From Tateyamaria omphalii (GTDB lineage: Bacteria; Pseudomonadota; Alphaproteobacteria; Rhodobacterales; Rhodobacteraceae), in assembly GCF_019802125.1 (NCBI RefSeq), contig NZ_JAHVHT010000002.1, forward strand, positions 434,001 through 498,000: a DNA stretch of 64,000 nucleotides, in the 5' to 3' direction. This document shows, one piece after another, positions 1 through 64,000 of the stretch (position 1 is its first letter; each line of letters begins with the position of its first letter). Both the position numbers and the translations under genes were made by a program. The notes below the pieces were generated by a model. The model saw only the letters and a list, made by a program, of their open reading frames with translations. It did not search any database and was not told the origin of the DNA.

Positions 1-1139
1 AGGTTGTAGGGGTCACGGAACAACTCAAAGATTTGCAGCCGGAACGCCGCGTTTTCGGGGCTTGGATCCGCAAGGCGGGCGACGTAATCCGGGTCGCTTA
101 GATCGCCGATGGCCAACCAGCCTTGGCGCAGGTTAGCTGCTTGCGTCACCCATTCCATCAGCGCGATGCGCCGGAAAGTGGGGTAGATGTACCGCATGAA
201 CGACAGCGGCAGGTCCGGCATTTCTGACCACCCCTCCTGCACATTCATGTCTTCGATCACGTCGTACAGTGTTGTGATCGGCGGGATTTCCGGCGCGAAG
301 TTTGGACCGACGCACGCCACCCAAGACGGTTCCGCCTCAAATACCTCCTCGCCCACCCGCACGCTTGCGGTCACCGGCCCGTCGCACCAGTCATCATGCC
401 AGGCGTTGTTGTCAGCAAAGCTGGTGATCGGCGCGTTGCTTGGCGAATCCGATACGCCGTCCGGCGGCACAACCAACAGCCGTCCCCGATCGTCGGTGCG
501 TACCTGCCCCAACCCGACCGAGATTGCGTCGGGTTGCCCGCCCCAGAACGTGCCCTCGAACCCATAGGCGGGGTCGCTTCCATCGCGATTGACGTCACGC
601 CCCGAGATCTCGAGCAATCCGCCGTCGATAAGCAGGTTCTGCTCACGGTCGGTGTTGTTGACGAAATACTGGTTGCGCTTTTGCGACGGCAGACCGGGTG
701 CGAGGTCGCCATTGTCGAGCGGATTGTTGAAGCCGTACCAGTTCGCCTTGGTGTTCGCGAGGTGAACGCCCCATGTGATGTCGTCACCCGCCACCTCCCC
801 GATGATGTTGTCATCAGCATCAAAGGCATACACGCGGAAACGTTGGACCTGTTTCTTGATCTTCTCCAACCCGTCTTTGAATGCACCATCTTCGGGCATG
901 GGTGGCAGACCTGGGACTTCGGGCGCGTAAAACCACTTCTCCGACCCGCCGACCCTGCAAATCCCGAGCGCTGGATAAATGCGAACCTTGGCGATTGTGG
1001 CGTCCGCGTCCGCGGCAGAATACGCATTTCTAGGATCGACATTAGCGCGCGCAGGCCAAGGCGCGCCTGCAATCAATGCGGCACTGGATGCCATGCCAAG
1101 AAAGTGACGACGGGATGGCGATTTGGGTGGGAAAGACAT
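1..1139 (-). CDS. LodA/GoxA-like CTQ-dependent amino acid oxidase (3' end outside window)
   Basis: This frame stays open from an ATG at 1139 to the window edge (379 codons), so only the N-terminal part is seen. Residues 1-32 form a Tat-type signal: RR at 10-11 in SRRHFLGMA, then a hydrophobic stretch ending ARA. Mature residues carry the hallmark start of the LodA/GoxA family: KVRIYPALGICRVGGS (about 51-66), an FKDG..IKKQ..RFRVYAF segment, then ITWGVHLANTKANWYGF. Family members use a cysteine tryptophylquinone cofactor to oxidise amino acids (LodA acts on lysine, GoxA on glycine) and release hydrogen peroxide. The cofactor Cys and Trp lie in the missing C-terminal half, and any LodB-like flavoprotein partner would be left of the window. 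Substrate cannot be told. Family assignment is firm; activity is inferred. Confidence 0.85.
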   Translation of the reverse strand, partial: MSFPPKSPSRRHFLGMASSAALIAGAPWPARANVDPRNAYSAADADATIAKVRIYPALGICRVGGSEKWFYAPEVPGLPPMPEDGAFKDGLEKIKKQVQRFRVYAFDADDNIIGEVAGDDITWGVHLANTKANWYGFNNPLDNGDLAPGLPSQKRNQYFVNNTDREQNLLIDGGLLEISGRDVNRDGSDPAYGFEGTFWGGQPDAISVGLGQVRTDDRGRLLVVPPDGVSDSPSNAPITSFADNNAWHDDWCDGPVTASVRVGEEVFEAEPSWVACVGPNFAPEIPPITTLYDVIEDMNVQEGWSEMPDLPLSFMRYIYPTFRRIALMEWVTQAANLRQGWLAIGDLSDPDYVARLADPSPENAAFRLQIFELFRDPYN

Positions 1140-1472
1140 GGTCGGGACCTGAAATTGCTGTGGCGATATACGCTACCGTCTATGGAGGGCATTCAAAAAT
1201 CAACCCTAGCGTGAATCTTTTGCGCAATTGATTTCAGGCGACCGACAGCTTCAGTCGCCAAGAGTCAGTCGTCGCCACAGTCAATATCGTGCTGGTCGTC
1301 GAAATGGGTCGGGGTGCGACAAGACCAGTGCTGGTGGGTAAAAAGTAGTGTCGGTTAGGTTCGCGAACGGCAAAACCTCGGATGCGCAAGGACGCTGCGA
1401 TTTCTCAGCGGATAACCGAGACCGCCCTTGTTTTCTGGCTCTGTGTCCATGATTGGCAGGGTGAGGACGGCA

Positions 1473-1504
1473 TTGCGCCCGGGGGTGTCATGCCCCGGGC
1501 GCAA
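1473..1504. repeat. 12-bp perfect inverted repeat
   Basis: TTGCGCCCGGGG at 1473-1484 is mirrored by CCCCGGGCGCAA at 1493-1504 with an 8-base loop. Neither flank has a T-run, so it is not a classic intrinsic terminator. It could be an operator or an RNA hairpin. Confidence 0.6.
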
Positions 1505-1650
1505 AGAATTTGGTGACAATTGGTGGATGCTACATCTCAAGCGGTACGTTGCTTGGTATGGCCGTGAGCGCAGTGGTTGCACAGTGCCCAAATTATGTAC
1601 CGTGGTCGGAGGCAGGCTTGGGCCTTTGCTCTTACATACGGCGGCGTTTC

Positions 1651-1702
1651 AAAAAATACCCGCAAGCCTCGTGCCGGAAAGGGCCAGCACGAGACTTGCG
1701 GG
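1651..1702 (-). terminator. Intrinsic terminator candidate
   Basis: Arms at 1659-1674 and 1687-1702 pair over 16 bases with one mismatch. On the minus strand the stem is followed by a T-run (complement of AAAAAA at 1651-1656), the form of a rho-independent terminator. It lies about 200 bases beyond the RTX stop codon, after the nearer hairpin at 1836-1883. Confidence 0.6.
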
Positions 1703-1835
1703 CGAAAGCAGCGTATCAGCATGGACGACATGGCCGCTATGCTCCACTAACTCTGACACTGCGAAAGTTTTGTATTCCTTGCCAGTGCCGCCGAGACGGT
1801 GGGTGTTTCAAAGCCACCGAGATGCAGAGGTCGAA

Positions 1836-1883
1836 TGGGAAACCAGAGGAGCACGCTTTTTTCGGCGTGCTCTTGGTTTCCCA
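1836..1883 (-). terminator. Hairpin just after the RTX gene
   Basis: TGGGAAACCA (1836-1845) pairs with TGGTTTCCCA (1874-1883), and GAGCACGC (1849-1856) pairs with GCGTGCTC (1865-1872). It begins 13 bases past the RTX stop. The A/T run sits in the loop rather than after the stem, so it may act as a terminator or as a 3' mRNA-protecting structure. Confidence 0.55.
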
Positions 1884-1896
1884 GTTCGATCCAAGA

Positions 1897-4800
1897 TCAG
1901 AACAAGAAGTCATCAGCGCTCAGATCTGCAAGGTTAGTGTCGCTGAGTACCATCGAATTACCGTTCAGATCATCGATGACGACATCATTTCCGGCCTGAA
2001 ACAGATGCCCGTTGTTTGTGAGGTCGTCGAAATCGACGATTTCAGCGACGGCACGCAGGTCGACCACTTCGTTACTCAGACCGGCCTCGAAGTCTGTCAC
2101 CACATCGCGACCAGTCGAGAAGACAAAGATGTCTCCGCCGCCGTCACCGGTCAGGATGTCGTCGCCCGCGCCGCCATCCATCCGGTCGCGACCATTTCCG
2201 CCGTTCAGGACATCGTCGCCGCCTTCGCCGTCCAGGCGATTCCGACCACCGCCCCCGGCATCAAGCGTATCGTTGCCCGAACCACCGAAGAGGGTGTCGT
2301 TGCCTTCGTTCCCGGTCATGAAATCGTTGCCGGACGACCCGGACAAGACGTCGTTGCCTTCGTCTCCCCTGATCCGGTCATCACCTCCGCCACCGCTTAT
2401 TCTGTCGTCTCCTTCGTGGCCAATAACGGTATCATTCCCATCGTTGCCCTGGATCACGTCATCTTCGGCACCTCCGAGGACAGTATCGTTACCCTCACCG
2501 CCGCGGAGCGTATCGTTTCCGGTACCGCCCGAGATCAGGTCGTTGCCGTCACCGCCGTCGATCGAGTCGCTGCCAGCATCGCCCCGGAGTTCGTCGTCGC
2601 CTTCGCCCCCATCGATGGTGTCGTTGCCTTCGCCGCCCGACAGGGTGTCTTGACCTTCGTCGCCCTGCAGCAGGTCGTTGCCATCGTCACCGTCAATCGA
2701 GTCGTTGCCGGTGCCGCCGGACAGGGTGTCTTCGCCCTCGCCGCCTTGCACAATGTCATTGCCTTCGCCAGCGAGGACCGAGTCGTTGCCGACGCCACCC
2801 GTGATCAGGTCGTTGCCGTCACCGCCTTCGATGGTGTCCGTGCCCGCGCCACCCGACAGGGTGTCGTCGCCATCGTCGCCAAAGATCGTGTCGTCGCCCG
2901 CATCGCCATTGACGATATCGTTGCCGATTTGACCCGAGATGAAGTCGTTGCCTTCCCCACCGTCGATCGAGTCGTTTCCGTTTCCGCCGCCGAGAACGTC
3001 GTTGCCGATACCGCCGTCGAGGGTGTCGTCGCCATTTCCGCCACCGAGAATGTCGTCGCCAACACCGCCGTCGAGGGAGTCGTCGCCGTTTCCGCCTGAA
3101 ATGATGTCGTCGCCTGCCTCGCCCAAGAGCGTATCGTTGTCGTCGTTGCCGGCAATGTTGTCATTGCCTTCACCACCCTCGATCAGATCATCGCCATCAC
3201 CGCCACGCAGGGTGTCATCGCCATCGCGGCCGCGCAGGAAATTGTCCTGTGCATCGCCGCGAATTTCGTCGTCGAAGTTGGACCCAGCCACGTTTTCAAT
3301 GTTGACCAGCACGTCGCCTTCGGCGTCGCCACCAGACTGGGTAGCGGCAGTCAGGTCGATCTCCACACCTTCGTCGGACCTGACATAGTCGGCCGTGTCG
3401 ATACCTGCGCCACCGTCAACCGTGTCAGCACCTGCCCCGCTACGGAAGATCGTATCCTGGCTGTCGCCGATGAAGTTGTCGTTGAAATCCGACCCTTCGA
3501 TGACTTCGATGTCGAAGAAGCTGTCGCCATCGGCATCCCCGGCACCCGCATTCGGTGCCTTCATGTTCAGCGTCACGGCCGAGGTCGCATCGCGATAGGA
3601 AACGATATCAAACCCGTTGCCCCCGATGTGAATATCCAGACCGGCTCCACCGAAGAAAAAATCGTTGCCATCGCCACCGATCTGGACGTCATTGCCCGTG
3701 CCGCCAATGAAGAGGTCGTTGCCGTCGCCACCATCCAGCACATCGTTGCCAGCATCTCCGAACAAGCGGTCATTGCCCACACCACCGCTGATCTCGTCCT
3801 GGTCGTTACCGCCGCTTAGGCTGTCGTTGCCCTCGCCACCGCGAATGGTGTCGTCACCGCTGCCACCGGTGATGGTGTCGTTGCCGTCCTCACCAAAGAA
3901 CTGGTTGGCGCGGCCGTCGCCGCCCAGCGTGTCGCCAAAGGCCGAACCGATAAGGCCGTCGATCCCGCTGATTTGGTCGCCCTCTGCGTGGCCGCCGGAT
4001 GCCGTTCTGGCTGCAATGTTCACTGCGACCGCTGCATCTGACGCAGAATAGTCGGCAACATCTTCACCGCCACCGCCATTCAGAACGTCAGCGCCGGCAC
4101 CGCCGATCAGCAGGTCATCATTGTCTCCACCAAACAGGCTGTCGTCGCCTTCGCCGCCGTTCAACGTGTCCTTGCCGTTGTCGCCTTCCAGCCGGTCGTC
4201 GCCCTCGCGACCTTCGAGCAGGTCGTTGCCGCTGCCGCCATCCAGGCTGTCCTTGCCGGTAGAGCCGATCATGACATCGCGGTCGCTCTCGCCGATGACA
4301 CGGATGATGTCATTGTCGGTGAAGCCGACAAACTCGATTTGCGAAAGGTCCACATCCGCGCCATCCATCACAATGGCAATGTCGACCGCCGTGTCGCCAG
4401 TGCCATTGTTGATACGGATGCGCTCGATATCTTCCAGCTGCGAAGAGTGGATGTTGAAGCCCTTGCGACCGCTGGTGCTGTCGTTGATCAGAATGTCCTC
4501 GAAGCCCGAGATCGTGTCGTTACGGAATTCCTGGAACTCGCGCAGCTCAAGCGTGTCAAAACCATCACCACCGTCAAGCCCGACGTTGTCCCGGTTTTCT
4601 TCGAGGCGCAGGCGGTCATTGAAGGCCGATCCGATGAAACCGTCGATGCCGGAATAGGTGTCGCCCTCGGCGTCGCCGCCGACACCGATGCCCCGGTTCA
4701 GGCTGACGATCACGCGCTCGGCGGAATCGGCGTAGCTGACGGTGTCACGGTTGTCGCCACCGTTCAGTTCATCAGCGCCCGCGCCGCCGATCAGAATGTC

Positions 4801-5619
4801 GTTGCCGTTGCCGCCAAAGATCGTGTCATCGCCGTCGCCACCATTGACCGTGTCGTTGCCGCCCCGGGCACTGATTTCGTCGTTCTGTGTCGATCCGATG
4901 ATAAAATCAGCATCGTTCTCACCTTCGACCCGGATGGTGTCGTTGCGGTCGAAGCCGGTGAAGTTGATGCCAGACAGGTCAGCGTTGACGCCGTTTTCCA
5001 TGTCGAAAAAGAGATCAACATCGCCCGAGAAGCTGCGGACATTAATCTCTTCCAGATCAGCAAGCTGATCGGACTTGATATTGAAACCGACGCGCCCAGA
5101 GGTCGTATCGGCAATCACGATACGCTCGAAGTTCAGAAGCGTGTCATTGCGCAGATCCTGAAATTCGTTGAGGAACAACGAGTCGAAACCGTCGCCACCA
5201 TTGAAGAACAGGTTGCTGCGGTTGGCGTTCACATCGAGCTGGTCGTTAAAGTCGGACCCGATGAAGCCGTCGATATTGTCAAGCTCGTCACCCTCTGCAT
5301 GCCCGCCGCTGCCAACACCAAAGTTAAGACCGATGCGCACACCCTCGTCAGAATTGGCGTAGCTGACAATGTCGTCTCCGCCGCGGCCATCTATGGTGTC
5401 CGCGCCCGCTCCGCCGTCGATTGTGTCTGCGCCGTCACCGCCGTTGATGCTGTCGTCGCCGTCACCGCCGAACAGCAAATCATTGCCGCCGTCGCCAAAG
5501 ATCGTGTCGTCGCCCCCCAGTCCGTTGACCGTATCGTTGCCCCCATTGGCATCAATGACGTCCGCATCATTCGTTCCGTTCAAAACTTCCGAAGTATTGT
5601 CACCATTAATATTGGCCAT
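1897..5619 (-). CDS. Large RTX (hemolysin-type calcium-binding) secreted protein
   Basis: A 1240-residue acidic protein made almost entirely of GGxGxDxUx nonapeptide repeats, which bind calcium after export by a type I secretion system. There is no N-terminal signal peptide, as expected for T1SS substrates. The C-terminal 95 residues (GDIFVFSTGRDVVTDFEAG, then a last VLSDTNLADLSADDFLF) match the usual uncleaved T1SS signal region. Repeat blocks alternate with beta-rich modules; two long ones (about 84-245 and 292-455) are clear duplicates of each other, and shorter forms recur three times. I chose the ATG at 5619 (MANINGDN), preceded by an AGGGAAAAG-type RBS; an upstream in-frame start exists but lacks this. 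No enzymatic domain is visible, so an adhesin, matrix or S-layer-like role is as likely as a toxin. No T1SS genes lie in the window. Confidence 0.9.
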   Translation of the reverse strand: MANINGDNTSEVLNGTNDADVIDANGGNDTVNGLGGDDTIFGDGGNDLLFGGDGDDSINGGDGADTIDGGAGADTIDGRGGDDIVSYANSDEGVRIGLNFGVGSGGHAEGDELDNIDGFIGSDFNDQLDVNANRSNLFFNGGDGFDSLFLNEFQDLRNDTLLNFERIVIADTTSGRVGFNIKSDQLADLEEINVRSFSGDVDLFFDMENGVNADLSGINFTGFDRNDTIRVEGENDADFIIGSTQNDEISARGGNDTVNGGDGDDTIFGGNGNDILIGGAGADELNGGDNRDTVSYADSAERVIVSLNRGIGVGGDAEGDTYSGIDGFIGSAFNDRLRLEENRDNVGLDGGDGFDTLELREFQEFRNDTISGFEDILINDSTSGRKGFNIHSSQLEDIERIRINNGTGDTAVDIAIVMDGADVDLSQIEFVGFTDNDIIRVIGESDRDVMIGSTGKDSLDGGSGNDLLEGREGDDRLEGDNGKDTLNGGEGDDSLFGGDNDDLLIGGAGADVLNGGGGEDVADYSASDAAVAVNIAARTASGGHAEGDQISGIDGLIGSAFGDTLGGDGRANQFFGEDGNDTITGGSGDDTIRGGEGNDSLSGGNDQDEISGGVGNDRLFGDAGNDVLDGGDGNDLFIGGTGNDVQIGGDGNDFFFGGAGLDIHIGGNGFDIVSYRDATSAVTLNMKAPNAGAGDADGDSFFDIEVIEGSDFNDNFIGDSQDTIFRSGAGADTVDGGAGIDTADYVRSDEGVEIDLTAATQSGGDAEGDVLVNIENVAGSNFDDEIRGDAQDNFLRGRDGDDTLRGGDGDDLIEGGEGNDNIAGNDDNDTLLGEAGDDIISGGNGDDSLDGGVGDDILGGGNGDDTLDGGIGNDVLGGGNGNDSIDGGEGNDFISGQIGNDIVNGDAGDDTIFGDDGDDTLSGGAGTDTIEGGDGNDLITGGVGNDSVLAGEGNDIVQGGEGEDTLSGGTGNDSIDGDDGNDLLQGDEGQDTLSGGEGNDTIDGGEGDDELRGDAGSDSIDGGDGNDLISGGTGNDTLRGGEGNDTVLGGAEDDVIQGNDGNDTVIGHEGDDRISGGGGDDRIRGDEGNDVLSGSSGNDFMTGNEGNDTLFGGSGNDTLDAGGGGRNRLDGEGGDDVLNGGNGRDRMDGGAGDDILTGDGGGDIFVFSTGRDVVTDFEAGLSNEVVDLRAVAEIVDFDDLTNNGHLFQAGNDVVIDDLNGNSMVLSDTNLADLSADDFLF

Positions 5620-5794
5620 CTGTCTTTTCCCTATACTGAAGCCCAAATGGGCGTTGGATATGGGTGGGTCGTTGATCCCCGGCATTCGGTTCAAAGTTTT
5701 TTGACCTAGCGGAAACCTGCCACTCTGCGCTGGTCCGTGGCGCGATGGCTGAAAGCCGTTGAATCGGACATACGGCCATGTAAGTTCGCCTGAG

Positions 5795-6364
5795 ATGACC
5801 GATCAGAGCACCCTTCCCAAACGCGAACCTCAGGACGCGGCCCTGCTGGCCCGTATCGGTCAGGGCGACATGTCGGCGATGAAGACCCTCTACGAATACC
5901 ATGCCGATGCGGTGGCCCGGTTTGTCCGCCCGCGCGTCCGCGATGCAGCGGAAGCTGATGACATAGTTCATGACACAATGCTGAGCGTTTGGCGTGGTGC
6001 GGCGGGGTTCCAGGGGCGGTCCAGCGTACGGTCGTGGATACTCACGCTTGCGCGCAACAAGACCGTCGATCACATCCGCAAACAGGCCCGCGTTACCCTG
6101 AGCGAGGCAGATGATGCCCGGGTCGACGATGCGCCCAACCCCGAAGCGGTGATGGGCGCTGCACAGGATGCTGCGCGGCTGCGGGCCTGCCTCGACAAGC
6201 TGCCGGATCGCCAGCGCGCCGCGATTCATCTGGCCTTTTACGAAGAGATGAGCTGTGCCGAGGTGGCTGTTGTTGAAAACGTCCCAGAAGGAACCGTGAA
6301 AAGCCGCATTTATCACGCCAAGAAGCTGTTGATGCGTTGTCTGTCACGCGGAGGGTTGAAATGA
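5795..6364 (+). CDS. ECF-family RNA polymerase sigma factor
   Basis: A 189-residue sigma-70 family protein of ECF size. Region 2 (about residues 15-85) has ALLARIGQGDMSAMKTLYEY, then AEADDIVHDTMLSVWRGA and SSVRSWILTLARNKTVDHIR. Region 4 (about 130-180) has LDKLPDRQRAAIHLAFYEEM and VPEGTVKSRIYHAKKLL, a helix-turn-helix for the -35 element. I take the ATG at 5795, which gives the standard ECF N-terminus; an in-frame TTG lies upstream at 5759. It leads an operon with the anti-sigma and subtilase genes and is divergent from the RTX gene across about 175 bases, so the RTX gene is a possible regulon member. The environmental signal is unknown. Confidence 0.92.
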   Translation: MTDQSTLPKREPQDAALLARIGQGDMSAMKTLYEYHADAVARFVRPRVRDAAEADDIVHDTMLSVWRGAAGFQGRSSVRSWILTLARNKTVDHIRKQARVTLSEADDARVDDAPNPEAVMGAAQDAARLRACLDKLPDRQRAAIHLAFYEEMSCAEVAVVENVPEGTVKSRIYHAKKLLMRCLSRGGLK

Positions 6365-6428
6365 TTTTGAACCGTTCCGTATTCTCGCCCGTCCAATGGA
6401 TACTCGATATCCTGGCAGAGAGGTTGAC

Positions 6429-6998
6429 ATGAGCCGACCAGACGGACTGAGCGAAGACGAATTGCTGGCGCACGTGCGCGGCGAAACAGACTCCGAGACC
6501 GCCGCCCGGATCGAGGCGCAGGCGGACGCAGACCCCGCGCTACGCGCCGAATTGGAAATGATGGCAGGGCTTCGCTGCGCTCTGGCCCTGGGAGACGGCG
6601 CTGCAGAAGGAGGCTGGGACAGGTTGGCGGCCGAGATCGAACGAACCAAACCCGCGAACCAGCCGAACCGACCGGTATGGCGCATCGCGGCCATGTTTCT
6701 CGGCGCGGTCGTACTGGTTCAGGGGACCTTTCTGATCGTTGGCGGCGGCTCGGAAGACGGCCCACTGTATCGCACCGTTTCCGAAACGCCCGCGGATGCG
6801 ACCCTCGCCGTGACATTCGCATCCGAAACAACTGCGGCGGAGATCGAGGCCTTGCTGCGCAGCGCCGGTGCAAATATCGTGGATGGACCAAGCGCCTTGG
6901 GCTTTTACCGCTTGGTATTTGTCGACGCCGCCGCGCGGGAAGCGGCACAGACAGCTCTGGAAACCTCGCCATTTGTCGAGATCGTTGCCGAGGAGTGA
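6429..6998 (+). CDS. Membrane anti-sigma factor with propeptide-like periplasmic domain
   Basis: A 189-residue protein 65 bases after the sigma gene, with a GAGAGG RBS before the ATG at 6429. Residues 1-80 look like a small cytoplasmic anti-sigma region (LSEDELLAHVRGET at 7-20, acidic and helical). One membrane helix follows at about 84-106, then a periplasmic domain of about 80 residues. That last part has a beta-alpha-beta-beta-alpha-beta flavour (LAVTFASETTAAEIEALL .. FYRLVFVDAAAREAAQTAL .. FVEIVAEE), reminiscent of the I9-type propeptide of subtilases. The next gene is a subtilase, so this domain may bind or be cut by it; that link is inference. Assignment as anti-sigma rests on position, topology and the N-terminal motif. 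Confidence 0.8.
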   Translation: MSRPDGLSEDELLAHVRGETDSETAARIEAQADADPALRAELEMMAGLRCALALGDGAAEGGWDRLAAEIERTKPANQPNRPVWRIAAMFLGAVVLVQGTFLIVGGGSEDGPLYRTVSETPADATLAVTFASETTAAEIEALLRSAGANIVDGPSALGFYRLVFVDAAAREAAQTALETSPFVEIVAEE

Positions 6999-6999
6999 T

Positions 7000-8115
7000 A
7001 TGATCCGCCTGATCGTGTTCGTGTGCCTTGTTCTGGCTGCCTGTGGACCTGCCGGGCCACCCCGCGCCACAGGGGCTGGCGACCTGCCTTTTGCCGTGAC
7101 GGACGAGCGGGAACTTGTCGTGCTGACAGCAGAGGCGCCGGAAGTGCTGATCGCGCGCGCCGAGGCGCGCGGCTATGTCCTCCTCGCACAGCATCCGCTG
7201 CCCAGTCTGGACGACATTCTTGTCGTATTTCGCATTCCAATTGGCACCACTATCCCAGAGGCCATTGACGAGATCGAGGCTGCAGTTCCCGGCGTTACCG
7301 CCGGAGCGAACCACCTCTATAGTTTACAGAGCCGCGCTCTGGCCGCGGTCGACTACGCCGGTTCCATGATCGGTTGGCCCGAAGAGGGCTGCGTCGCCCG
7401 CGCGCGCGTGGGCATGATCGACGGCGGCGTGGCGCCGGACCACCCCGGCCTCGCCTCAGGCCAGATCATTCAGGAAGCTTTCGGGGGCGGGTCCGACGCA
7501 CAAGCCATGGAGCACGGGAGCAGGATCGCAACGCTGCTTGTGGGGCCGGGACGGTTGCGCGGCACGCCGCTCTACAGCGCCAATGTCATCTCTCAGGGTG
7601 ACACGGCAGGTGTTGTTCCGATCTTGCGTGCGCTCGACTGGCTGGCTGCGAACGGGGTGCGTGTTGTCAACATCAGCATGGCAGGGCCACGGAACAAGCT
7701 GATGAACCGGGCCCTGTCGCGGGCTGCGGCAGACGGTATGCTTCTGGTGGCCGCAGTTGGCAATGAAGGCCCGAGCGCGCCGCCCCAGTTCCCCGCTGCT
7801 TTTCCCTTCGTGCTGGGCGTGACCGCTGTGGATCGCGACGGCGCGATTTTCCGCAATGCGGGACGTGGGTCGCATGTGGATCTGGCCGCGCCAGGGGTGG
7901 ATATCATGGTGCGCGACGGTGCGCGCCTCCGGATCGCGAGCGGCACCTCGATGGCGGCGCCCTTTGTGACGGCAGCCATTGCGGCGGACAAAAACCTGAC
8001 CCGGCGGTCCGTGGAATCGGTCCGTGAGTCCTTGGGTGCAGCAGCAAAGGATCTGGGCCCCGCCGGGCGCGACACCGTGTTTGGAGCAGGGCTGTTGCAG
8101 TTTTCCGGGTGCTGA
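7000..8115 (+). CDS. Lipoprotein subtilisin-like serine protease (S8 family)
   Basis: A 371-residue protein whose ATG begins one base after the anti-sigma stop codon, so the two are probably co-translated. Residues 1-15 are a lipoprotein signal with lipobox LAAC (Cys15). Residues 28-110 resemble a short propeptide. The catalytic set is complete: Asp141 in GMIDGG, His172 in EHGSRIA, oxyanion Asn255 in VGNEGP and nucleophile Ser317 in GTSMAAP. It should act at a membrane face in the periplasm. Being third in a sigma/anti-sigma operon, it could process the anti-sigma factor or be a stress-induced product; the sequence does not decide this. The catalytic domain is compact, about 220 residues, near the lower end for the family. 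Confidence 0.9.
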   Translation: MIRLIVFVCLVLAACGPAGPPRATGAGDLPFAVTDERELVVLTAEAPEVLIARAEARGYVLLAQHPLPSLDDILVVFRIPIGTTIPEAIDEIEAAVPGVTAGANHLYSLQSRALAAVDYAGSMIGWPEEGCVARARVGMIDGGVAPDHPGLASGQIIQEAFGGGSDAQAMEHGSRIATLLVGPGRLRGTPLYSANVISQGDTAGVVPILRALDWLAANGVRVVNISMAGPRNKLMNRALSRAAADGMLLVAAVGNEGPSAPPQFPAAFPFVLGVTAVDRDGAIFRNAGRGSHVDLAAPGVDIMVRDGARLRIASGTSMAAPFVTAAIAADKNLTRRSVESVRESLGAAAKDLGPAGRDTVFGAGLLQFSGC

Positions 8116-8224
8116 ATGCCAGCCAAGCCACTATGCTGGCAACGCAACCAAGCTTGCGTCTCGAACGCTCAAAGCGATGACAAATCACCAAGCGGTCGAC
8201 AAAATGCTAAAAAGTTGAGTGATT

Positions 8225-8311
8225 TGGTGCCCAGAAGAGGACTCGAACCTCCACGTCCATACGGACACTAGCACCTGAAGCTAGCGCGTCTACCAATTCC
8301 GCCATCTGGGC
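8225..8311 (-). tRNA. tRNA-Leu (anticodon CAG)
   Basis: On the minus strand an 87-base cloverleaf starts GCCCAGA and ends TCTGGGCACCA. The 7-bp acceptor stem is perfect and CCA is encoded. The anticodon loop reads CTTCAGGT, giving CAG, which decodes CTG. A long variable arm (TGTCCGTATGGACG) marks a class II tRNA, and the T-loop GGTTCGAGTCC is canonical. CTG is a heavily used leucine codon in this GC-rich genome. Confidence 0.97.
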
Positions 8312-8516
8312 ACGGGTTGGTGGAGCGTCGTTTAAGGCTGGCAACAGGGGGTGTCAATCCGATTCTGGAGCCCATGTCGGCTGAAAGTGAGGCAGCTGCC
8401 GACCGGAGTTTCGTGAAAACTGAGAAGTGGGCCTCATCCCGCGCCAAATTGGCGTCTTGTCTGTCGGTCATGCGGGGGATAGACCACCTTGCGAAGCTGT
8501 GCGCGAGGAGCAAGAG

Positions 8517-9497
8517 ATGTCCAAGCTGGTCACGATCTATGGTGGGTCCGGTTTCGTCGGTCGCTATATCGCACGACGCATGGCCAAGGCCGGATGGCGT
8601 GTTCGCGTTGCCGTGCGTCGCCCGAACGAGGCAATCTTCGTCAAACCCTATGGCGTTGTGGGCCAGGTTGAACCGGTCCTTTGCAACATTCGTGACGATG
8701 CTTCGGTGGCGCAGGTCATGACGGGCGCCGATGCCGTTGTGAATTGCGTGGGCATTCTGGCAAAGCAGGGCAAGAACACTTTTGATGCTGTTCAGGCCGA
8801 AGGAGCCGCCCGCATCGCCCGGATCGCCGCCGCGCAAGGGGTGGAGAAGATGGTGCATGTGTCCGCAATCGGCGCGGATGCAGACAGCGAAAGCGACTAT
8901 GCCCGTACCAAAGCCGAAGGCGAAGCTGCCGTCCTGGAACATATGCCGACCGCTGTCATTTTGCGGCCATCCATCATCTTTGGACCAGAAGACCAGTTCT
9001 TCAACCGATTTGCATCCATGTCCCGTTTGGGTCCGGTTCTTCCTGTCGTCGGTGCCAACACGCGGTTCCAGCCGGTCTATGTCGACGACGTGGCGAAGGC
9101 AGCGGAAACAGCGCTTACGGGCACGGTCGAACCTGGTGTCTACGAATTGGGCGGCCCCGATGTCAGTACTTTCCGCGCATTGATGGAAACCATGCTGCAG
9201 GTGATCCGCCGCCGCCGAGTGGTCGTGAACATCCCCTTCTGGCTGGCGTCCATCATGGGCTTTGGATTTGACACGCTGAATGCGCTGACGCTGGGACTGG
9301 TTCCCGCGCAGATCACGCGCGATCAGGTTCGCAATCTGCGGAACGACAACGTTGTCGCCGAAGGCGCGAAAGGCTTTGACGCGCTGGGCATCGACCCGGT
9401 TGCGCTTGCGTCAGTTTTGCCGGACTACCTTTGGCGCTTCCGTCCGTCGGGTCAGTACGATGCGATCAAGGAAAGTGCGAAGAACCTGCGCACCTAA
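8517..9497 (+). CDS. NDUFA9-like NAD(P)-binding atypical SDR
   Basis: A 326-residue Rossmann-fold protein with the nucleotide-binding motif [15 protein letters not shown] near the N-terminus and the pattern of the complex I NDUFA9-like branch of extended SDRs: [58 protein letters not shown]. Homologues are linked to complex I assembly or quinone-related reductase roles; the bacterial function is not well defined. The ATG at 8517 has GAGGAG upstream. Its stop overlaps that of uppP by four bases in a convergent pair. The family call is strong; the biochemical role is uncertain. Confidence 0.85.
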
Positions 9498-10297
9498 CTG
9501 TAAGCCCAGAGCAGCAGGCCAACCCCAAGCACGACGCGATAAATCACGTAGGGTGTGAAGCTCACCGTCCTGAGAAGGCGCATCATCAGTACTAGTGCGG
9601 CCAAAGCTGCAAGGAATGAAAACGCTGCCGCGATCACCGCATCCCGCAGCACAGCCCAGTTCGCTTGCGTCACGACATCCACGCTCAGCACCGCGCCCGA
9701 GGCAAGGATCACCGGGATCGACATCAGCATTGAAAGCTTCGCGGCCCCCTCACGCTCATAGCCAAGGGCGCGGGCGGCGGTGATCGTGATACCGGATCGG
9801 GATGTGCCGGGGATCAACGCGAGACATTGGGCAAGGCCCATGATCCCGGCGTGTGTGATGGTCCAGCGATCGGCGGTGCGCTCGGTCGGGCCGCGCCGAT
9901 CGGCCCAGTACAGCACAAGTCCAAATATCAACATGGTCCAACCGATCACCGCAGCGCTGCGCATGGCCTCGTCCAGCCCGGTGACCTTGATGGCAATACC
10001 GACGATCAGCGCGGGAATCGTTGCTGTTACAAGGCAAAGCGCCAGGAACGCACCCTGCGTGTCGACCTTGCGTTGCGCAAGCCTGGTCAACCCGCGCGCC
10101 GCCACGCGCACGTCCGCCCAGAAATAGAGAATGACGGCCAGCAAGGTGCCCACATGGACCGCGACATCAATCGCCAACCCTTGATCTGGTGTGCCTGTCA
10201 ATGTCGGCAACAAGATAAGGTGGCCCGAGGACGAAACGGGCAGGAATTCGGTCACGCCTTGAATGATGGCTACCATCAGAAGTTGAAAAAGAGTCAT
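9494..10297 (-). CDS. uppP: Undecaprenyl-diphosphatase
   Basis: A 267-residue polytopic membrane protein of the UppP/BacA family. It hydrolyses undecaprenyl diphosphate to the monophosphate, recycling the lipid carrier for peptidoglycan and surface polysaccharide synthesis. Both signature motifs are present: [14 protein letters not shown] near residue 15 and [11 protein letters not shown] near residue 165, which form the active site on the periplasmic side. Length is typical (about 265-275). It is convergent with the NDUFA9-like gene, with stops overlapping by four bases, and its start faces the gltD promoter region. Confidence 0.96.
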
Positions 10298-10430
10298 GGC
10301 GCCAACGTCCTTGTGCTATGGTGACGTTACAAGCCTCTGATTCTGAACGCAAAGCCAGAATATAGGTCCGAAACGGATCTAAAAAGTTCAAAAAAAGTTA
10401 ATCAAGCGCTCGATTTGGTAGGGAAATCGT

Positions 10431-10459
10431 AATAAAGGTCAGTATCGCTGACTTTTATT
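10431..10459. promoter_or_regulatory. Palindrome upstream of gltD
   Basis: AATAAAGGTCAG (10431-10442) and CTGACTTTTATT (10448-10459) form a 12-bp inverted repeat with one mismatch around TATCG. It lies 55 bases before the gltD start in the roughly 215-base gap between uppP and gltD. It may be an operator for glutamate synthase expression; a short leader hairpin is the alternative. Confidence 0.4.
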
Positions 10460-10513
10460 TGTCTTTGTGATGCCTTAGACCGCGCAAACCAATGTAACTG
10501 AGGGGACTGGCTC

Positions 10514-11956
10514 GTGGCTGACCAACCGATGTTGAAATTCGTGAAGATCGAACGTGACATGCCTGAGAAGCGCGATGCGGAGACACGTCGTGAGGATTTT
10601 CGCGAGATCTATGCGGAATATGCCGATGCCAAGGCCAAGGAACAGGCGTCGCGCTGTTCGCAGTGTGGTGTGCCCTACTGTCAGTCGCATTGCCCGCTGC
10701 ACAACAACATTCCCGATTGGCTGAAGCTGACGGCTGAGGGGCGTTTGCGCGAGGCTTATGAGGTCAGCCAGGCCACCAACACCTTCCCCGAGATCTGTGG
10801 CCGCATCTGCCCGCAGGACCGTCTGTGCGAAGGCAATTGCGTGATCGAACAATCCGGCCACGGTACTGTCACTATCGGTTCGGTGGAGAAGTATATCACG
10901 GACACCGCCTGGGAAGAGGGGTGGGTTCAACCCATCGCGCCCGCGGCCGAACGTACTGAATCCGTTGGAATAATCGGTGCTGGCCCCGGCGGTTTGGCAG
11001 CTGCGGATGTGCTGCGTCGCGCGGGCGTGCAGGTGACCGTCTACGACCGCTATGACCGCGCGGGCGGGCTGATGACTTATGGTATCCCTGGCTTCAAGCT
11101 GGAGAAAGATGTGGTCATGCGCCGCAATGAACAGCTTGAGGCGGGTGGCGTGACCTTCAAGCTGAATTGCAATGTGGGTGAGGATATCTCGTTTGACGAG
11201 ATCCGGGCGGCTCATGATGCGGTGATTATTGCGACCGGTGTCTACAAGAGCCGTGATCTGTCGATGCCGAATGGTGAGGCGCAAGGCATTGAAAAGGCGA
11301 TTGATTTCCTGACGGCGTCCAACCGCAAGAGCTTTGGTGACGAGGTGGCTGACTTTGACAGCGGGCGCCTGAACGCCGAAGGAAAACGGGTGGTTGTGAT
11401 CGGCGGTGGTGACACCGCGATGGATTGTGTGCGGACGTCGATCCGGCAGGGCGCGACGTCGGTGAAGTGTCTCTATCGTCGGGACCGCGCCAACATGCCG
11501 GGGTCGCAGCGTGAAGTGCAGAATGCCGAGGAAGAAGGCGTTGTATTTGAGTGGCTTAGCGCGCCCAAGGGCTTCACCACTGATGGTGACAAGGTTGCCG
11601 GTGTGATGGTGCAGAAGATGCGTCTGGGCGCACCCGATGCGACGGGTCGTCAGGCACCTGAAGTCATTGAAAACGCTGACTATGTCGAGGACGCGGACCT
11701 TGTGATCAAGGCGCTGGGTTTTGAGCCGGAAGACCTGCCGTCGCTGTGGGATACAGACGGTTTGGATGTGACGCGGTGGGGCACGATCAAGGCGGAATTC
11801 ACGACCGGCAGAACGGCAGTCGACGGGGTCTATGCGGTGGGTGACATCGTGCGTGGCGCGTCGCTGGTTGTGTGGGCGATCCGGGATGGGCGCGACTGTG
11901 CGGAGGCCATTCTGGAGCAGTTCAACGCGACGGCCCAGGTGATCGCTGCGGAGTAA
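10514..11956 (+). CDS. gltD: Glutamate synthase (NADPH) small subunit
   Basis: A 480-residue beta subunit. It takes electrons from NADPH through FAD and Fe-S centres and passes them to GltB for glutamate formation from glutamine and 2-oxoglutarate. Visible features: N-terminal cysteine clusters CSQCGVPYCQSHCPLHNN and CGRICPQDRLCEGNC, FAD motif IGAGPGGLAAADVLRRAG, NADPH motif VIGGGDTAMDCVRT, and a C-terminal VYAVGDIVRGASLVVWAI FAD contact. The start is GTG at 10514 with GAGGGG nine bases upstream; an internal ATG at 10529 is the alternative. It is separated from gltB by a repeat tract and two small genes. Confidence 0.97.
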   Translation: MADQPMLKFVKIERDMPEKRDAETRREDFREIYAEYADAKAKEQASRCSQCGVPYCQSHCPLHNNIPDWLKLTAEGRLREAYEVSQATNTFPEICGRICPQDRLCEGNCVIEQSGHGTVTIGSVEKYITDTAWEEGWVQPIAPAAERTESVGIIGAGPGGLAAADVLRRAGVQVTVYDRYDRAGGLMTYGIPGFKLEKDVVMRRNEQLEAGGVTFKLNCNVGEDISFDEIRAAHDAVIIATGVYKSRDLSMPNGEAQGIEKAIDFLTASNRKSFGDEVADFDSGRLNAEGKRVVVIGGGDTAMDCVRTSIRQGATSVKCLYRRDRANMPGSQREVQNAEEEGVVFEWLSAPKGFTTDGDKVAGVMVQKMRLGAPDATGRQAPEVIENADYVEDADLVIKALGFEPEDLPSLWDTDGLDVTRWGTIKAEFTTGRTAVDGVYAVGDIVRGASLVVWAIRDGRDCAEAILEQFNATAQVIAAE

Positions 11957-12090
11957 ACTGCACATTTTGGCCCCGAAACTGCGTGTTTTTGACCCCCCTG
12001 AAAACGCACTTTTCGGTCCATTTTCGGAAACTGCGAACTTTCGGGCCAAAACTGCGTGTTTTTGAAAACGACCCGAAACTGAACGAATGA
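11955..12090. repeat. Degenerate tandem repeats between gltD and the GFA gene
   Basis: Imperfect units starting AAACTG(C) begin near 11955, 11976, 12001, 12028, 12049 and 12076, at spacings of 21-27 bases. Two units (11976-11992 and 12049-12065) share 17 identical bases, AAACTGCGTGTTTTTGA. Intervening sequence varies around TTTTCGG/GGGCC. No gene is credible here; frames through it simply repeat a peptide. It sits in the mRNA leader of the GFA/gltB part of the operon. Confidence 0.65.
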
Positions 12091-12148
12091 TGAAGACGAA
12101 ACGGCAGCATGGCTGACCCGAATGACCGCAAAGGTTAAGGACACCTAA

Positions 12149-12601
12149 ATGAACGATGTGATCGACAAAATGACCGGAGGCTGCCTGTGCAGGGCCGTCC
12201 GTTTTGTCGCGCGCAACGTGCCGACGACGTTTGGCATCTGCCATTGCGAGTCGTGCCGCCGCTGGACGGGGTCCGCGCTGTTCGAGGTCAGCGTGAAGAC
12301 CGATGATCTGACCTGGAGCGGGGCCGAGCATATTGCCACCCGTGCGACCAGCGACTGGGCGGAGCGGGCGTGGTGCAAGGAATGCGGCACCAACCTGTAT
12401 TTCCGTCAGACGAAAGAGGGTGAGTGGTTCGGCGGTACGGACCTGCCAATGGGGCTGTTTGATGACCCGGACGGCTTCAGCCTGACCCATGAGATTTTCG
12501 TGGACCACAAGCCAAGCGGCATCCCGCTGCAGGATTGTGGACAGAAGCGGCTGACCCGTGACGAGGTTGTGGCATTGAACCCCGATGTGGGGACGACATG
12601 A
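12149..12601 (+). CDS. GFA-family (CENP-V/GFA) zinc-binding protein
   Basis: A 150-residue protein of the glutathione-dependent formaldehyde-activating-like family. The zinc cysteine pattern is complete: GGCLCRAV at 10-17, ICHCESCRRWTG around 30-41, and AWCKECGTN around 74-82. True GFA activity has been questioned for many members, so the substrate is unknown. Its stop overlaps the ATG of the next gene by four bases (ATGA), implying co-translation, and it lies inside the glutamate synthase region. Confidence 0.85.
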   Translation: MNDVIDKMTGGCLCRAVRFVARNVPTTFGICHCESCRRWTGSALFEVSVKTDDLTWSGAEHIATRATSDWAERAWCKECGTNLYFRQTKEGEWFGGTDLPMGLFDDPDGFSLTHEIFVDHKPSGIPLQDCGQKRLTRDEVVALNPDVGTT

Positions 12602-13302
12602 GAGCGCTTGCCCTTATAACCGCCGCGCTGGCCGCGGGTGCCGTGCAGGCGCAGGATGACCCATTGGTGTTCACCCCGCCGCCGGGCTGCGTGGGTGATC
12701 TGACCATCCAACAGCGTGGTTGCGAGGTCACGCACATCTACAACTGCGCCGCCGACCAGGCTGGTGAGCAGTGGAACATCATCTTTGATCAGTACGGTCC
12801 ACGCTATATGGGCAAGACCGATCGCGAAACGCAGTGGCTGGAACGCTATATCCTGTTCCCGACCAAACATTATGTGCTGGTGCAGCCCTCGGATGATCCC
12901 CTGAACCTGACCGAACTGATGGAGACGGGGACGGATTCCTATGACTTTCAGCAGCGCGGCCCGGACGAGGTGCAGCGCTTTGTTGGCTATGACCGGATCA
13001 TATCCGAGAGCGTTGTGATCGATGGCGAGACGCTGCTGCAGACCGAGTTTTCCATGCGCCGTGAAAGCACCAAGGAAGGTGATTTCACCATGACCGGGAC
13101 GGAGTACATCGTTCCGCGCCTGCGCCACTTCATTTCCGGCACGTACCGGAGCAACCGCGATGGCGCGATCGAGGAGTGGGACGTGTCCCCCATCGACTTC
13201 ATCTATCCGGGTGAGCCCGGATTTTTCGCCACAACACCCCTCTACGAATGCGAGCCAACGCTGGCGCGTCACGCAAGCCCGACGAAAGGAACCGACCAAT
13301 GA
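12598..13302 (+). CDS. Exported protein of unknown function
   Basis: I do not recognise the family. The 234-residue product begins with a Sec-type signal (MRALALITAALAAGAVQAQ), so it should be periplasmic. The mature part is rich in beta-type segments and aromatic residues, with cysteines in PPPGCVGDLTIQQRGCEV, YNCAAD and a last YECEPT. The start overlaps the GFA stop (ATGA) and the stop overlaps the gltB ATG (ATGA), so it is locked into the operon between gltD and gltB. No catalytic motif is evident. Confidence 0.75.
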   Translation: MRALALITAALAAGAVQAQDDPLVFTPPPGCVGDLTIQQRGCEVTHIYNCAADQAGEQWNIIFDQYGPRYMGKTDRETQWLERYILFPTKHYVLVQPSDDPLNLTELMETGTDSYDFQQRGPDEVQRFVGYDRIISESVVIDGETLLQTEFSMRRESTKEGDFTMTGTEYIVPRLRHFISGTYRSNRDGAIEEWDVSPIDFIYPGEPGFFATTPLYECEPTLARHASPTKGTDQ

Positions 13303-16300
13303 CCAAATATGATGCTGACTGGGTTCGCCGCGAAGAAGCCAAGCGCACGTTTATGGCCGAAAACGGTCTTTATTCCGAGGCGGAAGAGCATTCGTCCTGC
13401 GGTGTGGGCCTTGTCGTTTCCGTGGACGGATCGAAGAGCCGGGCCGTCGTTGAGAACGGGATCAAGGCGCTGAAGGCGATCTGGCACCGGGGTGCTGTGG
13501 ATGCGGATGGCAAGACCGGCGATGGCGCGGGTATCCATGTGCAGATCCCGGTCGAGTTCTTCTATGACCAGATTGAACGGACCGGCCACACGCCGAACCG
13601 CGATCAGATGGTCGCCGTGGGCCAGGTGTTTCTGCCCCGCACCGACTTTGGCGCGCAAGAGACCTGCCGGACCATCGTCGAGACCGAAGTGCTGCGCATG
13701 GGCTACTACATTTACGGCTGGCGCCATGTGCCCGTGAGCATTGACTGTCTGGGCGAAAAGGCGAATGCGACCCGGCCAGAGATTGAGCAGATCCTGATTT
13801 CGAATTCCAAGGGCGTGGATGAAGAGACGTTTGAGCGTGAGCTGTACGTCATTCGCCGCCGCATCGAGAAGGCGGCCGCCGCAGCGCAGGTGCCGCAGCT
13901 CTATATCGCGTCGCTGTCCTGCCGGTCGATCATCTACAAGGGCATGATGCTGGCCGAGCAGGTGGCGGAGTTCTATCCCGACCTGCTGGACGAGCGGTTT
14001 GAGAGCGCCTTTGCCATCTATCACCAGCGCTATTCCACCAACACGTTCCCGCAGTGGTGGCTGGCGCAGCCGTTCCGCATGTTGGCCCACAACGGTGAGA
14101 TCAACACGCTGAAGGGCAACCTGAACTGGATGAAATCGCATGAGATCCGGATGGCATCGGGTGCGTTTGGCGACATGGCCGAGGACATCAAGCCGATTGT
14201 GGCGAACGGATCGTCGGATTCTGCGGCCTTGGATGCGGTGTTCGAGGTGCTGGTGCGCGCGGGTCGCAACGCGCCGATGGCGAAGACAATGCTGGTGCCG
14301 GAGTCGTGGTCGAAGCAGGCCATTGAGCTGCCGCAGGCATGGCGGGACATGTATTCCTACTGCAACTCGGTGATGGAGCCTTGGGATGGTCCCGCCGCTT
14401 TGGCGATGACCGATGGCCGTTGGGTTTGCGCGGGCCTCGACCGGAATGGTCTGCGTCCGATGCGCTATGTCGTGACCCGTGACGGGATGGTCATTGCCGG
14501 GTCCGAAACCGGGATGGTGCCGCTGGAAGAGTCCAATGTGGTCGAGAAGGGCGCGCTTGGTCCGGGGCAGTTGCTGGCTGTCGACATGGTCGAGGGTAAG
14601 CTGTTCCACGATACCGACATCAAGGATCAGTTGGCGGCCTCGCAGCCCTTTGGCGACTGGGTGGGCAAGATCACCGACCTTGAGGGCGAGCTGTCAGGTG
14701 TGACCGAGAAGGCGATGTTTGATGGCGAGACGCTGCGCCGTCGTCAGATCGCGGCTGGCTATTCGATTGAGGAGTTGGAGAACATTCTGGCGCCGATGGC
14801 CGAGGACGGGAAAGAGGCGTTGGCGTCGATGGGGGATGATACCCCGAGCGCGGTGCTGTCGAAGAAGTATCGGCCGTTGAGCCATTTCTTCCGCCAGAAC
14901 TTTAGCCAGGTGACGAACCCGCCGATTGACTCGCTGCGTGAGTACCGGGTGATGAGCCTGAAGACGCGGTTCGGGAACCTGAAGAACGTGCTGGATGAGA
15001 GCAGTGCGCAGACGGAGATTATCACCCTCGATAGCCCGTTTGTGGGCAATGCGCAGTGGGACAAGCTGGTCAGCTACTTCAACGCGGATCTGGTGGAGAT
15101 CGACTGTACGTTTGAGCCGGGTCAGGGGGCGCTGAGTGCGGCGCTGATGCGTGTGCGGGCGGAGGCTGAGGATGCCGTGCGGTCGGGCGCGGGGCACATC
15201 GTGCTGACGGATCAGCATTCGGGTGCCGACAAGGTTGCGATGCCGATGATCCTGGCGACGTCTGCGGTGCATTCGCATCTGACGCGCAATGGGTTGCGCA
15301 CCTTCTGTTCGCTGAACGTGCGGTCGGCTGAGTGCATTGATCCGCATTACTTTGCAGTGCTGATCGGGTGTGGGGCGACCGTCGTGAACGCCTATCTGGC
15401 GGAGGATTCCCTGGCTGACCGGATTGACCGGGGGCTGCTGGATGGGACGCTGACCGAGGCGGTGGCGCGGTATCGTAATGCCATTGATCAGGGTCTGCTG
15501 AAGATCATGGCGAAGATGGGCATCAGCGTTGTGTCCTCGTATCGTGGTGGTTTGAACTTTGAGGCCGTGGGTCTGTCCCGCGCGATGGTCGCGGAGTACT
15601 TCCCCGGCATGACCTCGCGCATCTCGGGCATCGGTGTGACCGGTATTCAGGCAAAGGCCGAGGAGGTGCATGCGGCGGGCTGGACCGGCACGAATGTGCT
15701 GCCCATCGGTGGCTTCTACAAGGCGCGGAAGTCGGGGGAGACCCATGCGTGGGAAGCGACTTCGATGCACATGATGCAAATGGCCTGTAATAGAGCCTCT
15801 TTTGAGCTCTGGAAGCAGTACAGCGCCAAGATGCGGTCGCAGCCGCCTATTCATTTGCGGGATTTGCTGGACATCAAGCCGTTGGGCAAGCCGGTGCCGA
15901 TCGAAGAGGTGGAAAGCATCACCTCGATCCGGAAACGGTTCGTGACGCCGGGCATGTCGCTGGGCGCGCTGAGCCCTGAGGCGCACAAGACGCTGAACGT
16001 GGCGATGAACCGGATCGGCGCGAAGTCGGACTCTGGTGAGGGCGGCGAGGATCCGGCGCACTTCCACCCGGAACCCAATGGCGATAACCCGTCGGCCAAG
16101 ATCAAGCAGGTCGCCTCGGGCCGCTTTGGTGTGACCGCCGAGTACCTGAACCAGTGCGAAGAGCTGGAGATCAAGGTGGCGCAGGGGGCTAAGCCCGGTG
16201 AGGGCGGGCAGTTGCCCGGCATGAAGGTCACCGACCTGATTGCGCGGCTGCGGCATTCGACCAAGGGTGTGACCCTGATTTCGCCCCCGCCGCACCACGA

Positions 16301-17828
16301 CATCTATTCGATCGAGGACCTTGCGCAGCTGATCTATGACCTCAAGCAGATCAACCCGCGCTGCAAGGTGACGGTGAAGCTGGTGGCTTCATCTGGTGTC
16401 GGGACCATTGCCGCTGGTGTGGCGAAGGCGAAGGCGGATGTGATCCTGATTTCCGGCCACAATGGCGGGACGGGTGCGTCGCCTGCGACGTCCATCAAGT
16501 ACGCGGGTCTGCCGTGGGAGATGGGCCTGACCGAGGCGCATCAGGTTTTGAGCATGAACAACCTGCGGGATCGCGTGACCCTGCGAACCGATGGTGGTCT
16601 GCGCACGGGCCGCGACATTGTCATGGCGGCGATGCTGGGGGCCGAGGAATACGGCATCGGCACCGCTGCCCTGATCGCAATGGGCTGCATCATGGTGCGT
16701 CAGTGCCAGTCGAACACCTGTCCTGTGGGCGTTTGTACGCAGGACGAAAGCCTGCGCGCGAAGTTCACCGGCAATGCGGACAAGGTGGTGAACCTGATCA
16801 CCTTCTACGCGCAGGAAGTGCGTGAGCTCTTGGCGCAGATCGGTGCGCGCAGCCTGGACGAAGTGATTGGCCGTGCGGACCTGCTGGCGCAGGTGTCGCG
16901 TGGATCGGCCCATCTGGACGATCTGGACCTGAACCCCATGCTGATCTCGGTCGATGGGGCGGCGGACATCGTTTACAACCGCGACAAGGATCGCAACGCT
17001 GTGCCCGATACGCTGGACGCGCAGATCGTGCGTGATGCGGCGCGGTTCCTTGAGGACGGCGAGAAGATGCAGCTTCAATATGCGATCCAGAATACGCATC
17101 GGACCGTGGGCACCCGGACGTCGAGCCACATCGTCCGTAAGTTCGGGATGCGCAATTCGTTGCAGCCGGACCATCTGACGGTGAAGCTGACCGGCTCTGC
17201 CGGGCAGAGCTTGGGTGCCTTTGCGGCGCCGGGGCTGAAGCTGGAAGTGTCGGGCGATGCAAATGACTATGTGGCGAAGGGTCTGTCGGGGGGCACCGTG
17301 GTGGTGCGTCCGCCGATGTCCTCGCCCATCGTGGCGGCGGACAACACCATCATCGGCAACACGGTGCTGTACGGTGCGACCGACGGCTACCTGTTTGCCG
17401 CCGGACGCGCGGGTGAGCGGTTCGCCGTTCGGAACTCGGGCGCGCAGGTTGTGATCGAGGGCTGCGGGTCGAACGGGTGCGAGTACATGACCGGCGGTAT
17501 CGCCGTGATCCTGGGCGAGATCGGGGCCAACTTTGGCGCCGGCATGACCGGCGGTATGGCCTATCTCTATGACCCTGACGGGCAGGCCGAAGCGTTGATG
17601 AACATGGAGACGCTTGTAACCTGCCCGGTGACCGTGGAGCATTGGCATGACCAGTTGAAGGGCTTGCTGGAGCGCCATCTGGAGGAGACCGGCAGCGTCA
17701 AGACCGCCGATATCCTGCAGCATTGGGACACCGAGCAGCAGAATTTCCTTCAGGTCTGTCCGAAGGAGATGCTGGACAAGCTGGCCCATCCCCTCAGCCT
17801 GGAAGAAGCGGCCATTCCGGCGGAGTAA
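13299..17828 (+). CDS. gltB: Glutamate synthase (NADPH) large subunit
   Basis: A 1509-residue alpha subunit, normal length. The N-terminal class II glutaminase has its nucleophile Cys34 in HSSCGVGLV, to be exposed by removal of a short propeptide. A central domain is followed by the FMN synthase domain with SGHNGGTGASP and EMGLTEAHQVL motifs, and a [3Fe-4S] site in GCIMVRQCQSNTCPVGVC. The C-terminal GXGXG domain is also present. The ATG at 13299 overlaps the preceding stop. With GltD it makes two glutamates from glutamine and 2-oxoglutarate, the main ammonia-assimilation route with glutamine synthetase. Confidence 0.98.
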   Translation: MTKYDADWVRREEAKRTFMAENGLYSEAEEHSSCGVGLVVSVDGSKSRAVVENGIKALKAIWHRGAVDADGKTGDGAGIHVQIPVEFFYDQIERTGHTPNRDQMVAVGQVFLPRTDFGAQETCRTIVETEVLRMGYYIYGWRHVPVSIDCLGEKANATRPEIEQILISNSKGVDEETFERELYVIRRRIEKAAAAAQVPQLYIASLSCRSIIYKGMMLAEQVAEFYPDLLDERFESAFAIYHQRYSTNTFPQWWLAQPFRMLAHNGEINTLKGNLNWMKSHEIRMASGAFGDMAEDIKPIVANGSSDSAALDAVFEVLVRAGRNAPMAKTMLVPESWSKQAIELPQAWRDMYSYCNSVMEPWDGPAALAMTDGRWVCAGLDRNGLRPMRYVVTRDGMVIAGSETGMVPLEESNVVEKGALGPGQLLAVDMVEGKLFHDTDIKDQLAASQPFGDWVGKITDLEGELSGVTEKAMFDGETLRRRQIAAGYSIEELENILAPMAEDGKEALASMGDDTPSAVLSKKYRPLSHFFRQNFSQVTNPPIDSLREYRVMSLKTRFGNLKNVLDESSAQTEIITLDSPFVGNAQWDKLVSYFNADLVEIDCTFEPGQGALSAALMRVRAEAEDAVRSGAGHIVLTDQHSGADKVAMPMILATSAVHSHLTRNGLRTFCSLNVRSAECIDPHYFAVLIGCGATVVNAYLAEDSLADRIDRGLLDGTLTEAVARYRNAIDQGLLKIMAKMGISVVSSYRGGLNFEAVGLSRAMVAEYFPGMTSRISGIGVTGIQAKAEEVHAAGWTGTNVLPIGGFYKARKSGETHAWEATSMHMMQMACNRASFELWKQYSAKMRSQPPIHLRDLLDIKPLGKPVPIEEVESITSIRKRFVTPGMSLGALSPEAHKTLNVAMNRIGAKSDSGEGGEDPAHFHPEPNGDNPSAKIKQVASGRFGVTAEYLNQCEELEIKVAQGAKPGEGGQLPGMKVTDLIARLRHSTKGVTLISPPPHHDIYSIEDLAQLIYDLKQINPRCKVTVKLVASSGVGTIAAGVAKAKADVILISGHNGGTGASPATSIKYAGLPWEMGLTEAHQVLSMNNLRDRVTLRTDGGLRTGRDIVMAAMLGAEEYGIGTAALIAMGCIMVRQCQSNTCPVGVCTQDESLRAKFTGNADKVVNLITFYAQEVRELLAQIGARSLDEVIGRADLLAQVSRGSAHLDDLDLNPMLISVDGAADIVYNRDKDRNAVPDTLDAQIVRDAARFLEDGEKMQLQYAIQNTHRTVGTRTSSHIVRKFGMRNSLQPDHLTVKLTGSAGQSLGAFAAPGLKLEVSGDANDYVAKGLSGGTVVVRPPMSSPIVAADNTIIGNTVLYGATDGYLFAAGRAGERFAVRNSGAQVVIEGCGSNGCEYMTGGIAVILGEIGANFGAGMTGGMAYLYDPDGQAEALMNMETLVTCPVTVEHWHDQLKGLLERHLEETGSVKTADILQHWDTEQQNFLQVCPKEMLDKLAHPLSLEEAAIPAE

Positions 17829-18062
17829 CTACCCTTTGGACTGGGCGACCATCCTGGTCGCCTGGTCCTTGCTTCCGACATGGGTGTTTTCGGCCAGAAT
17901 ATCGGCCACCTTGCTGGGCATGGTGTCGAGTTTGTTGGCAATCACGTGGTCCGTGTCGCCGCCCCATTTCAACACCCAGACAAGGGCGGCATCGGTCGCG
18001 TTGAGGACACGGTATTGCGGGGCGATGGCGCCCGGCTGGACGCCTGTTGTGGTTTCGATCAT
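17829..18062 (-). CDS. Small conserved-type protein of unknown function
   Basis: A 77-residue protein convergent with gltB; the stops are adjacent. The ATG at 18062 directly follows GACAGGAG; an upstream in-frame start is possible. The sequence (VLNATDAALVWVLKWGG, then ANKLDTMPSKVADILAENTHVGS) is helical and looks like a small DNA- or protein-binding helical domain. I do not recognise a named family, and no signal or membrane segment is visible. Confidence 0.6.
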   Translation of the reverse strand: MIETTTGVQPGAIAPQYRVLNATDAALVWVLKWGGDTDHVIANKLDTMPSKVADILAENTHVGSKDQATRMVAQSKG

Positions 18063-18228
18063 CTCCTGTCTCCGAGCACGAAAAAGTGCCCTCACCCGGA
18101 GCGAGGGTAGCAGAATCGGTTAACGCGCCGAAGCGATTAACGTTTTGTTTTTGATTAGAGTTTTCTGATGAATTGGTGAATCGAGTGTTGCCGGTGGTAT
18201 CCGTGCGCTGCCGACATATCTTTGATCC

Positions 18229-18879
18229 ATGCGGTTTTTGGCTGTGGTTTTGATCTTGTTGGGGTCGGCGGTGTCTGCCGAGCCTTTGCGCGTGCTGGCC
18301 ATCGGCGACAGTCTGATGGCGTGGCACAAGTGGACCGGCCGCGACATTCCATCCGTGATGGGCGATATGCTGGGGGCGCAGGTAGAGAACGAAGCCGTTG
18401 CGGGGTCGCGGTTTTCCAATGATTCCGCGCTGGGCCGTGCTGTTGGGTTTGACGTGCGGGCGCAGTTTCGGGTGCGCGATTGGGACGTGATCCTGATCAA
18501 TGGCGGGGCCAATGATTTTCTGAACGATTGCTCGTGTAGTGCCTGCGATGGCGTGCTGAACGGGTTGATCGGGCCGGATCTGAGTGGTGAGGTACCCGAT
18601 TTCCTGATGCGGTTGCGGCAGACCGGGGCGCAGGTGCTGTGGATGGGGTACTATGCAAGCGCCCGGTCGGGGCAGTTCACTGGCTGCCGTCCCTATCTGG
18701 TGGAATATGATGCGCGTCTGGCCCGCTTTGCTGACCGCACCGAAGGTGTGCAGTTCATCGACAGCGAGGACGTGATGGATCCGTCGGATCGGTCGCTTTT
18801 TGCCTTTGACGGGATACATCCTTCGCCGTCCGGGGCGCGTCGTATCGGCACCTATCTGGCGCAATCGCTCGCCCGGTAG
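18229..18879 (+). CDS. Exported SGNH/GDSL-type hydrolase
   Basis: A 216-residue protein with an N-terminal signal peptide (cleavage near SAVSA, residue 17) and the GDSL block signatures: IGDSLMAWHKW with the nucleophile Ser, NGGANDF with the oxyanion Asn, and FDGIHPS carrying the Asp-His dyad near the C-terminus. It should be a periplasmic or secreted esterase/lipase-type hydrolase acting on an acyl or acetyl ester. Four cysteines in NDCSCSACDG and TGCRPY could form disulfides. It is first in a string of same-strand genes with mtgA; a cell-wall role is possible but unproven. Confidence 0.82.
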   Translation: MRFLAVVLILLGSAVSAEPLRVLAIGDSLMAWHKWTGRDIPSVMGDMLGAQVENEAVAGSRFSNDSALGRAVGFDVRAQFRVRDWDVILINGGANDFLNDCSCSACDGVLNGLIGPDLSGEVPDFLMRLRQTGAQVLWMGYYASARSGQFTGCRPYLVEYDARLARFADRTEGVQFIDSEDVMDPSDRSLFAFDGIHPSPSGARRIGTYLAQSLAR

Positions 18880-18915
18880 TTTTCATGGCAGTGCCCGCGC
18901 CCTATAGCTGGGCCC

Positions 18916-19641
18916 ATGGCAAGAAAGAGCAGTAAGCGGACGACAAGGAAAGCGGCGAAACGGCAGTTTCGTCCGGGCCGGTGGCTGTTCCGGTGGTCGC
19001 TGCGGTTGGTGAGTGTGGTGTTCCTGTTGGCGGTTGCCGTGACCCTGTTGTGGTCCGTCGTGAACCCGCCGACCACCTATTACATGATGCAGGAAAGCCG
19101 CCGTCTGGGCGGTGTCGATCACGAGTGGGTTCCCATGGAGGAGATTGCCCCCGTGATGGCCCGTGCGGCCGTGGCGGCAGAGGATGCGAACTTCTGCAAC
19201 CATTGGGGGCTGGATGTCATCGCCATTCGCCGCGCCATTGACGAAGGCAGCAATCGCGGCGCGTCGACCATCAGCCAGCAGGTCGTGAAGAACGTGTTTC
19301 TGTGGCATGGTCGGTCCTGGGTGCGGAAGGTGCTGGAGGCGGGGATGACCCCGTTGATGGAGGCACTGTGGTCGAAGCGGCGGATCCTTGAGGTTTATCT
19401 GAACGTGGCCGAGTTCGATGAGGGGGTCTTTGGCGTGGAGGCGGCGGCGCGGCACTACTTTGGTGTGGGGCCCGATGCGCTGTCCGGCACGCAAGCGGCC
19501 CGTCTGGCCGCGATCCTGCCCAACCCCAAGGGGCGGTCGGCCAGCCAGCCGTCGTCTTTCGTGCGCAAACGTGCCGCTAGCATTCTGGACGGGGCAGCCA
19601 CGATCCGCGCGGATGGGCGTGCCCGCTGTTTCCAGAGTTGA
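18916..19641 (+). CDS. mtgA: Monofunctional peptidoglycan glycosyltransferase
   Basis: A 241-residue GT51 enzyme polymerising lipid II into glycan strands. A basic N-terminus (residues 1-30) and one membrane anchor (about 32-55) precede the catalytic domain. Family motifs present: VAAEDANFCNHWGLD with the catalytic Glu, GASTISQQVVKNVFL, and KRRILEVYLNVAEF. Length is typical of MtgA and there is no transpeptidase domain. Confidence 0.95.
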   Translation: MARKSSKRTTRKAAKRQFRPGRWLFRWSLRLVSVVFLLAVAVTLLWSVVNPPTTYYMMQESRRLGGVDHEWVPMEEIAPVMARAAVAAEDANFCNHWGLDVIAIRRAIDEGSNRGASTISQQVVKNVFLWHGRSWVRKVLEAGMTPLMEALWSKRRILEVYLNVAEFDEGVFGVEAAARHYFGVGPDALSGTQAARLAAILPNPKGRSASQPSSFVRKRAASILDGAATIRADGRARCFQS

Positions 19642-19698
19642 AAAACCCGTGCGCGCCGTGCATGGATGCCTGACCTATTTGTTGACCCCGGATTGTCC

Positions 19699-20364
19699 AT
19701 GGCCCGCCTGTTTCACGTTCCCCTGTCCCCGTTCTGCCGCAAGGTCCGTCTGAGCCTGGCCGAGAAGAAGATCGAGGTGGAGCTGGTCGAGGAGCGGTAT
19801 TGGGAGGCCGATCCCGATTTCCTGCGCCGCAATCCGGCGGCCAAGGTGCCTGTGCTGCGTCTGGACGGCGTGATGATGAGCGAGAGTGCCGCCATCTGCG
19901 AGTATATCGAGGAGACACGGCCCGAGCCGTCGCTGATGCCCTCGGACCCTGCGGCCAAGCTGGAGGTGCGCCGGCTGGTGGGGTGGTTCGACGACAAGTT
20001 CCACAACGAGGTGACGTCGAAGCTGCTGTATGAGCGGGTGAACAAGAAGGTGATGGGCCAGGGCTTCCCGGACAGTCGGAACGTGAAGGACGGGGCGAAG
20101 GCGATCAAGTATCATCTGGATTACATGACGTGGCTTTTGGACCACCGGCGTTGGTTGGCGGGGGATGTGATGACCCTGGCCGATTTTGCGGCGGCTGCGC
20201 ATTTGTCGGCGTTGGACTATATCTCTGATGTGGATTGGAACCGCAGCGAGGTGGTCAAGGATTGGTATGCGAAGATCAAGTCGCGCCCGGCCTTTCGGTC
20301 GATCCTGGCAGATCAGGTGCCCGGGTTTCCGCCGCCGCGGCACTATAATGATCTGGATTTCTGA
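19699..20364 (+). CDS. Glutathione S-transferase family protein
   Basis: A 221-residue soluble protein. The N-terminal thioredoxin-like domain has MARLFHVPLSPFCRKVRL, with Ser-Pro-Phe-Cys at the usual active-site position, and NPAAKVPVLRLDG and MSESAAICEYIEE contacting glutathione. The C-terminal all-helical domain has LADFAAAAHLSALDYI. I chose the ATG at 19699 because it places this domain at the true N-terminus. Substrate is unknown. An intergenic repeat with a hairpin follows at once. Confidence 0.88.
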   Translation: MARLFHVPLSPFCRKVRLSLAEKKIEVELVEERYWEADPDFLRRNPAAKVPVLRLDGVMMSESAAICEYIEETRPEPSLMPSDPAAKLEVRRLVGWFDDKFHNEVTSKLLYERVNKKVMGQGFPDSRNVKDGAKAIKYHLDYMTWLLDHRRWLAGDVMTLADFAAAAHLSALDYISDVDWNRSEVVKDWYAKIKSRPAFRSILADQVPGFPPPRHYNDLDF

Positions 20365-20378
20365 TCTGATTGGTCGGA

Positions 20379-20426
20379 CTGGGGGCCAGCCCCCAGACCC
20401 CCGTCGTATTTCTCGTCAGAAGAAGA
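20379..20426 (+). repeat. Rhodobacterales-type intergenic repeat, copy 1
   Basis: CTGGGGGC (20379-20386) pairs with GCCCCCAG (20389-20396), followed by ACCCCCGTCGTATTTCTCGTCAGAAGAAG. The same layout occurs at 52827-52884. The trailing AGAAGA lies just before the queG ATG at 20428, so the repeat may serve as its ribosome-binding site while the hairpin ends the GST transcript. Confidence 0.65.
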
Positions 20427-20427
20427 C

Positions 20428-21471
20428 ATGGGCTTGAAAGAGCGTGTCATAGCGCGCGCTCTGGAGGAGGGGTTTGTTTTGGCGCGGGTGTGTCGGCCCG
20501 ACGCTGTGCCGGACGTGGCGGGGCGGTTGGAAGCCTTTGTCGAGGCTGGTCGCCATGGGCAGATGGGGTGGATGGCGGAGCGGATGCATTGGCGCGGGAA
20601 CCCTGCGGCGCTGTGGCCCGAGGCGCGGTCGGTGATCATGTTGGCCGAGAGCTATGCGCCGGAGCATGATCCGCTCGCTGTGTTGGACCGGCCCGAATTG
20701 GGGGCTGTTTCTGTTTACGCGCAGGGGCGGGATTACCACGACATCGTCAAGAAGCGGCTGAAGCGGTTGGCGCGGTGGTTGATTGCCGAGGCTGGCGGCG
20801 AGGTGAAGGTTTTTGTCGACACTGCGCCTGTGCCGGAGAAGGCGCTGGGGCAGGCGGCGGGTCTGGGCTGGCAGGGCAAACATACCAACCTTGTGAGCCG
20901 GGAATGGGGCAATTGGGCTTTTTTAGGGTCTGTTTTTACGACTTTGGAGCTGGAGCCTGATGCGCCGGAAGTGGATCATTGCGGGTCGTGCCGGGCCTGT
21001 CTGGATGTGTGTCCGACGGATGCGTTTCCGGCGCCCTATCAGCTCGATGCAAGGCGGTGCATTTCCTATCTTACGATCGAGCATAAGGGGCCTGTGGATG
21101 AGGCGCTGAGGCCCGGGTTGGGCAACCGGATTTATGGGTGTGACGATTGTCTGGCGGTGTGTCCTTGGAACAAGTTTGCCGTGGCGGCGAGTGATATGCG
21201 CTATCTGGGAGCGGTTGGTGCGCCGCCCTTGGCAGAGTTGGCGGCGCTGGATGATGCGGGCTTTCGGGCGCGGTTTTCCGGCTCGCCCATCAAGCGGATC
21301 GGGCGGGATCGGTTTGTGCGCAATGTGGCCTATGCCATCGGCAATTCGGGGCTGCCGGAGCTGCTGCCTGCGGTGCAGGCGCTGGTGGATGACCCTGATC
21401 CGGCCGTGGCCGACGCAGCGCGCTGGGCGGTGACGCAATTGGGCGCGACGGGTCGCGAACGGGCGCGGTAG
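20428..21471 (+). CDS. queG: Epoxyqueuosine reductase
   Basis: A 347-residue cobalamin- and Fe-S-dependent enzyme catalysing the last step of queuosine synthesis, epoxyqueuosine to queuosine in tRNA. The QueG pattern is clear: [19 protein letters not shown], then two ferredoxin-type clusters [16 protein letters not shown] and [13 protein letters not shown], and a C-terminal HEAT-like segment ([20 protein letters not shown]). Start ATG at 20428 lies two bases after the intergenic repeat. Confidence 0.96.
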
Positions 21472-21497
21472 GCCGCAGGAAAAGACGGGGAGCGGGC

Positions 21498-23489
21498 ATG
21501 GCCATTTTGCTGGGTGTGGATACAGGCGGCACCTATACCGATGCGGTTTTGATGCAGGATGAGGAGCGGGTGCTGGCCCGCGCCAAGGCGTTGACGACGC
21601 GCCATGATCTGGCCGTGGGGGTCGGTGAGGCGGTGCGTGCAGTGCTGGGCGTCTCTGGCGTGCAGGCAGAGGAGGTTGGCATGGCGTCCCTGTCGACCAC
21701 ACTGGCGACCAATGCGTTGGTCGAGGGGCAGGGCGGGCGCGTGGCACTGATCTATATCGGATTTCGGGAGAAGGATCTGGCGGCGCAGGGGCTTGCGGAG
21801 GCTTTGGGCGACGATCCGGTTTGTGTGCTTGCCGGGGGGCATGGCCATGATGGGGCGGAGGCTGCGCCGTTGGATGAAGCGGCGCTTTTGGCTTTTTTAG
21901 AGACACATATGAACGGCGTGAGTGGCTTTGCCGTGGCGGCGCAGTTTGCGACGCGGAACCCGGCGCATGAGGTGCGTGCGATGGAGATGGTGCGGGAGGT
22001 GACCGGGCGGCCCGTGTCGGCGTCGCACCAGTTGTCGGCCAAGCTGGGTGGGCCGAAGCGGGCGCTGACGGCGGTGTTGAATGCGCGGCTGATCGGGATG
22101 ATTGATGCGCTGATCGGGCGGGCCGAGGCGGAGTTGCGCAGCATTGGGATCACCGCGCCGATGATGGTGGTGCGCGGGGATGGGGCACTGATGTCGTCGG
22201 CGCAGGCGCGGGTGCGGCCCATCGAGACGATCCTGAGCGGACCGGCGGCGTCGATTGTCGGTGCGCGGTGGCTGACTGGGGCGGATCATGCGCTGGTGAG
22301 CGACATCGGGGGGACGACGACAGACGTGGCCGTGTTGCGTGGCGGGCGGCCCGTGATTGACCCCGATGGCGCGCGCGTCGGGCCGCATCGCACGATGGTC
22401 GAGGCGGTGGCGATGCGCACCACTGGCCTTGGTGGGGACAGTGAGGCGCATTTCGTGGCCGAGGGCTTGCAGGGCGGTGTCACCCTTGGTCCGCGTCGGG
22501 TCTTGCCCGTGTCGTTGATCGCCATGGAGGCGCCGGAGGTCGTGTTGCCGCTGCTTGAGGCGCAGATGCGGAGTGCGACGCCGGGTGATCATGACGGGCG
22601 TTTCGTGCGCGCGGTTCCGGGGGTGTCTGCCGATGGGTTGGCGGCGCGGGATGCGGCGTTGTTGGAGCGGATCGGGGACCGGGTGCATGGCCTTGGTGCC
22701 GTGTTGCGGACCCGGATGGATCAGGCGGCGTTGAAGCGGTTGGTGGCGCGGGGGCTGGTGCAAGTTGCGGGGCTGACGCCTTCGGATGCGAGCCATGTTT
22801 TGGGGTATCTGTCTGACTGGCATGTTGAGGCTGCGCGGATGGCCTGTGCCTTGTTCGGGCGGCGGCGGACCGGGGCGGGGGAGCGGTTGGCTGCTGAGCC
22901 GGAGCAGATGGCGCGGATTGTCGTGGATCAGCTGACGCATCAGACCGGCGTGGCGCTGTTGCAGGCAGCGCTGGCCGAGGATGGGTTGGATGAGGGGTTT
23001 GCCACCCATGCGTTGATGCAGCGGGGGCTGTCGGATACCCGCGGGTTGGTGCGTGTGTCCACGGGCCTTGATGTGCCTGTGGTCGGGTTGGGGGCATCGG
23101 CGCGGGCGTATTATCCGGCGGTTGGAGAGCGTTTGGGGTGCGAAATGCAGTTGCCGGACGATGGCGGCGTGGCGAACGCCATTGGTGCTGTTGTGGGCCG
23201 TGTGACCGTGCGGCGGAGCGGGACGGTGACCGCGCCGAGCGAGGGGCGGTTTCGGGTGCATTTGCCGACAGGGCCGGAGGACTTTGCCAGCTCGGACGCC
23301 GCTTTGGGTAAGTTAGAGACTGCTTTGGCGGAGGATGCGCGGGCTGCGGCGCGGGCTGCGGGCGCATCGGAGATCGAGCTGCGCGTGTCGCGTGACATCC
23401 GCACGGTGCAGGCCGAGGCGCGGGAGGTGTTTGTGGAGGCGACGCTGACGGCGGAGGCGGCGGGGCGGCCACGCATTGCGCAGCCTTGA
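21498..23489 (+). CDS. HyuA-type hydantoinase/oxoprolinase family protein
   Basis: A 663-residue protein of the ATP-dependent hydantoinase A/5-oxoprolinase family. The actin-like ATPase fold is marked by GVDTGGTYTDAVLMQD at residues 6-21, STTLATNALVEG, and SDIGGTTTDVAVLRGG. Members open cyclic amides such as N-methylhydantoin or 5-oxoproline, or carboxylate ketones, usually with a HyuB partner. No HyuB-like gene is next to it, which is unusual. The substrate cannot be inferred. A strong terminator follows directly. Confidence 0.85.
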   Translation: MAILLGVDTGGTYTDAVLMQDEERVLARAKALTTRHDLAVGVGEAVRAVLGVSGVQAEEVGMASLSTTLATNALVEGQGGRVALIYIGFREKDLAAQGLAEALGDDPVCVLAGGHGHDGAEAAPLDEAALLAFLETHMNGVSGFAVAAQFATRNPAHEVRAMEMVREVTGRPVSASHQLSAKLGGPKRALTAVLNARLIGMIDALIGRAEAELRSIGITAPMMVVRGDGALMSSAQARVRPIETILSGPAASIVGARWLTGADHALVSDIGGTTTDVAVLRGGRPVIDPDGARVGPHRTMVEAVAMRTTGLGGDSEAHFVAEGLQGGVTLGPRRVLPVSLIAMEAPEVVLPLLEAQMRSATPGDHDGRFVRAVPGVSADGLAARDAALLERIGDRVHGLGAVLRTRMDQAALKRLVARGLVQVAGLTPSDASHVLGYLSDWHVEAARMACALFGRRRTGAGERLAAEPEQMARIVVDQLTHQTGVALLQAALAEDGLDEGFATHALMQRGLSDTRGLVRVSTGLDVPVVGLGASARAYYPAVGERLGCEMQLPDDGGVANAIGAVVGRVTVRRSGTVTAPSEGRFRVHLPTGPEDFASSDAALGKLETALAEDARAAARAAGASEIELRVSRDIRTVQAEAREVFVEATLTAEAAGRPRIAQP

Positions 23490-23521
23490 AAAAAGGCGAG
23501 CCAAGCGGCCCGCCCTTTTTT
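23489..23521. terminator. Bidirectional intrinsic terminator
   Basis: AAAAAAGGCG..CGCCCTTTTTT forms a hairpin flanked by A and T runs, reading as a rho-independent terminator on both strands. It separates the HyuA-type gene from the DUF1328 gene, which converge here. Confidence 0.8.
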
Positions 23522-23540
23522 GAGATCTGTTGTGGTCGCC

Positions 23541-23714
23541 TTAGACCGGGGGACGACCCCGAACGGCGCGTGCCACCATCGACACGACGAAGAGGATCAG
23601 GAAGATCACGAAAAGGATCTGCGCGATTCCTGCGGATGCTCCGGCGATGCCGCCAAAGCCCATGATACCTGCGATCAGGGCGATCACGAGGAAGGTCAGT
23701 GCCCAACCAAGCAT
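23541..23714 (-). CDS. DUF1328 (YtjA-type) small membrane protein
   Basis: A 57-residue hydrophobic protein, [20 protein letters not shown] at its start and [14 protein letters not shown] at its end. It has two membrane helices and the [15 protein letters not shown] core typical of the DUF1328/YtjA family. The ATG at 23714 has AAAGGA upstream. Family members are small inner-membrane proteins often found near stress genes; their function is unknown. Here the neighbours are methionine sulfoxide reductases. Confidence 0.88.
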
Positions 23715-23782
23715 TTGTTCGTCCTTTCTATCAATTGCTGTCTTGAAGAAAGAACGTGGGCCGCTGGCGATTGTTCCGAAAT

Positions 23783-24289
23783 TTATTCGGCAGCGCGTTT
23801 CGGAAGGACCCAGTTGGGCCGTGGGAAGTGGCAGGTGTAGCCGTTGGGGAAGCGCTCAAGGTAGTCCTGGTGCTCCGGCTCGGCTTCCCAGAAATCGCCC
23901 ACCGGCTCGACCTCTGTCACCACTTTGCCGGGCCAGATGCCTGAGGCTTCGACGTCGGCGATGGTGTCATGGGCCACCTGTTTCTGCGCATCGTCCACGT
24001 AGTAGATGGCCGAGCGGTAGCTGAGCCCGACATCGTTGCCCTGCCGGTTCAGCGTGGTTGGGTCGTGGATCTGGAAGAAGAATTCCAGCAGATCGCGATA
24101 GGTGATGATCGAGGGATCATAGATGATCTCGATCCCTTCGGCGTGGGTGCCGTGGTTGCGGTATGTCGCGTTGGGGACATCGCCGCCGGTGTAGCCCACC
24201 CGCGTTGCCTTGACCCCCGGTTTCTTGCGGATCAGGTCCTGCATGCCCCAGAAACAGCCGCCTGCCAGTACGGCGCGTTGATCGCTCAT
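23783..24289 (-). CDS. msrA: Peptide methionine-S-sulfoxide reductase
   Basis: A 168-residue cytoplasmic repair enzyme that reduces methionine-S-sulfoxide using thioredoxin. The catalytic Cys12 sits in AGGCFWGMQ, and the family motifs [12 protein letters not shown] and [13 protein letters not shown] follow. Its ATG overlaps the msrB stop by four bases (ATGA), so the two stereospecific repair enzymes are co-translated. Confidence 0.96.
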
Positions 24290-24729
24290 GCTACATCCTC
24301 CACTTGGTTCAGGTAGTCACCATAGCCTTCGTCCTCCATGTCGTCACGGTGGACGAAACGGAGGGAGGCCGAATTGATACAGTAGCGCAGGCCGCCGCGG
24401 TCGCGCGGGCCGTCGGGAAAGACGTGACCGAGGTGGCTGTCGCCATGTTTGCTGCGCACTTCGGTGCGGACCATGCCGTGGCTAGCGTCGTGGTGTTCGG
24501 TGACGTTGTCGATGGGTTTCGTGAACGACGGCCAGCCGCAGCCGCTTTCGTACTTGTCCGACGACGCAAAAAGCGGCTCGCCCGACACGATGTCGACATA
24601 GATCCCCGGTTCCTTGTTATTGAGGAGCTTGCCGGTGCCGGGGCGCTCCGTCCCGCTTTCCTGCGTGACATAGAATTCCTCGGGCGACAGGGTCGCGATC
24701 ACGTCGGGGTTCTTGGTGTATTTTGTCAT
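24286..24729 (-). CDS. msrB: Peptide methionine-R-sulfoxide reductase
   Basis: A 147-residue enzyme for the R-epimer of methionine sulfoxide. Motifs: [13 protein letters not shown] (Cys64), then GHVFPDGP and [11 protein letters not shown] with the catalytic Cys117. The zinc-binding CxxC pairs found in many MsrB proteins are absent, so this is the zinc-free form. I chose the ATG at 24729 ([10 protein letters not shown]), with GGAGCGG upstream, over an in-frame start five codons earlier. First gene of the msrB-msrA operon. Confidence 0.94.
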
Positions 24730-24845
24730 GGTTTGCCGCTCCATCCTGTTTCGCCATTATGTGGTGCGGGTGCGTGGAAATGAAAGGGCGTGACGTGGGG
24801 GCGTCGCACTCTACCTTTTTACCATAACCTGACGGGGAGGATGTC

Positions 24846-25370
24846 GTGCGCGCTTTATTCATTCTGTTTTGCCTGTTGGTGGGCCAGATGGCACAGGCTG
24901 GTCTGCGTGACATCAGCTTTCCGTCGATTGACGGCGGAACGCTTGAGATGTCGGAGTGGACGGGTCAGCCCGTGCTGGTGGTGAACACCGCATCGCAATG
25001 TGCGTTTACGCGGCAATACGAGGACCTGCAGGCCCTGTACGACACCTACCGTGATCGTGGGCTGGTCGTGCTGGCTGTGCCATCTGACACGTTCCGGCAG
25101 GAACTGGACAGCGCGGAGGAGGTGCGGGAGTTTTGCGAGATTGCCTTTGGTCTCGACATGCCGATGACGGACATCCTGCCGGTCAAGGGCAGCGATGCGC
25201 ATCCTTTTTATCAGACCGTCAAGGATCAGGCCGGTTTTGTGCCGCGGTGGAACTTCAACAAGGTGCTGATCAGCGCGGATGGCCAGGTGATTGAAACCTG
25301 GGGCGCGCAATCTGCCCCGATGTCGCGACCTGTGCGCCGCGCCATCGAGGCAGAGTTGATCCGAGAGTGA
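24846..25370 (+). CDS. Exported glutathione peroxidase family protein
   Basis: A 174-residue protein that starts at GTG 24846 after a GGGGAGG RBS. Residues 1-18 form a Sec signal (MRALFILFCLLVGQMAQA), so the enzyme is periplasmic. The GPx core follows: VVNTASQCAFTRQYEDLQAL with catalytic Cys52, a VPSDTFRQEL loop in the usual Gln region, and PRWNFNKVLI with the conserved Trp-Asn. It probably reduces peroxides with a thiol donor. It is divergent from msrBA, forming an oxidative-damage island. Confidence 0.9.
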   Translation: MRALFILFCLLVGQMAQAGLRDISFPSIDGGTLEMSEWTGQPVLVVNTASQCAFTRQYEDLQALYDTYRDRGLVVLAVPSDTFRQELDSAEEVREFCEIAFGLDMPMTDILPVKGSDAHPFYQTVKDQAGFVPRWNFNKVLISADGQVIETWGAQSAPMSRPVRRAIEAELIRE

Positions 25371-25379
25371 TATCTGACC

Positions 25380-25637
25380 TTAGGGCGATGTGCCTGTGGT
25401 CGTCGTTGTGCCAGTGCCTGTGGTGGTCGTGGTGGCGGCAACGGCGAGCCCTGCGCCGATAATGGCTGGCGATGGAGGAGGTGTGAGGCTTCCGCCGAGC
25501 AACGCGCTGTTTGTTGGCGGCGGGGGTGCTGTCGCCGCCGGGCCGGGCGGTGGTGTTTGAGCTGCATTTTGAGCGGCGGCCTGCATAGCGAAACTTGAGA
25601 GGACCAGAGCGGTCGTAGCAAAGAAAGAGCGAAGCAT
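25380..25637 (-). CDS. YjbE-like small exported protein, paralogue 1
   Basis: An 85-residue protein: signal peptide (residues 1-22, ending QAAAQ), a Pro-rich linker (TPPPGPAATAPPPPT), a hydrophobic stretch around residues 58-68 and a Thr/Gly tail (TTTTTGTGTTTTTGTSP). This architecture matches YjbE of the E. coli yjbEFGH exopolysaccharide operon, which also ends in a Thr run. It is the last of three tandem paralogues. Exact function is unknown; export with, or as a cofactor of, a surface polysaccharide is inferred. The ATG at 25637 follows AGGTATCC at a normal distance. Its stop faces the peroxidase stop nine bases away. Confidence 0.75.
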   Translation of the reverse strand: MLRSFFATTALVLSSFAMQAAAQNAAQTPPPGPAATAPPPPTNSALLGGSLTPPPSPAIIGAGLAVAATTTTTGTGTTTTTGTSP

Positions 25638-25670
25638 TCTGAGGATACCTTCCGGTTGGTTACAAGGTGT

Positions 25671-25702
25671 CCCTAGATTTGCCGACTTGGACTGATACGC
25701 AA
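25671..25702 (-). promoter_or_regulatory. Candidate promoter of YjbE-like paralogue 1
   Basis: On the minus strand TTGCGT (25702-25697) and CTAGGG (25676-25671) are 20 bases apart, 33 bases before the ATG. The same boxes at the same spacing occur before paralogue 2, and upstream sequence to about 25775 is also similar, supporting function. Confidence 0.45.
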
Positions 25703-25840
25703 CGGCGCCGCACCGCAGCATTCGCGACCGGAGGCGCCTTGCCGTTTTCGCAACGCGCCTGTAGCGGAAGACCGCATGTTGCCGGATTTCTCGCATCGCG
25801 ATGGGACGCTCTGGTGGTCTGACCGATCTGTTGACCACGC

Positions 25841-25870
25841 AAAGAAAAAGGGCCTGCCGAAGCAAGCCCT
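25841..25870 (-). terminator. Intrinsic terminator after YjbE-like paralogue 2
   Basis: On the minus strand GGGCTTGC-TTCG-GCAGGCCC is followed by a T-rich run (complement of AAAGAAAAA at 25841-25849). The hairpin is the same as the one at 26369-26400. Confidence 0.85.
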
Positions 25871-25898
25871 CAAAAATTCAAGCAAATTTGGCCGCGTG

Positions 25899-26159
25899 TC
25901 AGCGCGTGGTCGTGGTTGTCGTCGTCGTGGTGCCGTCGCTGCTGTCAGACGCAATGGCGATAATTGCGATACCCACGCCGACAATCGCTGCCGTCGCGCC
26001 TGGTGTGAGCTCGCCACCAAAGAGCTCGTTCCCGCTTGCCGGGGGTGGAGTATTGGCCGCCGGGCCGGGTGGTGGTGTTTGAGCTGCATCCTGAGCCATC
26101 GCTGGCATCGCAACTCCTGCGAGGATCAGCGCGCTCGCAGCAAAGAAAGTGCGAATCAT
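25899..26159 (-). CDS. YjbE-like small exported protein, paralogue 2
   Basis: An 86-residue protein closely related to the next gene downstream: signal peptide ending PAMAQ (residue 23), DAAQTPPPGPAANTPPPASG linker, a strongly hydrophobic segment (TAAIVGVGIAIIAIA), and a tail of nine threonines before a last Arg. The Pro-rich linker is nearly the same as in paralogue 1, so the two arose by duplication. Own promoter-like boxes upstream and own terminator downstream suggest a single-gene transcript. Confidence 0.75.
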   Translation of the reverse strand: MIRTFFAASALILAGVAMPAMAQDAAQTPPPGPAANTPPPASGNELFGGELTPGATAAIVGVGIAIIAIASDSSDGTTTTTTTTTR

Positions 26160-26193
26160 TCGAAAAGTACCTTTCCGCTCGTCTATGGCATCG

Positions 26194-26225
26194 CCCTAGC
26201 TTTCCCGCCTGCGCGCGATGCGCAA
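26194..26225 (-). promoter_or_regulatory. Candidate promoter of YjbE-like paralogue 2
   Basis: On the minus strand TTGCGC (26225-26220) and CTAGGG (26199-26194) are 20 bases apart and 34 bases before the ATG, mirroring paralogue 1. Similarity between the two upstream regions continues to about 26300. Confidence 0.45.
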
Positions 26226-26368
26226 TGGCGCTGCGCCGCAGCATCCGCAACAGGAAGCTCCTTGCCGGTTTTGCACCGCTCACGCGGCGGAAGATCGCGC
26301 GTCGTGGGGTAATTTGTCAGAAGAAGGGACGCATTCGCCGATCGCGTGATCAAGATTGGCGGTTACGC

Positions 26369-26400
26369 AAAAAGAAAGGGCCTGCCGAAGCAAGCCCTTT
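26369..26400 (-). terminator. Intrinsic terminator after YjbE-like paralogue 3
   Basis: On the minus strand AAAGGGCTTGC-TTCG-GCAGGCCCTTT is followed by CTTTTT. The core hairpin is the same as at 25841-25870, showing that the terminator was copied together with the gene. Confidence 0.87.
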
Positions 26401-26428
26401 AAAATTCTGCATTAATTGCAGGTATTTA

Positions 26429-26671
26429 TCACTGGGTGGTCGTGCTCGACGACGACGAGCTGCCCAGTGCGATGGCGAGGCCAATTGCGAACACACCAAC
26501 GGCTGCAACCGGTGTGAGACCCAGAGCGCCAGCTTCGCCTTGGCCCAGCTGAATTTCGGCACCTTGGCCACCCGACACTGTCGAGTTGACGGGCACGTCT
26601 TGCGCCAGAGCTGCGGTGGAGGTTGCTGCAACCAGAGCGGCAGCGGAAATCAGTTTGAATGCTTTGGTCAT
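26429..26671 (-). CDS. YjbE-like small exported protein, paralogue 3
   Basis: An 80-residue protein with signal peptide (MTKAFKLISAAALVAATSTA, cleavage near ALAQ), a Gly/Gln-rich middle (SGGQGAEIQLGQGEAG), one hydrophobic segment (VAAVGVFAIGLAIALG) and a SSSSSSTTTQ tail. Of the three paralogues this is closest to E. coli YjbE, including the final Thr-Gln. The ATG at 26671 has ATAGGAG upstream. It directly follows yjbF on the strand. Confidence 0.8.
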   Translation of the reverse strand: MTKAFKLISAAALVAATSTAALAQDVPVNSTVSGGQGAEIQLGQGEAGALGLTPVAAVGVFAIGLAIALGSSSSSSTTTQ

Positions 26672-26700
26672 GATATGACTCCTATAACGTCCTTTGTCGT

Positions 26701-26728
26701 AACTAGTGTAACTTCGGATAAAATACAA
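26701..26728 (-). promoter_or_regulatory. Candidate promoter of YjbE-like paralogue 3
   Basis: On the minus strand TTGTAT (26728-26723) and CTAGTT (26706-26701) are 16 bases apart, about 30 bases before the ATG. A weak match, listed because the neighbouring paralogues have CTAGGG at the equivalent place. Confidence 0.3.
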
Positions 26729-26787
26729 TCGACTTCGGTTTTCTGTCCCCCTTTCTGATACATTTTTGCTGCATCGCGGAAAGGTGG

Positions 26788-27477
26788 TCACTTTTTCAGC
26801 AAGCGGGTGCGGATGTAGCCCAGGTCAGGCCCGGACCATTGCCGTGTTTGCCACACGGTCGCGTCCCGGCGATCAACCCAGTAATCAAAGGCCACGACAC
26901 CTTTCCACCCTGTACAATTCTCTTGTAGGTGAACGACGGGGAACGATCTGCCGACGATTACCAGATCCTCGTTTCCGACCGTGCGCATCTCGCAGTCGAG
27001 CGGGATCTCGTCGATCCCGTTTTCACCGTTCTTGATGTAGAGTGTATGGTCGCCGGATATTGGTGCGCGCCGCTGAATGGCTTGCACTGCGGTATCGGCG
27101 TCCACTGATCCGATGTCATAGGCAATGCCGCGTGTGGCGGCGATGACGCCGTCCCGCAGGGTTATCTGCACATCATCTGCGCTGCGCCAGGTCCGCAGGA
27201 GGCCTGGCCCCGCATCCCGCCGCTCCGAGAACGGTATGAGAAACGCGGTTGCATTGCGGTTTTCGATTGTCACTTCGAGCGCTGGCACTGTCAGACTATT
27301 GATCAATGCGGGTGTGAGTTGCGGCGGTGCCGCAACATCATCCTGCCGCGATGCGCGATAGGCATCGTACAACGTCTTGAACTTGCTTGCTTGCGTGTTC
27401 TGTTCGTCGGTGCCGCCGGAACAGCCTGCAACCAGAAGAGCAGCGCCAAGCGCGAGGGATGTCAGCCGTTTCATCAT
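26788..27477 (-). CDS. yjbF: YjbF/GfcB-family lipoprotein
   Basis: A 229-residue lipoprotein: signal MMKRLTSLALGAALLVAGCSGG with the lipobox Cys near residue 19. The mature part is typical of the YjbF (GfcB) family of group 4 capsule and exopolysaccharide loci (EVTIENRNATAFLIPFSERRD, then LRTWRSADDVQITLRDG, and ..CTGWKGVVAFDYWVD). It is probably anchored in the outer membrane and works with YjbH. Its start overlaps the yjbH stop (ATGATGA), so they are co-translated; ATG 27474 is an alternative start. Confidence 0.88.
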   Translation of the reverse strand: MMKRLTSLALGAALLVAGCSGGTDEQNTQASKFKTLYDAYRASRQDDVAAPPQLTPALINSLTVPALEVTIENRNATAFLIPFSERRDAGPGLLRTWRSADDVQITLRDGVIAATRGIAYDIGSVDADTAVQAIQRRAPISGDHTLYIKNGENGIDEIPLDCEMRTVGNEDLVIVGRSFPVVHLQENCTGWKGVVAFDYWVDRRDATVWQTRQWSGPDLGYIRTRLLKK

Positions 27478-29645
27478 TCCCAGACCCTTCCCCAATCTGC
27501 ATTCAGGTCGGTTATGTGCCCGCTGCGGATTTGCTCGTAGAGACGGCCCGAAACGCTCAGCCGCGCGCCGCCGTCGCGTTGTATCGGCCGGATTGTGGTC
27601 GAGACGGTTTGACGGCTTGGTTCTCCGATAAACCAACTGGTCGGAATGGTGATGTTGATCCCCTTGTCGAAGGACCCTTCGCCAAATTCTTCGGAGCTGA
27701 CATCGGTCAGGGTAAAGAAGCCGCCGACGCGCCAGCCGTTCGCGAACTGGCGTTCAAGGGTGAAGGTCGCACCGACATCGCCCGCCAGGTAGCGGCCAAC
27801 GTCGAGTTGTCCGTAATACCCCTTGCCCAGATCGTAGTAGGCAGAGATGTGACCGGTCGCCACATCGTAGTCCTGGAAGCCGAACTGCTGATCGAAGTCA
27901 CGTTGCCTTGCGTAGTTCGCCTCGATCCCCAGGCCAAGTCGGCTTGTCGCGGGTTTCCACAGGAATTCCGCCGAAACACCGCCAAAGAACTGTTCAAGAT
28001 AGCCCGCGGTTACACGCGCGTACGTGTTCTTGCCTGTCTTCCACTGGCGCGACACGAACAGGTTTTCGATCGTGGTGTCACCCGCCTGTGCGTAGAGCAC
28101 GGCATCGGTCCGCACGCGCGGCAAGACCGAGTTTGACAGACGACCGCTGTCCAGGTTGCCAGCGAGGCGGTGCCGGACTTCACCGCTAAGCAGCCAACCG
28201 GGCGCGAAACGATACTGCGCTTGCGCCGAAAGGCCGACTTCGAGGCGCAAGGGGCGATCCGGGTCGAAATAGCTGGGCCGGAAGTATGGGCCAAGCGCGT
28301 AGCTGAACCGTGGGTAGGCCAGTGAGCCGTCAATCGCGCCAGTGGCCGGGCGAGGCGCGGCGTCGGACAGGTCCGAAGCTGCGAGCAGGGCGTTGGCCGC
28401 ATTCGGTTGGAATTCCAGCGTTTCGATATCGCGACGCGCAATGGTGACGTTGGACATCGCCAGCCCTTCGTTCATCAGAACGATATCGAAGAACTCGACG
28501 GATGGCGGAAGCTGGCGTGCAAGCGCGCGCGCGGTTCGGCCAATCACGATCGCCAGATTGCTGTAGCGCGTGCTCGACACCCGCGCCTCGGCGCGGTTTG
28601 CCGTTACCTGCAGGCTTTCCAGGCGGATGCCGTCTTCGGTCAGTTCGGGTTCGACCACGTCGCGCAGGATCATCGGCGCGCTTTGCGATGCCGCCCATGC
28701 CGTGTCGTAGGACGCGGGATTTTCCGCGCGCGATGGGCGTACGATGATCGGGCGGGGACCGGCCACGGTGAACGGGGTTGCGGGGCGTTTCGGGTTGAAC
28801 TGGATCTGCGCATTCACGCCGATTTCAGAGCCGTAGAGATAGTAGGCGCCCAGGCGGATCGCGTTGGTCCACTGATATTCGACGCCGAAATTGACCCGCG
28901 AGTCACGCTCGAACACGCCGCGCGATGTTTCAGCCACATAGGCGTCCGGAGAGTATTCGAGCTTGAAGCCGAGCCGATCGTTGTACTGCCATTCGATGCC
29001 ACCGAACGGAGACACGGGCCCGCGGAACCATTGGTCGACGGCCAGTTCGCCGCCTGTGTCGCCCGGGTTGAAGACCGGGCGATTCTCACCCAGTGGTGAT
29101 CCGATCGAGCCCGACGATGCGAGCCTGCCCCAGCCCAAACCGGCCGTCACCTTGGCGCGGCCGGGAAGCCGGAAGGGACGAATGAAATTCTTTGTCGCGA
29201 CCAGGTATTCGCCGGCATAGATGCCCGTTCCCGCGAAGTCCTGCAGGCCAACGCTGACGGCAGGACGGTACTGCCGTTCCTTCAGCAGCAGGTAGCGGAA
29301 GTCGAAACTACGGTCGCGATACGTTTCAAAGCCGTCCGAGTTCCAGTTTTGGATGCCGATGTAGCGGAAGCTGGCTGTGATCCGTGGCGAGAACTGGAAG
29401 GACACTGTCGTTCGGGTCTGACCGCCGAAATGCGATATACCCAAGGCAAACTGTCCATCCGGCAGTGCCTCTGCCGAGGGCGTGTCGATCACGCCGGGCA
29501 AGCCGTAGAAGTTCAGAGTTGGTGCGGATGTGACGACCTTGGGCTTCTGAGCGTCGGAATTCTGCGCGACCGCAAGTGACGTTGTCAGGGCAACAGACAG
29601 GCCGCCAAGGCCGGCCAACACGAGCGATCTAATCCGCAAAGGCAT
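27474..29645 (-). CDS. yjbH: YjbH-family outer-membrane polysaccharide protein
   Basis: A 723-residue protein with a signal peptide (residues 1-28) and long beta-strand-rich sequence of alternating aromatic and polar residues, ending in a C-terminal DWGRVWE. TLNFYGLPGVIDTPSAEALP near the mature N-terminus and FRPFRLPGRAKVTAGLGWGRL-like stretches are family marks. The E. coli homologue is about 700 residues. It is thought to act in the export of exopolysaccharide across the outer membrane. The yjbG member of the E. coli operon is missing here. Confidence 0.9.
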   Translation of the reverse strand: MPLRIRSLVLAGLGGLSVALTTSLAVAQNSDAQKPKVVTSAPTLNFYGLPGVIDTPSAEALPDGQFALGISHFGGQTRTTVSFQFSPRITASFRYIGIQNWNSDGFETYRDRSFDFRYLLLKERQYRPAVSVGLQDFAGTGIYAGEYLVATKNFIRPFRLPGRAKVTAGLGWGRLASSGSIGSPLGENRPVFNPGDTGGELAVDQWFRGPVSPFGGIEWQYNDRLGFKLEYSPDAYVAETSRGVFERDSRVNFGVEYQWTNAIRLGAYYLYGSEIGVNAQIQFNPKRPATPFTVAGPRPIIVRPSRAENPASYDTAWAASQSAPMILRDVVEPELTEDGIRLESLQVTANRAEARVSSTRYSNLAIVIGRTARALARQLPPSVEFFDIVLMNEGLAMSNVTIARRDIETLEFQPNAANALLAASDLSDAAPRPATGAIDGSLAYPRFSYALGPYFRPSYFDPDRPLRLEVGLSAQAQYRFAPGWLLSGEVRHRLAGNLDSGRLSNSVLPRVRTDAVLYAQAGDTTIENLFVSRQWKTGKNTYARVTAGYLEQFFGGVSAEFLWKPATSRLGLGIEANYARQRDFDQQFGFQDYDVATGHISAYYDLGKGYYGQLDVGRYLAGDVGATFTLERQFANGWRVGGFFTLTDVSSEEFGEGSFDKGINITIPTSWFIGEPSRQTVSTTIRPIQRDGGARLSVSGRLYEQIRSGHITDLNADWGRVWE

Positions 29646-29754
29646 GGGTTCACTGTCCGGTCGTTCTTAAATTGTTAACGCCTTAAAACATGGGCGTATG
29701 TCTTATACAATCTTGCAGGCTGTCGGGTGCCAAACTAGCGGAAAAGCGCGGCTT

Positions 29755-31662
29755 TCAAGATACAGGAGACACGCGTTCCCGGTCCGCTTCTGCCGCTTCT
29801 TTGGGCGTGCTGTATCCTTCGACCCAACGTTTGACCGTGGCCCGTGCGGCGGCTTCGTCGCTGGCCGCGAGCGCATGGCGCAGCGAGCGCATGGCCGAGG
29901 CAACCTCGATCTCGCTCAGGGATTCTTCGTTGGTGAAGAAGATCTTCTTGTGACCGGTGCCCACCTGGGTGCCGCTGAGCGTCAGCTCTTCCGTCATTTT
30001 CTCGCCCGGGCGCAGGCCGGTGAATTCAATTTCGATGTCACCGTCGGGGTTTTGTGCATCGCGCACCGTGAAGCCCGCGCTTTCGATCACCTGCCTTGCA
30101 AGCTGTTCGATCCGTACCGGTTTGCCCATGTCCAGAACGAACACTTCGCCCCCCTTGGCCATGGACCCTGCGCGCAAGACCAGATGTACCGCTTCCTGCA
30201 CGGTCATGAAGTAGCGGGAGACTTCGCGATGCGTGACCGTTAGCGGTCCGCCCCGCCGCAACTGTTCCTGGAACAGCGGCACGACCGACCCGGAAGAGCC
30301 GAGCACGTTTCCGAACCGTACGATGGAGAACTTCAGCCCCTTTGTTGCGGCCACGCGGTTCGCGATGTCCTGCACCACGAGCTCGGCCAGCCGTTTCGAC
30401 GCGCCCATCATGTTGGTGGGGCGTACGGCCTTGTCCGATGAGATCAGCATGAAACGTTCCACGCCAGCCTCGGCCGCCTCTGTCACGAGGGTCTGTGTCC
30501 CGAGCGCATTGTTGGCCAGACCCGCCAGTGGGTTGTATTCCACCAGGGGTACGTGCTTGTAGGCGGCTGCGTGCAGCACGACCTGAATGTCATGATCCTT
30601 GAGCACTCGCCGCACCTGGCGTGCATCCGTGACGGAGCCCAGCAACGGCACGATCTCGATATCGCTGCCTTCGGCGAGCTGCGTCAGTTCCTGGTGGATC
30701 TGGTATAGCGCGAGCTCGCTCAGTTCGTAGAGAACGATCTTTTCCGGATGATATTCAAGCACCTGGCGGCTGAGTTCCGACCCGATGGAGCCACCAGCAC
30801 CCGAGATCAGCACACGGCGTCCGGCATAGGCTTCCCCGCCGCCGTCCTGCGGTGTCATCACCTCGTCCCGGCCCAGGAAATTGCGGGGGTTCACCGGGGT
30901 CAGTTTGTCGACCAGCGCCTCCTCCCCGATCAGCTGTGAAAAGGAGGGTAGCGTTTGCACCTCGAGCCCCATCTTTTGCAGGCGGCGTGCGATTTGCATC
31001 TGCTTCGGATGGCTTTGTGACGGGATCGCCAAGAGCACGCGGTCGATACGGCCATCGGCCACGATTTCTGCAATGCGAACAGGGCTGTAGACCGGCAAGC
31101 GCAGGACGCTCACGCCCTGCAGAGCGTGGCTGTCGTCGACGAAGGCGACCGGTTCGATCTGTTCATGGTTGCGCAGGGCCGACACAAGTTGCATCCCCGT
31201 TGTCCCGGCCCCGTAGATCAGTACGCGGCAGCGATCGGTGCCCTTCCGGTAGATCGCAAGCACGATCTGCAGCAGGATCGCCCGGCTCATGATGGAGAAC
31301 ATGAAAAACGAGATGCCGAACACGATCTGAGTCGACAGCGGGAGAGGCATGTTGGCTGCCGTCGTCAGAAGTGTGGAGGTCATCGCCAGAAGTGCGGAAA
31401 ATACACCCGTTCTGCCGATGGAGCCCGTGTCGTAGTCGTTCAGTGTGGACGACGAAATGCACAGCCAAAGCGACAGTCCGACGGCAACCAGCAGCATATA
31501 TGGCAACACCGGCAGGTAGGTGACAAAGCTGCCCCAGGCCGATTGGGCCGACATGTTCAGGCTGAAAGCGAAAAGGAGGGCGGCAGGGATCAGACTGGCA
31601 TCAATCGCGATCAAAATATTTCGTTTCTGCGTTCGCGAGAGCGACTTGAGCAGATTTAACAT
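29755..31662 (-). CDS. CapD/WbpM-like nucleotide-sugar 4,6-dehydratase
   Basis: A 635-residue membrane-bound enzyme. The N-terminal 140 residues hold four membrane helices, followed by a Rossmann segment (VLIYGAGTTGMQL, about 148-160) and then the SDR domain with ISGAGGSIGSELSRQ near 290 and the active-site run SSDKAVRPTNMMGASK. This is the long FlaA1/PglF/WbpM family that makes UDP-4-keto-6-deoxy-HexNAc for surface glycans. I chose the ATG at 31662 with AGGGGG seven bases upstream. It lies between the sugar transferase and yjbH genes of the polysaccharide locus. Confidence 0.92.
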   Translation of the reverse strand: MLNLLKSLSRTQKRNILIAIDASLIPAALLFAFSLNMSAQSAWGSFVTYLPVLPYMLLVAVGLSLWLCISSSTLNDYDTGSIGRTGVFSALLAMTSTLLTTAANMPLPLSTQIVFGISFFMFSIMSRAILLQIVLAIYRKGTDRCRVLIYGAGTTGMQLVSALRNHEQIEPVAFVDDSHALQGVSVLRLPVYSPVRIAEIVADGRIDRVLLAIPSQSHPKQMQIARRLQKMGLEVQTLPSFSQLIGEEALVDKLTPVNPRNFLGRDEVMTPQDGGGEAYAGRRVLISGAGGSIGSELSRQVLEYHPEKIVLYELSELALYQIHQELTQLAEGSDIEIVPLLGSVTDARQVRRVLKDHDIQVVLHAAAYKHVPLVEYNPLAGLANNALGTQTLVTEAAEAGVERFMLISSDKAVRPTNMMGASKRLAELVVQDIANRVAATKGLKFSIVRFGNVLGSSGSVVPLFQEQLRRGGPLTVTHREVSRYFMTVQEAVHLVLRAGSMAKGGEVFVLDMGKPVRIEQLARQVIESAGFTVRDAQNPDGDIEIEFTGLRPGEKMTEELTLSGTQVGTGHKKIFFTNEESLSEIEVASAMRSLRHALAASDEAAARATVKRWVEGYSTPKEAAEADRERVSPVS

Positions 31663-31856
31663 GGTGCCCCCTTGGTATTTCGCCCTTTGCAGGCTGCAGT
31701 CACCGCTATCACCTTTGGGTACCAAATTAGTGCGCTGATTTTGCAGGCGCAGAAAAATTGAACGGGTATAGAGCGGAAAAGTGCCAAAAAATGATTATAA
31801 ATTGTGCGCGTCGATGTGCTTTTTGCACATAATCAACGATTCGGTAAGTGTTTGAG

Positions 31857-32474
31857 TTAGTTCCGCCTCCTGCGGAACAGGTTGCCGATGGTTTGAAAGA
31901 CAAGATCAAAGTCGTAGCACGTGTTTTGATTCCGTTGGTAGATAAGGTCAAGCCGTGCTTTCCGCGGAACGCAAATTCGGCAATAGAGATCATCCGTTTC
32001 TTCCGCCGTGTCACACCGTGCCAGCAGTCGATCCTCGTGTTTGTGAAATCGGATGGTCGCAAGGCCGGTGACGCCGGGCCGCGATTTCAGCACCTTGCCG
32101 TACAGGTCCGGAAAGCGTTCGACATACTCGCGCAGGGGCGGACGCGGTCCCACGAAGGACAGGTCGCCCTTCAGGATGTTCCAGAGCTGCGGAAATTCGT
32201 CCAACCGCTTGGCCCGCAGCTTTGCGCCGAGCGGTGTGATCCGGGTGTCCTTGTGGCCGCCGGATACGCCCTGGTCCGCGTCGACCACCGTCATCGTGCG
32301 GAACTTCCACAGTCCGAAGCTTTCGGTTGGGGATTTCATGCGTTCCGCCACATAGAAGAGGGGGCGCCCCTGCTTCCTCCAGATCACCCAGATCAGGTAG
32401 ATGATGATCGGGCCGAGGATGATGACCAGCAGGCTGGCAAAGAACAGATCGAAGATACGCTTGCGCCAGGTCAT
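31857..32474 (-). CDS. Polyprenyl-phosphate sugar-1-phosphate transferase
   Basis: A 205-residue enzyme of the bacterial sugar transferase family (WcaJ/PglC type) that starts glycan assembly by moving sugar-1-phosphate to undecaprenyl phosphate. One membrane helix (about residues 7-32) precedes the motifs LWKFRTMTV, RLDEFPQLWNILKGDLSFVG and PGVTGLATI. It is the short PglC-like form without the extra N-terminal helices of WcaJ. Its ATG overlaps the epimerase stop by four bases. Confidence 0.93.
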   Translation of the reverse strand: MTWRKRIFDLFFASLLVIILGPIIIYLIWVIWRKQGRPLFYVAERMKSPTESFGLWKFRTMTVVDADQGVSGGHKDTRITPLGAKLRAKRLDEFPQLWNILKGDLSFVGPRPPLREYVERFPDLYGKVLKSRPGVTGLATIRFHKHEDRLLARCDTAEETDDLYCRICVPRKARLDLIYQRNQNTCYDFDLVFQTIGNLFRRRRN

Positions 32475-33241
32475 GTCGGTTCCTTGTTCTTCCAGTCTTG
32501 GACGATGCCAGCCGCGGTGCTGTCAGCGGGCGCAAAGGGCGCATATTCTTCAAGTGCCGCTGTCTTGAGCTGTACTTCGGCAATTGTACGTTCTGTTGCC
32601 GGGCGTGAGTGCCATTCAAACCCGGCGGCGTCCAGCAATGCCCCCATTTCCACTGCTTCCGGCGCCGCGATATTCAGGAGTGATGGAAGATCGGGCGTCT
32701 GCGCCAGCTTGTGCAGCGTCTGTGCCAGCTTGCCGGGGCCTATATAGCTGCGGGACGGCGTCCGTCCGTCCGGGTACTGGTCAAGCTGAAAGCCGGGCTT
32801 CCATCCACCCAGGATGGCATCGGCACCGGCGACGTTGCCAAGCCGCAAGACGGTGTTGGATGTTCGGTGCGCCAGAGCCATCCGTTCCATCGCCAGTTTG
32901 GCCGCTGCGTAGTCGCTTTGCGGTGCCGTCGGACCGTTTTCGCGCAAGGGTCCAGGCAGCGCGCCATAGACAGCCGCGGATGAGAACAGAAACACATGTG
33001 CGCCACGCGCCGCATCCAGTACCTTCTGCGCAAGGGTGACATTCAGGTTCATGGACCGGGGGCTTCCCGGCGTGACGCCCGCGAGGCAGAACACGGTGTC
33101 AGCCCCATTGAGAATGCGCGTCAGCGTGCCGGTGTCTTCAATGTCCACGCCGTCGCGCGCGATCCATTCGGCCCGCGCCGGCCATCTTGGCTGCAGCAGT
33201 CGACCCAGCTTTCCACCTGCCCCGAGGAACACCGTCCGCAT
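32471..33241 (-). CDS. NAD-dependent epimerase/dehydratase
   Basis: A 256-residue SDR protein with FLGAGGKLGRLL at the N-terminus (GxxGxxG NAD motif), FLFSSAAVYG around 85-94 and SDYAAAKLAMERMA with the catalytic Tyr-xxx-Lys. It is shorter than full GalE-type epimerases (about 320). It probably changes a nucleotide-linked sugar for the polysaccharide made here. It lies three bases from the glycosyltransferase upstream and overlaps the sugar transferase downstream. Confidence 0.88.
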   Translation of the reverse strand: MRTVFLGAGGKLGRLLQPRWPARAEWIARDGVDIEDTGTLTRILNGADTVFCLAGVTPGSPRSMNLNVTLAQKVLDAARGAHVFLFSSAAVYGALPGPLRENGPTAPQSDYAAAKLAMERMALAHRTSNTVLRLGNVAGADAILGGWKPGFQLDQYPDGRTPSRSYIGPGKLAQTLHKLAQTPDLPSLLNIAAPEAVEMGALLDAAGFEWHSRPATERTIAEVQLKTAALEEYAPFAPADSTAAGIVQDWKNKEPT

Positions 33242-33244
33242 GGG

Positions 33245-34492
33245 TCACCCCATCGAAATCCGTTTGTCCGCGGGCACAAGCGCATTGATCTGGCGGATAT
33301 GCTCGGGCAGGCAAACGGTTTCGAAATCGTAGGTGTCGACCACATGTTGCCGCGCGGCGGGACCCAGATGGGCGTAGTCGCGCGGCTTGGACAGCACATC
33401 CGCCACTTGTGCGGCGATGGCTTCGGGATCGAAGAAGTCGACCAGCAAACCGGTCTCGCCATGCGTGATCGCCTCACGCACCGGGGCCACGTCGCTTGCA
33501 ACGACGGTTGCGCCCATCGACATGCTTTCAAGCAGGGACCAGGACAGCACGAAGGGCATCGACAGATAGAGGTGGCACGAGCTGATCTGGACGATCGCCT
33601 GGTAGCTTTCGTACGGCACCTGACCGAGAAAGTGCAGGCGGTCCCAATCGATCAGGTGCCCCACTTCTGCTTCCATCTGGCCGCGCAGGCCGCCTGGGTG
33701 CTTGTTCTTGCCGCCATAGGACACATCGTTGCCGCCGATCACGAGGATGCGTGCATTTGGGCGTGCCTTCTGGATGTGCGGCACGGCGCGCATGAACTGG
33801 TGATAGCCCCGCGTCGTTTCGAGATTGCGGGACATGAAGGTCACCACCTCGTCCTTGCGCGTCAGCGGTCGTCCGATGCGCCCCAGGTTGACCTGTGCCT
33901 TCTTGTTTGGCTTCAGCGTGTCGGTGCGGATGCCGTCATGACAGACATAGATCTTGTCGTGGAATTGTTTGGGGAACCGGTCGCGCTGCCAGTAGGTCGG
34001 GCTGTGGCCCAGGTCCACCACGTTGATGTTCACCTGCGGAACGACGTTGTGACCGTGCATGATATAGGGCGCGTGTTCACTGACCGGGCTTTCGGGATCA
34101 AACCCGACAGGGCCGCCATGGACCGAATAGTAGTATTCGAAGAACCCGATCATGGGCGTGTCGGGCAGCACCTCGCGGAAAAAGGTCATCTCGCCCCAGC
34201 CGACATGGCCGATCACGATATCGGGCTGAAAACCACCCGAGACCAGCTCTTGCAGGGCCGTGACCGCGCCAAAGCCGTTGCCAGCCGCGTTTTCCCATGT
34301 GCGTGACAGGCCATAGGTATCTTCCTTGGCCGTGTGGTGCGTCTTGTACAGAACCGTTTTCACGCCTGCGAATTCAGGAGCGTTCTTGCGTTGGGTGAGA
34401 AAGACAATCTCGTGACCGCCTTGAACCGCCAGCCATTGAATCAGTTCGCGGTACTGGCCCGGCATGTTCTGATGCACAAACAGGAATTTCAT
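33245..34492 (-). CDS. GT4-type glycosyltransferase
   Basis: A 415-residue cytoplasmic GT-B enzyme. The start MKFLFVHQNMPGQYRELIQW is typical of a family of group 1 glycosyltransferases. Later motifs are VTFMSRNLETTRGYHQFMRA and the donor-site run PFVLSWSLLESMSMGATVVA with the conserved Glu. An in-frame GTG three codons upstream is possible. First gene of the polysaccharide operon on this strand; donor and acceptor are unknown. Confidence 0.9.
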   Translation of the reverse strand: MKFLFVHQNMPGQYRELIQWLAVQGGHEIVFLTQRKNAPEFAGVKTVLYKTHHTAKEDTYGLSRTWENAAGNGFGAVTALQELVSGGFQPDIVIGHVGWGEMTFFREVLPDTPMIGFFEYYYSVHGGPVGFDPESPVSEHAPYIMHGHNVVPQVNINVVDLGHSPTYWQRDRFPKQFHDKIYVCHDGIRTDTLKPNKKAQVNLGRIGRPLTRKDEVVTFMSRNLETTRGYHQFMRAVPHIQKARPNARILVIGGNDVSYGGKNKHPGGLRGQMEAEVGHLIDWDRLHFLGQVPYESYQAIVQISSCHLYLSMPFVLSWSLLESMSMGATVVASDVAPVREAITHGETGLLVDFFDPEAIAAQVADVLSKPRDYAHLGPAARQHVVDTYDFETVCLPEHIRQINALVPADKRISMG

Positions 34493-34544
34493 AAAATACA
34501 CGTCCCTTTTGCGTGTAGATACCGCGCCCGAACCCGCGCCGCAA

Positions 34545-35567
34545 TCAGGGCTGTACGGGCCACATGGATCCGGTGCCGCGCTTTTCCTGACCCGGGCTGA
34601 GGCCGAAGGTGCCGCGGTAGCTTTTTGAGAAATGCGACAAGGATCGAAAGCCGCAGGCGACGCAAATGTCCGTCACGCTCAGACCGGTCTGACGCAAAAG
34701 CCCGCGCGCTTTTTCGAGCCTCAGTTGCAGGTAATGACGCTTGGGTGACATGCCCAGATGCCGGGCAAAGAGCCGTTCCAGTTGCCGTGTGCTGAGTTGG
34801 ATCAGCTCCGCAATCTCGTCCGGGCGCAGAGGATCCTCCAGGTTGTTTTCCATGATCTGAAGCGCCATGCCCAATTTGCCATGGGCGACATCGGGCCGTG
34901 CCCGCCGCGACAGGCGCTGTCCGTGGCTGGCGGCCCGTGGATCGGTATAAACCATCTGATCGGCCACCCACGTCGCCAGATCGACGCCATAGTCGTTCTT
35001 GATCCGGTCGAGCATCATGTCCATGGAGGCTGCCCCACCCGCCGTCGTGAAGATGCGCCCATCCTTCGAATAGAGACTGTTTTCGATGGTCACATCGGGC
35101 AGCAGTTCGATCAATGCATCCCGGTATTCCCAATGGGTCGTCACCGTCTTGCCCGCCAGCAGACCGGCAAGGGCCAGGGTGTAGGTGCCTGAGGACAGCG
35201 CCCCAAAATCCATCCCCTTGCGCGTTTCGCGTCGGAGCCAGTTGAGGATGGGGCGCGTGCTGCTTTCCGCTGCATGGTTGCCTGCGCACACGACGAGCGT
35301 TTCGTCCCGTGCAAGCTCGGGCAGGGCGGCGTCAACCGCTGTCGTGATGCCGTTGTAGGCCGGAACGGGGTCACCTGTTTCGCCGATGATGCGCCACGCA
35401 TAGAATGTCTGGCCCGAAGGGTGCAGGTTGGCGAGGCTGAGTGCTTCGAGCGCGCAGGCGAAGCCCAGTTGGGAATAGCCGGGAATGAGGAGAAAGGCGT
35501 AGCGCCGGGGGGCTGTCGCCTCAGGCGGCAAGGGCGGCGTCCAGAAGCGCGCGCACCTTGCGGGCAT
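34545..35567 (-). CDS. GlxA-type AraC-family transcriptional regulator
   Basis: A 340-residue regulator. The N-terminal DJ-1/PfpI-like domain (YAFLLIPGYSQLGFACALEA, then ETLVVCAGNHAAESS) probably senses a ligand. The C-terminal AraC domain carries two helix-turn-helices (TRQLERLFARHLGMSPKRHY and VTDICVACGFRSLSHFSKSY). Relatives control glycine betaine/carnitine or amino-acid catabolism in proteobacteria. The ATG at 35567 overlaps the preceding gene by 47 bases; an in-frame TTG at 35531 would cut the overlap to 11, so the start is uncertain. Confidence 0.88.
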   Translation of the reverse strand: MPARCARFWTPPLPPEATAPRRYAFLLIPGYSQLGFACALEALSLANLHPSGQTFYAWRIIGETGDPVPAYNGITTAVDAALPELARDETLVVCAGNHAAESSTRPILNWLRRETRKGMDFGALSSGTYTLALAGLLAGKTVTTHWEYRDALIELLPDVTIENSLYSKDGRIFTTAGGAASMDMMLDRIKNDYGVDLATWVADQMVYTDPRAASHGQRLSRRARPDVAHGKLGMALQIMENNLEDPLRPDEIAELIQLSTRQLERLFARHLGMSPKRHYLQLRLEKARGLLRQTGLSVTDICVACGFRSLSHFSKSYRGTFGLSPGQEKRGTGSMWPVQP

Positions 35568-35919
35568 AGGGTTCGTTCACCAGCCGGGTCACTTCGTCAC
35601 CGTTTTTCATCACGAGAAGCGTGGACCGGCGTTCGACCTTGAGCCGTTGGGTCATTTGCGAGGGGCCGAACGTGTCCCAATCCACGTCCACGAAGGTCAG
35701 GTTCGTGTAGGCGGGGTTTTCGGCCAGCGCCTCGGCAATCAGCTCGGCCTTGATCTGGCAAGTCAGGGACCATGTGGCGCGGAAGTTCATCACCACCGTC
35801 TGATCGGTTTCACGCAAACTGCGCCAGATGGCGGGCGTGAATGTCTCGGCCGGATAGGCCGCGCTGGCACCCGGCACGGTCAGTGCTGCGGCAGAAAGAA
35901 GAAATGTGCGACGGTGCAT
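35521..35919 (-). CDS. Tat-type thioredoxin-like protein with altered active site
   Basis: A 132-residue protein. The N-terminus MHRRTFLLSAAALTVPGASA fits a twin-arginine signal. The thioredoxin-like fold follows, with MNFRATWSLTCQIKAELIAE at about 44-63. In DsbD-gamma-type relatives this site is W-C-x-x-C; here the first Cys is Ser51 and only Cys54 remains. The C-terminal part (LTFVDVDWDTFG, then RRSTLLVMKNGDE) is ordinary. With one Cys it cannot do a normal dithiol exchange, so a monothiol or structural role is likely. I chose the ATG at 35919, with GGAG upstream. Confidence 0.8.
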   Translation of the reverse strand: MHRRTFLLSAAALTVPGASAAYPAETFTPAIWRSLRETDQTVVMNFRATWSLTCQIKAELIAEALAENPAYTNLTFVDVDWDTFGPSQMTQRLKVERRSTLLVMKNGDEVTRLVNEPYARKVRALLDAALAA

Positions 35920-35990
35920 CAAATGGGCTCCGGAACCTGAAATGTTGGCCCACCATATGGCGGCATGTTCCGTGCGCAAGAGTTTGCTTA

Positions 35991-36860
35991 TCAGCTTTTG
36001 ACCTGTCGTGACACTTGTACCGCAAGAATGCCCGCCGTGATGATCGCGACCCCCAGAATGTCCTGTGGCCCAAGCCGTTCGCCCAGGAGTGCTGTGGCGA
36101 TGGCGACCCCGAAAAACGGGTTAAGGAAGTGGAAGGTCGCCGCCTTGGTCGCACCGATGCGCGCCACCAGCGCGAACCAGATCCACGTGGCCGCAAGGCC
36201 GGGGATGAACACCGTGTAGGTAAACGCCGCAAAGAGAGCCGGTGTGGGGGTCACTTCGATGGTTTCGATGAACGCGGATGCGATGCCGAGCACGATCGCG
36301 CCCACGAACATCTGCAGCCCCACCACCATCATCAGGTTCCCACCCGAAGACATGGTGCGCATCGACAGGGTGGCGATGGTCAGGGCGATGGCTCCGATGA
36401 CACAGAGGGCGACGCCGAACATGTCTACCCCCGCGTCGAGCCGTGCCGACATGATCAGGATCACCCCGGTGATCCCCAGCACCAGCCCGATGATTCCGAG
36501 CGGCGGCAGCTTGTCCCGGAAGACAACCCAACTCGCAAACGCCACCATCAGCGGCATGGTCGAGGCAATGATCGAGGCCAGCGATGCTTCGACTGTTTGC
36601 ATGGCGTAGAAGTTGAGGCCGAGATAGATCGCGTTCTGGCACAGGCCAAAGATCAGCGTGGCCCGCCATTGGTCCCGCGTCAGGTTCCAGGTCTGTCCCA
36701 TCAGCCGTGCGATGGCGACGCCAATGATGCCCGCGATGAAGAAGCGCAGAGATGAGGCGGCGAGCGGCGGGGCGTGGGTGACGATGATCCGGGCCGAGGT
36801 GAAGGCCGACGACCAGATCAGGGCAAAGGTCAGGCCCATCAGAAGTGCGCGGATGTCCAT
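35991..36860 (-). CDS. EamA/DMT-family metabolite transporter
   Basis: A 289-residue inner-membrane protein with ten predicted helices in two EamA repeats. The first begins ALLMGLTFALIWSSAFTSAR and ends near ITGVILIMSA; the second covers residues about 150-285 and ends ILGVAIITAGILAVQV. DMT-family members export or import amino acids and other small metabolites; the substrate is unknown. The ATG at 36860 fits the family start and lies after the divergent DUF3179 promoter region. Confidence 0.9.
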   Translation of the reverse strand: MDIRALLMGLTFALIWSSAFTSARIIVTHAPPLAASSLRFFIAGIIGVAIARLMGQTWNLTRDQWRATLIFGLCQNAIYLGLNFYAMQTVEASLASIIASTMPLMVAFASWVVFRDKLPPLGIIGLVLGITGVILIMSARLDAGVDMFGVALCVIGAIALTIATLSMRTMSSGGNLMMVVGLQMFVGAIVLGIASAFIETIEVTPTPALFAAFTYTVFIPGLAATWIWFALVARIGATKAATFHFLNPFFGVAIATALLGERLGPQDILGVAIITAGILAVQVSRQVKS

Positions 36861-36990
36861 GACCGTCCCTTGTCGTTCCGCGCGGACGTTCGGGGAAATC
36901 CTGCTGGGATGCAAGGCGCTGTTCACGGCCCTTTGCAATGTATGTGATCGGGTTTCGGTTAATGCTGCACGCAAGATAAGGAGCCTGCCC

Positions 36991-38358
36991 ATGACCCTGA
37001 CCCGCCGCGCCTTTGGTGGCCTGACTTTATCCGGTGCCCTGTTGCCCCATGCCGCCCTGTCGCAGAGCATCAGTGCCTTGGACGCGATGCGCGCGCCATT
37101 GTCTGCGCCGACAACTGAATTTGAGGCGGCGTTGAAGTGGATGGAGGAGCGCGGATCGCCAGATATGGCCGCGCCGTTGATCACCGCATTGCGCTTTTCA
37201 CGGTCGCGCGGGCCGCAGATTGCCCAGGTGCTGGAGGCGATCACGCGCGAGGACTACTTCACCGACTGGTTTCAATGGATGCTGTGGCAAGAGCAGAACC
37301 CGCAGATCAAACCGCACGAGGATTTCCCGACTTACAAGCGCGAGGTGATGCTGCGCATCGACGACAATTTCGATCTGTTCCTGCGGCCAGAGCATATTCA
37401 ACCTGACCGGATGCGTATTCGGCTGGAGGAGATTGCATGGGGCGGGGTGGTCAAGGACGGTATCCCGTCGCTCGATAACCCCGAGTTGATTGGAGCGGCT
37501 GACGCCGACTACCTGCGTGGAGACGATCTGGTCTTTGGCGTGTCGATCAATGGGGACGTGCGGGCCTATCCGCTGCGGATCATGGGCTGGCACGAGATGT
37601 TCAACGAGGTGATTGGCGGCGTACCTGTGGCGCTGGCCTATTGCACGCTTTGCGGGTCAGGCATTCTATTTGAGACGGATGTGCGGGGGCGGTCGAAGCC
37701 GCTTGTGTTTGGATCGTCCGGGTTCCTCTACCGCTCAAACAAGCTGATGTTCGACCGCGAGACGCATTCGCTGTGGAACCAGTGGACAGGCAAGCCTGTG
37801 GTGGGGCCGCTTGTAAACAGCGGGATCGAATTGCAGCAACGCCCGGTGGTCATCACCACGTGGGACAGTTGGAAGGCATCCAATCCGGGGACCAAGGTGC
37901 TGAGCCTGAACACCGGGCATCGTCGGGACTACGGTTCAGGTGTGGTCTACAACGACTATTTCGCGTCGCCCGACCTGATGTTTCCTGCGGTTGTCGATCA
38001 ACGAGACCATGCGCAGAAGGACTATATCTTTGCAGTGCGCGAGTTCGGTGCCGCGCGGGGATGGCCGTTGGAGGCGTTCAAGGGACGCCCGATCATCAAT
38101 GACGAGATCGCAAATAAGCCGCTGTTGCTGATTGGTGATGTGGAACGGCGCAGTGTGCGCGCTTATGAGCGCGGCGACCGGACCTTCACTCAAACGAGTG
38201 GCAAGATTGCGGATCAGACGGGTGCGGTGTGGCGCGTGACCGAGGATGCGTTGCTTGGGCCGGATGGTGCGCGGCTGGAGCGGGTTGCGGGCCACATCAG
38301 CTACTGGTTTGCGTGGGACAACTACCTGGGCGATGCGGCCACGGTGTTCGATGGCTGA
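36991..38358 (+). CDS. DUF3179 domain-containing exported protein
   Basis: A 455-residue protein with a Tat-like signal (MTLTRRAFGGLTLSGALLPH). The DUF3179 signature is clear: VFGVSINGDVRAYPLRIMGW, VPVALAYCTLCGSGILFE with a Cys pair, and FGSSGFLYRSNKLMFDRET. The family is widespread and exported but has no assigned activity; the conserved Cys pair and Arg/Tyr residues suggest a binding or redox role. The ATG at 36991 has AAGGAG ten bases before it. Confidence 0.88.
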   Translation: MTLTRRAFGGLTLSGALLPHAALSQSISALDAMRAPLSAPTTEFEAALKWMEERGSPDMAAPLITALRFSRSRGPQIAQVLEAITREDYFTDWFQWMLWQEQNPQIKPHEDFPTYKREVMLRIDDNFDLFLRPEHIQPDRMRIRLEEIAWGGVVKDGIPSLDNPELIGAADADYLRGDDLVFGVSINGDVRAYPLRIMGWHEMFNEVIGGVPVALAYCTLCGSGILFETDVRGRSKPLVFGSSGFLYRSNKLMFDRETHSLWNQWTGKPVVGPLVNSGIELQQRPVVITTWDSWKASNPGTKVLSLNTGHRRDYGSGVVYNDYFASPDLMFPAVVDQRDHAQKDYIFAVREFGAARGWPLEAFKGRPIINDEIANKPLLLIGDVERRSVRAYERGDRTFTQTSGKIADQTGAVWRVTEDALLGPDGARLERVAGHISYWFAWDNYLGDAATVFDG

Positions 38359-38360
38359 AC

Positions 38361-38389
38361 AAAAAAGGGCCGCCCGACAGGCGACCCTT
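38361..38389 (-). terminator. Intrinsic terminator between DUF3179 and HU genes
   Basis: AGGGCCGCC-CGACA-GGCGACCCT forms a hairpin with one mismatch. AAAAAA at 38361-38366 gives a T-run on the minus strand, so it ends the HU transcript best; it may also slow the convergent DUF3179 transcript. Confidence 0.8.
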
Positions 38390-38411
38390 GAATACCTTGC
38401 GAAAGCTGGGC

Positions 38412-38699
38412 TTAGCCGTTCACGCTGTCCTTGAGCGCTTTGGCGATGGTCATTTTCACGACCTTGTCCGCTTCCTTCTTGAACTGTTCACCGGTCGCAG
38501 GGTTGCGCACCATACGCTCGGGACGCTCGCGGCAGTAGATCTTGCCAACGCCCGGCAGTGTCACTGCGCCGCCGCCCGACACCTCTTTGGTGATCAGGCC
38601 GCAGATCGCGTCCAGCGCGCCGCCTGCGGATTTCTTGTCTGTCCCCATTTCTTCGGCCAGCGCGGCGACGAGTTGGGTTTTTGTCATTGGTTTTGCCAT
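38412..38699 (-). CDS. HU-family DNA-binding protein
   Basis: A 95-residue nucleoid protein. It has the HU/IHF fold with the Pro-tipped beta arm (KIYCRERPERMVRNPATGE) that wraps the DNA minor groove, after TKTQLVAALAEEMGTDKKSA and GGAVTLPGVGK. The unusual Cys in the arm-flanking strand (IYCRE) replaces the common Phe/Val. It is probably a minor HU paralogue. ATG at 38699 is followed by a second Met at residue 5. Confidence 0.93.
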   Translation of the reverse strand: MAKPMTKTQLVAALAEEMGTDKKSAGGALDAICGLITKEVSGGGAVTLPGVGKIYCRERPERMVRNPATGEQFKKEADKVVKMTIAKALKDSVNG

Positions 38700-38851
38700 T
38701 TCATGGTCTCCTTCGTCCGCCCGAGTTCTTGGGCCTCTGATCCGCAATATAACGGAATGTTGTGCGAACACACAACGAATAGTGGCTCATGGCAAGCCAA
38801 AATAAGGGGTTTTCCGCTGTTTTTCGCCGTTAACGTGCTGTCAGGTGCCCC

Positions 38852-40312
38852 TTACAGGAAGGCGGTTTCCTCGAACGAGCGCAATTTCCGGCTGTGGATG
38901 CGTTCCAGCGGCATCGTCCGCAAGTGCTCCATCGCCCGGATTCCGATCATCAAATGGCGTGCCACCTGCTCCTTGTAGAAGTTCGAAGCCATGCCCGGCA
39001 GCTTCAATTCGCCGTGCAGAGGTTTGTCCGAGACGCAGAGCAAGGTGCCGTATGGCACCCGGAACCGGTAGCCGTTGGCGGCAATCGTGGCGCTTTCCAT
39101 GTCGAGCGCGATGGCGCGGGACTGGGACAGACGCTGCACAGGGCCGTGCTGGTCGCGCAGTTCCCAGTTGCGGTCGTCATAGCTGGCGACGGTGCCGGTG
39201 CGCATGATGCGCTTGAGCTCATAGCCCTTGAGCTGCGTCGTCTCCGCCACCGCTTCCTCAAGTGCGATCTGGATTTCGGCCAGCGCGGGGATCGGGACCC
39301 AGGGCGGCAGGTCGCTGTCGAGCACGTTGTCCTCACGCAAATAGGCGTGGGCGAGAACGAAGTCGCCAAGGGCCTGAGAGTTGCGCAGCCCCGCACAGTG
39401 GCCGACCATCAACCAGGCATGGGGGCGCAGCACGGCGATGTGATCGGTGGCTGTCTTGGCGTTCGACGGCCCGACCCCGATATTGACGAGCGTGATCCCC
39501 GAGCCGTCCTCGCGTTTCAGGTGGTAGGTCGGCATTTGTGGCATCTTGGGGCTGGCGGGAAGGTCCTGATTGCCAGCCGTGATCTCGGCATTGCCGGTCG
39601 AGACGAAGGAGGTGTAGCCGCTGTCCGGGTCGTCCAGTTGAGCGCGGGCGTAGGCTTCGAACTCGGACACATAGAACTGGTAGTTCGTGAACAGAACATG
39701 GTTCTGGAAGTGATGCGCGTCGGTGGCGGTGTAGTGCGACAGCCGCGCCAGCGAGTAGTCGATACGCTGGGCGGTGAATGGGGCAAGAGGGCCGATCCCG
39801 CCCACACGCTCATAGGTGCCGTTGACGATGTCGTCGTTGGTGTTGGTCAGGTCCGGGACGTCAAAGACATCTCGCAGCGGAAAGGCTGCAGCTCCTTCTT
39901 GCGGAACTGTCATGTTCTTTTCGTTGGCCACGGCGAAGTGCACGGGCATTGGCGTGTTCGAGTACCCGATCTCGACCGGTTGGTCGTGGTTCGTGATCAG
40001 CAGGCCGATCTGCTGGGTCAGGTAGTTTTGGAACAGGTCGGGCCGTGTGACCGTCGTGGCATAGGTGCCGGGGTCGGCCACGTGGCCGAAGCTGAGGCGC
40101 GTGTCGACTTGCGCGTAGCTGGATGTGGTGAAGCGGATTTCGGGATAGTAGGCGCGCACGCGCCCTTCGGGTGCGCCATGTTCCATCGCGTGTCGAAACT
40201 GTTGGCTGAGAAACTCGACGGCGTCGTCATAAAGCTCCTGCAGGTGGGCCACGGCGGCTTTGGCGTCGTGGAATTCGGTGTGGCCGTGACCGGCCTGTTC
40301 AAGTGTTCTCAT
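38852..40312 (-). CDS. amn: AMP nucleosidase
   Basis: A 486-residue enzyme cleaving AMP to adenine and ribose 5-phosphate. The long N-terminal regulatory part is followed by the nucleoside-phosphorylase-like core with NIGVGPSNAKTATDHIAVLR, WLMVGHCAGLRNSQ and the active-site ALDMESATIAANGYRF. Length is close to E. coli Amn (484). Its ATG overlaps the adenine deaminase stop (ATGA), so the adenine it releases is a likely substrate for the partner enzyme. Confidence 0.96.
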   Translation of the reverse strand: MRTLEQAGHGHTEFHDAKAAVAHLQELYDDAVEFLSQQFRHAMEHGAPEGRVRAYYPEIRFTTSSYAQVDTRLSFGHVADPGTYATTVTRPDLFQNYLTQQIGLLITNHDQPVEIGYSNTPMPVHFAVANEKNMTVPQEGAAAFPLRDVFDVPDLTNTNDDIVNGTYERVGGIGPLAPFTAQRIDYSLARLSHYTATDAHHFQNHVLFTNYQFYVSEFEAYARAQLDDPDSGYTSFVSTGNAEITAGNQDLPASPKMPQMPTYHLKREDGSGITLVNIGVGPSNAKTATDHIAVLRPHAWLMVGHCAGLRNSQALGDFVLAHAYLREDNVLDSDLPPWVPIPALAEIQIALEEAVAETTQLKGYELKRIMRTGTVASYDDRNWELRDQHGPVQRLSQSRAIALDMESATIAANGYRFRVPYGTLLCVSDKPLHGELKLPGMASNFYKEQVARHLMIGIRAMEHLRTMPLERIHSRKLRSFEETAFL

Positions 40313-42111
40313 GTTGTTGGCTCAAGGACTGGAATGAAATCAAACGTGCGGACATCGACCAGTCCCAGGTCAGAGATGCGCAGTTCAGGAATAACGACAA
40401 GCGCCAGCAGAGAGTGCTGCATGTAGGCGTTGTTCAGGGTGCAGCCGCAATCGACCATGGCCTGAACCATCTGGTCGGCTTCGGCGGCCACGTCAGGGGC
40501 GGGGCTGTCTGACATCAGGCCGGCTATGGGCAGTTCGACCAGCGCCAGTTCTTCGCCGTCGCGGAAGATGGTGATGCCGCCGCCCACCTCTGCCAGCCTA
40601 TTGGCAGCGAGGGCCATCTGGTCGCGGTCGGTGCCCACGACGATCATGTGGTGGCTGTCATGCGCCACGGTCGAGGCCATGGCCATCTTGCCCTGGTAGT
40701 TGAACCCGGACACCAGCGCGTTTGTCACGCCGCCGGTTGCCTGGTGCCGTTCGACCAGTGCGATCTGGCAGGTGTCGCCGTGGGGTTCTACCTTGCCATC
40801 GCTGACGGGCATGTCGCGTTTCAGGGCCTTGGTGGGTGCCTGGTTCTCGACGACACCTATGACGTTGGCGGTGACGGAGTTGCGGCCTTCGGGGGCCGCA
40901 ATTTCAAAGTCGGCAGCAGTCTTGGGTGCGCCCATGTTCACCGTCTGGCGGGCCTTGGTCGGCCAGTCGAGATGGGGGCAGTCAGCGGTCAATTCGCCGT
41001 TGATAGAGACTGTTTTTCCGCGCGCGATGACCTGTTCGATGGGGAGCGTCTTGAGGTCGGATGTGAGGATCACATCGGCCCGTCTTCCGGGTGTCAGCGA
41101 GCCGATCTCGCGCTCCAGCCCGAAATGGGTGGCCGTGTTGATCGTTGCCATTTGCAGGGCAACCAGCGGGTCACACCCGCAGTCGATGGCGTGGCGCACG
41201 ACGCGGTTCATGTGCCCGTCATTGACGAGCGTACCGGAGTGGCAGTCGTCGGTGCAGAGGATCATATTGCGAGGGTCGAGGCCCTTTTCCGTGATCGCGG
41301 TGATCTGCGTTTCCACGTCATACCACGCGCTGCCGAGCCGGATCATGGACCGCATACCTTGGCGCATTCGCGCGATGGCGTCGGCCTCGCATGTCCCCTC
41401 GTGATCGTCGGCGGGACCACCGGCGACGTAGGCCGCGAAGTCGGGGCCAAGGTCGGGCGATGCGTAGTGGCCGCCCACGGTTTTGCCCGCGCGCTGGGTT
41501 GCAGCGACCTCGGCCAGCATCTGCGGATCGGCATTAGCCATGCCGGGGAAGTTCATCATTTCGCCCAGACCGATGATGCCGGGCCATGCCATCGCCTCGG
41601 CCACATCCTCGGCGCTGATCTCGTAGCCTGTTGTCTCCATGCCAGGTGCGGAGGGCGCACAGGATGGCATCTGGGTCCAAATGTTCACGGGCTGCATCAG
41701 CGCCTCGTCATGCATCAGGCGCACGCCTTCGAGGCCGAGCACATTGGCGATCTCGTGCGGGTCGGTGAACATGGTCGTGGTGCCGTGCGGGATGACGGCG
41801 GCGGCAAACTCGGCGGGGGTGAGCATGCCGCTTTCGATGTGCATGTGCCCGTCGCACAAGCCGGGGATCATGTAACGGCCATTGGCCTCGATGACCTCGG
41901 TCTCCGGGCCGATTTGGGCGCTGGCGTCGGGCAGGACGCAGGCGATGCGCCCGTGCTTGATGGCGATGTCGTGGTCCGGCAGCGCTTCGCGCGTGTGGAC
42001 GTTCACCCAGATGCCGCCACGAATGACGGTGTCCGCAGGCGCGCGGCCAGCGGCGACGTTCACGAGATCGGGGGCAACATCGGGCCAGGACGGGAAAAGG
42101 TCATGTTCCAT
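40309..42111 (-). CDS. ade: Adenine deaminase
   Basis: A 600-residue amidohydrolase converting adenine to hypoxanthine and ammonia. The metal site is marked by GLCDGHMHIESGMLTPAEFA and GTTTMFTDPHEIANVLG, plus CTDDCHSGTLVNDGHMNRVV. The C-terminal half (VVGTDRDQMALAANRLAEVG, GGGITIF) is the typical Ade domain. The ATG at 42111 begins MEHDLFPSWPD; a much longer upstream frame has no family support. It is the first gene of the ade-amn pair, divergent from the aldolase gene. Confidence 0.96.
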   Translation of the reverse strand: MEHDLFPSWPDVAPDLVNVAAGRAPADTVIRGGIWVNVHTREALPDHDIAIKHGRIACVLPDASAQIGPETEVIEANGRYMIPGLCDGHMHIESGMLTPAEFAAAVIPHGTTTMFTDPHEIANVLGLEGVRLMHDEALMQPVNIWTQMPSCAPSAPGMETTGYEISAEDVAEAMAWPGIIGLGEMMNFPGMANADPQMLAEVAATQRAGKTVGGHYASPDLGPDFAAYVAGGPADDHEGTCEADAIARMRQGMRSMIRLGSAWYDVETQITAITEKGLDPRNMILCTDDCHSGTLVNDGHMNRVVRHAIDCGCDPLVALQMATINTATHFGLEREIGSLTPGRRADVILTSDLKTLPIEQVIARGKTVSINGELTADCPHLDWPTKARQTVNMGAPKTAADFEIAAPEGRNSVTANVIGVVENQAPTKALKRDMPVSDGKVEPHGDTCQIALVERHQATGGVTNALVSGFNYQGKMAMASTVAHDSHHMIVVGTDRDQMALAANRLAEVGGGITIFRDGEELALVELPIAGLMSDSPAPDVAAEADQMVQAMVDCGCTLNNAYMQHSLLALVVIPELRISDLGLVDVRTFDFIPVLEPTT

Positions 42112-42294
42112 GTCCCAAATGATCAAGTTTCGCGGGAAGGTGCAAGAGGGCCCGCGCGGATGATCGAAACTGTCATCGTCGCGGGCGGGGTTCGGCTGAT
42201 GCGCTGCTCTGCGCATGGCCCCCGCCGGCGCCGATTTGAGTTGATCCGGAAGGCGGACAACGTGCACGGTTTGCCCAAGCAGAGGGAGTACAAC

Positions 42295-43050
42295 ATGTCC
42301 GTTACACAGATTCGCCCGAACATGGACAACTGGCAGGAGCGTGTCGATCTGGCGGCCGCCTTTCGCTGGACCGTGCGCCTGAACATGCACGAGGCGGTGG
42401 CCAACCACTTTTCGCTCGCCATCAATGATGACGGAACGAAGTTTCTGATGAACCCGAACCAGATGCACTTTTCACGCATCAAGGCATCGGATCTGATCGT
42501 GGTGGACGCCAATGACCCCGACAGTATGGAAGGGCCGGACGCGCCGGACCCCACCGCTTGGGGTCTGCATGGCGGAATGCACCGGCATTGCGCGCACGCC
42601 CGCTGCGCCATGCACGTGCACTCCCCCTACGCCACGGCGCTTGCGGCACTTGCCGACAGCACATTGCCGCCGGTGGACCAGAACGGGTGTATGTTCTTCA
42701 ACCGTGTGGTCGTGGACGAAAACTATGGCGGTCTCGCGTTCGAAGAAGAAGGCGAGCGCTGCGCCAAGCTGTTCGATGACTCGAAGAAGAAGGTGATGGT
42801 GATGGGCAATCACGGCATCATGGTCATCGGGGACACGGTGGCCGAGACGTTCAACCGGATGTTCTATTTCGAGCGCGCGTGCCAGACCTATCTGCTTGCC
42901 CTGCAAACGGGCAAACCCCTGCGCCTGATCCCGGATGACGTGGCCGAAAAGACAGCGCAGGAGATCGAGGACTATCCCGAGCAGGATCTGCGTCATCTGG
43001 CCGAGCTGAAGGCCATTCTGGACGAGGAAGGGTCGAATTACGCGAGCTGA
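42295..43050 (+). CDS. Class II aldolase/adducin-family protein
   Basis: A 251-residue zinc-dependent aldolase-like protein. Metal and active-site motifs: NHFSLAIND (substrate loop), GGMHRHCAHARCAMHVHSPY with the zinc His pair, and VMGNHGIMVIGDTVAETFN with the third His. Members act on fuculose-, ribulose- or other sugar phosphates, or are decarboxylase-like; the substrate cannot be called. The ATG at 42295 has AGAGGGAG upstream. Confidence 0.88.
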   Translation: MSVTQIRPNMDNWQERVDLAAAFRWTVRLNMHEAVANHFSLAINDDGTKFLMNPNQMHFSRIKASDLIVVDANDPDSMEGPDAPDPTAWGLHGGMHRHCAHARCAMHVHSPYATALAALADSTLPPVDQNGCMFFNRVVVDENYGGLAFEEEGERCAKLFDDSKKKVMVMGNHGIMVIGDTVAETFNRMFYFERACQTYLLALQTGKPLRLIPDDVAEKTAQEIEDYPEQDLRHLAELKAILDEEGSNYAS

Positions 43051-43057
43051 CGGCTGA

Positions 43058-44137
43058 TCAAGCGGCGCGTTGATCCACCAGCGTGATGGCCTCGAACGAG
43101 CCGAGGACCTGGTGGATGGGGCGCGCATGTTCCGGCAGCAGGCGGCTTGGAATATCGGCAAGCACGCTGGCATCGAGCCGTTCCGCATCCCGCCGAATCC
43201 GCCCGATATAGAGACTTTCCAGCGCGCATCCTGCCGCCACGAGAGCCTCGTGCCTCGGCAGGATCACCTGCACATATTCCGTGGTGCTTTCCGTGTTGTT
43301 CCAGATCGCGGCATGTCCGTTCACCAGATGTCGTGCGGGCACCAGAACGGCCTCTTGACCGAAGATGTATTCCACCTCGGAGCCTTTCAGGACCAGGCGC
43401 TGTTCGGGGGCGACCACGATGTCGCGGTGCAGACCGAAATAGGGCGCGCGCAAACGGACGGGGGCAAAGCTGCCGCGCGCGGGCACCACGTGATGCACCG
43501 TATGAAGAACCGGGACGATGTCGCCGGTGTCGGTCGTTACCGTGTCACCGCGTTGCAGGCTTCCTGCTGGGCGGTAACCGCCCGGCGTCGCGATCGGAGT
43601 GGCCGGATGCAGGGACGGCATGGGGCCGACCGGCAGCACGTCGGTGCTGATCCCGGCAAACAGAACCTCCTTTGACAAGGTGCGGGCCGGGTGCGCGAGG
43701 ATCACGTCGCGCATGTCGTCTTTCATGAGGGGGCGCGGCATGTGCACGGGACGGCTGATGATCTTGTTGCCTTCGGGCCGTTCGAGGGCCAGCCGCCCCC
43801 AGCCATTGGGGGCATCCCAGGCATAGGTCACGCGCAGGGTCGGCGTGCGTCCGTCATCCGCCCAGCGGATCGCGGCATGGTTCACCTCTGTGTGGTGGCG
43901 ATGCAGCATGGCGATGCCACCACCCGGGATGGCACGGAATGTCAGCTCGCGCGGCCAAGGAAAGGGGTGCGAGATCCCGAAAAGGTCATGTGGTTTCTGG
44001 TGCCCTGCGACCCGTGTTTCGAACATGAGCGTGCCTCGCTCCAGCAGCGGGCTGGGGCAGGGCGCAGTCTTTTCGGGTCCCAGACCGGTTTTGGAGAACC
44101 GGCCATCCTCGTGATCGGTGACGCCGATCCAGCTCAT
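43058..44137 (-). CDS. Degenerate Hint-domain protein
   Basis: A 359-residue protein. Residues about 40-150 form an unknown N-terminal domain (GTLMFETRVAGHQKPHDLF, NGWGRLALERPEGNKIISRP). Residues about 178-320 match the Hint (hedgehog/intein) fold: ATPIATPGGYRPAGSLQRGD and the RAPYFGLHRDIVVAPEQRLV run. The position that holds the splicing or cleavage Cys in active Hint domains is Thr here (HPATPIATP), so autoprocessing is unlikely. The ATG overlaps the stop of the upstream Hint gene (ATGA). A partner role for that protein is inferred. Confidence 0.78.
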   Translation of the reverse strand: MSWIGVTDHEDGRFSKTGLGPEKTAPCPSPLLERGTLMFETRVAGHQKPHDLFGISHPFPWPRELTFRAIPGGGIAMLHRHHTEVNHAAIRWADDGRTPTLRVTYAWDAPNGWGRLALERPEGNKIISRPVHMPRPLMKDDMRDVILAHPARTLSKEVLFAGISTDVLPVGPMPSLHPATPIATPGGYRPAGSLQRGDTVTTDTGDIVPVLHTVHHVVPARGSFAPVRLRAPYFGLHRDIVVAPEQRLVLKGSEVEYIFGQEAVLVPARHLVNGHAAIWNNTESTTEYVQVILPRHEALVAAGCALESLYIGRIRRDAERLDASVLADIPSRLLPEHARPIHQVLGSFEAITLVDQRAA

Positions 44138-45735
44138 GCCGCGGCCCGCGCCTTGCGCCACAAGCCCGCTTCATACCCGCGCAAGGTGCGTCGGGCTGCA
44201 GGGCCATAGCCCTCGCCCGTGTGCGGATCGAGTTCCGGGAAGATGTCGCAGATCTCGTCCACGATCTCTCGTTCGAAGCTCTTGGTGGTTTGGGGGCCGG
44301 GCAAAAAGCTCTCGGTTGCGAGGCCGCCCGAAAAGACGACCTGGTGCTTGTCGAACATCAGGTGGACATAGGTGACAACGCCGCCTGCGCGCCGGGTGAC
44401 GGAGCGGTCGTTGACCAGATCCTTGGCGGCCACCAGTACCTCCGGCTCACCGAAGAGGAGTTCTGCCAAGCTGTCGCGGATCAGGACGCGGTGGAGTGGG
44501 GACACCATCACATCGTCGTGCCGTCCAAAGGTGCCTGCACGGATCAGAATGGGGGCATATTGGTCCTCTGCCTGCACCGTGCGTGTTCCGATCCAGCGCA
44601 GCGGTTGCGGGCCGTCGTCCTGGGTCAGGACAAGGTCGCCCTCCTGCAAGGTTTCCACGGCGACTTCCCCGGTCGGAGTGCTGATCAGGGTGCCTGCAAC
44701 AAAGCAGGGGATCGACGTCGCATTGACGAACCCGACATCGGTGTTGTTGCCGTCCGTGACGGTGTAGGTGAAGTTGAAGTCTTCTTCATCCCCGTCGCCT
44801 GCGACTGTCAATTCGCCGTTCGGTCCGACCGTGACCTGCTGGCCGGTGGGCAGCGTAATGGTGGTTCCTATACCCGTGACCGGGTCATAGGACACAGGTT
44901 GGCCATTGATATGCGTGATGGTCAGTGTGCTGCCCGCGGGCGATACATCGTTGTCGAGCACGTTGAACGACGTGACACCATCCGGGTAGACATTCACGTC
45001 ATCGCCAATGGCGACCAAAGAGGTTTGAACGGAGTCTCCCGCGATCAGCAGGTTCGAGTCGTACTGGTTGTCCGACACGTCAGCGATGCCAATGCGGATC
45101 GAGTTTACCTGCCCGGGTGTGACCGGCATGGTCAGGGTCAGGGTGATCGTGAACCCGTCCATCTCGGTGTTGTAGTCATCGTTCGAGTTGTCGACGAACA
45201 TGTTGATGTTGTTCGTCGTGTTGATGTTGCCGGGGTCCGTGTCGCCGTTGCCGACCTCCATCTCGATCTGCTGACCGTTGACCCAGACGCCCACAAAGTC
45301 CTGATAGATCGAGTTCTGGAACTCCGGGTACTCTTCCGAGCTGAAGACGAATTGCATCGTCATCACATTGCCCGTGGGGATGAAGTCGACATCTAGGTAA
45401 GACGCATCATATGTGCGTGCACCGGCAGCTGCGTTGAATTGCGCGTTGTTGTTCTGGCCGGACGTGTTGGTGGACGTATTGTTGGCCTGATTGGAAGACC
45501 CCGAAGAATTGGTGAAATCCTCTGCCTCGCCGGTTGAGAGTATCACACCGGTGTCACTCGGTGTGACGCCGGGCGCAACGCTGTCGCCGTTCGAGTAGAT
45601 CCCTGCGCTGTCGATGTCGCCTGTGTAGGACGCTGAAACGACCGTTACTCCGTCGCCGAAGATGGCGTTCGCCATATCCGTTGCGTCAACGCCTTCGCGC
45701 ACCGTTTGGATCGGAAGTTCCGATGCCGCTACCAT
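44134..45735 (-). CDS. Choice-of-anchor L and Hint-domain secreted protein
   Basis: A 533-residue acidic protein. Residues 1-245 match the choice-of-anchor L domain (TDMANAIFGDGVTVVSASYTG, FVFSSEEYPEFQ, DFVGVWVNG). Residues about 245-340 are an Ig/cadherin-like repeat with the VLDNDVSP motif, followed by a Hint domain that begins with Cys344 in SIPCFVAGTLISTPTGEVAV and continues with SPLHRVLIRD. The Cys at the start is as required for thioester formation, so self-cleavage or ligation is possible. I chose the ATG at 45735, with GGGGTGGGG upstream, over one at 45756. It lacks an N-terminal signal and is probably a T1SS-type or surface protein. Confidence 0.82.
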   Translation of the reverse strand: MVAASELPIQTVREGVDATDMANAIFGDGVTVVSASYTGDIDSAGIYSNGDSVAPGVTPSDTGVILSTGEAEDFTNSSGSSNQANNTSTNTSGQNNNAQFNAAAGARTYDASYLDVDFIPTGNVMTMQFVFSSEEYPEFQNSIYQDFVGVWVNGQQIEMEVGNGDTDPGNINTTNNINMFVDNSNDDYNTEMDGFTITLTLTMPVTPGQVNSIRIGIADVSDNQYDSNLLIAGDSVQTSLVAIGDDVNVYPDGVTSFNVLDNDVSPAGSTLTITHINGQPVSYDPVTGIGTTITLPTGQQVTVGPNGELTVAGDGDEEDFNFTYTVTDGNNTDVGFVNATSIPCFVAGTLISTPTGEVAVETLQEGDLVLTQDDGPQPLRWIGTRTVQAEDQYAPILIRAGTFGRHDDVMVSPLHRVLIRDSLAELLFGEPEVLVAAKDLVNDRSVTRRAGGVVTYVHLMFDKHQVVFSGGLATESFLPGPQTTKSFEREIVDEICDIFPELDPHTGEGYGPAARRTLRGYEAGLWRKARAAA

Positions 45736-45882
45736 ATCTGCCCCACCCCAATTCATGAGACAGAATGACAGCAGCGCACGCAGCTGATCTGCGCGTCATG
45801 TCGTGCATGTTTCCGCACTTTGGTGGGCGCACGTTGGCGACCGAACTGCTGATGCCCTGCCTCGGGTCATATTATTATGTGT

Positions 45883-45912
45883 ACCCTAGCACAGGATTTT
45901 GCGGCCTGTTAA
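45883..45912 (-). promoter_or_regulatory. Candidate promoter of the Hint pair
   Basis: On the minus strand TTAACA (45912-45907) is 18 bases before TAGGGT (45888-45883), the latter within TGCTAGGGT, an extended -10 form also seen before the YjbE-like genes. It lies about 150 bases upstream of the chosen start. Confidence 0.35.
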
Positions 45913-45980
45913 CTGTGCTTGCGGCGCAAGGTGCGGATATCGCGTCCTTTTCGCCACATGCCATGTCAGAGGACCCGTTC

Positions 45981-47126
45981 ATGCCCCCTGTTGATCCCGT
46001 CGCCTTGACCGCTGATCTGGTGCGTTGCCCGTCCGTGACCCCTGCGGACGAGGGTGCGCTGGACGTCCTCCATGAGCTGCTGTCCTCGGCCGGCTTCGAC
46101 TGCGCCTGGGCGGATCGCGGCGGCATTCGGAACCTGTTTGCGCGCTTCGGGCCCAAGGGCCATGCCCGCACCTTCGGGTTCAATGGTCACACGGATGTGG
46201 TGCCGATCGGCAACCTCGATGACTGGACTACTCCCCCTTTTGGCGCGGAAGAGCGCGACGGCATCATGTATGGGCGTGGCACGACCGACATGAAGTCGGG
46301 CGTGGCTGCCTTTGCCGCTGCTGCGGTCGATTTCGTAACGGACACGCCGCCCGATGGCGCCATCATTCTCGCGATCACCGGGGATGAGGAGGGAGACGCC
46401 ATCGACGGCACGACCGCCCTGCTGGCCCATATGGAAACGACAGGTGAGGCGATGGGCGTCTGCGTTGTGGGCGAGCCGACCTGCCCCGAAACCATGGGCG
46501 AGATGATGAAGATCGGGCGCCGCGGATCGCTGACGGCCTTGTTTACGGTCACTGGGGTACAGGGTCACTCCGCCTATCCGCACCGCGCCAAGAACCCGCT
46601 GCCGCCGCTCATGCGTTTGATGGATCAGCTTGCCAGCCATGAGCTGGACCAGGGGACAGAGCATTTCGACCCTTCAACATTGGCGGTGGTGACCGTGGAC
46701 ACCGGCAACCCGGCCACCAATGTGATCCCGGCACAGGCCCGTGCAGCCGTCAACATCCGCTTCAACGACATACATTCTGGCGACAGCCTGAGCGCATGGT
46801 TGAAGGCGCAAGCCGATGCCGTGGCGGTTGCCTACGGTGTTGAGATCGACGTGATGGTCAAAGTCTCCGGCGAGAGTTTTCTGACGCCTCCGGGGGCGTT
46901 GTCTGATCTGGTCGCGCATGCGGTTGAGGCGGAGACGGGTGTCACCCCAGTGCTGAGCACCTCCGGTGGGACGTCCGATGCGCGGTTCGTCAAGGATCAT
47001 TGTCCCGTGGTGGAGTTCGGCCTGGTCGGGCAGTCGATGCACAAGGTGGACGAACATGTCGATGTGGCCCATATTCGGCAGCTCAAGTCGATTTATGGGC
47101 GTATCCTCAGGGACTATTTCGCGTGA
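45981..47126 (+). CDS. dapE: Succinyl-diaminopimelate desuccinylase
   Basis: A 381-residue M20-family metal enzyme of lysine and meso-diaminopimelate synthesis. Motifs: [20 protein letters not shown] (first metal His/Asp), [15 protein letters not shown] (bridging Asp), [13 protein letters not shown] (catalytic Glu pair) and the C-terminal [14 protein letters not shown]. The ATG at 45981 has AGAGGA seven bases upstream; an ATG at 45963 is also in frame. It overlaps the GNAT gene by four bases. Confidence 0.95.
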
Positions 47127-47554
47127 ACTGGACGATTGCGCAGACAGAGGATCTGGCGGCGTGCCACGCTTTGCGCCGTACCGTTTTCATCGAAGAACAG
47201 GGCGTGAGCGAGGCCGAGGAAGTTGATGGCCGCGATGGGGACGCGCTGCATGTTCTGGCAACACTGGACGGCGTGCCCGTTGGCTGTGCCCGCATTTTAA
47301 TCGACGGCGCCGTCGCAAAGATCGGGCGTGTGTGCGTTTTGAAGTCGGCGCGTGGTACAGGGCTGGGCGCGGCCATTATCGAAACCTGTCTGGATGTCGC
47401 GCGACGAAACAAGGCTCTAACACGGGCGAAACTGGGCGCGCAGACCCATGCTCTGGCGTTTTATGAACGGCTTGGCTTTGTTGCCTTTGGTCCCGTTTAC
47501 GATGATGCAGGTATCCCGCATCGAGACATGGAACGGCCGCTCAACGCGGGGTAG
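47123..47554 (+). CDS. GNAT-family N-acetyltransferase
   Basis: A 143-residue acetyltransferase starting at GTG 47123 inside the dapE stop (GTGA). The acetyl-CoA site is in [20 protein letters not shown] with the R/Q-x-x-G-x-G/A loop, and the fold ends [20 protein letters not shown]. It resembles the ElaA-like branch. Substrate is unknown; tight coupling to dapE suggests related control rather than a shared pathway. Confidence 0.85.
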
Positions 47555-47646
47555 CGATCGTGTCGCGAAGGTCGATATCCTGACTGACATGGTCACCGCC
47601 AACGATTTGCAATGACGCTTGCCCATACCCGTGTTACCCCGACTAT

Positions 47647-49902
47647 ATGAGCCGTATTCCCAGCAAGCCCGAAATCCTCGACTGGATTTCAGCCAACCCC
47701 ACCCTTACCGCCAAACGTGACATCGCCAAGGCCTTTGGCATCAAGGGCGCGGCGCGTATCGACCTCAAGCGCTTGTTGAAAGAGCTGGAGGCGGAAGGGC
47801 ATCTGGAAAAACGCAAGAAGACCTACCAAGATCCCGACCGTTTGCCGCCGGTCAGCGTATTGCAAGTGGCAGAGCCGGATGGCGATGGCGACCTGTTTGC
47901 CAGGCCCATGGAGTGGCAGGGCGAGGGGGTGGAACCGCGCATCCTGATCTTGCCACGCGCTTCTGATCCGGCGCTTGGGGCCGGCGACCGCATCCTTGCG
48001 CGGCTCACGCTGGTCAAGGACGAGGATCATAATTACGAGGCGCGCCTGATCCGACGCATCGGCACCAACCCACGCCGCATTCTGGGCGTGTTTCGCGCTG
48101 GATCCGAGGGCGGTCGCATCGTGCCCATCGACAAGGGCAGCGACAAGGAATGGTCGGTGCCCGCCGGTGCCACCCACGGCGCAAAGGATGGCGAGTTGGT
48201 CGAGGCCGAACAGGCAGGGCCACGCGGGCGTATCGGTCTGCAACGCGCGCGGGTTGTGGAGCGGCTTGGTGACCCATCTGCGCCGAAAGCCGTGTCGCTG
48301 ATCGCAATTCATGAACACGGCATTCCCGACGCCTTTCCCGATGCAGTGATGGCCGAGGCGGACGCGCAGAAACCCGCGGGGCTGAAGGGGCGCGAGGATC
48401 TGCGCGACTTGCCCCTGATCACGATCGACCCGTCGGATGCACGGGACCATGACGATGCCTGCTATGCCCACGCCGATGACGATCCAAAGAATGAGGGCGG
48501 ACATGTCATCTGGGTCGCGATTGCCGATGTTGCGGCCTATGTCACGCCGGGTTCCGCCCTGGACCGCGAGGCGAAGAAACGGGGCAACTCGACCTATTTC
48601 CCTGACCGCGTCGTGCCCATGCTGCCGGACCGGCTGTCCGGTGACCTCTGTTCGCTGCACGAGGGCGTGCCGCGGGCTTGTATCGCGGTACGGATGCAGA
48701 TTGATGCACAGGGTGAAAAGATCGGGCACAGCTTTCATCGTGGTCTGATGCGGTCGCCCGCCTCCCTGCACTATGAAGAGGTGCAGGCAGCTATTGACGG
48801 GCACCCGAATGAGCGCACAGAGCCTTTGTTAGAGCCTGTTTTGCGCCCGCTCTACGCAGCCTATGCTGCGCTGGTGGAAGCGCGCAAAAAACGGCAACCG
48901 CTGGAACTGGACCTGCCCGAGCGCCAGATCATCCTGGATGAGGATGGTACGGTGCGATCCGTTGCCTTCAAGGACCGTTTGGATGCGCATCGGTTGATCG
49001 AAGAGTTCATGGTGCTTGCCAACGTGGCGGCCGCAGAGACGCTGATCGCCAAAAAGTCGCCGCTGCTGTTCCGGGTGCACGAGGAACCGTCGCCGGACAA
49101 GCTCGACAGTCTGCGGGAAACGGCGCAGGCGGCGGGTCTGACCCTTGCCAAGGGGCAGGTCCTCAAGACGGCGCATTTGAATCGGCTACTGGCGCAGGCA
49201 GCGGATACTGAGGATGCGGAACTGATCAACATTTCGACCCTACGGTCGATGACCCAAGCCTATTACAGCCCGCAGAACTTCGGGCATTTCGGGTTGGCGC
49301 TGCGCAGCTATGCGCATTTCACGTCGCCCATTCGACGCTATGCCGACCTGATCGTGCACCGCGCACTGATTGCGGCGCATGGATGGGGTAAAGATGGTCT
49401 GACGCCCGAGGATATCGAGAATTTGGAGAAGACCGGAACACATATCTCGGAGACTGAGCGCCGGTCGATGGTGGCCGAACGAGACACCACGGATCGCTAT
49501 CTAGCCGCTTATCTGAGCGAGCGGGTGGGCGATGAGCTTGAGGGGCGCGTGTCGGGCATCGCCAAGTTCGGCATCTTCGTGAAGCTGGATGACAGCGGTG
49601 CGGACGGACTGGTGCCCATGCGCTCCATAGGGGCCGAATATTTCCATTTCGACCGTGAAGCGAACACGCTGATGGGGTCGGATACGGGCATGATCATTGG
49701 TCTAGGGCAACGCGCGACGGTGCGTCTGGCCGAGGCGGTGCCGGTGACCGGCGGGATTGCGTTGGAACTCCTCGCGCTCGACGGTCAGTCCTTGCCACGC
49801 GGACGACAAAGCCCGGCAGGTCGCAGCCCACGCCGCAAACCCGCCAAGGCCAAACGCCGGACAGACAAGGCCAAGCGCAAGGTCAGCCGAAAGCGGCGCT
49901 AA
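47647..49902 (+). CDS. rnr: Ribonuclease R
   Basis: A 751-residue processive 3'-to-5' exoribonuclease. An N-terminal winged-helix part (residues 1-65), cold-shock domains, the RNB catalytic domain with ITIDPSDARDHDDACYAH (metal Asp residues) and a C-terminal S1 domain (GDELEGRVSGIAKFGIFVKL) are in the usual order. It ends with a Lys/Arg-rich tail, as in other RNase R proteins. It degrades structured RNA and takes part in RNA quality control. Its stop overlaps that of the convergent GST gene. Confidence 0.96.
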   Translation: MSRIPSKPEILDWISANPTLTAKRDIAKAFGIKGAARIDLKRLLKELEAEGHLEKRKKTYQDPDRLPPVSVLQVAEPDGDGDLFARPMEWQGEGVEPRILILPRASDPALGAGDRILARLTLVKDEDHNYEARLIRRIGTNPRRILGVFRAGSEGGRIVPIDKGSDKEWSVPAGATHGAKDGELVEAEQAGPRGRIGLQRARVVERLGDPSAPKAVSLIAIHEHGIPDAFPDAVMAEADAQKPAGLKGREDLRDLPLITIDPSDARDHDDACYAHADDDPKNEGGHVIWVAIADVAAYVTPGSALDREAKKRGNSTYFPDRVVPMLPDRLSGDLCSLHEGVPRACIAVRMQIDAQGEKIGHSFHRGLMRSPASLHYEEVQAAIDGHPNERTEPLLEPVLRPLYAAYAALVEARKKRQPLELDLPERQIILDEDGTVRSVAFKDRLDAHRLIEEFMVLANVAAAETLIAKKSPLLFRVHEEPSPDKLDSLRETAQAAGLTLAKGQVLKTAHLNRLLAQAADTEDAELINISTLRSMTQAYYSPQNFGHFGLALRSYAHFTSPIRRYADLIVHRALIAAHGWGKDGLTPEDIENLEKTGTHISETERRSMVAERDTTDRYLAAYLSERVGDELEGRVSGIAKFGIFVKLDDSGADGLVPMRSIGAEYFHFDREANTLMGSDTGMIIGLGQRATVRLAEAVPVTGGIALELLALDGQSLPRGRQSPAGRSPRRKPAKAKRRTDKAKRKVSRKRR

Positions 49903-50591
49903 CCCAGTGCCGCCTCGACCCGCCGCATGTAGTCCACCAGCATCACGTCCTGACTGACACGGCGTGACAAAGCAGTGCCGCCCGGCGTCGACGCCATTGC
50001 ACCCAGCATCGCGGCAACGCTGGCATCAGCGGCGCTGGGCTGTGTGCCGAACAGGAACGGACCATGCCAGAGACGGTCGGTGATGGCCTTCAGATCGGGC
50101 TCGATCCGCTCCAGCCGCTCACCTGCGGTCAAGCGGCCAAGGCCCTGCGCATCCATGCCGCGCAACAGCATACGACGAATGCCACGCGAGATGATTTTGC
50201 GCAGGAGACCGGGGATCGCGGCGAAATATGTGTCTCTAACAAGGGGCCAAACGGCCTTGTCTCCCCAACGGTCCATGACGAGATGGAAGTACATGTGCTC
50301 TTCGGCCATCCGGATGAAGGCGCGCGAGGTGGCGCGGTCAAGGTCGCTCAGACCATCATCAAACCGTGCACCGCGCTCTTCGAGCCAGGCGCGGATGTTG
50401 TCGCTGTCGCCGATGATCTCGTCATCGACCCACAGTGCGGGCAGTTTCCCCTTGGGCCAGCTGCGCGGATCCGCCGTGTCCTTGCGCTGCCAGGGCAGGC
50501 CCGACAGGTTCAAAAGGTACAGTGCCTTGACGCAGAACGGGCTGCCGCTGGGTTGGCCAAAGGCAGGAGGGTAAGTCACAAGTGTCAGCAT
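49899..50591 (-). CDS. Glutathione S-transferase family protein
   Basis: A 230-residue protein. The N-terminal domain MLTLVTYPPAFGQPSGSPFC has a Ser-Pro-Phe-Cys active-site-like run, then WPKGKLPALWVDDEIIGDSD. The C-terminal helical domain has FLFGTQPSAADASVAAML. I chose the ATG at 50591 with AAGGAGAG upstream. It is divergent from a WYL-type regulator across 85 bases with a repeat that may be an operator. The substrate is unknown. Confidence 0.87.
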   Translation of the reverse strand: MLTLVTYPPAFGQPSGSPFCVKALYLLNLSGLPWQRKDTADPRSWPKGKLPALWVDDEIIGDSDNIRAWLEERGARFDDGLSDLDRATSRAFIRMAEEHMYFHLVMDRWGDKAVWPLVRDTYFAAIPGLLRKIISRGIRRMLLRGMDAQGLGRLTAGERLERIEPDLKAITDRLWHGPFLFGTQPSAADASVAAMLGAMASTPGGTALSRRVSQDVMLVDYMRRVEAALG

Positions 50592-50637
50592 CTTTCTCTC
50601 CTTGGTGCATAATCTGAGGTTGAGATATCGGGTTGTA

Positions 50638-50654
50638 CTGTCAGAAACTGGCAG
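50638..50654. promoter_or_regulatory. Candidate operator between GST and WYL regulator
   Basis: Two CTGNCAG half-sites (CTGTCAG at 50638-50644, CTGGCAG at 50648-50654) are spaced 10 bases apart, one helical turn, each a small palindrome. They lie in the 85-base gap between the divergent GST and regulator genes. Confidence 0.4.
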
Positions 50655-50676
50655 GACATGTGATATGACGTAAGAC

Positions 50677-51396
50677 ATGACCAGAACTCATCGCCTGTTC
50701 CAATTGATGCAGACCCTGCGCCGCCTGACGCCCCCCATCACGGCGCAATCGCTCGCCCACGAAATGGACGTTTCGCTGCGCACGATCTACCGCGACATTG
50801 ACGAGTTGCGGGGGTTGGGTGCCGTGATTGATGGGGAGGCCGGGTTTGGCTTTACGCTGATCGAAGATGCCTCCCTGCCGCCGCTGGGGTTCGAGGATGA
50901 CGAGCTGGAGGCGCTTGTGCTCGGTCTGCGGGATGTGTCGGTCATTGCCGATCCGGCGCTAGCCAAGGCGGCGACGTCAGCGCTGGCCAAGATCCAGGCC
51001 CGTGTCCCCCCGAAACAGGCGCATCGTTTGAAGCACGCGGTGCTTGATGCCCGCCGGTATTGGCGGCCCGACCCGCCACGCATCGATGTGGCCACGTTGC
51101 GTCAGGCGGCTTGGGACGAGCTGAGCGTGCACTTCGCCTATCAGGACGCCAAGGGTGATCAGACGGAGCGGACCGTGAAGCCTTTGGGCATTGTTTACAT
51201 GGAAAATACCAACGTCCTGCTTGCTTGGTGTCACCTGCGCGAGGACTTCCGTGTGTTCCGTTTGGATCGGATGGATGAACTGCGCGTGACGGATCAGAGC
51301 TTTCGCCCGCACCGTGTCTCGCTCTTGCGCGACCACCTCGCCCGCATCCGGGCGGAGGTGCATGAAGTGGCAAAGGACCGCGCTCATTTCGACTGA
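50677..51396 (+). CDS. YafY-type HTH/WYL transcriptional regulator
   Basis: A 239-residue regulator. Residues 1-60 form a DeoR-like helix-turn-helix (RLFQLMQTLRRL, SLRTIYRDIDELRGLGAVID), followed by a linker and a WYL domain (ELSVHFAYQDAKGDQTERTV, then FRVFRLDRMDELRV). WYL proteins bind small ligands or nucleic acids and often control the adjacent gene, here the divergent GST. The ligand is unknown. Confidence 0.9.
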   Translation: MTRTHRLFQLMQTLRRLTPPITAQSLAHEMDVSLRTIYRDIDELRGLGAVIDGEAGFGFTLIEDASLPPLGFEDDELEALVLGLRDVSVIADPALAKAATSALAKIQARVPPKQAHRLKHAVLDARRYWRPDPPRIDVATLRQAAWDELSVHFAYQDAKGDQTERTVKPLGIVYMENTNVLLAWCHLREDFRVFRLDRMDELRVTDQSFRPHRVSLLRDHLARIRAEVHEVAKDRAHFD

Positions 51397-51465
51397 TCCC
51401 TTTGCCGGAATCGCAATTGTCGCTACATTGGAAACAAATAAGAACAAGCGACAAAGAGGCAAAAC

Positions 51466-52797
51466 ATGCGGTGGGCAGTCACCTTTGGCGCGGGCAGCGC
51501 CCTTTTCATCTTTGGTTCAGCCTTGGCGCAACCAGCGCCATCATCCATTCGGCCGGAGGTACGGCCCGTTGCGGATACGGTCAGTCGGGCGCAGGCCCTT
51601 GACCCTGTGGTGATTGCAAAACCGTCGGTGGCACGACCGCAGGCGCGCCCGGCGTCTTTGGCTGAACTCTCGGCTGCCGATGCGGGTTTTCAGCAGTGGA
51701 TCGCAGAGTTTCGTTCGCGGGCGCAGGCTCAAGGTATCGACAGTGCGACCTTTGATCGTGCCTTTGCCGGGGTGCGCTACGATCCCGATGTGATCAAGCA
51801 CGACAGCAACCAGTCAGAGTTTACCAAGACAATCTGGGACTATCTGGACAGCGCGGCATCTGACAGCCGCATACGCAACGGCAAGGCGGCGTTGCGTGAC
51901 CATGCGCGGACGCTTGAGGCCATCGAAGCGCGGTATGGTGTGGAGAAAGAGGTGGTCGTTGCCGTTTGGGGCCTCGAAAGCGCCTTTGGTGCGGTGCGCG
52001 GCAGAAACGACGTGATCCGCAGCCTCGCGACGCTGGCCTATGACGGGCGACGCGGTGCGTTTTTTGAGGCTCAACTGATTGCGGCGCTCACGATCCTGCA
52101 AAGCGGTGACACAACACCTCGCAACATGACCGGGTCATGGGCGGGGGCCATGGGGCATACGCAGTTCATGCCGACCTCTTACCTGGACTATGCCGTCGAT
52201 TTTACCGGCGACGGCAAGCGCGACATCTGGTCGGATGATCCCACGGATGCGTTGGCGTCGACCGCCGCTTACCTCGCGAAGTTTGGCTGGACCAAAGGCC
52301 AGCCTTGGGGGGTTGAGGTGAAGTTGCCCGGTAACTTCAACTACGCATCTGCGAACCGCAAAACCAAGCGTAACCCTTCGGAATGGGCGCGCTTGGGTGT
52401 TGTCGGCGTAAACGGTGAACCGGTGCCCGATCACGGACCGGCGTCTATCCTGCTGCCTGCGGGTGGGCAGGGCGTGGCGCTGATGATCTTTGACAACTTT
52501 GCAGTGATCGAGCGGTACAACACGGCCGATGCCTATGTGATCGGTGTCGGGCATCTGAGTGACCGGATTGGTGGCGGACAGGCGTTTCGTGGCGATTGGC
52601 CGCGTGGAGATCGCGCGCTGACCTTTTCCGAACGCAAGGAAATGCAGCGCCGATTGACGGCGGCTGGATTCAGCACGCAAGGCATCGATGGCCGGATCGG
52701 GCCCAAGACGCTGGATGCGGTGCGTGCTTTTCAGCAATCACAAGGACTGTCGGCGGATGGGTATGCGTCACTGCAATTGTTGAAGCGGTTGCGCTAA
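51466..52797 (+). CDS. MltB-type lytic murein transglycosylase
   Basis: A 443-residue exported enzyme cutting peptidoglycan glycan strands with 1,6-anhydro product formation. A signal peptide (residues 1-21, ending ALAQ) is followed by a low-complexity linker, then the SLT/MltB domain with VWGLESAFGAVRG (catalytic Glu171) and GAMGHTQFMPTSYLDYAVDF. A C-terminal PG-binding-1 domain has GIDGRIGPKTLDAVRAFQ. The lipobox of classical MltB is absent, so it is probably soluble in the periplasm. Confidence 0.93.
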   Translation: MRWAVTFGAGSALFIFGSALAQPAPSSIRPEVRPVADTVSRAQALDPVVIAKPSVARPQARPASLAELSAADAGFQQWIAEFRSRAQAQGIDSATFDRAFAGVRYDPDVIKHDSNQSEFTKTIWDYLDSAASDSRIRNGKAALRDHARTLEAIEARYGVEKEVVVAVWGLESAFGAVRGRNDVIRSLATLAYDGRRGAFFEAQLIAALTILQSGDTTPRNMTGSWAGAMGHTQFMPTSYLDYAVDFTGDGKRDIWSDDPTDALASTAAYLAKFGWTKGQPWGVEVKLPGNFNYASANRKTKRNPSEWARLGVVGVNGEPVPDHGPASILLPAGGQGVALMIFDNFAVIERYNTADAYVIGVGHLSDRIGGGQAFRGDWPRGDRALTFSERKEMQRRLTAAGFSTQGIDGRIGPKTLDAVRAFQQSQGLSADGYASLQLLKRLR

Positions 52798-52826
52798 TCC
52801 GATTGCCGCTGCGCGACGATATTCTT

Positions 52827-52884
52827 TAGGGGGCTCTGCCCCCGTCCTGCGGAATCCCCCGAAGTATTTTCAGCCAGAAGAAGG
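52827..52884. repeat. Rhodobacterales-type intergenic repeat, copy 2
   Basis: GGGGGC (52829-52834) pairs with GCCCCC (52838-52843), followed by a CCCCCG run and GAAGTATTTTCAGCCAGAAG-type tail. The same arrangement is at 20379-20426. It lies between the convergent MltB-type and permease genes and can act as a shared terminator. Confidence 0.65.
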
Positions 52885-52886
52885 GA

Positions 52887-53771
52887 TCAGCCGGGTGACA
52901 TGCCCCTGAGCCGTTCGCTGCGGCGGCGGAGCAGTTCGACCGTTGTCAGCAGTGCGATTGAGATCACCACGAGGATCGTGGCGACGGCGAGGATCGTCGG
53001 GCTGATCTGTTCGCGCAAGCCGATGAACATTTGCCATGGCAGCGTTTTCTGGCTGGCGGAGCCCACAAAGAGCACCACGACCACTTCGTCGAACGAGGTG
53101 ATGAAGGCGAAGAGGCCGCCCGAGATCACGCCGGGCAGGATCAGCGGCATCTGCACGCGGAAGAATGTTGTGACCGGGCCAGCACCCATGTTGGCAGCGG
53201 CGCGGGTCAGGGAGCGGTCAAAGCCCACGAGTGTCGCCGTGACTGTGATGATGACAAACGGGATGCCCAGCACCGCGTGGGCGAGGACGACTTTGACATA
53301 GCCCACGAACCCTTTGTCGAGGCCGAGTGTCCCCTCCATCCAATTGCCGAGTTGGGCGTAGAAGAAGAACATGCCCGTGGCCGAGATGATCAGTGGTACG
53401 ATCATGGGTGAGATCAGGATCGCCATAATGGCGCCCTTGAACGGGACGTGGCTTTGGCTCAGCCCGATGGCGGCGAGGGTGCCCAGACTCACCGAGATGA
53501 TCGTCGCCAGCGGGGCGATGATCAGCGAGTTCTTGAGCGCCAGTTGCCATTGCGGGTTGGTGAAGAAGTCGCGGTAGTGTTTGAGCGAATAGCCTTCGGG
53601 GTCCAGCCGCAGCATTTCGGGCGTGAAGGTGAAGAAGTCCTGCGCGTTGAAGCTTAGCGGCATGACCACGACGATGGGCGCCACGAGGAAGAAGAAGATC
53701 AGCCCGCAGATCACCCGGAAGCTGTAATACCAGATGCGCTGACCCAGCGTGGCGTAAGGAGGAAGGCCCAT
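52887..53771 (-). CDS. PotC-like ABC transporter permease
   Basis: A 294-residue inner-membrane permease with six helices and the EAA loop (AAANMGAGPVTTFFRVQMPLI) that contacts the ATPase. The family signature continues with GVISGGLFAFITSFDEVVVV. It matches the PotC/PotI branch of polyamine-type importers. It is the last gene of an operon of ATPase, binding protein, DUF1330, long permease and this gene. The solute is inferred to be an amine but not proved. Confidence 0.9.
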   Translation of the reverse strand: MGLPPYATLGQRIWYYSFRVICGLIFFFLVAPIVVVMPLSFNAQDFFTFTPEMLRLDPEGYSLKHYRDFFTNPQWQLALKNSLIIAPLATIISVSLGTLAAIGLSQSHVPFKGAIMAILISPMIVPLIISATGMFFFYAQLGNWMEGTLGLDKGFVGYVKVVLAHAVLGIPFVIITVTATLVGFDRSLTRAAANMGAGPVTTFFRVQMPLILPGVISGGLFAFITSFDEVVVVLFVGSASQKTLPWQMFIGLREQISPTILAVATILVVISIALLTTVELLRRRSERLRGMSPG

Positions 53772-53776
53772 GATCG

Positions 53777-55414
53777 TTACCCCAGCTTCACGTTGTCGAT
53801 GCCCACGATCTTGTCATAGGCCCAATAGAGCACCAGCACGGCGGCAAGCAGGATGGTACCAAGCGCGGCAGCCAGCCCCCAGTTCAGCGATGACGAGATG
53901 TGGTAGGCGATCCGGTTCGAGATGAAGACACCCTTGGTCCCGCCTACGATTTCCGGCGTGATGTAGTAGCCGATGGCGAGGATGAAGACGAGGATCGAGC
54001 CCGCGCCGATGCCCGGCACCGATTGCGGGAAGTAGACGCGCCAGAACGCCGTCCAATTTGTTGCCCCCAGTGACTTCGCCGCGCGCAGATAGCTGGGCGG
54101 GATGGTCTGCATCACAGAATACATCGGCAGGATCATGAATGGCAGCAGGATGTGCGTCATCGCGACGATGGTGCCGAACTGGTTATTGATCATGATCAGT
54201 CGGCCATCGTCGGCCACGAAACCGATCCAGACCAGCACATCGTTGATCACACCCTGTTGTTGCAACATCACCTTCCACGCGGATGTGCGTACCAAAAGCG
54301 AGGTCCAGAAGGGCAGGAGAACAAGGATCAGCAGCAGGTTGGCCTGCCGCATCGGCAGGTTCGCGAGCAGCCACGCGATGGGATAGCCAAGCGCGATGCA
54401 GGAGAAGGTGATCAGCAGCGACATCCAGATCGTGCGACCGAACAGGGTCAGCAGGATTTGCTTCTCTTCTGGCTGCCAGGCCACGCCTTCGGGTGTTTTC
54501 TGAGCATCCACCGCGTTCAGGAAATAGCCTGATGTGTAGGCGCTGGAATGCGTCTGGATCGTTTGCCACGGCTGTGGCCTGGCCCAGTCGTCGTCCATAT
54601 CGGCAAAGGCCGCGGCGTAGTCTGGAGCGGGTAGGGCCGCCTGTTGGGCGGCTCGCAGCATGTCGGCCATGGGGCCGGAATAGCGCGACAGGTCAGCGGT
54701 TTGCAGGTCTGTCACGAGCGCGGGTGCAACGGACTCCCAAGGATCACGATCAGCCGGATCACGGTTGTTCTGCGTGGCGACATAGACGGCCCAAGCGGTA
54801 TATTCCCGCGCAGCCAGCGGCAAAAGCGCGGACAGTTGGGCGTCCGGGGCAAAGTTGATGTCGGCACTTGTGTCGCCGTCAGTCAGGGCGGCAATGCGCT
54901 TGCGTTGCGCATCCAGCAGATCGCTGTCGATGTCGCCGCGCGCGTTGAACAGCGCATACCACGTCTCGCCATCGTCCCACGATTTGTCGAGATCCTCGAG
55001 CGGTTCGTATGAGATGTCGGCAATGTCATCCATGCGCCGCCCGGACTGGCGGAAGAGGGACGAGATACCGGTTTGTTCATAGTTCAGCCGGGTGCCCAGG
55101 CGGGTGTGCCGCTTGGCCTCTGCCGCAAGGAACATGTCGTAGAACATCGCCTCGAACACAGGTTCGGGCGGCAGGTCGGTGCCTGTCGCGTCCCAATCCG
55201 CCAGCGCCTCGACCGTGTAGGGAAGCGTGTTGGCGACAATGTCGTTCTCGACCGAGCGGAAGAGCATCGACGCGATGGGCACGATGAATGTGATGAGAAC
55301 AAAGATGAGCAGCGGCGCGATCAGGGCGAGCGCGCGCAGCTTTTGGCGGCGCAAAGCGCGGGCGAGGCTGCGCTTGAGTGGCGTGCCATCTGCGGCCAGC
55401 ATCGTCTCGGCCAT
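53777..55414 (-). CDS. PotB-like ABC permease with large periplasmic insertion
   Basis: A 545-residue permease, nearly twice the usual length of about 290. The first helix (about residues 28-52) is followed by a soluble, charged and aromatic segment of about 260 residues (to about 315, including LGTRLNYEQTGISSLFRQSG and EYTAWAVYVATQNNRD). The regular PotB core follows, with LLPFWTSLLVRTSAWKVML and an EAA loop AAKSLGATNWTAFWRVYFPQ. The insert must sit in the periplasm between helices 1 and 2 and could contact the binding protein. I do not recognise its fold. No frameshift is seen. Confidence 0.9.
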   Translation of the reverse strand: MAETMLAADGTPLKRSLARALRRQKLRALALIAPLLIFVLITFIVPIASMLFRSVENDIVANTLPYTVEALADWDATGTDLPPEPVFEAMFYDMFLAAEAKRHTRLGTRLNYEQTGISSLFRQSGRRMDDIADISYEPLEDLDKSWDDGETWYALFNARGDIDSDLLDAQRKRIAALTDGDTSADINFAPDAQLSALLPLAAREYTAWAVYVATQNNRDPADRDPWESVAPALVTDLQTADLSRYSGPMADMLRAAQQAALPAPDYAAAFADMDDDWARPQPWQTIQTHSSAYTSGYFLNAVDAQKTPEGVAWQPEEKQILLTLFGRTIWMSLLITFSCIALGYPIAWLLANLPMRQANLLLILVLLPFWTSLLVRTSAWKVMLQQQGVINDVLVWIGFVADDGRLIMINNQFGTIVAMTHILLPFMILPMYSVMQTIPPSYLRAAKSLGATNWTAFWRVYFPQSVPGIGAGSILVFILAIGYYITPEIVGGTKGVFISNRIAYHISSSLNWGLAAALGTILLAAVLVLYWAYDKIVGIDNVKLG

Positions 55415-55417
55415 GGA

Positions 55418-55705
55418 TCAGGCCCCCTGTGCCACGACAATCATGGATGTCGCTGTGCGGTGACGGATTTTCATGACCTCTTGGTATTCGGGGTCGTCAT
55501 AGGCGGCCAATGCTGCCTCGTAGGTCGGAAACTCAAAAACGACGTGGCGCGAAAACTCCGGGCCCTCCATCGACTGCGCGTCGCCGCCACGGACCAGGGG
55601 CACAGCGCCATGTGACAGCAGGATCGGCGTGTCCTTTTCAACGTACTCCTTGTACGCTTCCGGGTCGTTCACGGTGATGTGGCCGATGATGTAGCCTTTG
55701 GGCAT
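55418..55705 (-). CDS. DUF1330-family protein
   Basis: A 95-residue protein of the dimeric alpha+beta barrel DUF1330 family: MPKGYIIGHITVNDPEAYKE at the start, then VRGGDAQSMEGPEFSRHVVF and FPTYEAALAAYDDPEYQEVM. The ATG at 55705 follows a GAAAGGCG-type RBS. The family has no assigned function. Here it is placed between the binding protein and permease genes of an ABC operon, which is unusual for such systems, and is separated from the long permease by three bases. Confidence 0.88.
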   Translation of the reverse strand: MPKGYIIGHITVNDPEAYKEYVEKDTPILLSHGAVPLVRGGDAQSMEGPEFSRHVVFEFPTYEAALAAYDDPEYQEVMKIRHRTATSMIVVAQGA

Positions 55706-55728
55706 GGTAGCGCCTTTCGCCGGGTGAA

Positions 55729-55786
55729 GGTGCGCGGAGACCGCGCACCCTACGGATTGGTGTAAGGTGCGCCTTTGCGGCGCACC
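55729..55786. repeat. Two tandem hairpins between binding-protein and DUF1330 genes
   Basis: GGTGCGCGG-AGA-CCGCGCACC (55729-55749) and GGTGCGCC-TTTGC-GGCGCACC (55766-55786) are two perfect hairpins sharing the GGTGCGC arm. They lie in the operon after the binding-protein gene. They may slow transcription or protect the upstream mRNA, so that the binding protein is made in excess. Confidence 0.65.
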
Positions 55787-55797
55787 GAACGTTACGC

Positions 55798-56907
55798 TTA
55801 TTGCGCCAGCCACGCCTGGAACTTGGCGTCGATGTCGTCGCGGTAATCCGCCCAGAACTCGTAGTTATAGAGGAACGTGTTCTGTGCGTTGTCCGGGTCG
55901 GTCGGCATGTGCGGTGCCATGTCGATGCCCAGTTCCGCGTGCTGACCGACCAGCGGGGCCGAGGAGGCACGCGCCGGACCGTACGAGATGTACTTGGCCT
56001 GATCCGCCAGACGCTGCGTGTCGGTAGCGAACTTGATGAAGTCACGCGCCCGTGCTTCGCGCTCGGGGCTCAGACCGGTGGGGATGATCCAACCGTCCAG
56101 GTCGAACACCTGGGCGTCCCACAGCATGCCGATCGGCTGTTTCTGCTCTTCGATGGCTGCGAACAGGCGACCGTTGTAGGTCGAACCCATGATGACCTCG
56201 CCATCGGCCAGCAGTTGCGGCGTGTCGGCACCGGCGGACCACCAGATCACGTCGTCCTTGATGGTTGCCAGTTTGTCCAGCGCCTGCTGCTGACCCTCTT
56301 CGGTCGCCAGAACGTCATAGACGTCGTCCTTGGCCACACCGTCACAGAGCAGCGCCCACTCCATGTTGTTGATCGGGCGCTTTTCCAGCGAACGCTTGCC
56401 GGGATAGGTCTCGGTGTCGAAGACGGCGCAGACCTCGGTCGGAGGGGTGTCGCCAACCAAATCGGTGCGGTAGCCGAAGGTGGTCGAGTACACGATCTGC
56501 GGGATAAAGCAGTCGGAGACCAGCAGGTCACCAAAGTCATCCTCGGCCGATGTGCCATCGGGCGCTGCGGCGAGGTCTTCCTCCGGGTCGATCTCCAGAG
56601 CAAGGCCTTCGTCGCAAAGACGGATCGCGTCCGCGGCCACCACGTCAACCACGTCCCAGGTCACGCTGCCCGCTTCGTTCATGGCGCGCAGTTTCGCAAC
56701 GGCCTCGGCCGAGCTTTCGTCCCAAACGGCGGTCACGCCTTCGTTCATTTCCAGGTAGGGCTCTACATAAGCCTTTTGCTGGCTGTTCTGGTAGGCACCG
56801 CCCCAGCTGACCAGGGTCATGTCGCTGGCCATGTGGCCGTCCGCGAATGCCGTGCCCGAGGCCAGCGTCAGTGCTGTCGTGGCAAGTAGGGTCTTGGTGA
56901 GTTTCAT
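55798..56907 (-). CDS. PotD-like ABC solute-binding protein
   Basis: A 369-residue periplasmic binding protein with a Sec signal (residues 1-23, ending AFADG). The mature N-terminus MTLVSWGGAYQNSQQKAYVE and later ADTPQLLADGEVIMGSTYNG and FDLDGWIIPTGLSPEREARA follow the PotD/PotF-like pattern of binding proteins for polyamines and related cations. It is the second gene of its operon. The ligand is inferred only from family and from the aminotransferase next door. Confidence 0.9.
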   Translation of the reverse strand: MKLTKTLLATTALTLASGTAFADGHMASDMTLVSWGGAYQNSQQKAYVEPYLEMNEGVTAVWDESSAEAVAKLRAMNEAGSVTWDVVDVVAADAIRLCDEGLALEIDPEEDLAAAPDGTSAEDDFGDLLVSDCFIPQIVYSTTFGYRTDLVGDTPPTEVCAVFDTETYPGKRSLEKRPINNMEWALLCDGVAKDDVYDVLATEEGQQQALDKLATIKDDVIWWSAGADTPQLLADGEVIMGSTYNGRLFAAIEEQKQPIGMLWDAQVFDLDGWIIPTGLSPEREARARDFIKFATDTQRLADQAKYISYGPARASSAPLVGQHAELGIDMAPHMPTDPDNAQNTFLYNYEFWADYRDDIDAKFQAWLAQ

Positions 56908-56945
56908 GAACTTACTCCCATTGTTTACGCCCGTTTCATCTTTGC

Positions 56946-56978
56946 GAAGGCCGGACCACGGGCGTCGCCCTGGCCTTC
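56946..56978 (-). promoter_or_regulatory. Hairpin between ATPase and binding-protein genes
   Basis: GAAGGCC (56946-56952) pairs with GGCCTTC (56972-56978) around an inner GGG/CCC stem. It lies in the 81-base gap between the ATPase stop and the binding-protein start, where a processing or partial-termination signal is common in ABC operons. Confidence 0.5.
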
Positions 56979-56988
56979 TTCCCCATGC

Positions 56989-58089
<1,101 letters not shown>

Positions 58090-58291
58090 ATCTGGCTCCC
58101 CGTTCTTGTGGCGGTCTGGCGCCGCCGCTTTGCGCAAACTAAACCGAGGTGCTTGCCGCAATGCAACTAACTATGACGCAAAACCTGCCTTGATAGCGCA
58201 ATCCGGTCGGAATCACTGCATCGATGTGCGTTTTCAGGTCATGTTCCCGCAGGCCGCTGCCAGGTCACGGATGGAATCAAAGCGCCTTGGG

Positions 58292-59689
58292 TCACGCTGC
58301 GGGGGTCAGCATGTCGCCGTCTTTCAACTGGGCGTAGCACTCATCCAGCGCGATGCGCGCGCGGCGCCCCAATTCGGCGATTTCGTCCGGCGTGATGACC
58401 AATGGGGGCGAGATGACCATACGGTCGTAGACGTGACGCATCACCAGATTGTTCGCAAAACAGCGTTCGCGGCACATGAAACCCGCCGTGCCAGCCTCCA
58501 TGGCGAATTTGGCGCGGCTGTCCTTGTGCGGGGTCAGGGCGAGTGATCCCATCATGCCGGTGATCGTCGTCTCGCCGACAAGCGGATGGTCGGCCAGGCC
58601 GTGCCACATCTCGTGCAGGGCGGGCATGGCGACGTTGCGGACGTGGTCCAGCACGTTTTCTTCTTCGAGGATGCGCAGATTTTCCAGCGCGACCGCCGCC
58701 GCGACCGGGTGGCCGGAATAGGTGTAGCCGTGGTTGAACTCGCCCGATCCGATGACCTCGGCCACTTCATCGCAAACGATGGATCCGCCGATGGGCTGGT
58801 AGCCTGACGATAGCCCCTTGGCGATGGTCATGATGTGCGGCTTGATCCCGAGGGTCTGCGAGCCGAACCAGTTGCCGGTGCGGCCAAACCCGCAGATCAC
58901 CTCGTCCGCGATCAGAAGGATCTCGTATTTGTCGCAGATGCGCTGGATCTCGGGCCAATAGGTTTCGGGTGGGATGATCACACCCCCTGCACCTTGGATG
59001 GGTTCCGCGATGAAGGCGGCTATCTTGTCTTCACCGTGCTGCAGGATTGCGTCTTCCAATTCTTTCGCACGCGAAAGGCCGAAGTCGGCGGGGCTCATGC
59101 TGCCGCCCTCTGACCACCAGTTCGGTTGGTTGATATGAACGATACCAGGGATCGGCAGTCCGCCCTGTTCGTGCATCGCCGTCATGCCGCCAAGGCTGCC
59201 GGACCCGACCGAGGAGCCGTGATAGGCGTTCTTCCTGCTGATCATGATCTGCTTCTCAGGTTTGCCCTTGATCGCCCAGTAGGTGCGCACCATGCGCAGG
59301 TTGGTATCGTTCGCTTCGGACCCTGACCCGGCAAAGAAGACGTGGTTCAGATCGCCCGGCGCCAGTTCGGCGATTTTCCGGGCCAGTGCGATGGCCGGCA
59401 CATGGGTCGTCTGGAAGAAGGTGTTGTAGTAGGGTAGCTCGCGCATCTGACGTGCGGCGACATCCGCCAACTCAGTGCGGCCATAGCCGATGTTCACGCA
59501 CCACAGGCCGGCCATGCCATCAAGGATCTCGTTGCCCTCGCTGTCGTGCAGGAACACACCCTTGGCCCGTGTGATCACTCGCGCGCCCTTGGCCGCCACT
59601 TCATCCCCTGCCGTGAACGGGTGCATGTGATGTGCCGCATCCAGCGCTTGCAGCTCGGATGTGGGCAGATGGTTTGTGATGGCGGGCAT
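58292..59689 (-). CDS. Class III aminotransferase, putrescine/omega-amino-acid type
   Basis: A 465-residue PLP enzyme of the omega-transaminase group (SpuC-like). Key sites: GSGSEANDTN (phosphate loop, 121-130), AYHGSS at 155-160, LIADEVICGFGRTGNWFG with Asp262, and TIAKGLSSGYQPIG with the PLP Lys291. Relatives move the amino group of putrescine, beta-alanine or other amines to pyruvate. It lies between two polyamine-type ABC systems and is divergent from the right-hand one, which supports an amine substrate but does not prove putrescine. The ATG at 59689 has GAGGTG upstream. Confidence 0.88.
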   Translation of the reverse strand: MPAITNHLPTSELQALDAAHHMHPFTAGDEVAAKGARVITRAKGVFLHDSEGNEILDGMAGLWCVNIGYGRTELADVAARQMRELPYYNTFFQTTHVPAIALARKIAELAPGDLNHVFFAGSGSEANDTNLRMVRTYWAIKGKPEKQIMISRKNAYHGSSVGSGSLGGMTAMHEQGGLPIPGIVHINQPNWWSEGGSMSPADFGLSRAKELEDAILQHGEDKIAAFIAEPIQGAGGVIIPPETYWPEIQRICDKYEILLIADEVICGFGRTGNWFGSQTLGIKPHIMTIAKGLSSGYQPIGGSIVCDEVAEVIGSGEFNHGYTYSGHPVAAAVALENLRILEEENVLDHVRNVAMPALHEMWHGLADHPLVGETTITGMMGSLALTPHKDSRAKFAMEAGTAGFMCRERCFANNLVMRHVYDRMVISPPLVITPDEIAELGRRARIALDECYAQLKDGDMLTPAA

Positions 59690-59839
59690 GGACACCTCGG
59701 GGCTAGAACAACGTGCCGAGAATATGGGCAACGCTTGCGCCGTCAATCCGCCATTTGCAATCGCGCTGGACGCATCGCACAAAACTTGTTTTCATATGCG
59801 CTGACCCGGGGCTACCGGGCGTGATACGGGGAGTATTCC

Positions 59840-60922
59840 ATGAAAACGACAATGCTTGGCACGGTCGCAGCCTTTGCCCTCACGGGCGCTGCGGTGGCAG
59901 ACGAAGTGCGCGTATACAACTGGTCCGACTACATCGATGAAGAGTTGCTGACCAAGTTCGAGGAAGAGACGGGTCTGGACCTGATCTATGACGTGTTCGA
60001 CAGCAACGAAGTGCTGGAAACCAAGATGCTGGCGGGTTCGTCCGGCTATGACATCGTGGTGCCGTCGGGTACGTTCCTGCAACGCCAGATCGCCGCGGGT
60101 GCGTTCCAGAAGCTGGATATGTCGCAGCTGCCGAACGCTGAAAACCTGTGGGACGTGGTTGAGCAGCGCACAGCGCAGTACGACCCCGGCAATGAGTATT
60201 CGATCAATTACATGTGGGGCACCACGGGCATTGGCGTGAATGTCGGCAAGGTGCAGGAGATCTTGGGTGAAGACGCGCCGCTCGGTTCGCTCGACCTGAT
60301 CTTCAAGCCCGAGAACATGGAGAAGCTGCAGGCTTGCGGCGTGCACTTCCTTGATGCACCGACCGAGATGATTCCGGCGGCCTTGCAATACATCGGCGAA
60401 GATCCTGACAGCCACGACCCGGACGTGCTGGCCAAGGCAGAGCCGATCCTGATGGGCGTGCGCCCCTATGTGCAGAAGTTCCACAACTCGGAATACATCA
60501 ACGCGCTGGCAAATGGTGACATCTGCGTGGCTTTTGGCTGGTCCGGTGACATCCTGCAGGCCCGCGACCGCGCGGCCGAGGCCGAGAACGGGGTGGATGT
60601 TGCCTATAATGCTCCGTCCGAGGGTGCGCTGATGTGGTTTGACCAGATGGCGATCCCGGCGGACGCGCCGAACCCCGAGGGCGCGCATGTGTTCCTGAAT
60701 TTCATCATGGACGCGCAGAACATGGCGCAGGCGTCGAACTACGTCTATTACGCCAACGGCAACGAAGCATCCAAGGAGTTTCTGGTCGAGGATGTGATCG
60801 GCGATCCGGCGATCTACCCGGATGAGGCGACGCTGGACAACCTTTACACCACTACACCCTATCCAGCCCGTGTGCAGCGCACGGTCACGCGGATGTGGAC
60901 CAAGATCAAGTCGGGCACCTGA
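59840..60922 (+). CDS. PotF-like putrescine-type binding protein
   Basis: A 360-residue periplasmic protein with a signal peptide (residues 1-20, ending AAVADE). The mature start VRVYNWSDYIDEELLTKFEE is the hallmark of the PotD/PotF/SpuD polyamine-binding family, followed by YDIVVPSGTFLQRQIAAGAF and VAFGWSGDILQARDRA. It leads the right-hand ABC operon, with GGGGAG before the ATG. Putrescine is the most likely ligand by family. Confidence 0.93.
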   Translation: MKTTMLGTVAAFALTGAAVADEVRVYNWSDYIDEELLTKFEEETGLDLIYDVFDSNEVLETKMLAGSSGYDIVVPSGTFLQRQIAAGAFQKLDMSQLPNAENLWDVVEQRTAQYDPGNEYSINYMWGTTGIGVNVGKVQEILGEDAPLGSLDLIFKPENMEKLQACGVHFLDAPTEMIPAALQYIGEDPDSHDPDVLAKAEPILMGVRPYVQKFHNSEYINALANGDICVAFGWSGDILQARDRAAEAENGVDVAYNAPSEGALMWFDQMAIPADAPNPEGAHVFLNFIMDAQNMAQASNYVYYANGNEASKEFLVEDVIGDPAIYPDEATLDNLYTTTPYPARVQRTVTRMWTKIKSGT

Positions 60923-60980
60923 GCCTGATTTCGGGCGCGGGGATCCCCTCGCGCCCTTAATCCTTTGAACGGATTCCCCT

Positions 60981-62105
60981 TTGGCAGAGACTGTTTTCGC
61001 CCCCTGGGACGACCCGACCGAAAGGCCGCTGATCCGGTTTCGCAATGTGACCAAGCGGTTTGGCGACTTCACCGCCATCGACGACCTGACCCTCGACATT
61101 TTCGAACGCGAGTTTTTCGCGCTTCTGGGCCCATCGGGTTGCGGCAAGACGACGATGATGCGGATGCTGGCGGGGTTCGAGAACCCTACGGACGGGGCTA
61201 TTGAGCTTGCCGGGCAGGACATCGCCGGGGTTCCCGCGAACAAGCGGGCGGTGAACATGATGTTCCAGTCGTATGCCCTGTTCCCGCACTTGTCGGTTTG
61301 GGACAACATCGCTTTTGGCCTGCGGCGCGAGAGCAAGGATAAGGCGGCCATCGCGGCCCGTGTCGAAGAGATGCTGAAGCTGACGCGGCTGGAGAAGTTT
61401 GCGCGCCGCAAACCGCATCAGATTTCAGGCGGACAGCGGCAGCGTGTGGCGCTGGCCCGGTCACTGGCCAAGGCGCCAAAGCTGTTGTTGCTGGATGAGC
61501 CGCTCGGTGCGCTGGATGCCAAGTTGCGTGAGGCGACGCAGTTCGAATTGATGGATATTCAGGAGAAGACCGGCACCACCTTTGTCATTGTCACCCACGA
61601 TCAGGAAGAGGCGATGACCGTTGCCAGCCGGGTGGCAGTCATGGACGAAGGAAGGGTGATGCAGGTCGCAACGCCCGAACGTATCTATGAAGCGCCGGAC
61701 AGTGTCTACGTTGCGGATTTCATCGGTGATGTGAACCTGCTGCACGGTACGGCGACGCCGTCGGGCAACGATACTTATGCTGTGACATGGGCGGCCAATG
61801 AGGCGCCGGTTCAGGCGGCAAGCACACGGCCGTTGTCAAGCGGCCAAACCTGCCACCTCGCCATTCGGCCAGAGAAAGTGGCGATCCACAAGGACAAGCC
61901 CGAGGCCGACAATGCGGTGCAAGGCAAGGTGTTGGACATCGCCTATCTGGGCAATCTGTCGACCTATCATGTGGAACTGCCCACCGGGGACATCATCAAG
62001 GCACAGGTTGCCAACACGCGCCGCATATCGCGCCGGGATTTCACGTGGGAGGACCCGGTCTGGGTCAGCTGGACCAAAACAGCCGGGGTGTTGTTGGCGG
62101 AATGA
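60981..62105 (+). CDS. PotG-like ABC transporter ATPase
   Basis: A 374-residue ATPase. Walker A GPSGCGKTT at 50-58, signature ISGGQRQRVALARSL, Walker B LLLLDEPLGALD, and a TOBE domain near the C-terminus. The start is TTG at 60981; no ATG fits the family start, and the RBS is weak. Its stop overlaps the next permease start (ATGA). Part of the PotFGHI-like system. Confidence 0.93.
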   Translation: MAETVFAPWDDPTERPLIRFRNVTKRFGDFTAIDDLTLDIFEREFFALLGPSGCGKTTMMRMLAGFENPTDGAIELAGQDIAGVPANKRAVNMMFQSYALFPHLSVWDNIAFGLRRESKDKAAIAARVEEMLKLTRLEKFARRKPHQISGGQRQRVALARSLAKAPKLLLLDEPLGALDAKLREATQFELMDIQEKTGTTFVIVTHDQEEAMTVASRVAVMDEGRVMQVATPERIYEAPDSVYVADFIGDVNLLHGTATPSGNDTYAVTWAANEAPVQAASTRPLSSGQTCHLAIRPEKVAIHKDKPEADNAVQGKVLDIAYLGNLSTYHVELPTGDIIKAQVANTRRISRRDFTWEDPVWVSWTKTAGVLLAE

Positions 62106-62977
62106 GGCGCGCGATCCTCATAGCGGTGCCCTATGCCTGGCTGCTGGCGCTGTTCCTGATCCCCTTTGCGGTGGTCTTCAAAATCTCGCTGTCGGACATC
62201 GCGCTGGCCATTCCGCCCTATACGCCCACGGCGAAGGACGGCATCTGGAATATGCTGTCGCAACTGGATTTCGAGAACTTCGTCTTTCTGACCGAGGATG
62301 ACCTGTATTGGAAAGCCTATATCAGTTCGTTGCAGATCGCGCTGATTTCGACGGTGCTGACGCTGCTGGTGGGCTATCCCATGGCCTATGCCATGGCGCG
62401 TGCGCCGGAACAGTGGCGGCCCACGCTGCTGATGCTGGTGATCCTGCCATTTTGGACGTCCTTTCTGATCCGCGTTTATGCGTGGGTGGGCATCCTGTCC
62501 GGCGAGGGGTTTCTGAACCAATTCCTGCTCTGGATCGGGATTATCGACGCGCCGCTCACGATCCTGAACACCAACACGGCGGTCTATATCGGCATCGTCT
62601 ACACGTATCTGCCATTCATGATCTTGCCGATCTATGCCGCTTTGGATCGGCTGGACGGTTCGTTGATCGAGGCGGCGGAGGATCTGGGTTGCTCACGGAT
62701 CAAGGCGTTCTGGCTTGTCACAATTCCGCTGTCGCGAAACGGGATCATCGCGGGCTGTTTCCTCGTCTTCATCCCGGCGCTGGGCGAGTTTGTGATCCCG
62801 TCTTTGCTGGGCGGGTCGGGCACCCTTATGATTGGCAAGGTGCTGTTTGAAGAGTTCTTCTCCAATCGCGACTGGCCGGTTGCATCGGCGGTGGCCGTGA
62901 TCCTGTTGCTGATCCTGATTATCCCCATCGTCCTGTTCCAGCGAAACGAGCAGAAGCAGGTGGAGGACGGTAAATGA
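62102..62977 (+). CDS. PotH-like ABC transporter permease
   Basis: A 291-residue inner-membrane permease with six helices: RRAILIAVPYAWLLALFLIP at the N-terminus, LVILPFWTSFLIRVYAW in the core and the EAA loop EAAEDLGCSRIKAFWLVTIP. It is of normal length, unlike the long permease of the left-hand system. ATGA overlaps couple it to the ATPase before and the permease after. Confidence 0.94.
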   Translation: MRRAILIAVPYAWLLALFLIPFAVVFKISLSDIALAIPPYTPTAKDGIWNMLSQLDFENFVFLTEDDLYWKAYISSLQIALISTVLTLLVGYPMAYAMARAPEQWRPTLLMLVILPFWTSFLIRVYAWVGILSGEGFLNQFLLWIGIIDAPLTILNTNTAVYIGIVYTYLPFMILPIYAALDRLDGSLIEAAEDLGCSRIKAFWLVTIPLSRNGIIAGCFLVFIPALGEFVIPSLLGGSGTLMIGKVLFEEFFSNRDWPVASAVAVILLLILIIPIVLFQRNEQKQVEDGK

Positions 62978-63792
62978 ACCGGCTGTCTTCCTTCAACGTC
63001 GTGTCGCTGACCCTGGGTTTTGTGTTCCTGTACGTGCCGATGCTGATCCTGGTGATCTACAGCTTCAATGCCTCGAAACTGGTCACAGTCTGGGCCGGGT
63101 TTTCGACGCGGTGGTATGGTGAACTCTTGTCGAACGAGGCGTTTCTGGATGCCGCTTGGGTGACGCTGCGCGTGGCCGTGATTTCATCCACCATCGCAAC
63201 GGTTCTGGGCACCATGGCCGCCTATGTGCTGGTGCGCGGTGGTCGGTTCATGGGGCGAACGCTGTTTTCGGGCATGATATACGCGCCGCTGGTGATGCCG
63301 GAGGTGATCACGGGGCTGTCGCTTTTGTTGCTGTTCATCGGCCTTGGACTGGATCGCGGCGTGTTGACGATTGTATTGGCGCACACAACCTTTTCGATGT
63401 GCTTTGTCTCTGTTGTGGTGTCGTCGCGTCTGGTCAGCTTCGACAGGTCGCTTGAGGAAGCCGCCCTGGATCTTGGTGCCTCACCCTGGGACGCCTTTCG
63501 GCTTGTTACCCTTCCCATTATCGCGCCAGCTGTGATTTCGGGGTGGCTCCTGGCATTCACGCTGAGCCTTGATGATCTCGTGATTGCGTCCTTTACGTCG
63601 GGGCCATCAGCCACGACGCTGCCGATGAAGATCTGGTCGTCGGTCCGGTTGGGTGTCAGCCCCGAGATCAACGCGCTCAGCACCATTCTGATCGGTCTTG
63701 TGACCGTGGGCGTGATTGCAGCCTCGCTTGCGTCAAAACAGGCGGCCTTGCGTGCCAAGCGGGATGAGCAAGCCGCTGCGCGGGCGGCGTGA
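62974..63792 (+). CDS. PotI-like ABC transporter permease
   Basis: A 272-residue permease pairing with the PotH-like subunit. It has helices starting VSLTLGFVFLYVPMLILVIY, the EAA loop EEAALDLGASPWDAFRLVTL, and LSLDDLVIASFTSGPSATTL typical of polyamine permeases. Start ATG overlaps the previous stop; its stop overlaps the GTG start of the oxidase gene, so the whole set is translationally linked. Confidence 0.94.
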   Translation: MNRLSSFNVVSLTLGFVFLYVPMLILVIYSFNASKLVTVWAGFSTRWYGELLSNEAFLDAAWVTLRVAVISSTIATVLGTMAAYVLVRGGRFMGRTLFSGMIYAPLVMPEVITGLSLLLLFIGLGLDRGVLTIVLAHTTFSMCFVSVVVSSRLVSFDRSLEEAALDLGASPWDAFRLVTLPIIAPAVISGWLLAFTLSLDDLVIASFTSGPSATTLPMKIWSSVRLGVSPEINALSTILIGLVTVGVIAASLASKQAALRAKRDEQAAARAA

Positions 63793-64000
63793 AGCGCATC
63801 TTTTCCAGCTATGCGTATGGGAGTGGGCCCCGTGCGGGTTGCTGGTGGGACGAGACGGCAGCGCTGCCACGTTTCCCATCCTTGGCGGGTGATGTGACAT
63901 GCGATGTTGCCATAGTCGGTGCTGGATTTACCGGGCTATCGGCCGCCTTGCATTTGGCACGGCAGGGTGCGCAGGTCGTTGTGATTGATGCGTTGACCGT
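63789..64000 (+). CDS. FAD-dependent amine oxidoreductase, N-terminal fragment (runs off right edge)
   Basis: Translation from GTG 63789 (inside the permease stop, GTGA) gives about 70 residues before the window edge. It starts VKRIFSSYAYGSGPRAGCWW and has the FAD dinucleotide motif VAIVGAGFTGLSAALHLARQ, followed by GAQVVVIDA. This is the start of the DAO family that includes gamma-glutamylputrescine oxidase (PuuB-like). Placement at the end of a putrescine-type ABC operon agrees with that role; the substrate part is not in the window. Confidence 0.82.
   Translation, partial: MKRIFSSYAYGSGPRAGCWWDETAALPRFPSLAGDVTCDVAIVGAGFTGLSAALHLARQGAQVVVIDALT

Follow-up and report, generated by a model that had tools for sequence, protein, structure and literature searches.

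A link between a serine protease and an ECF sigma factor with its anti-sigma factor has been described for the ECF26 group. In the accessible part of PMC6180224, the divergent placement of a serine protease gene next to the sigma gene is described as widely conserved in this group, and the S. meliloti serine protease SMa0142, encoded divergently from rpoE6, is placed among the most prominent RpoE6 targets (4.7 in the corresponding table). The same passages liken the periplasmic domain of EcfR6 to B. subtilis RsiW and call the activation of the S. meliloti ECF26 sigma factors, one of which has a linked serine protease, hypothetical. For ECF54, nearby subtilases are proposed to act on the sigma factor itself (available excerpt of PMC8999054). 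Like rpoE6-ecfR6 of ECF26, the window (the whole stretch of 64,000 nucleotides of Tateyamaria omphalii DNA analysed here) has an ECF sigma factor, a membrane anti-sigma factor and a serine protease in one locus, and the protease gene adjoins the sigma/anti-sigma pair as in the ECF26 modules with a serine protease. The arrangement differs: in ECF26 the protease gene is divergent from the sigma/anti-sigma genes, whereas in the window all three lie on the + strand.

The first gene (5795..6364, + strand) encodes an ECF sigma factor of 189 aa, starting with an ATG at 5795 and having an in-frame TTG at 5759; the protein matches the Pfam families Sigma70_r2 (1.5e-17) and Sigma70_r4_2 (7.2e-15). It is followed by the anti-sigma gene (6429..6998, + strand; 189 aa; family alignment A1), which has a further in-frame ATG upstream at 6396. 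The third gene (7000..8115, + strand) encodes an S8 (subtilase) protease of 371 aa with a lipoprotein-type signal, in which LAAC at residues 12-15 corresponds to a lipobox motif. With the last base of the anti-sigma stop codon at 6998 and the ATG of the protease at 7000, a single base separates these two genes, as the earlier note had stated. Its description of the third gene as a complete subtilase lipoprotein also holds, given the signal, a Peptidase_S8 (PF00082) match at 2.3e-22 and the catalytic residues placed by alignment between 7420 and 7950 on the + strand: Asp141 (7420-7422), His172 (7513-7515), Asn255 (7762-7764) and Ser317 (7948-7950). Among 73 aligned proteases (72 plus that of the window), the Asp and the His occur in all 73, the Ser in 72 (the exception being a gap in a protein cut by a contig end) and the Asn in 63. 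The oxyanion Asn is absent in ten partner proteases (L114, L120, L122, L125-L127, L129, L130, L165 and L167), which have A, D, K or P at the aligned position, where the alignment may be off.

A single hydrophobic span at residues 86-104 of the anti-sigma factor (6684..6740, + strand; hydropathy 2.37; model helix 83-104) lies between its cytoplasmic and periplasmic parts. Among 81 homologous anti-sigma factors, 80 have a segment with hydropathy of at least 1.6 at the expected place, the lowest value being 1.33. The span is followed by a flexible periplasmic stalk (residues 105-121; 6741..6791, + strand), with pLDDT below 50 at residues 105-116, which is a candidate cleavage region. The remainder (residues 122-189; 6792..6995, + strand) is predicted to form a domain, identified as subtilase-prodomain-like from Pfam scans, an AlphaFold2 model and VIA-align. 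The model has strands at 125-130, 149-152, 160-163 and 183-188 and helices at 136-146 and 167-179, with pLDDT of 86-96 over the block. Among the VIA-align matches listed for this model, pro-subtilisin E and three subtilisin prosegments take the top ranks, and POIA1, Tk-propeptides and a furin-prodomain complex are also present. The fold match is not unique, since no Z reaches 8, and domains of the Boca/Mesd and RRM types score 7.0-7.4, less than 1 below the prosegments.

Pfam points in the same direction. The best family for the window anti-sigma factor is PF22148 (Fervidolysin_NPro-like), with 16.4 bits for the whole protein and 18.8 bits for the domain alone, below the gathering cut-off of 21 bits; no Pfam family exceeds its cut-off in this protein. 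Across 35 homologous domains (window included), PF22148 is matched singly by 18 at E of 1 or less (best 1.5e-6), and the other families listed have one match each. A further 46 domain members gave PF22148 in seven at E of 0.1 or less, the next family being found in two, and one homologue (L114) scores 26.9 bits, above the PF22148 cut-off. PF05922, the I9 family, is absent among the families listed in these scans. A PDB sequence search with the domain profile returned no prodomain, its best match being an unrelated protein at E 0.24 (alignment A2) or 0.18 (A5). Chance resemblance to a prodomain was considered and rejected, because PF22148 is the sole family matching more than one of the 35 members and the best structures agree with it. 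Computation thus supports a subtilase prodomain fold for the periplasmic end of the anti-sigma factor. The propeptide pattern that the earlier note had read in this part is real, with PF22148 as best family (below cut-off) and pro-subtilisins at the top of VIA-align, and in the model the C-terminal domain did not turn out to have a fold unlike I9.

The domain differs from a subtilisin prosegment (1spb_P, 1scj_B, 3cnq_P) and from PF22148 in that these are part of a protease and it is part of a membrane anti-sigma factor. A second difference, besides the score below the Pfam cut-off, lies at the C-terminus. In VIA-align, residues 123..189 of the model lie on 1spb_P 7..71, so that the last residue of the chain (189) aligns with prosegment position 71 and the window protein has no counterpart of the tail at positions 72-77 that enters the active site. 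The accessible text of PMC6993865 describes how, in the subtilisin BPN' prosegment complex, Glu69 and Asp71 cap two protease helices, and how the propeptide tail runs into the active-site groove. With its end at position 71, the window protein would retain the surface part and lack the tail. It has no residues beyond the end of the family model; nearer relatives stop close to this point in the alignments, and 53 of 82 proteins (81 plus the window) end within five residues of the last aligned residue. Longer ends occur in the LAEP-type members (L114, L120, L122, L125-L127, L129, L130, L164, L165, L167 and L170; L114 and L125 in the window's class, the others elsewhere in the phylum), which continue for another 9-21 residues beyond the final residue aligned to the model. 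By visual count, their chains run 10-23 residues on from where the last strand starts, compared with 13 in the subtilisin prosegment. These extra residues are long enough for the active site and would fit inhibition, and the branches may therefore differ in their ability to block the protease.

The protease has a prodomain-like N-terminal region of its own (about residues 36-112; 7105..7335, + strand), defined by alignment A3 and by a profile match between A9 and A3. This region can be aligned across 19 proteases of the window's lineage, none of which (0/19) matches a Pfam prodomain there. PF22148 is matched by 9 of 38 partner proteases, a scan that left out the proteases of L064-L079; its position is given for one of the nine, L113, where the match (24.3 bits, above cut-off) lies ahead of the S8 domain.

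Profiles of the anti-sigma domain were compared with those of the protease prodomain regions, each comparison being set against 200 column-shuffled controls, which are lenient because column shuffling destroys helix/strand periodicity. A5 and A8 are two branches of the anti-sigma domain family, and A3, A7 and A9 are alignments of prodomain regions (A9 from the LAEP type). The comparisons of A8 with A9 (26.1; largest control 18.9) and of A5 with A9 (22.7; largest control 19.1) were equalled by 0/200 controls. The score of A5 with A3 (16.39) was likewise reached by 0/200, barely exceeding a largest control that rounds to 16.4, and one of the four tests, A8 with A3 (12.5), failed, with 20/200 controls as high. 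As a positive control, prodomain against prodomain (A9-A3) scored 28.7, above all 200 shuffled profiles. The hhalign probabilities of domain against prodomain are low (A6-A7 45.7%, A8-A9 29.7%, A5-A9 13.2% and A5-A3 2.4%); the two anti-sigma branches, A5 and A8, match each other at 1e-18. Comparing the whole anti-sigma profile with the whole protease profile gave nothing useful.

The survey of the three-gene neighbourhood that the earlier note had called for found the trio conserved: an S8 protease is present in 72 of 81 loci and the sigma factor as well in 71. The window itself is outside this number, and its nearest named relative, Tateyamaria sp. syn59, is within it. In the window's family the anti-sigma factor occurs in 17/149 genomes (its own included), and 17/17 further loci have both sigma and S8. 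For the class the figure is 16/385 genomes (own included), with S8 in 15/16 and sigma in 14/16 further loci. Across the phylum there were 40/398 genomes (own and two earlier ones included), the anti-sigma factor being found in 34/38 further loci and S8 in 30 of those 34. In the class of genome G661, 14/274 genomes matched (G661 included), with the domain in 13/15 further loci and S8 in 9/13. The 81 loci are not independent cases, since many share a genus with others (g413 accounts for nine of the matched genomes and g438 for six). They do not include L131-L134 (weak or no domain match and no anti-sigma match), L174 and L176 (an anti-sigma factor with a different C-terminal part) or the ECF26-type plasmid loci L023-L029 (seven taken from the 227 matching plasmid records).

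Sigma, anti-sigma and S8 follow each other in this order in 62 loci; in seven the anti-sigma gene is inverted and S8 is divergent from it, and in two S8 comes first. The seven inverted loci (L031, L032, L033, L034, L041, L064 and L110), in which sigma and S8 share the other strand, have an order unusual for a sigma/anti-sigma pair. Two operon-type loci (L045 and L075) have 600-800 bases between anti-sigma and S8, and in L112 and L113 the protease gene adjoins sigma, not anti-sigma. S8 is absent from seven untruncated loci (L067, L121, L123, L124, L128, L164 and L170); L171 and L172 are scored as lacking it though the contig ends there. In L121 (3950-4756) an anti-sigma factor with the domain is directly adjoined by a caspase-family Peptidase_C14 protein (1.8e-39), with no S8. 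There are three S8 matches in the window's genome, so that a chance adjacency of the trio is unlikely. A second, stronger one (L001) lies about 27 kb before the window start, with no sigma or anti-sigma factor of the window's kind within the 3.8 kb examined. Domain and S8 distances correlate beyond sigma distances (partial r 0.26, 0/999 permutations; 40 loci thinned from 69), a modest correlation that can reflect shared descent. Alignment A11 was made without L166, which is cut by a contig end.

The seven ECF26-type plasmid loci allow a direct comparison with the described system. In one of them (L027, on an S. meliloti plasmid) the promoter sequence given for SMa0142 in the accessible part of PMC6180224 is present; the other six were assigned by arrangement and similarity. 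The window's sigma factor and S8 protease match all seven in single-sequence searches, which were used because the sigma and S8 models had the plasmid loci included. The whole anti-sigma model also matches 7/7 (E 7e-12 to 8e-4), and the domain model matches 0/7. The window anti-sigma factor is without an EcfR6-type periplasmic domain, the sequences differing by eye. These loci thus share related S8 and sigma proteins with the window but differ in the periplasmic part of the anti-sigma factor, a pattern resembling a swap of sensor domains. The part available of a paper classifying class I anti-sigma domains (PMC7406223) names no prodomain-like domain, and our literature searches, whose reach did not extend to the main ECF reclassification (NAR 2021), found no anti-sigma factor with a subtilase prodomain. 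The earlier note's statement that no system of this design had been described stands for the prodomain-like anti-sigma domain, as far as these searches reach, and falls for the presence of a serine protease gene beside an ECF/anti-sigma pair, which is known from ECF26 (PMC6180224, in the part accessible).

Regulation of the operon by its own sigma factor is suggested by a promoter-like hexamer, weakly so for the 21 loci closest to the window. The hexamer, TGAACC, was found via spaced pairs, among which TGAA...GTC spacing stood out. It occurs upstream of sigma in 23/56 loci, many of them from the same genera (3.0 expected; 0/60 shuffles, drawn from a first-order chain that does not keep dinucleotides exactly). 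Of these 21 closest loci, three have TGAACC towards sigma, which is not significant (10/60 shuffles), and five have GGTTCA (1.0 expected; 0/60). GGTTCA is also present in 5/7 regions between an inverted anti-sigma gene and S8 (0.33 expected; 0/60). No enrichment was seen at these loci for GGAAC or GGAAT, which occur in other ECF promoters. In the window a TGAACC (5688..5693, - strand), a putative promoter element, is read towards a large gene divergent from sigma (1897-5619, - strand) that encodes an RTX-repeat-like, glycine-aspartate-rich protein. It lies about 70 bases before that gene's likely ATG (5619), and L004, the Tateyamaria sp. syn59 locus, has the gene start and the hexamer too.

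The earlier note had suggested that the anti-sigma factor binds the protease as a propeptide mimic. On the modelled structure, a mimic that blocks the active site is unlikely in the window protein, as positions 72-77 have no counterpart and the protease keeps its own N-terminal region in the propeptide position. We infer, with good motivation, that the cognate subtilase probably docks on the anti-sigma domain. The mature lipoprotein subtilase would do so via the two-helix surface on which its own prodomain normally sits and, with no tail to fill its active site, could then cleave the flexible stalk that joins the domain to the membrane; the missing tail and the disordered stalk make such a site-1 step the best reading. 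This cleavage would trigger intramembrane proteolysis of the anti-sigma factor and release the sigma factor, which would transcribe its own operon and so yield more anti-sigma factor and protease. Any condition that gives periplasmic subtilase in mature form, rid of its own prodomain, would serve as the signal. We are less sure of the direction (activation by cutting) than of the docking, and the complete reading, in which the anti-sigma periplasmic end is a subtilase prodomain turned receptor whose docked protease cuts the stalk and frees sigma, is offered tentatively, as falling a little short of probable. RseA-DegS offers a partial parallel (PMC8103513, excerpt): there too an anti-sigma factor has a periplasmic part, and a periplasmic serine protease is the first cutter, as proposed for the window. 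DegS, however, is a PDZ/HtrA protease, whereas the window protease is a subtilase and its cleavage of the anti-sigma factor is presumed.

The stand-alone prodomain proteins POIA1, SUB1-ProM and TgMIC5, described in the accessible passages of PMC6993865 as subtilase inhibitors or regulators, likewise have the prodomain fold apart from the protease, and SUB1-ProM is encoded beside its subtilase, like the window domain. They are not anti-sigma factors, whereas the window domain is tail-less and tethered to a transcription switch. According to the same passages POIA1 and SUB1-ProM inhibit subtilases, which would fit a domain that keeps the subtilase inactive as a propeptide mimic, with an excess of free protease, or its loss, altering the anti-sigma factor and hence sigma; the lengths of the LAEP-type ends speak for this as well. 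The window chain, however, stops before the active-site tail, its nearer relatives stop at about that position and most of the 82 proteins stop close to the last aligned residue, and we regard such a buffer as improbable. Subtilase propeptides also aid folding of the catalytic domain (PMC6993865, same passages), and the protease's own prodomain region is divergent, so the main role of the domain might be that of an intermolecular chaperone for folding of the subtilase at the membrane, regulation coming second. The proteases nevertheless retain a prodomain-like region (alignments A3, A7 and A9) and the domain is fused to an anti-sigma factor rather than being a free protein, which leaves this role very improbable.

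A domain that does not touch the protease has to be weighed too. Since the ferredoxin-like fold is widespread and VIA-align gives other domains of this kind almost equal scores, the domain could be a ferredoxin-like sensor of a ligand or protein, the subtilase being just a sigma target that acts on other envelope proteins. The ECF26-type loci, with an S8 neighbour and a different anti-sigma domain, fit this, and so does SMa0142 as an RpoE6 target (accessible part of PMC6180224). Against it, the best PDB and Pfam matches are subtilase prodomains, PF22148 recurs in partner proteases and the linkage persists through three gene orders; we consider an unrelated sensor unlikely.

Extended to the family, the receptor reading would describe a widespread class of anti-sigma factors in which a captured prodomain is a receptor for the mature cognate subtilase, a periplasmic gauge that reports to transcription on protease that has shed its own prodomain. 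In tail-less members the docked protease would cut the anti-sigma factor, and in the tailed LAEP-type members it would be held inhibited. This generalization is possible but doubtful. With a prodomain-like receptor on an anti-sigma factor of a related kind, a linked protease would have a concrete route for acting on the switch. If true, such a receptor would be a new use of the prodomain fold, as the sensing end of a transcription switch, neither a chaperone nor a stand-alone inhibitor.
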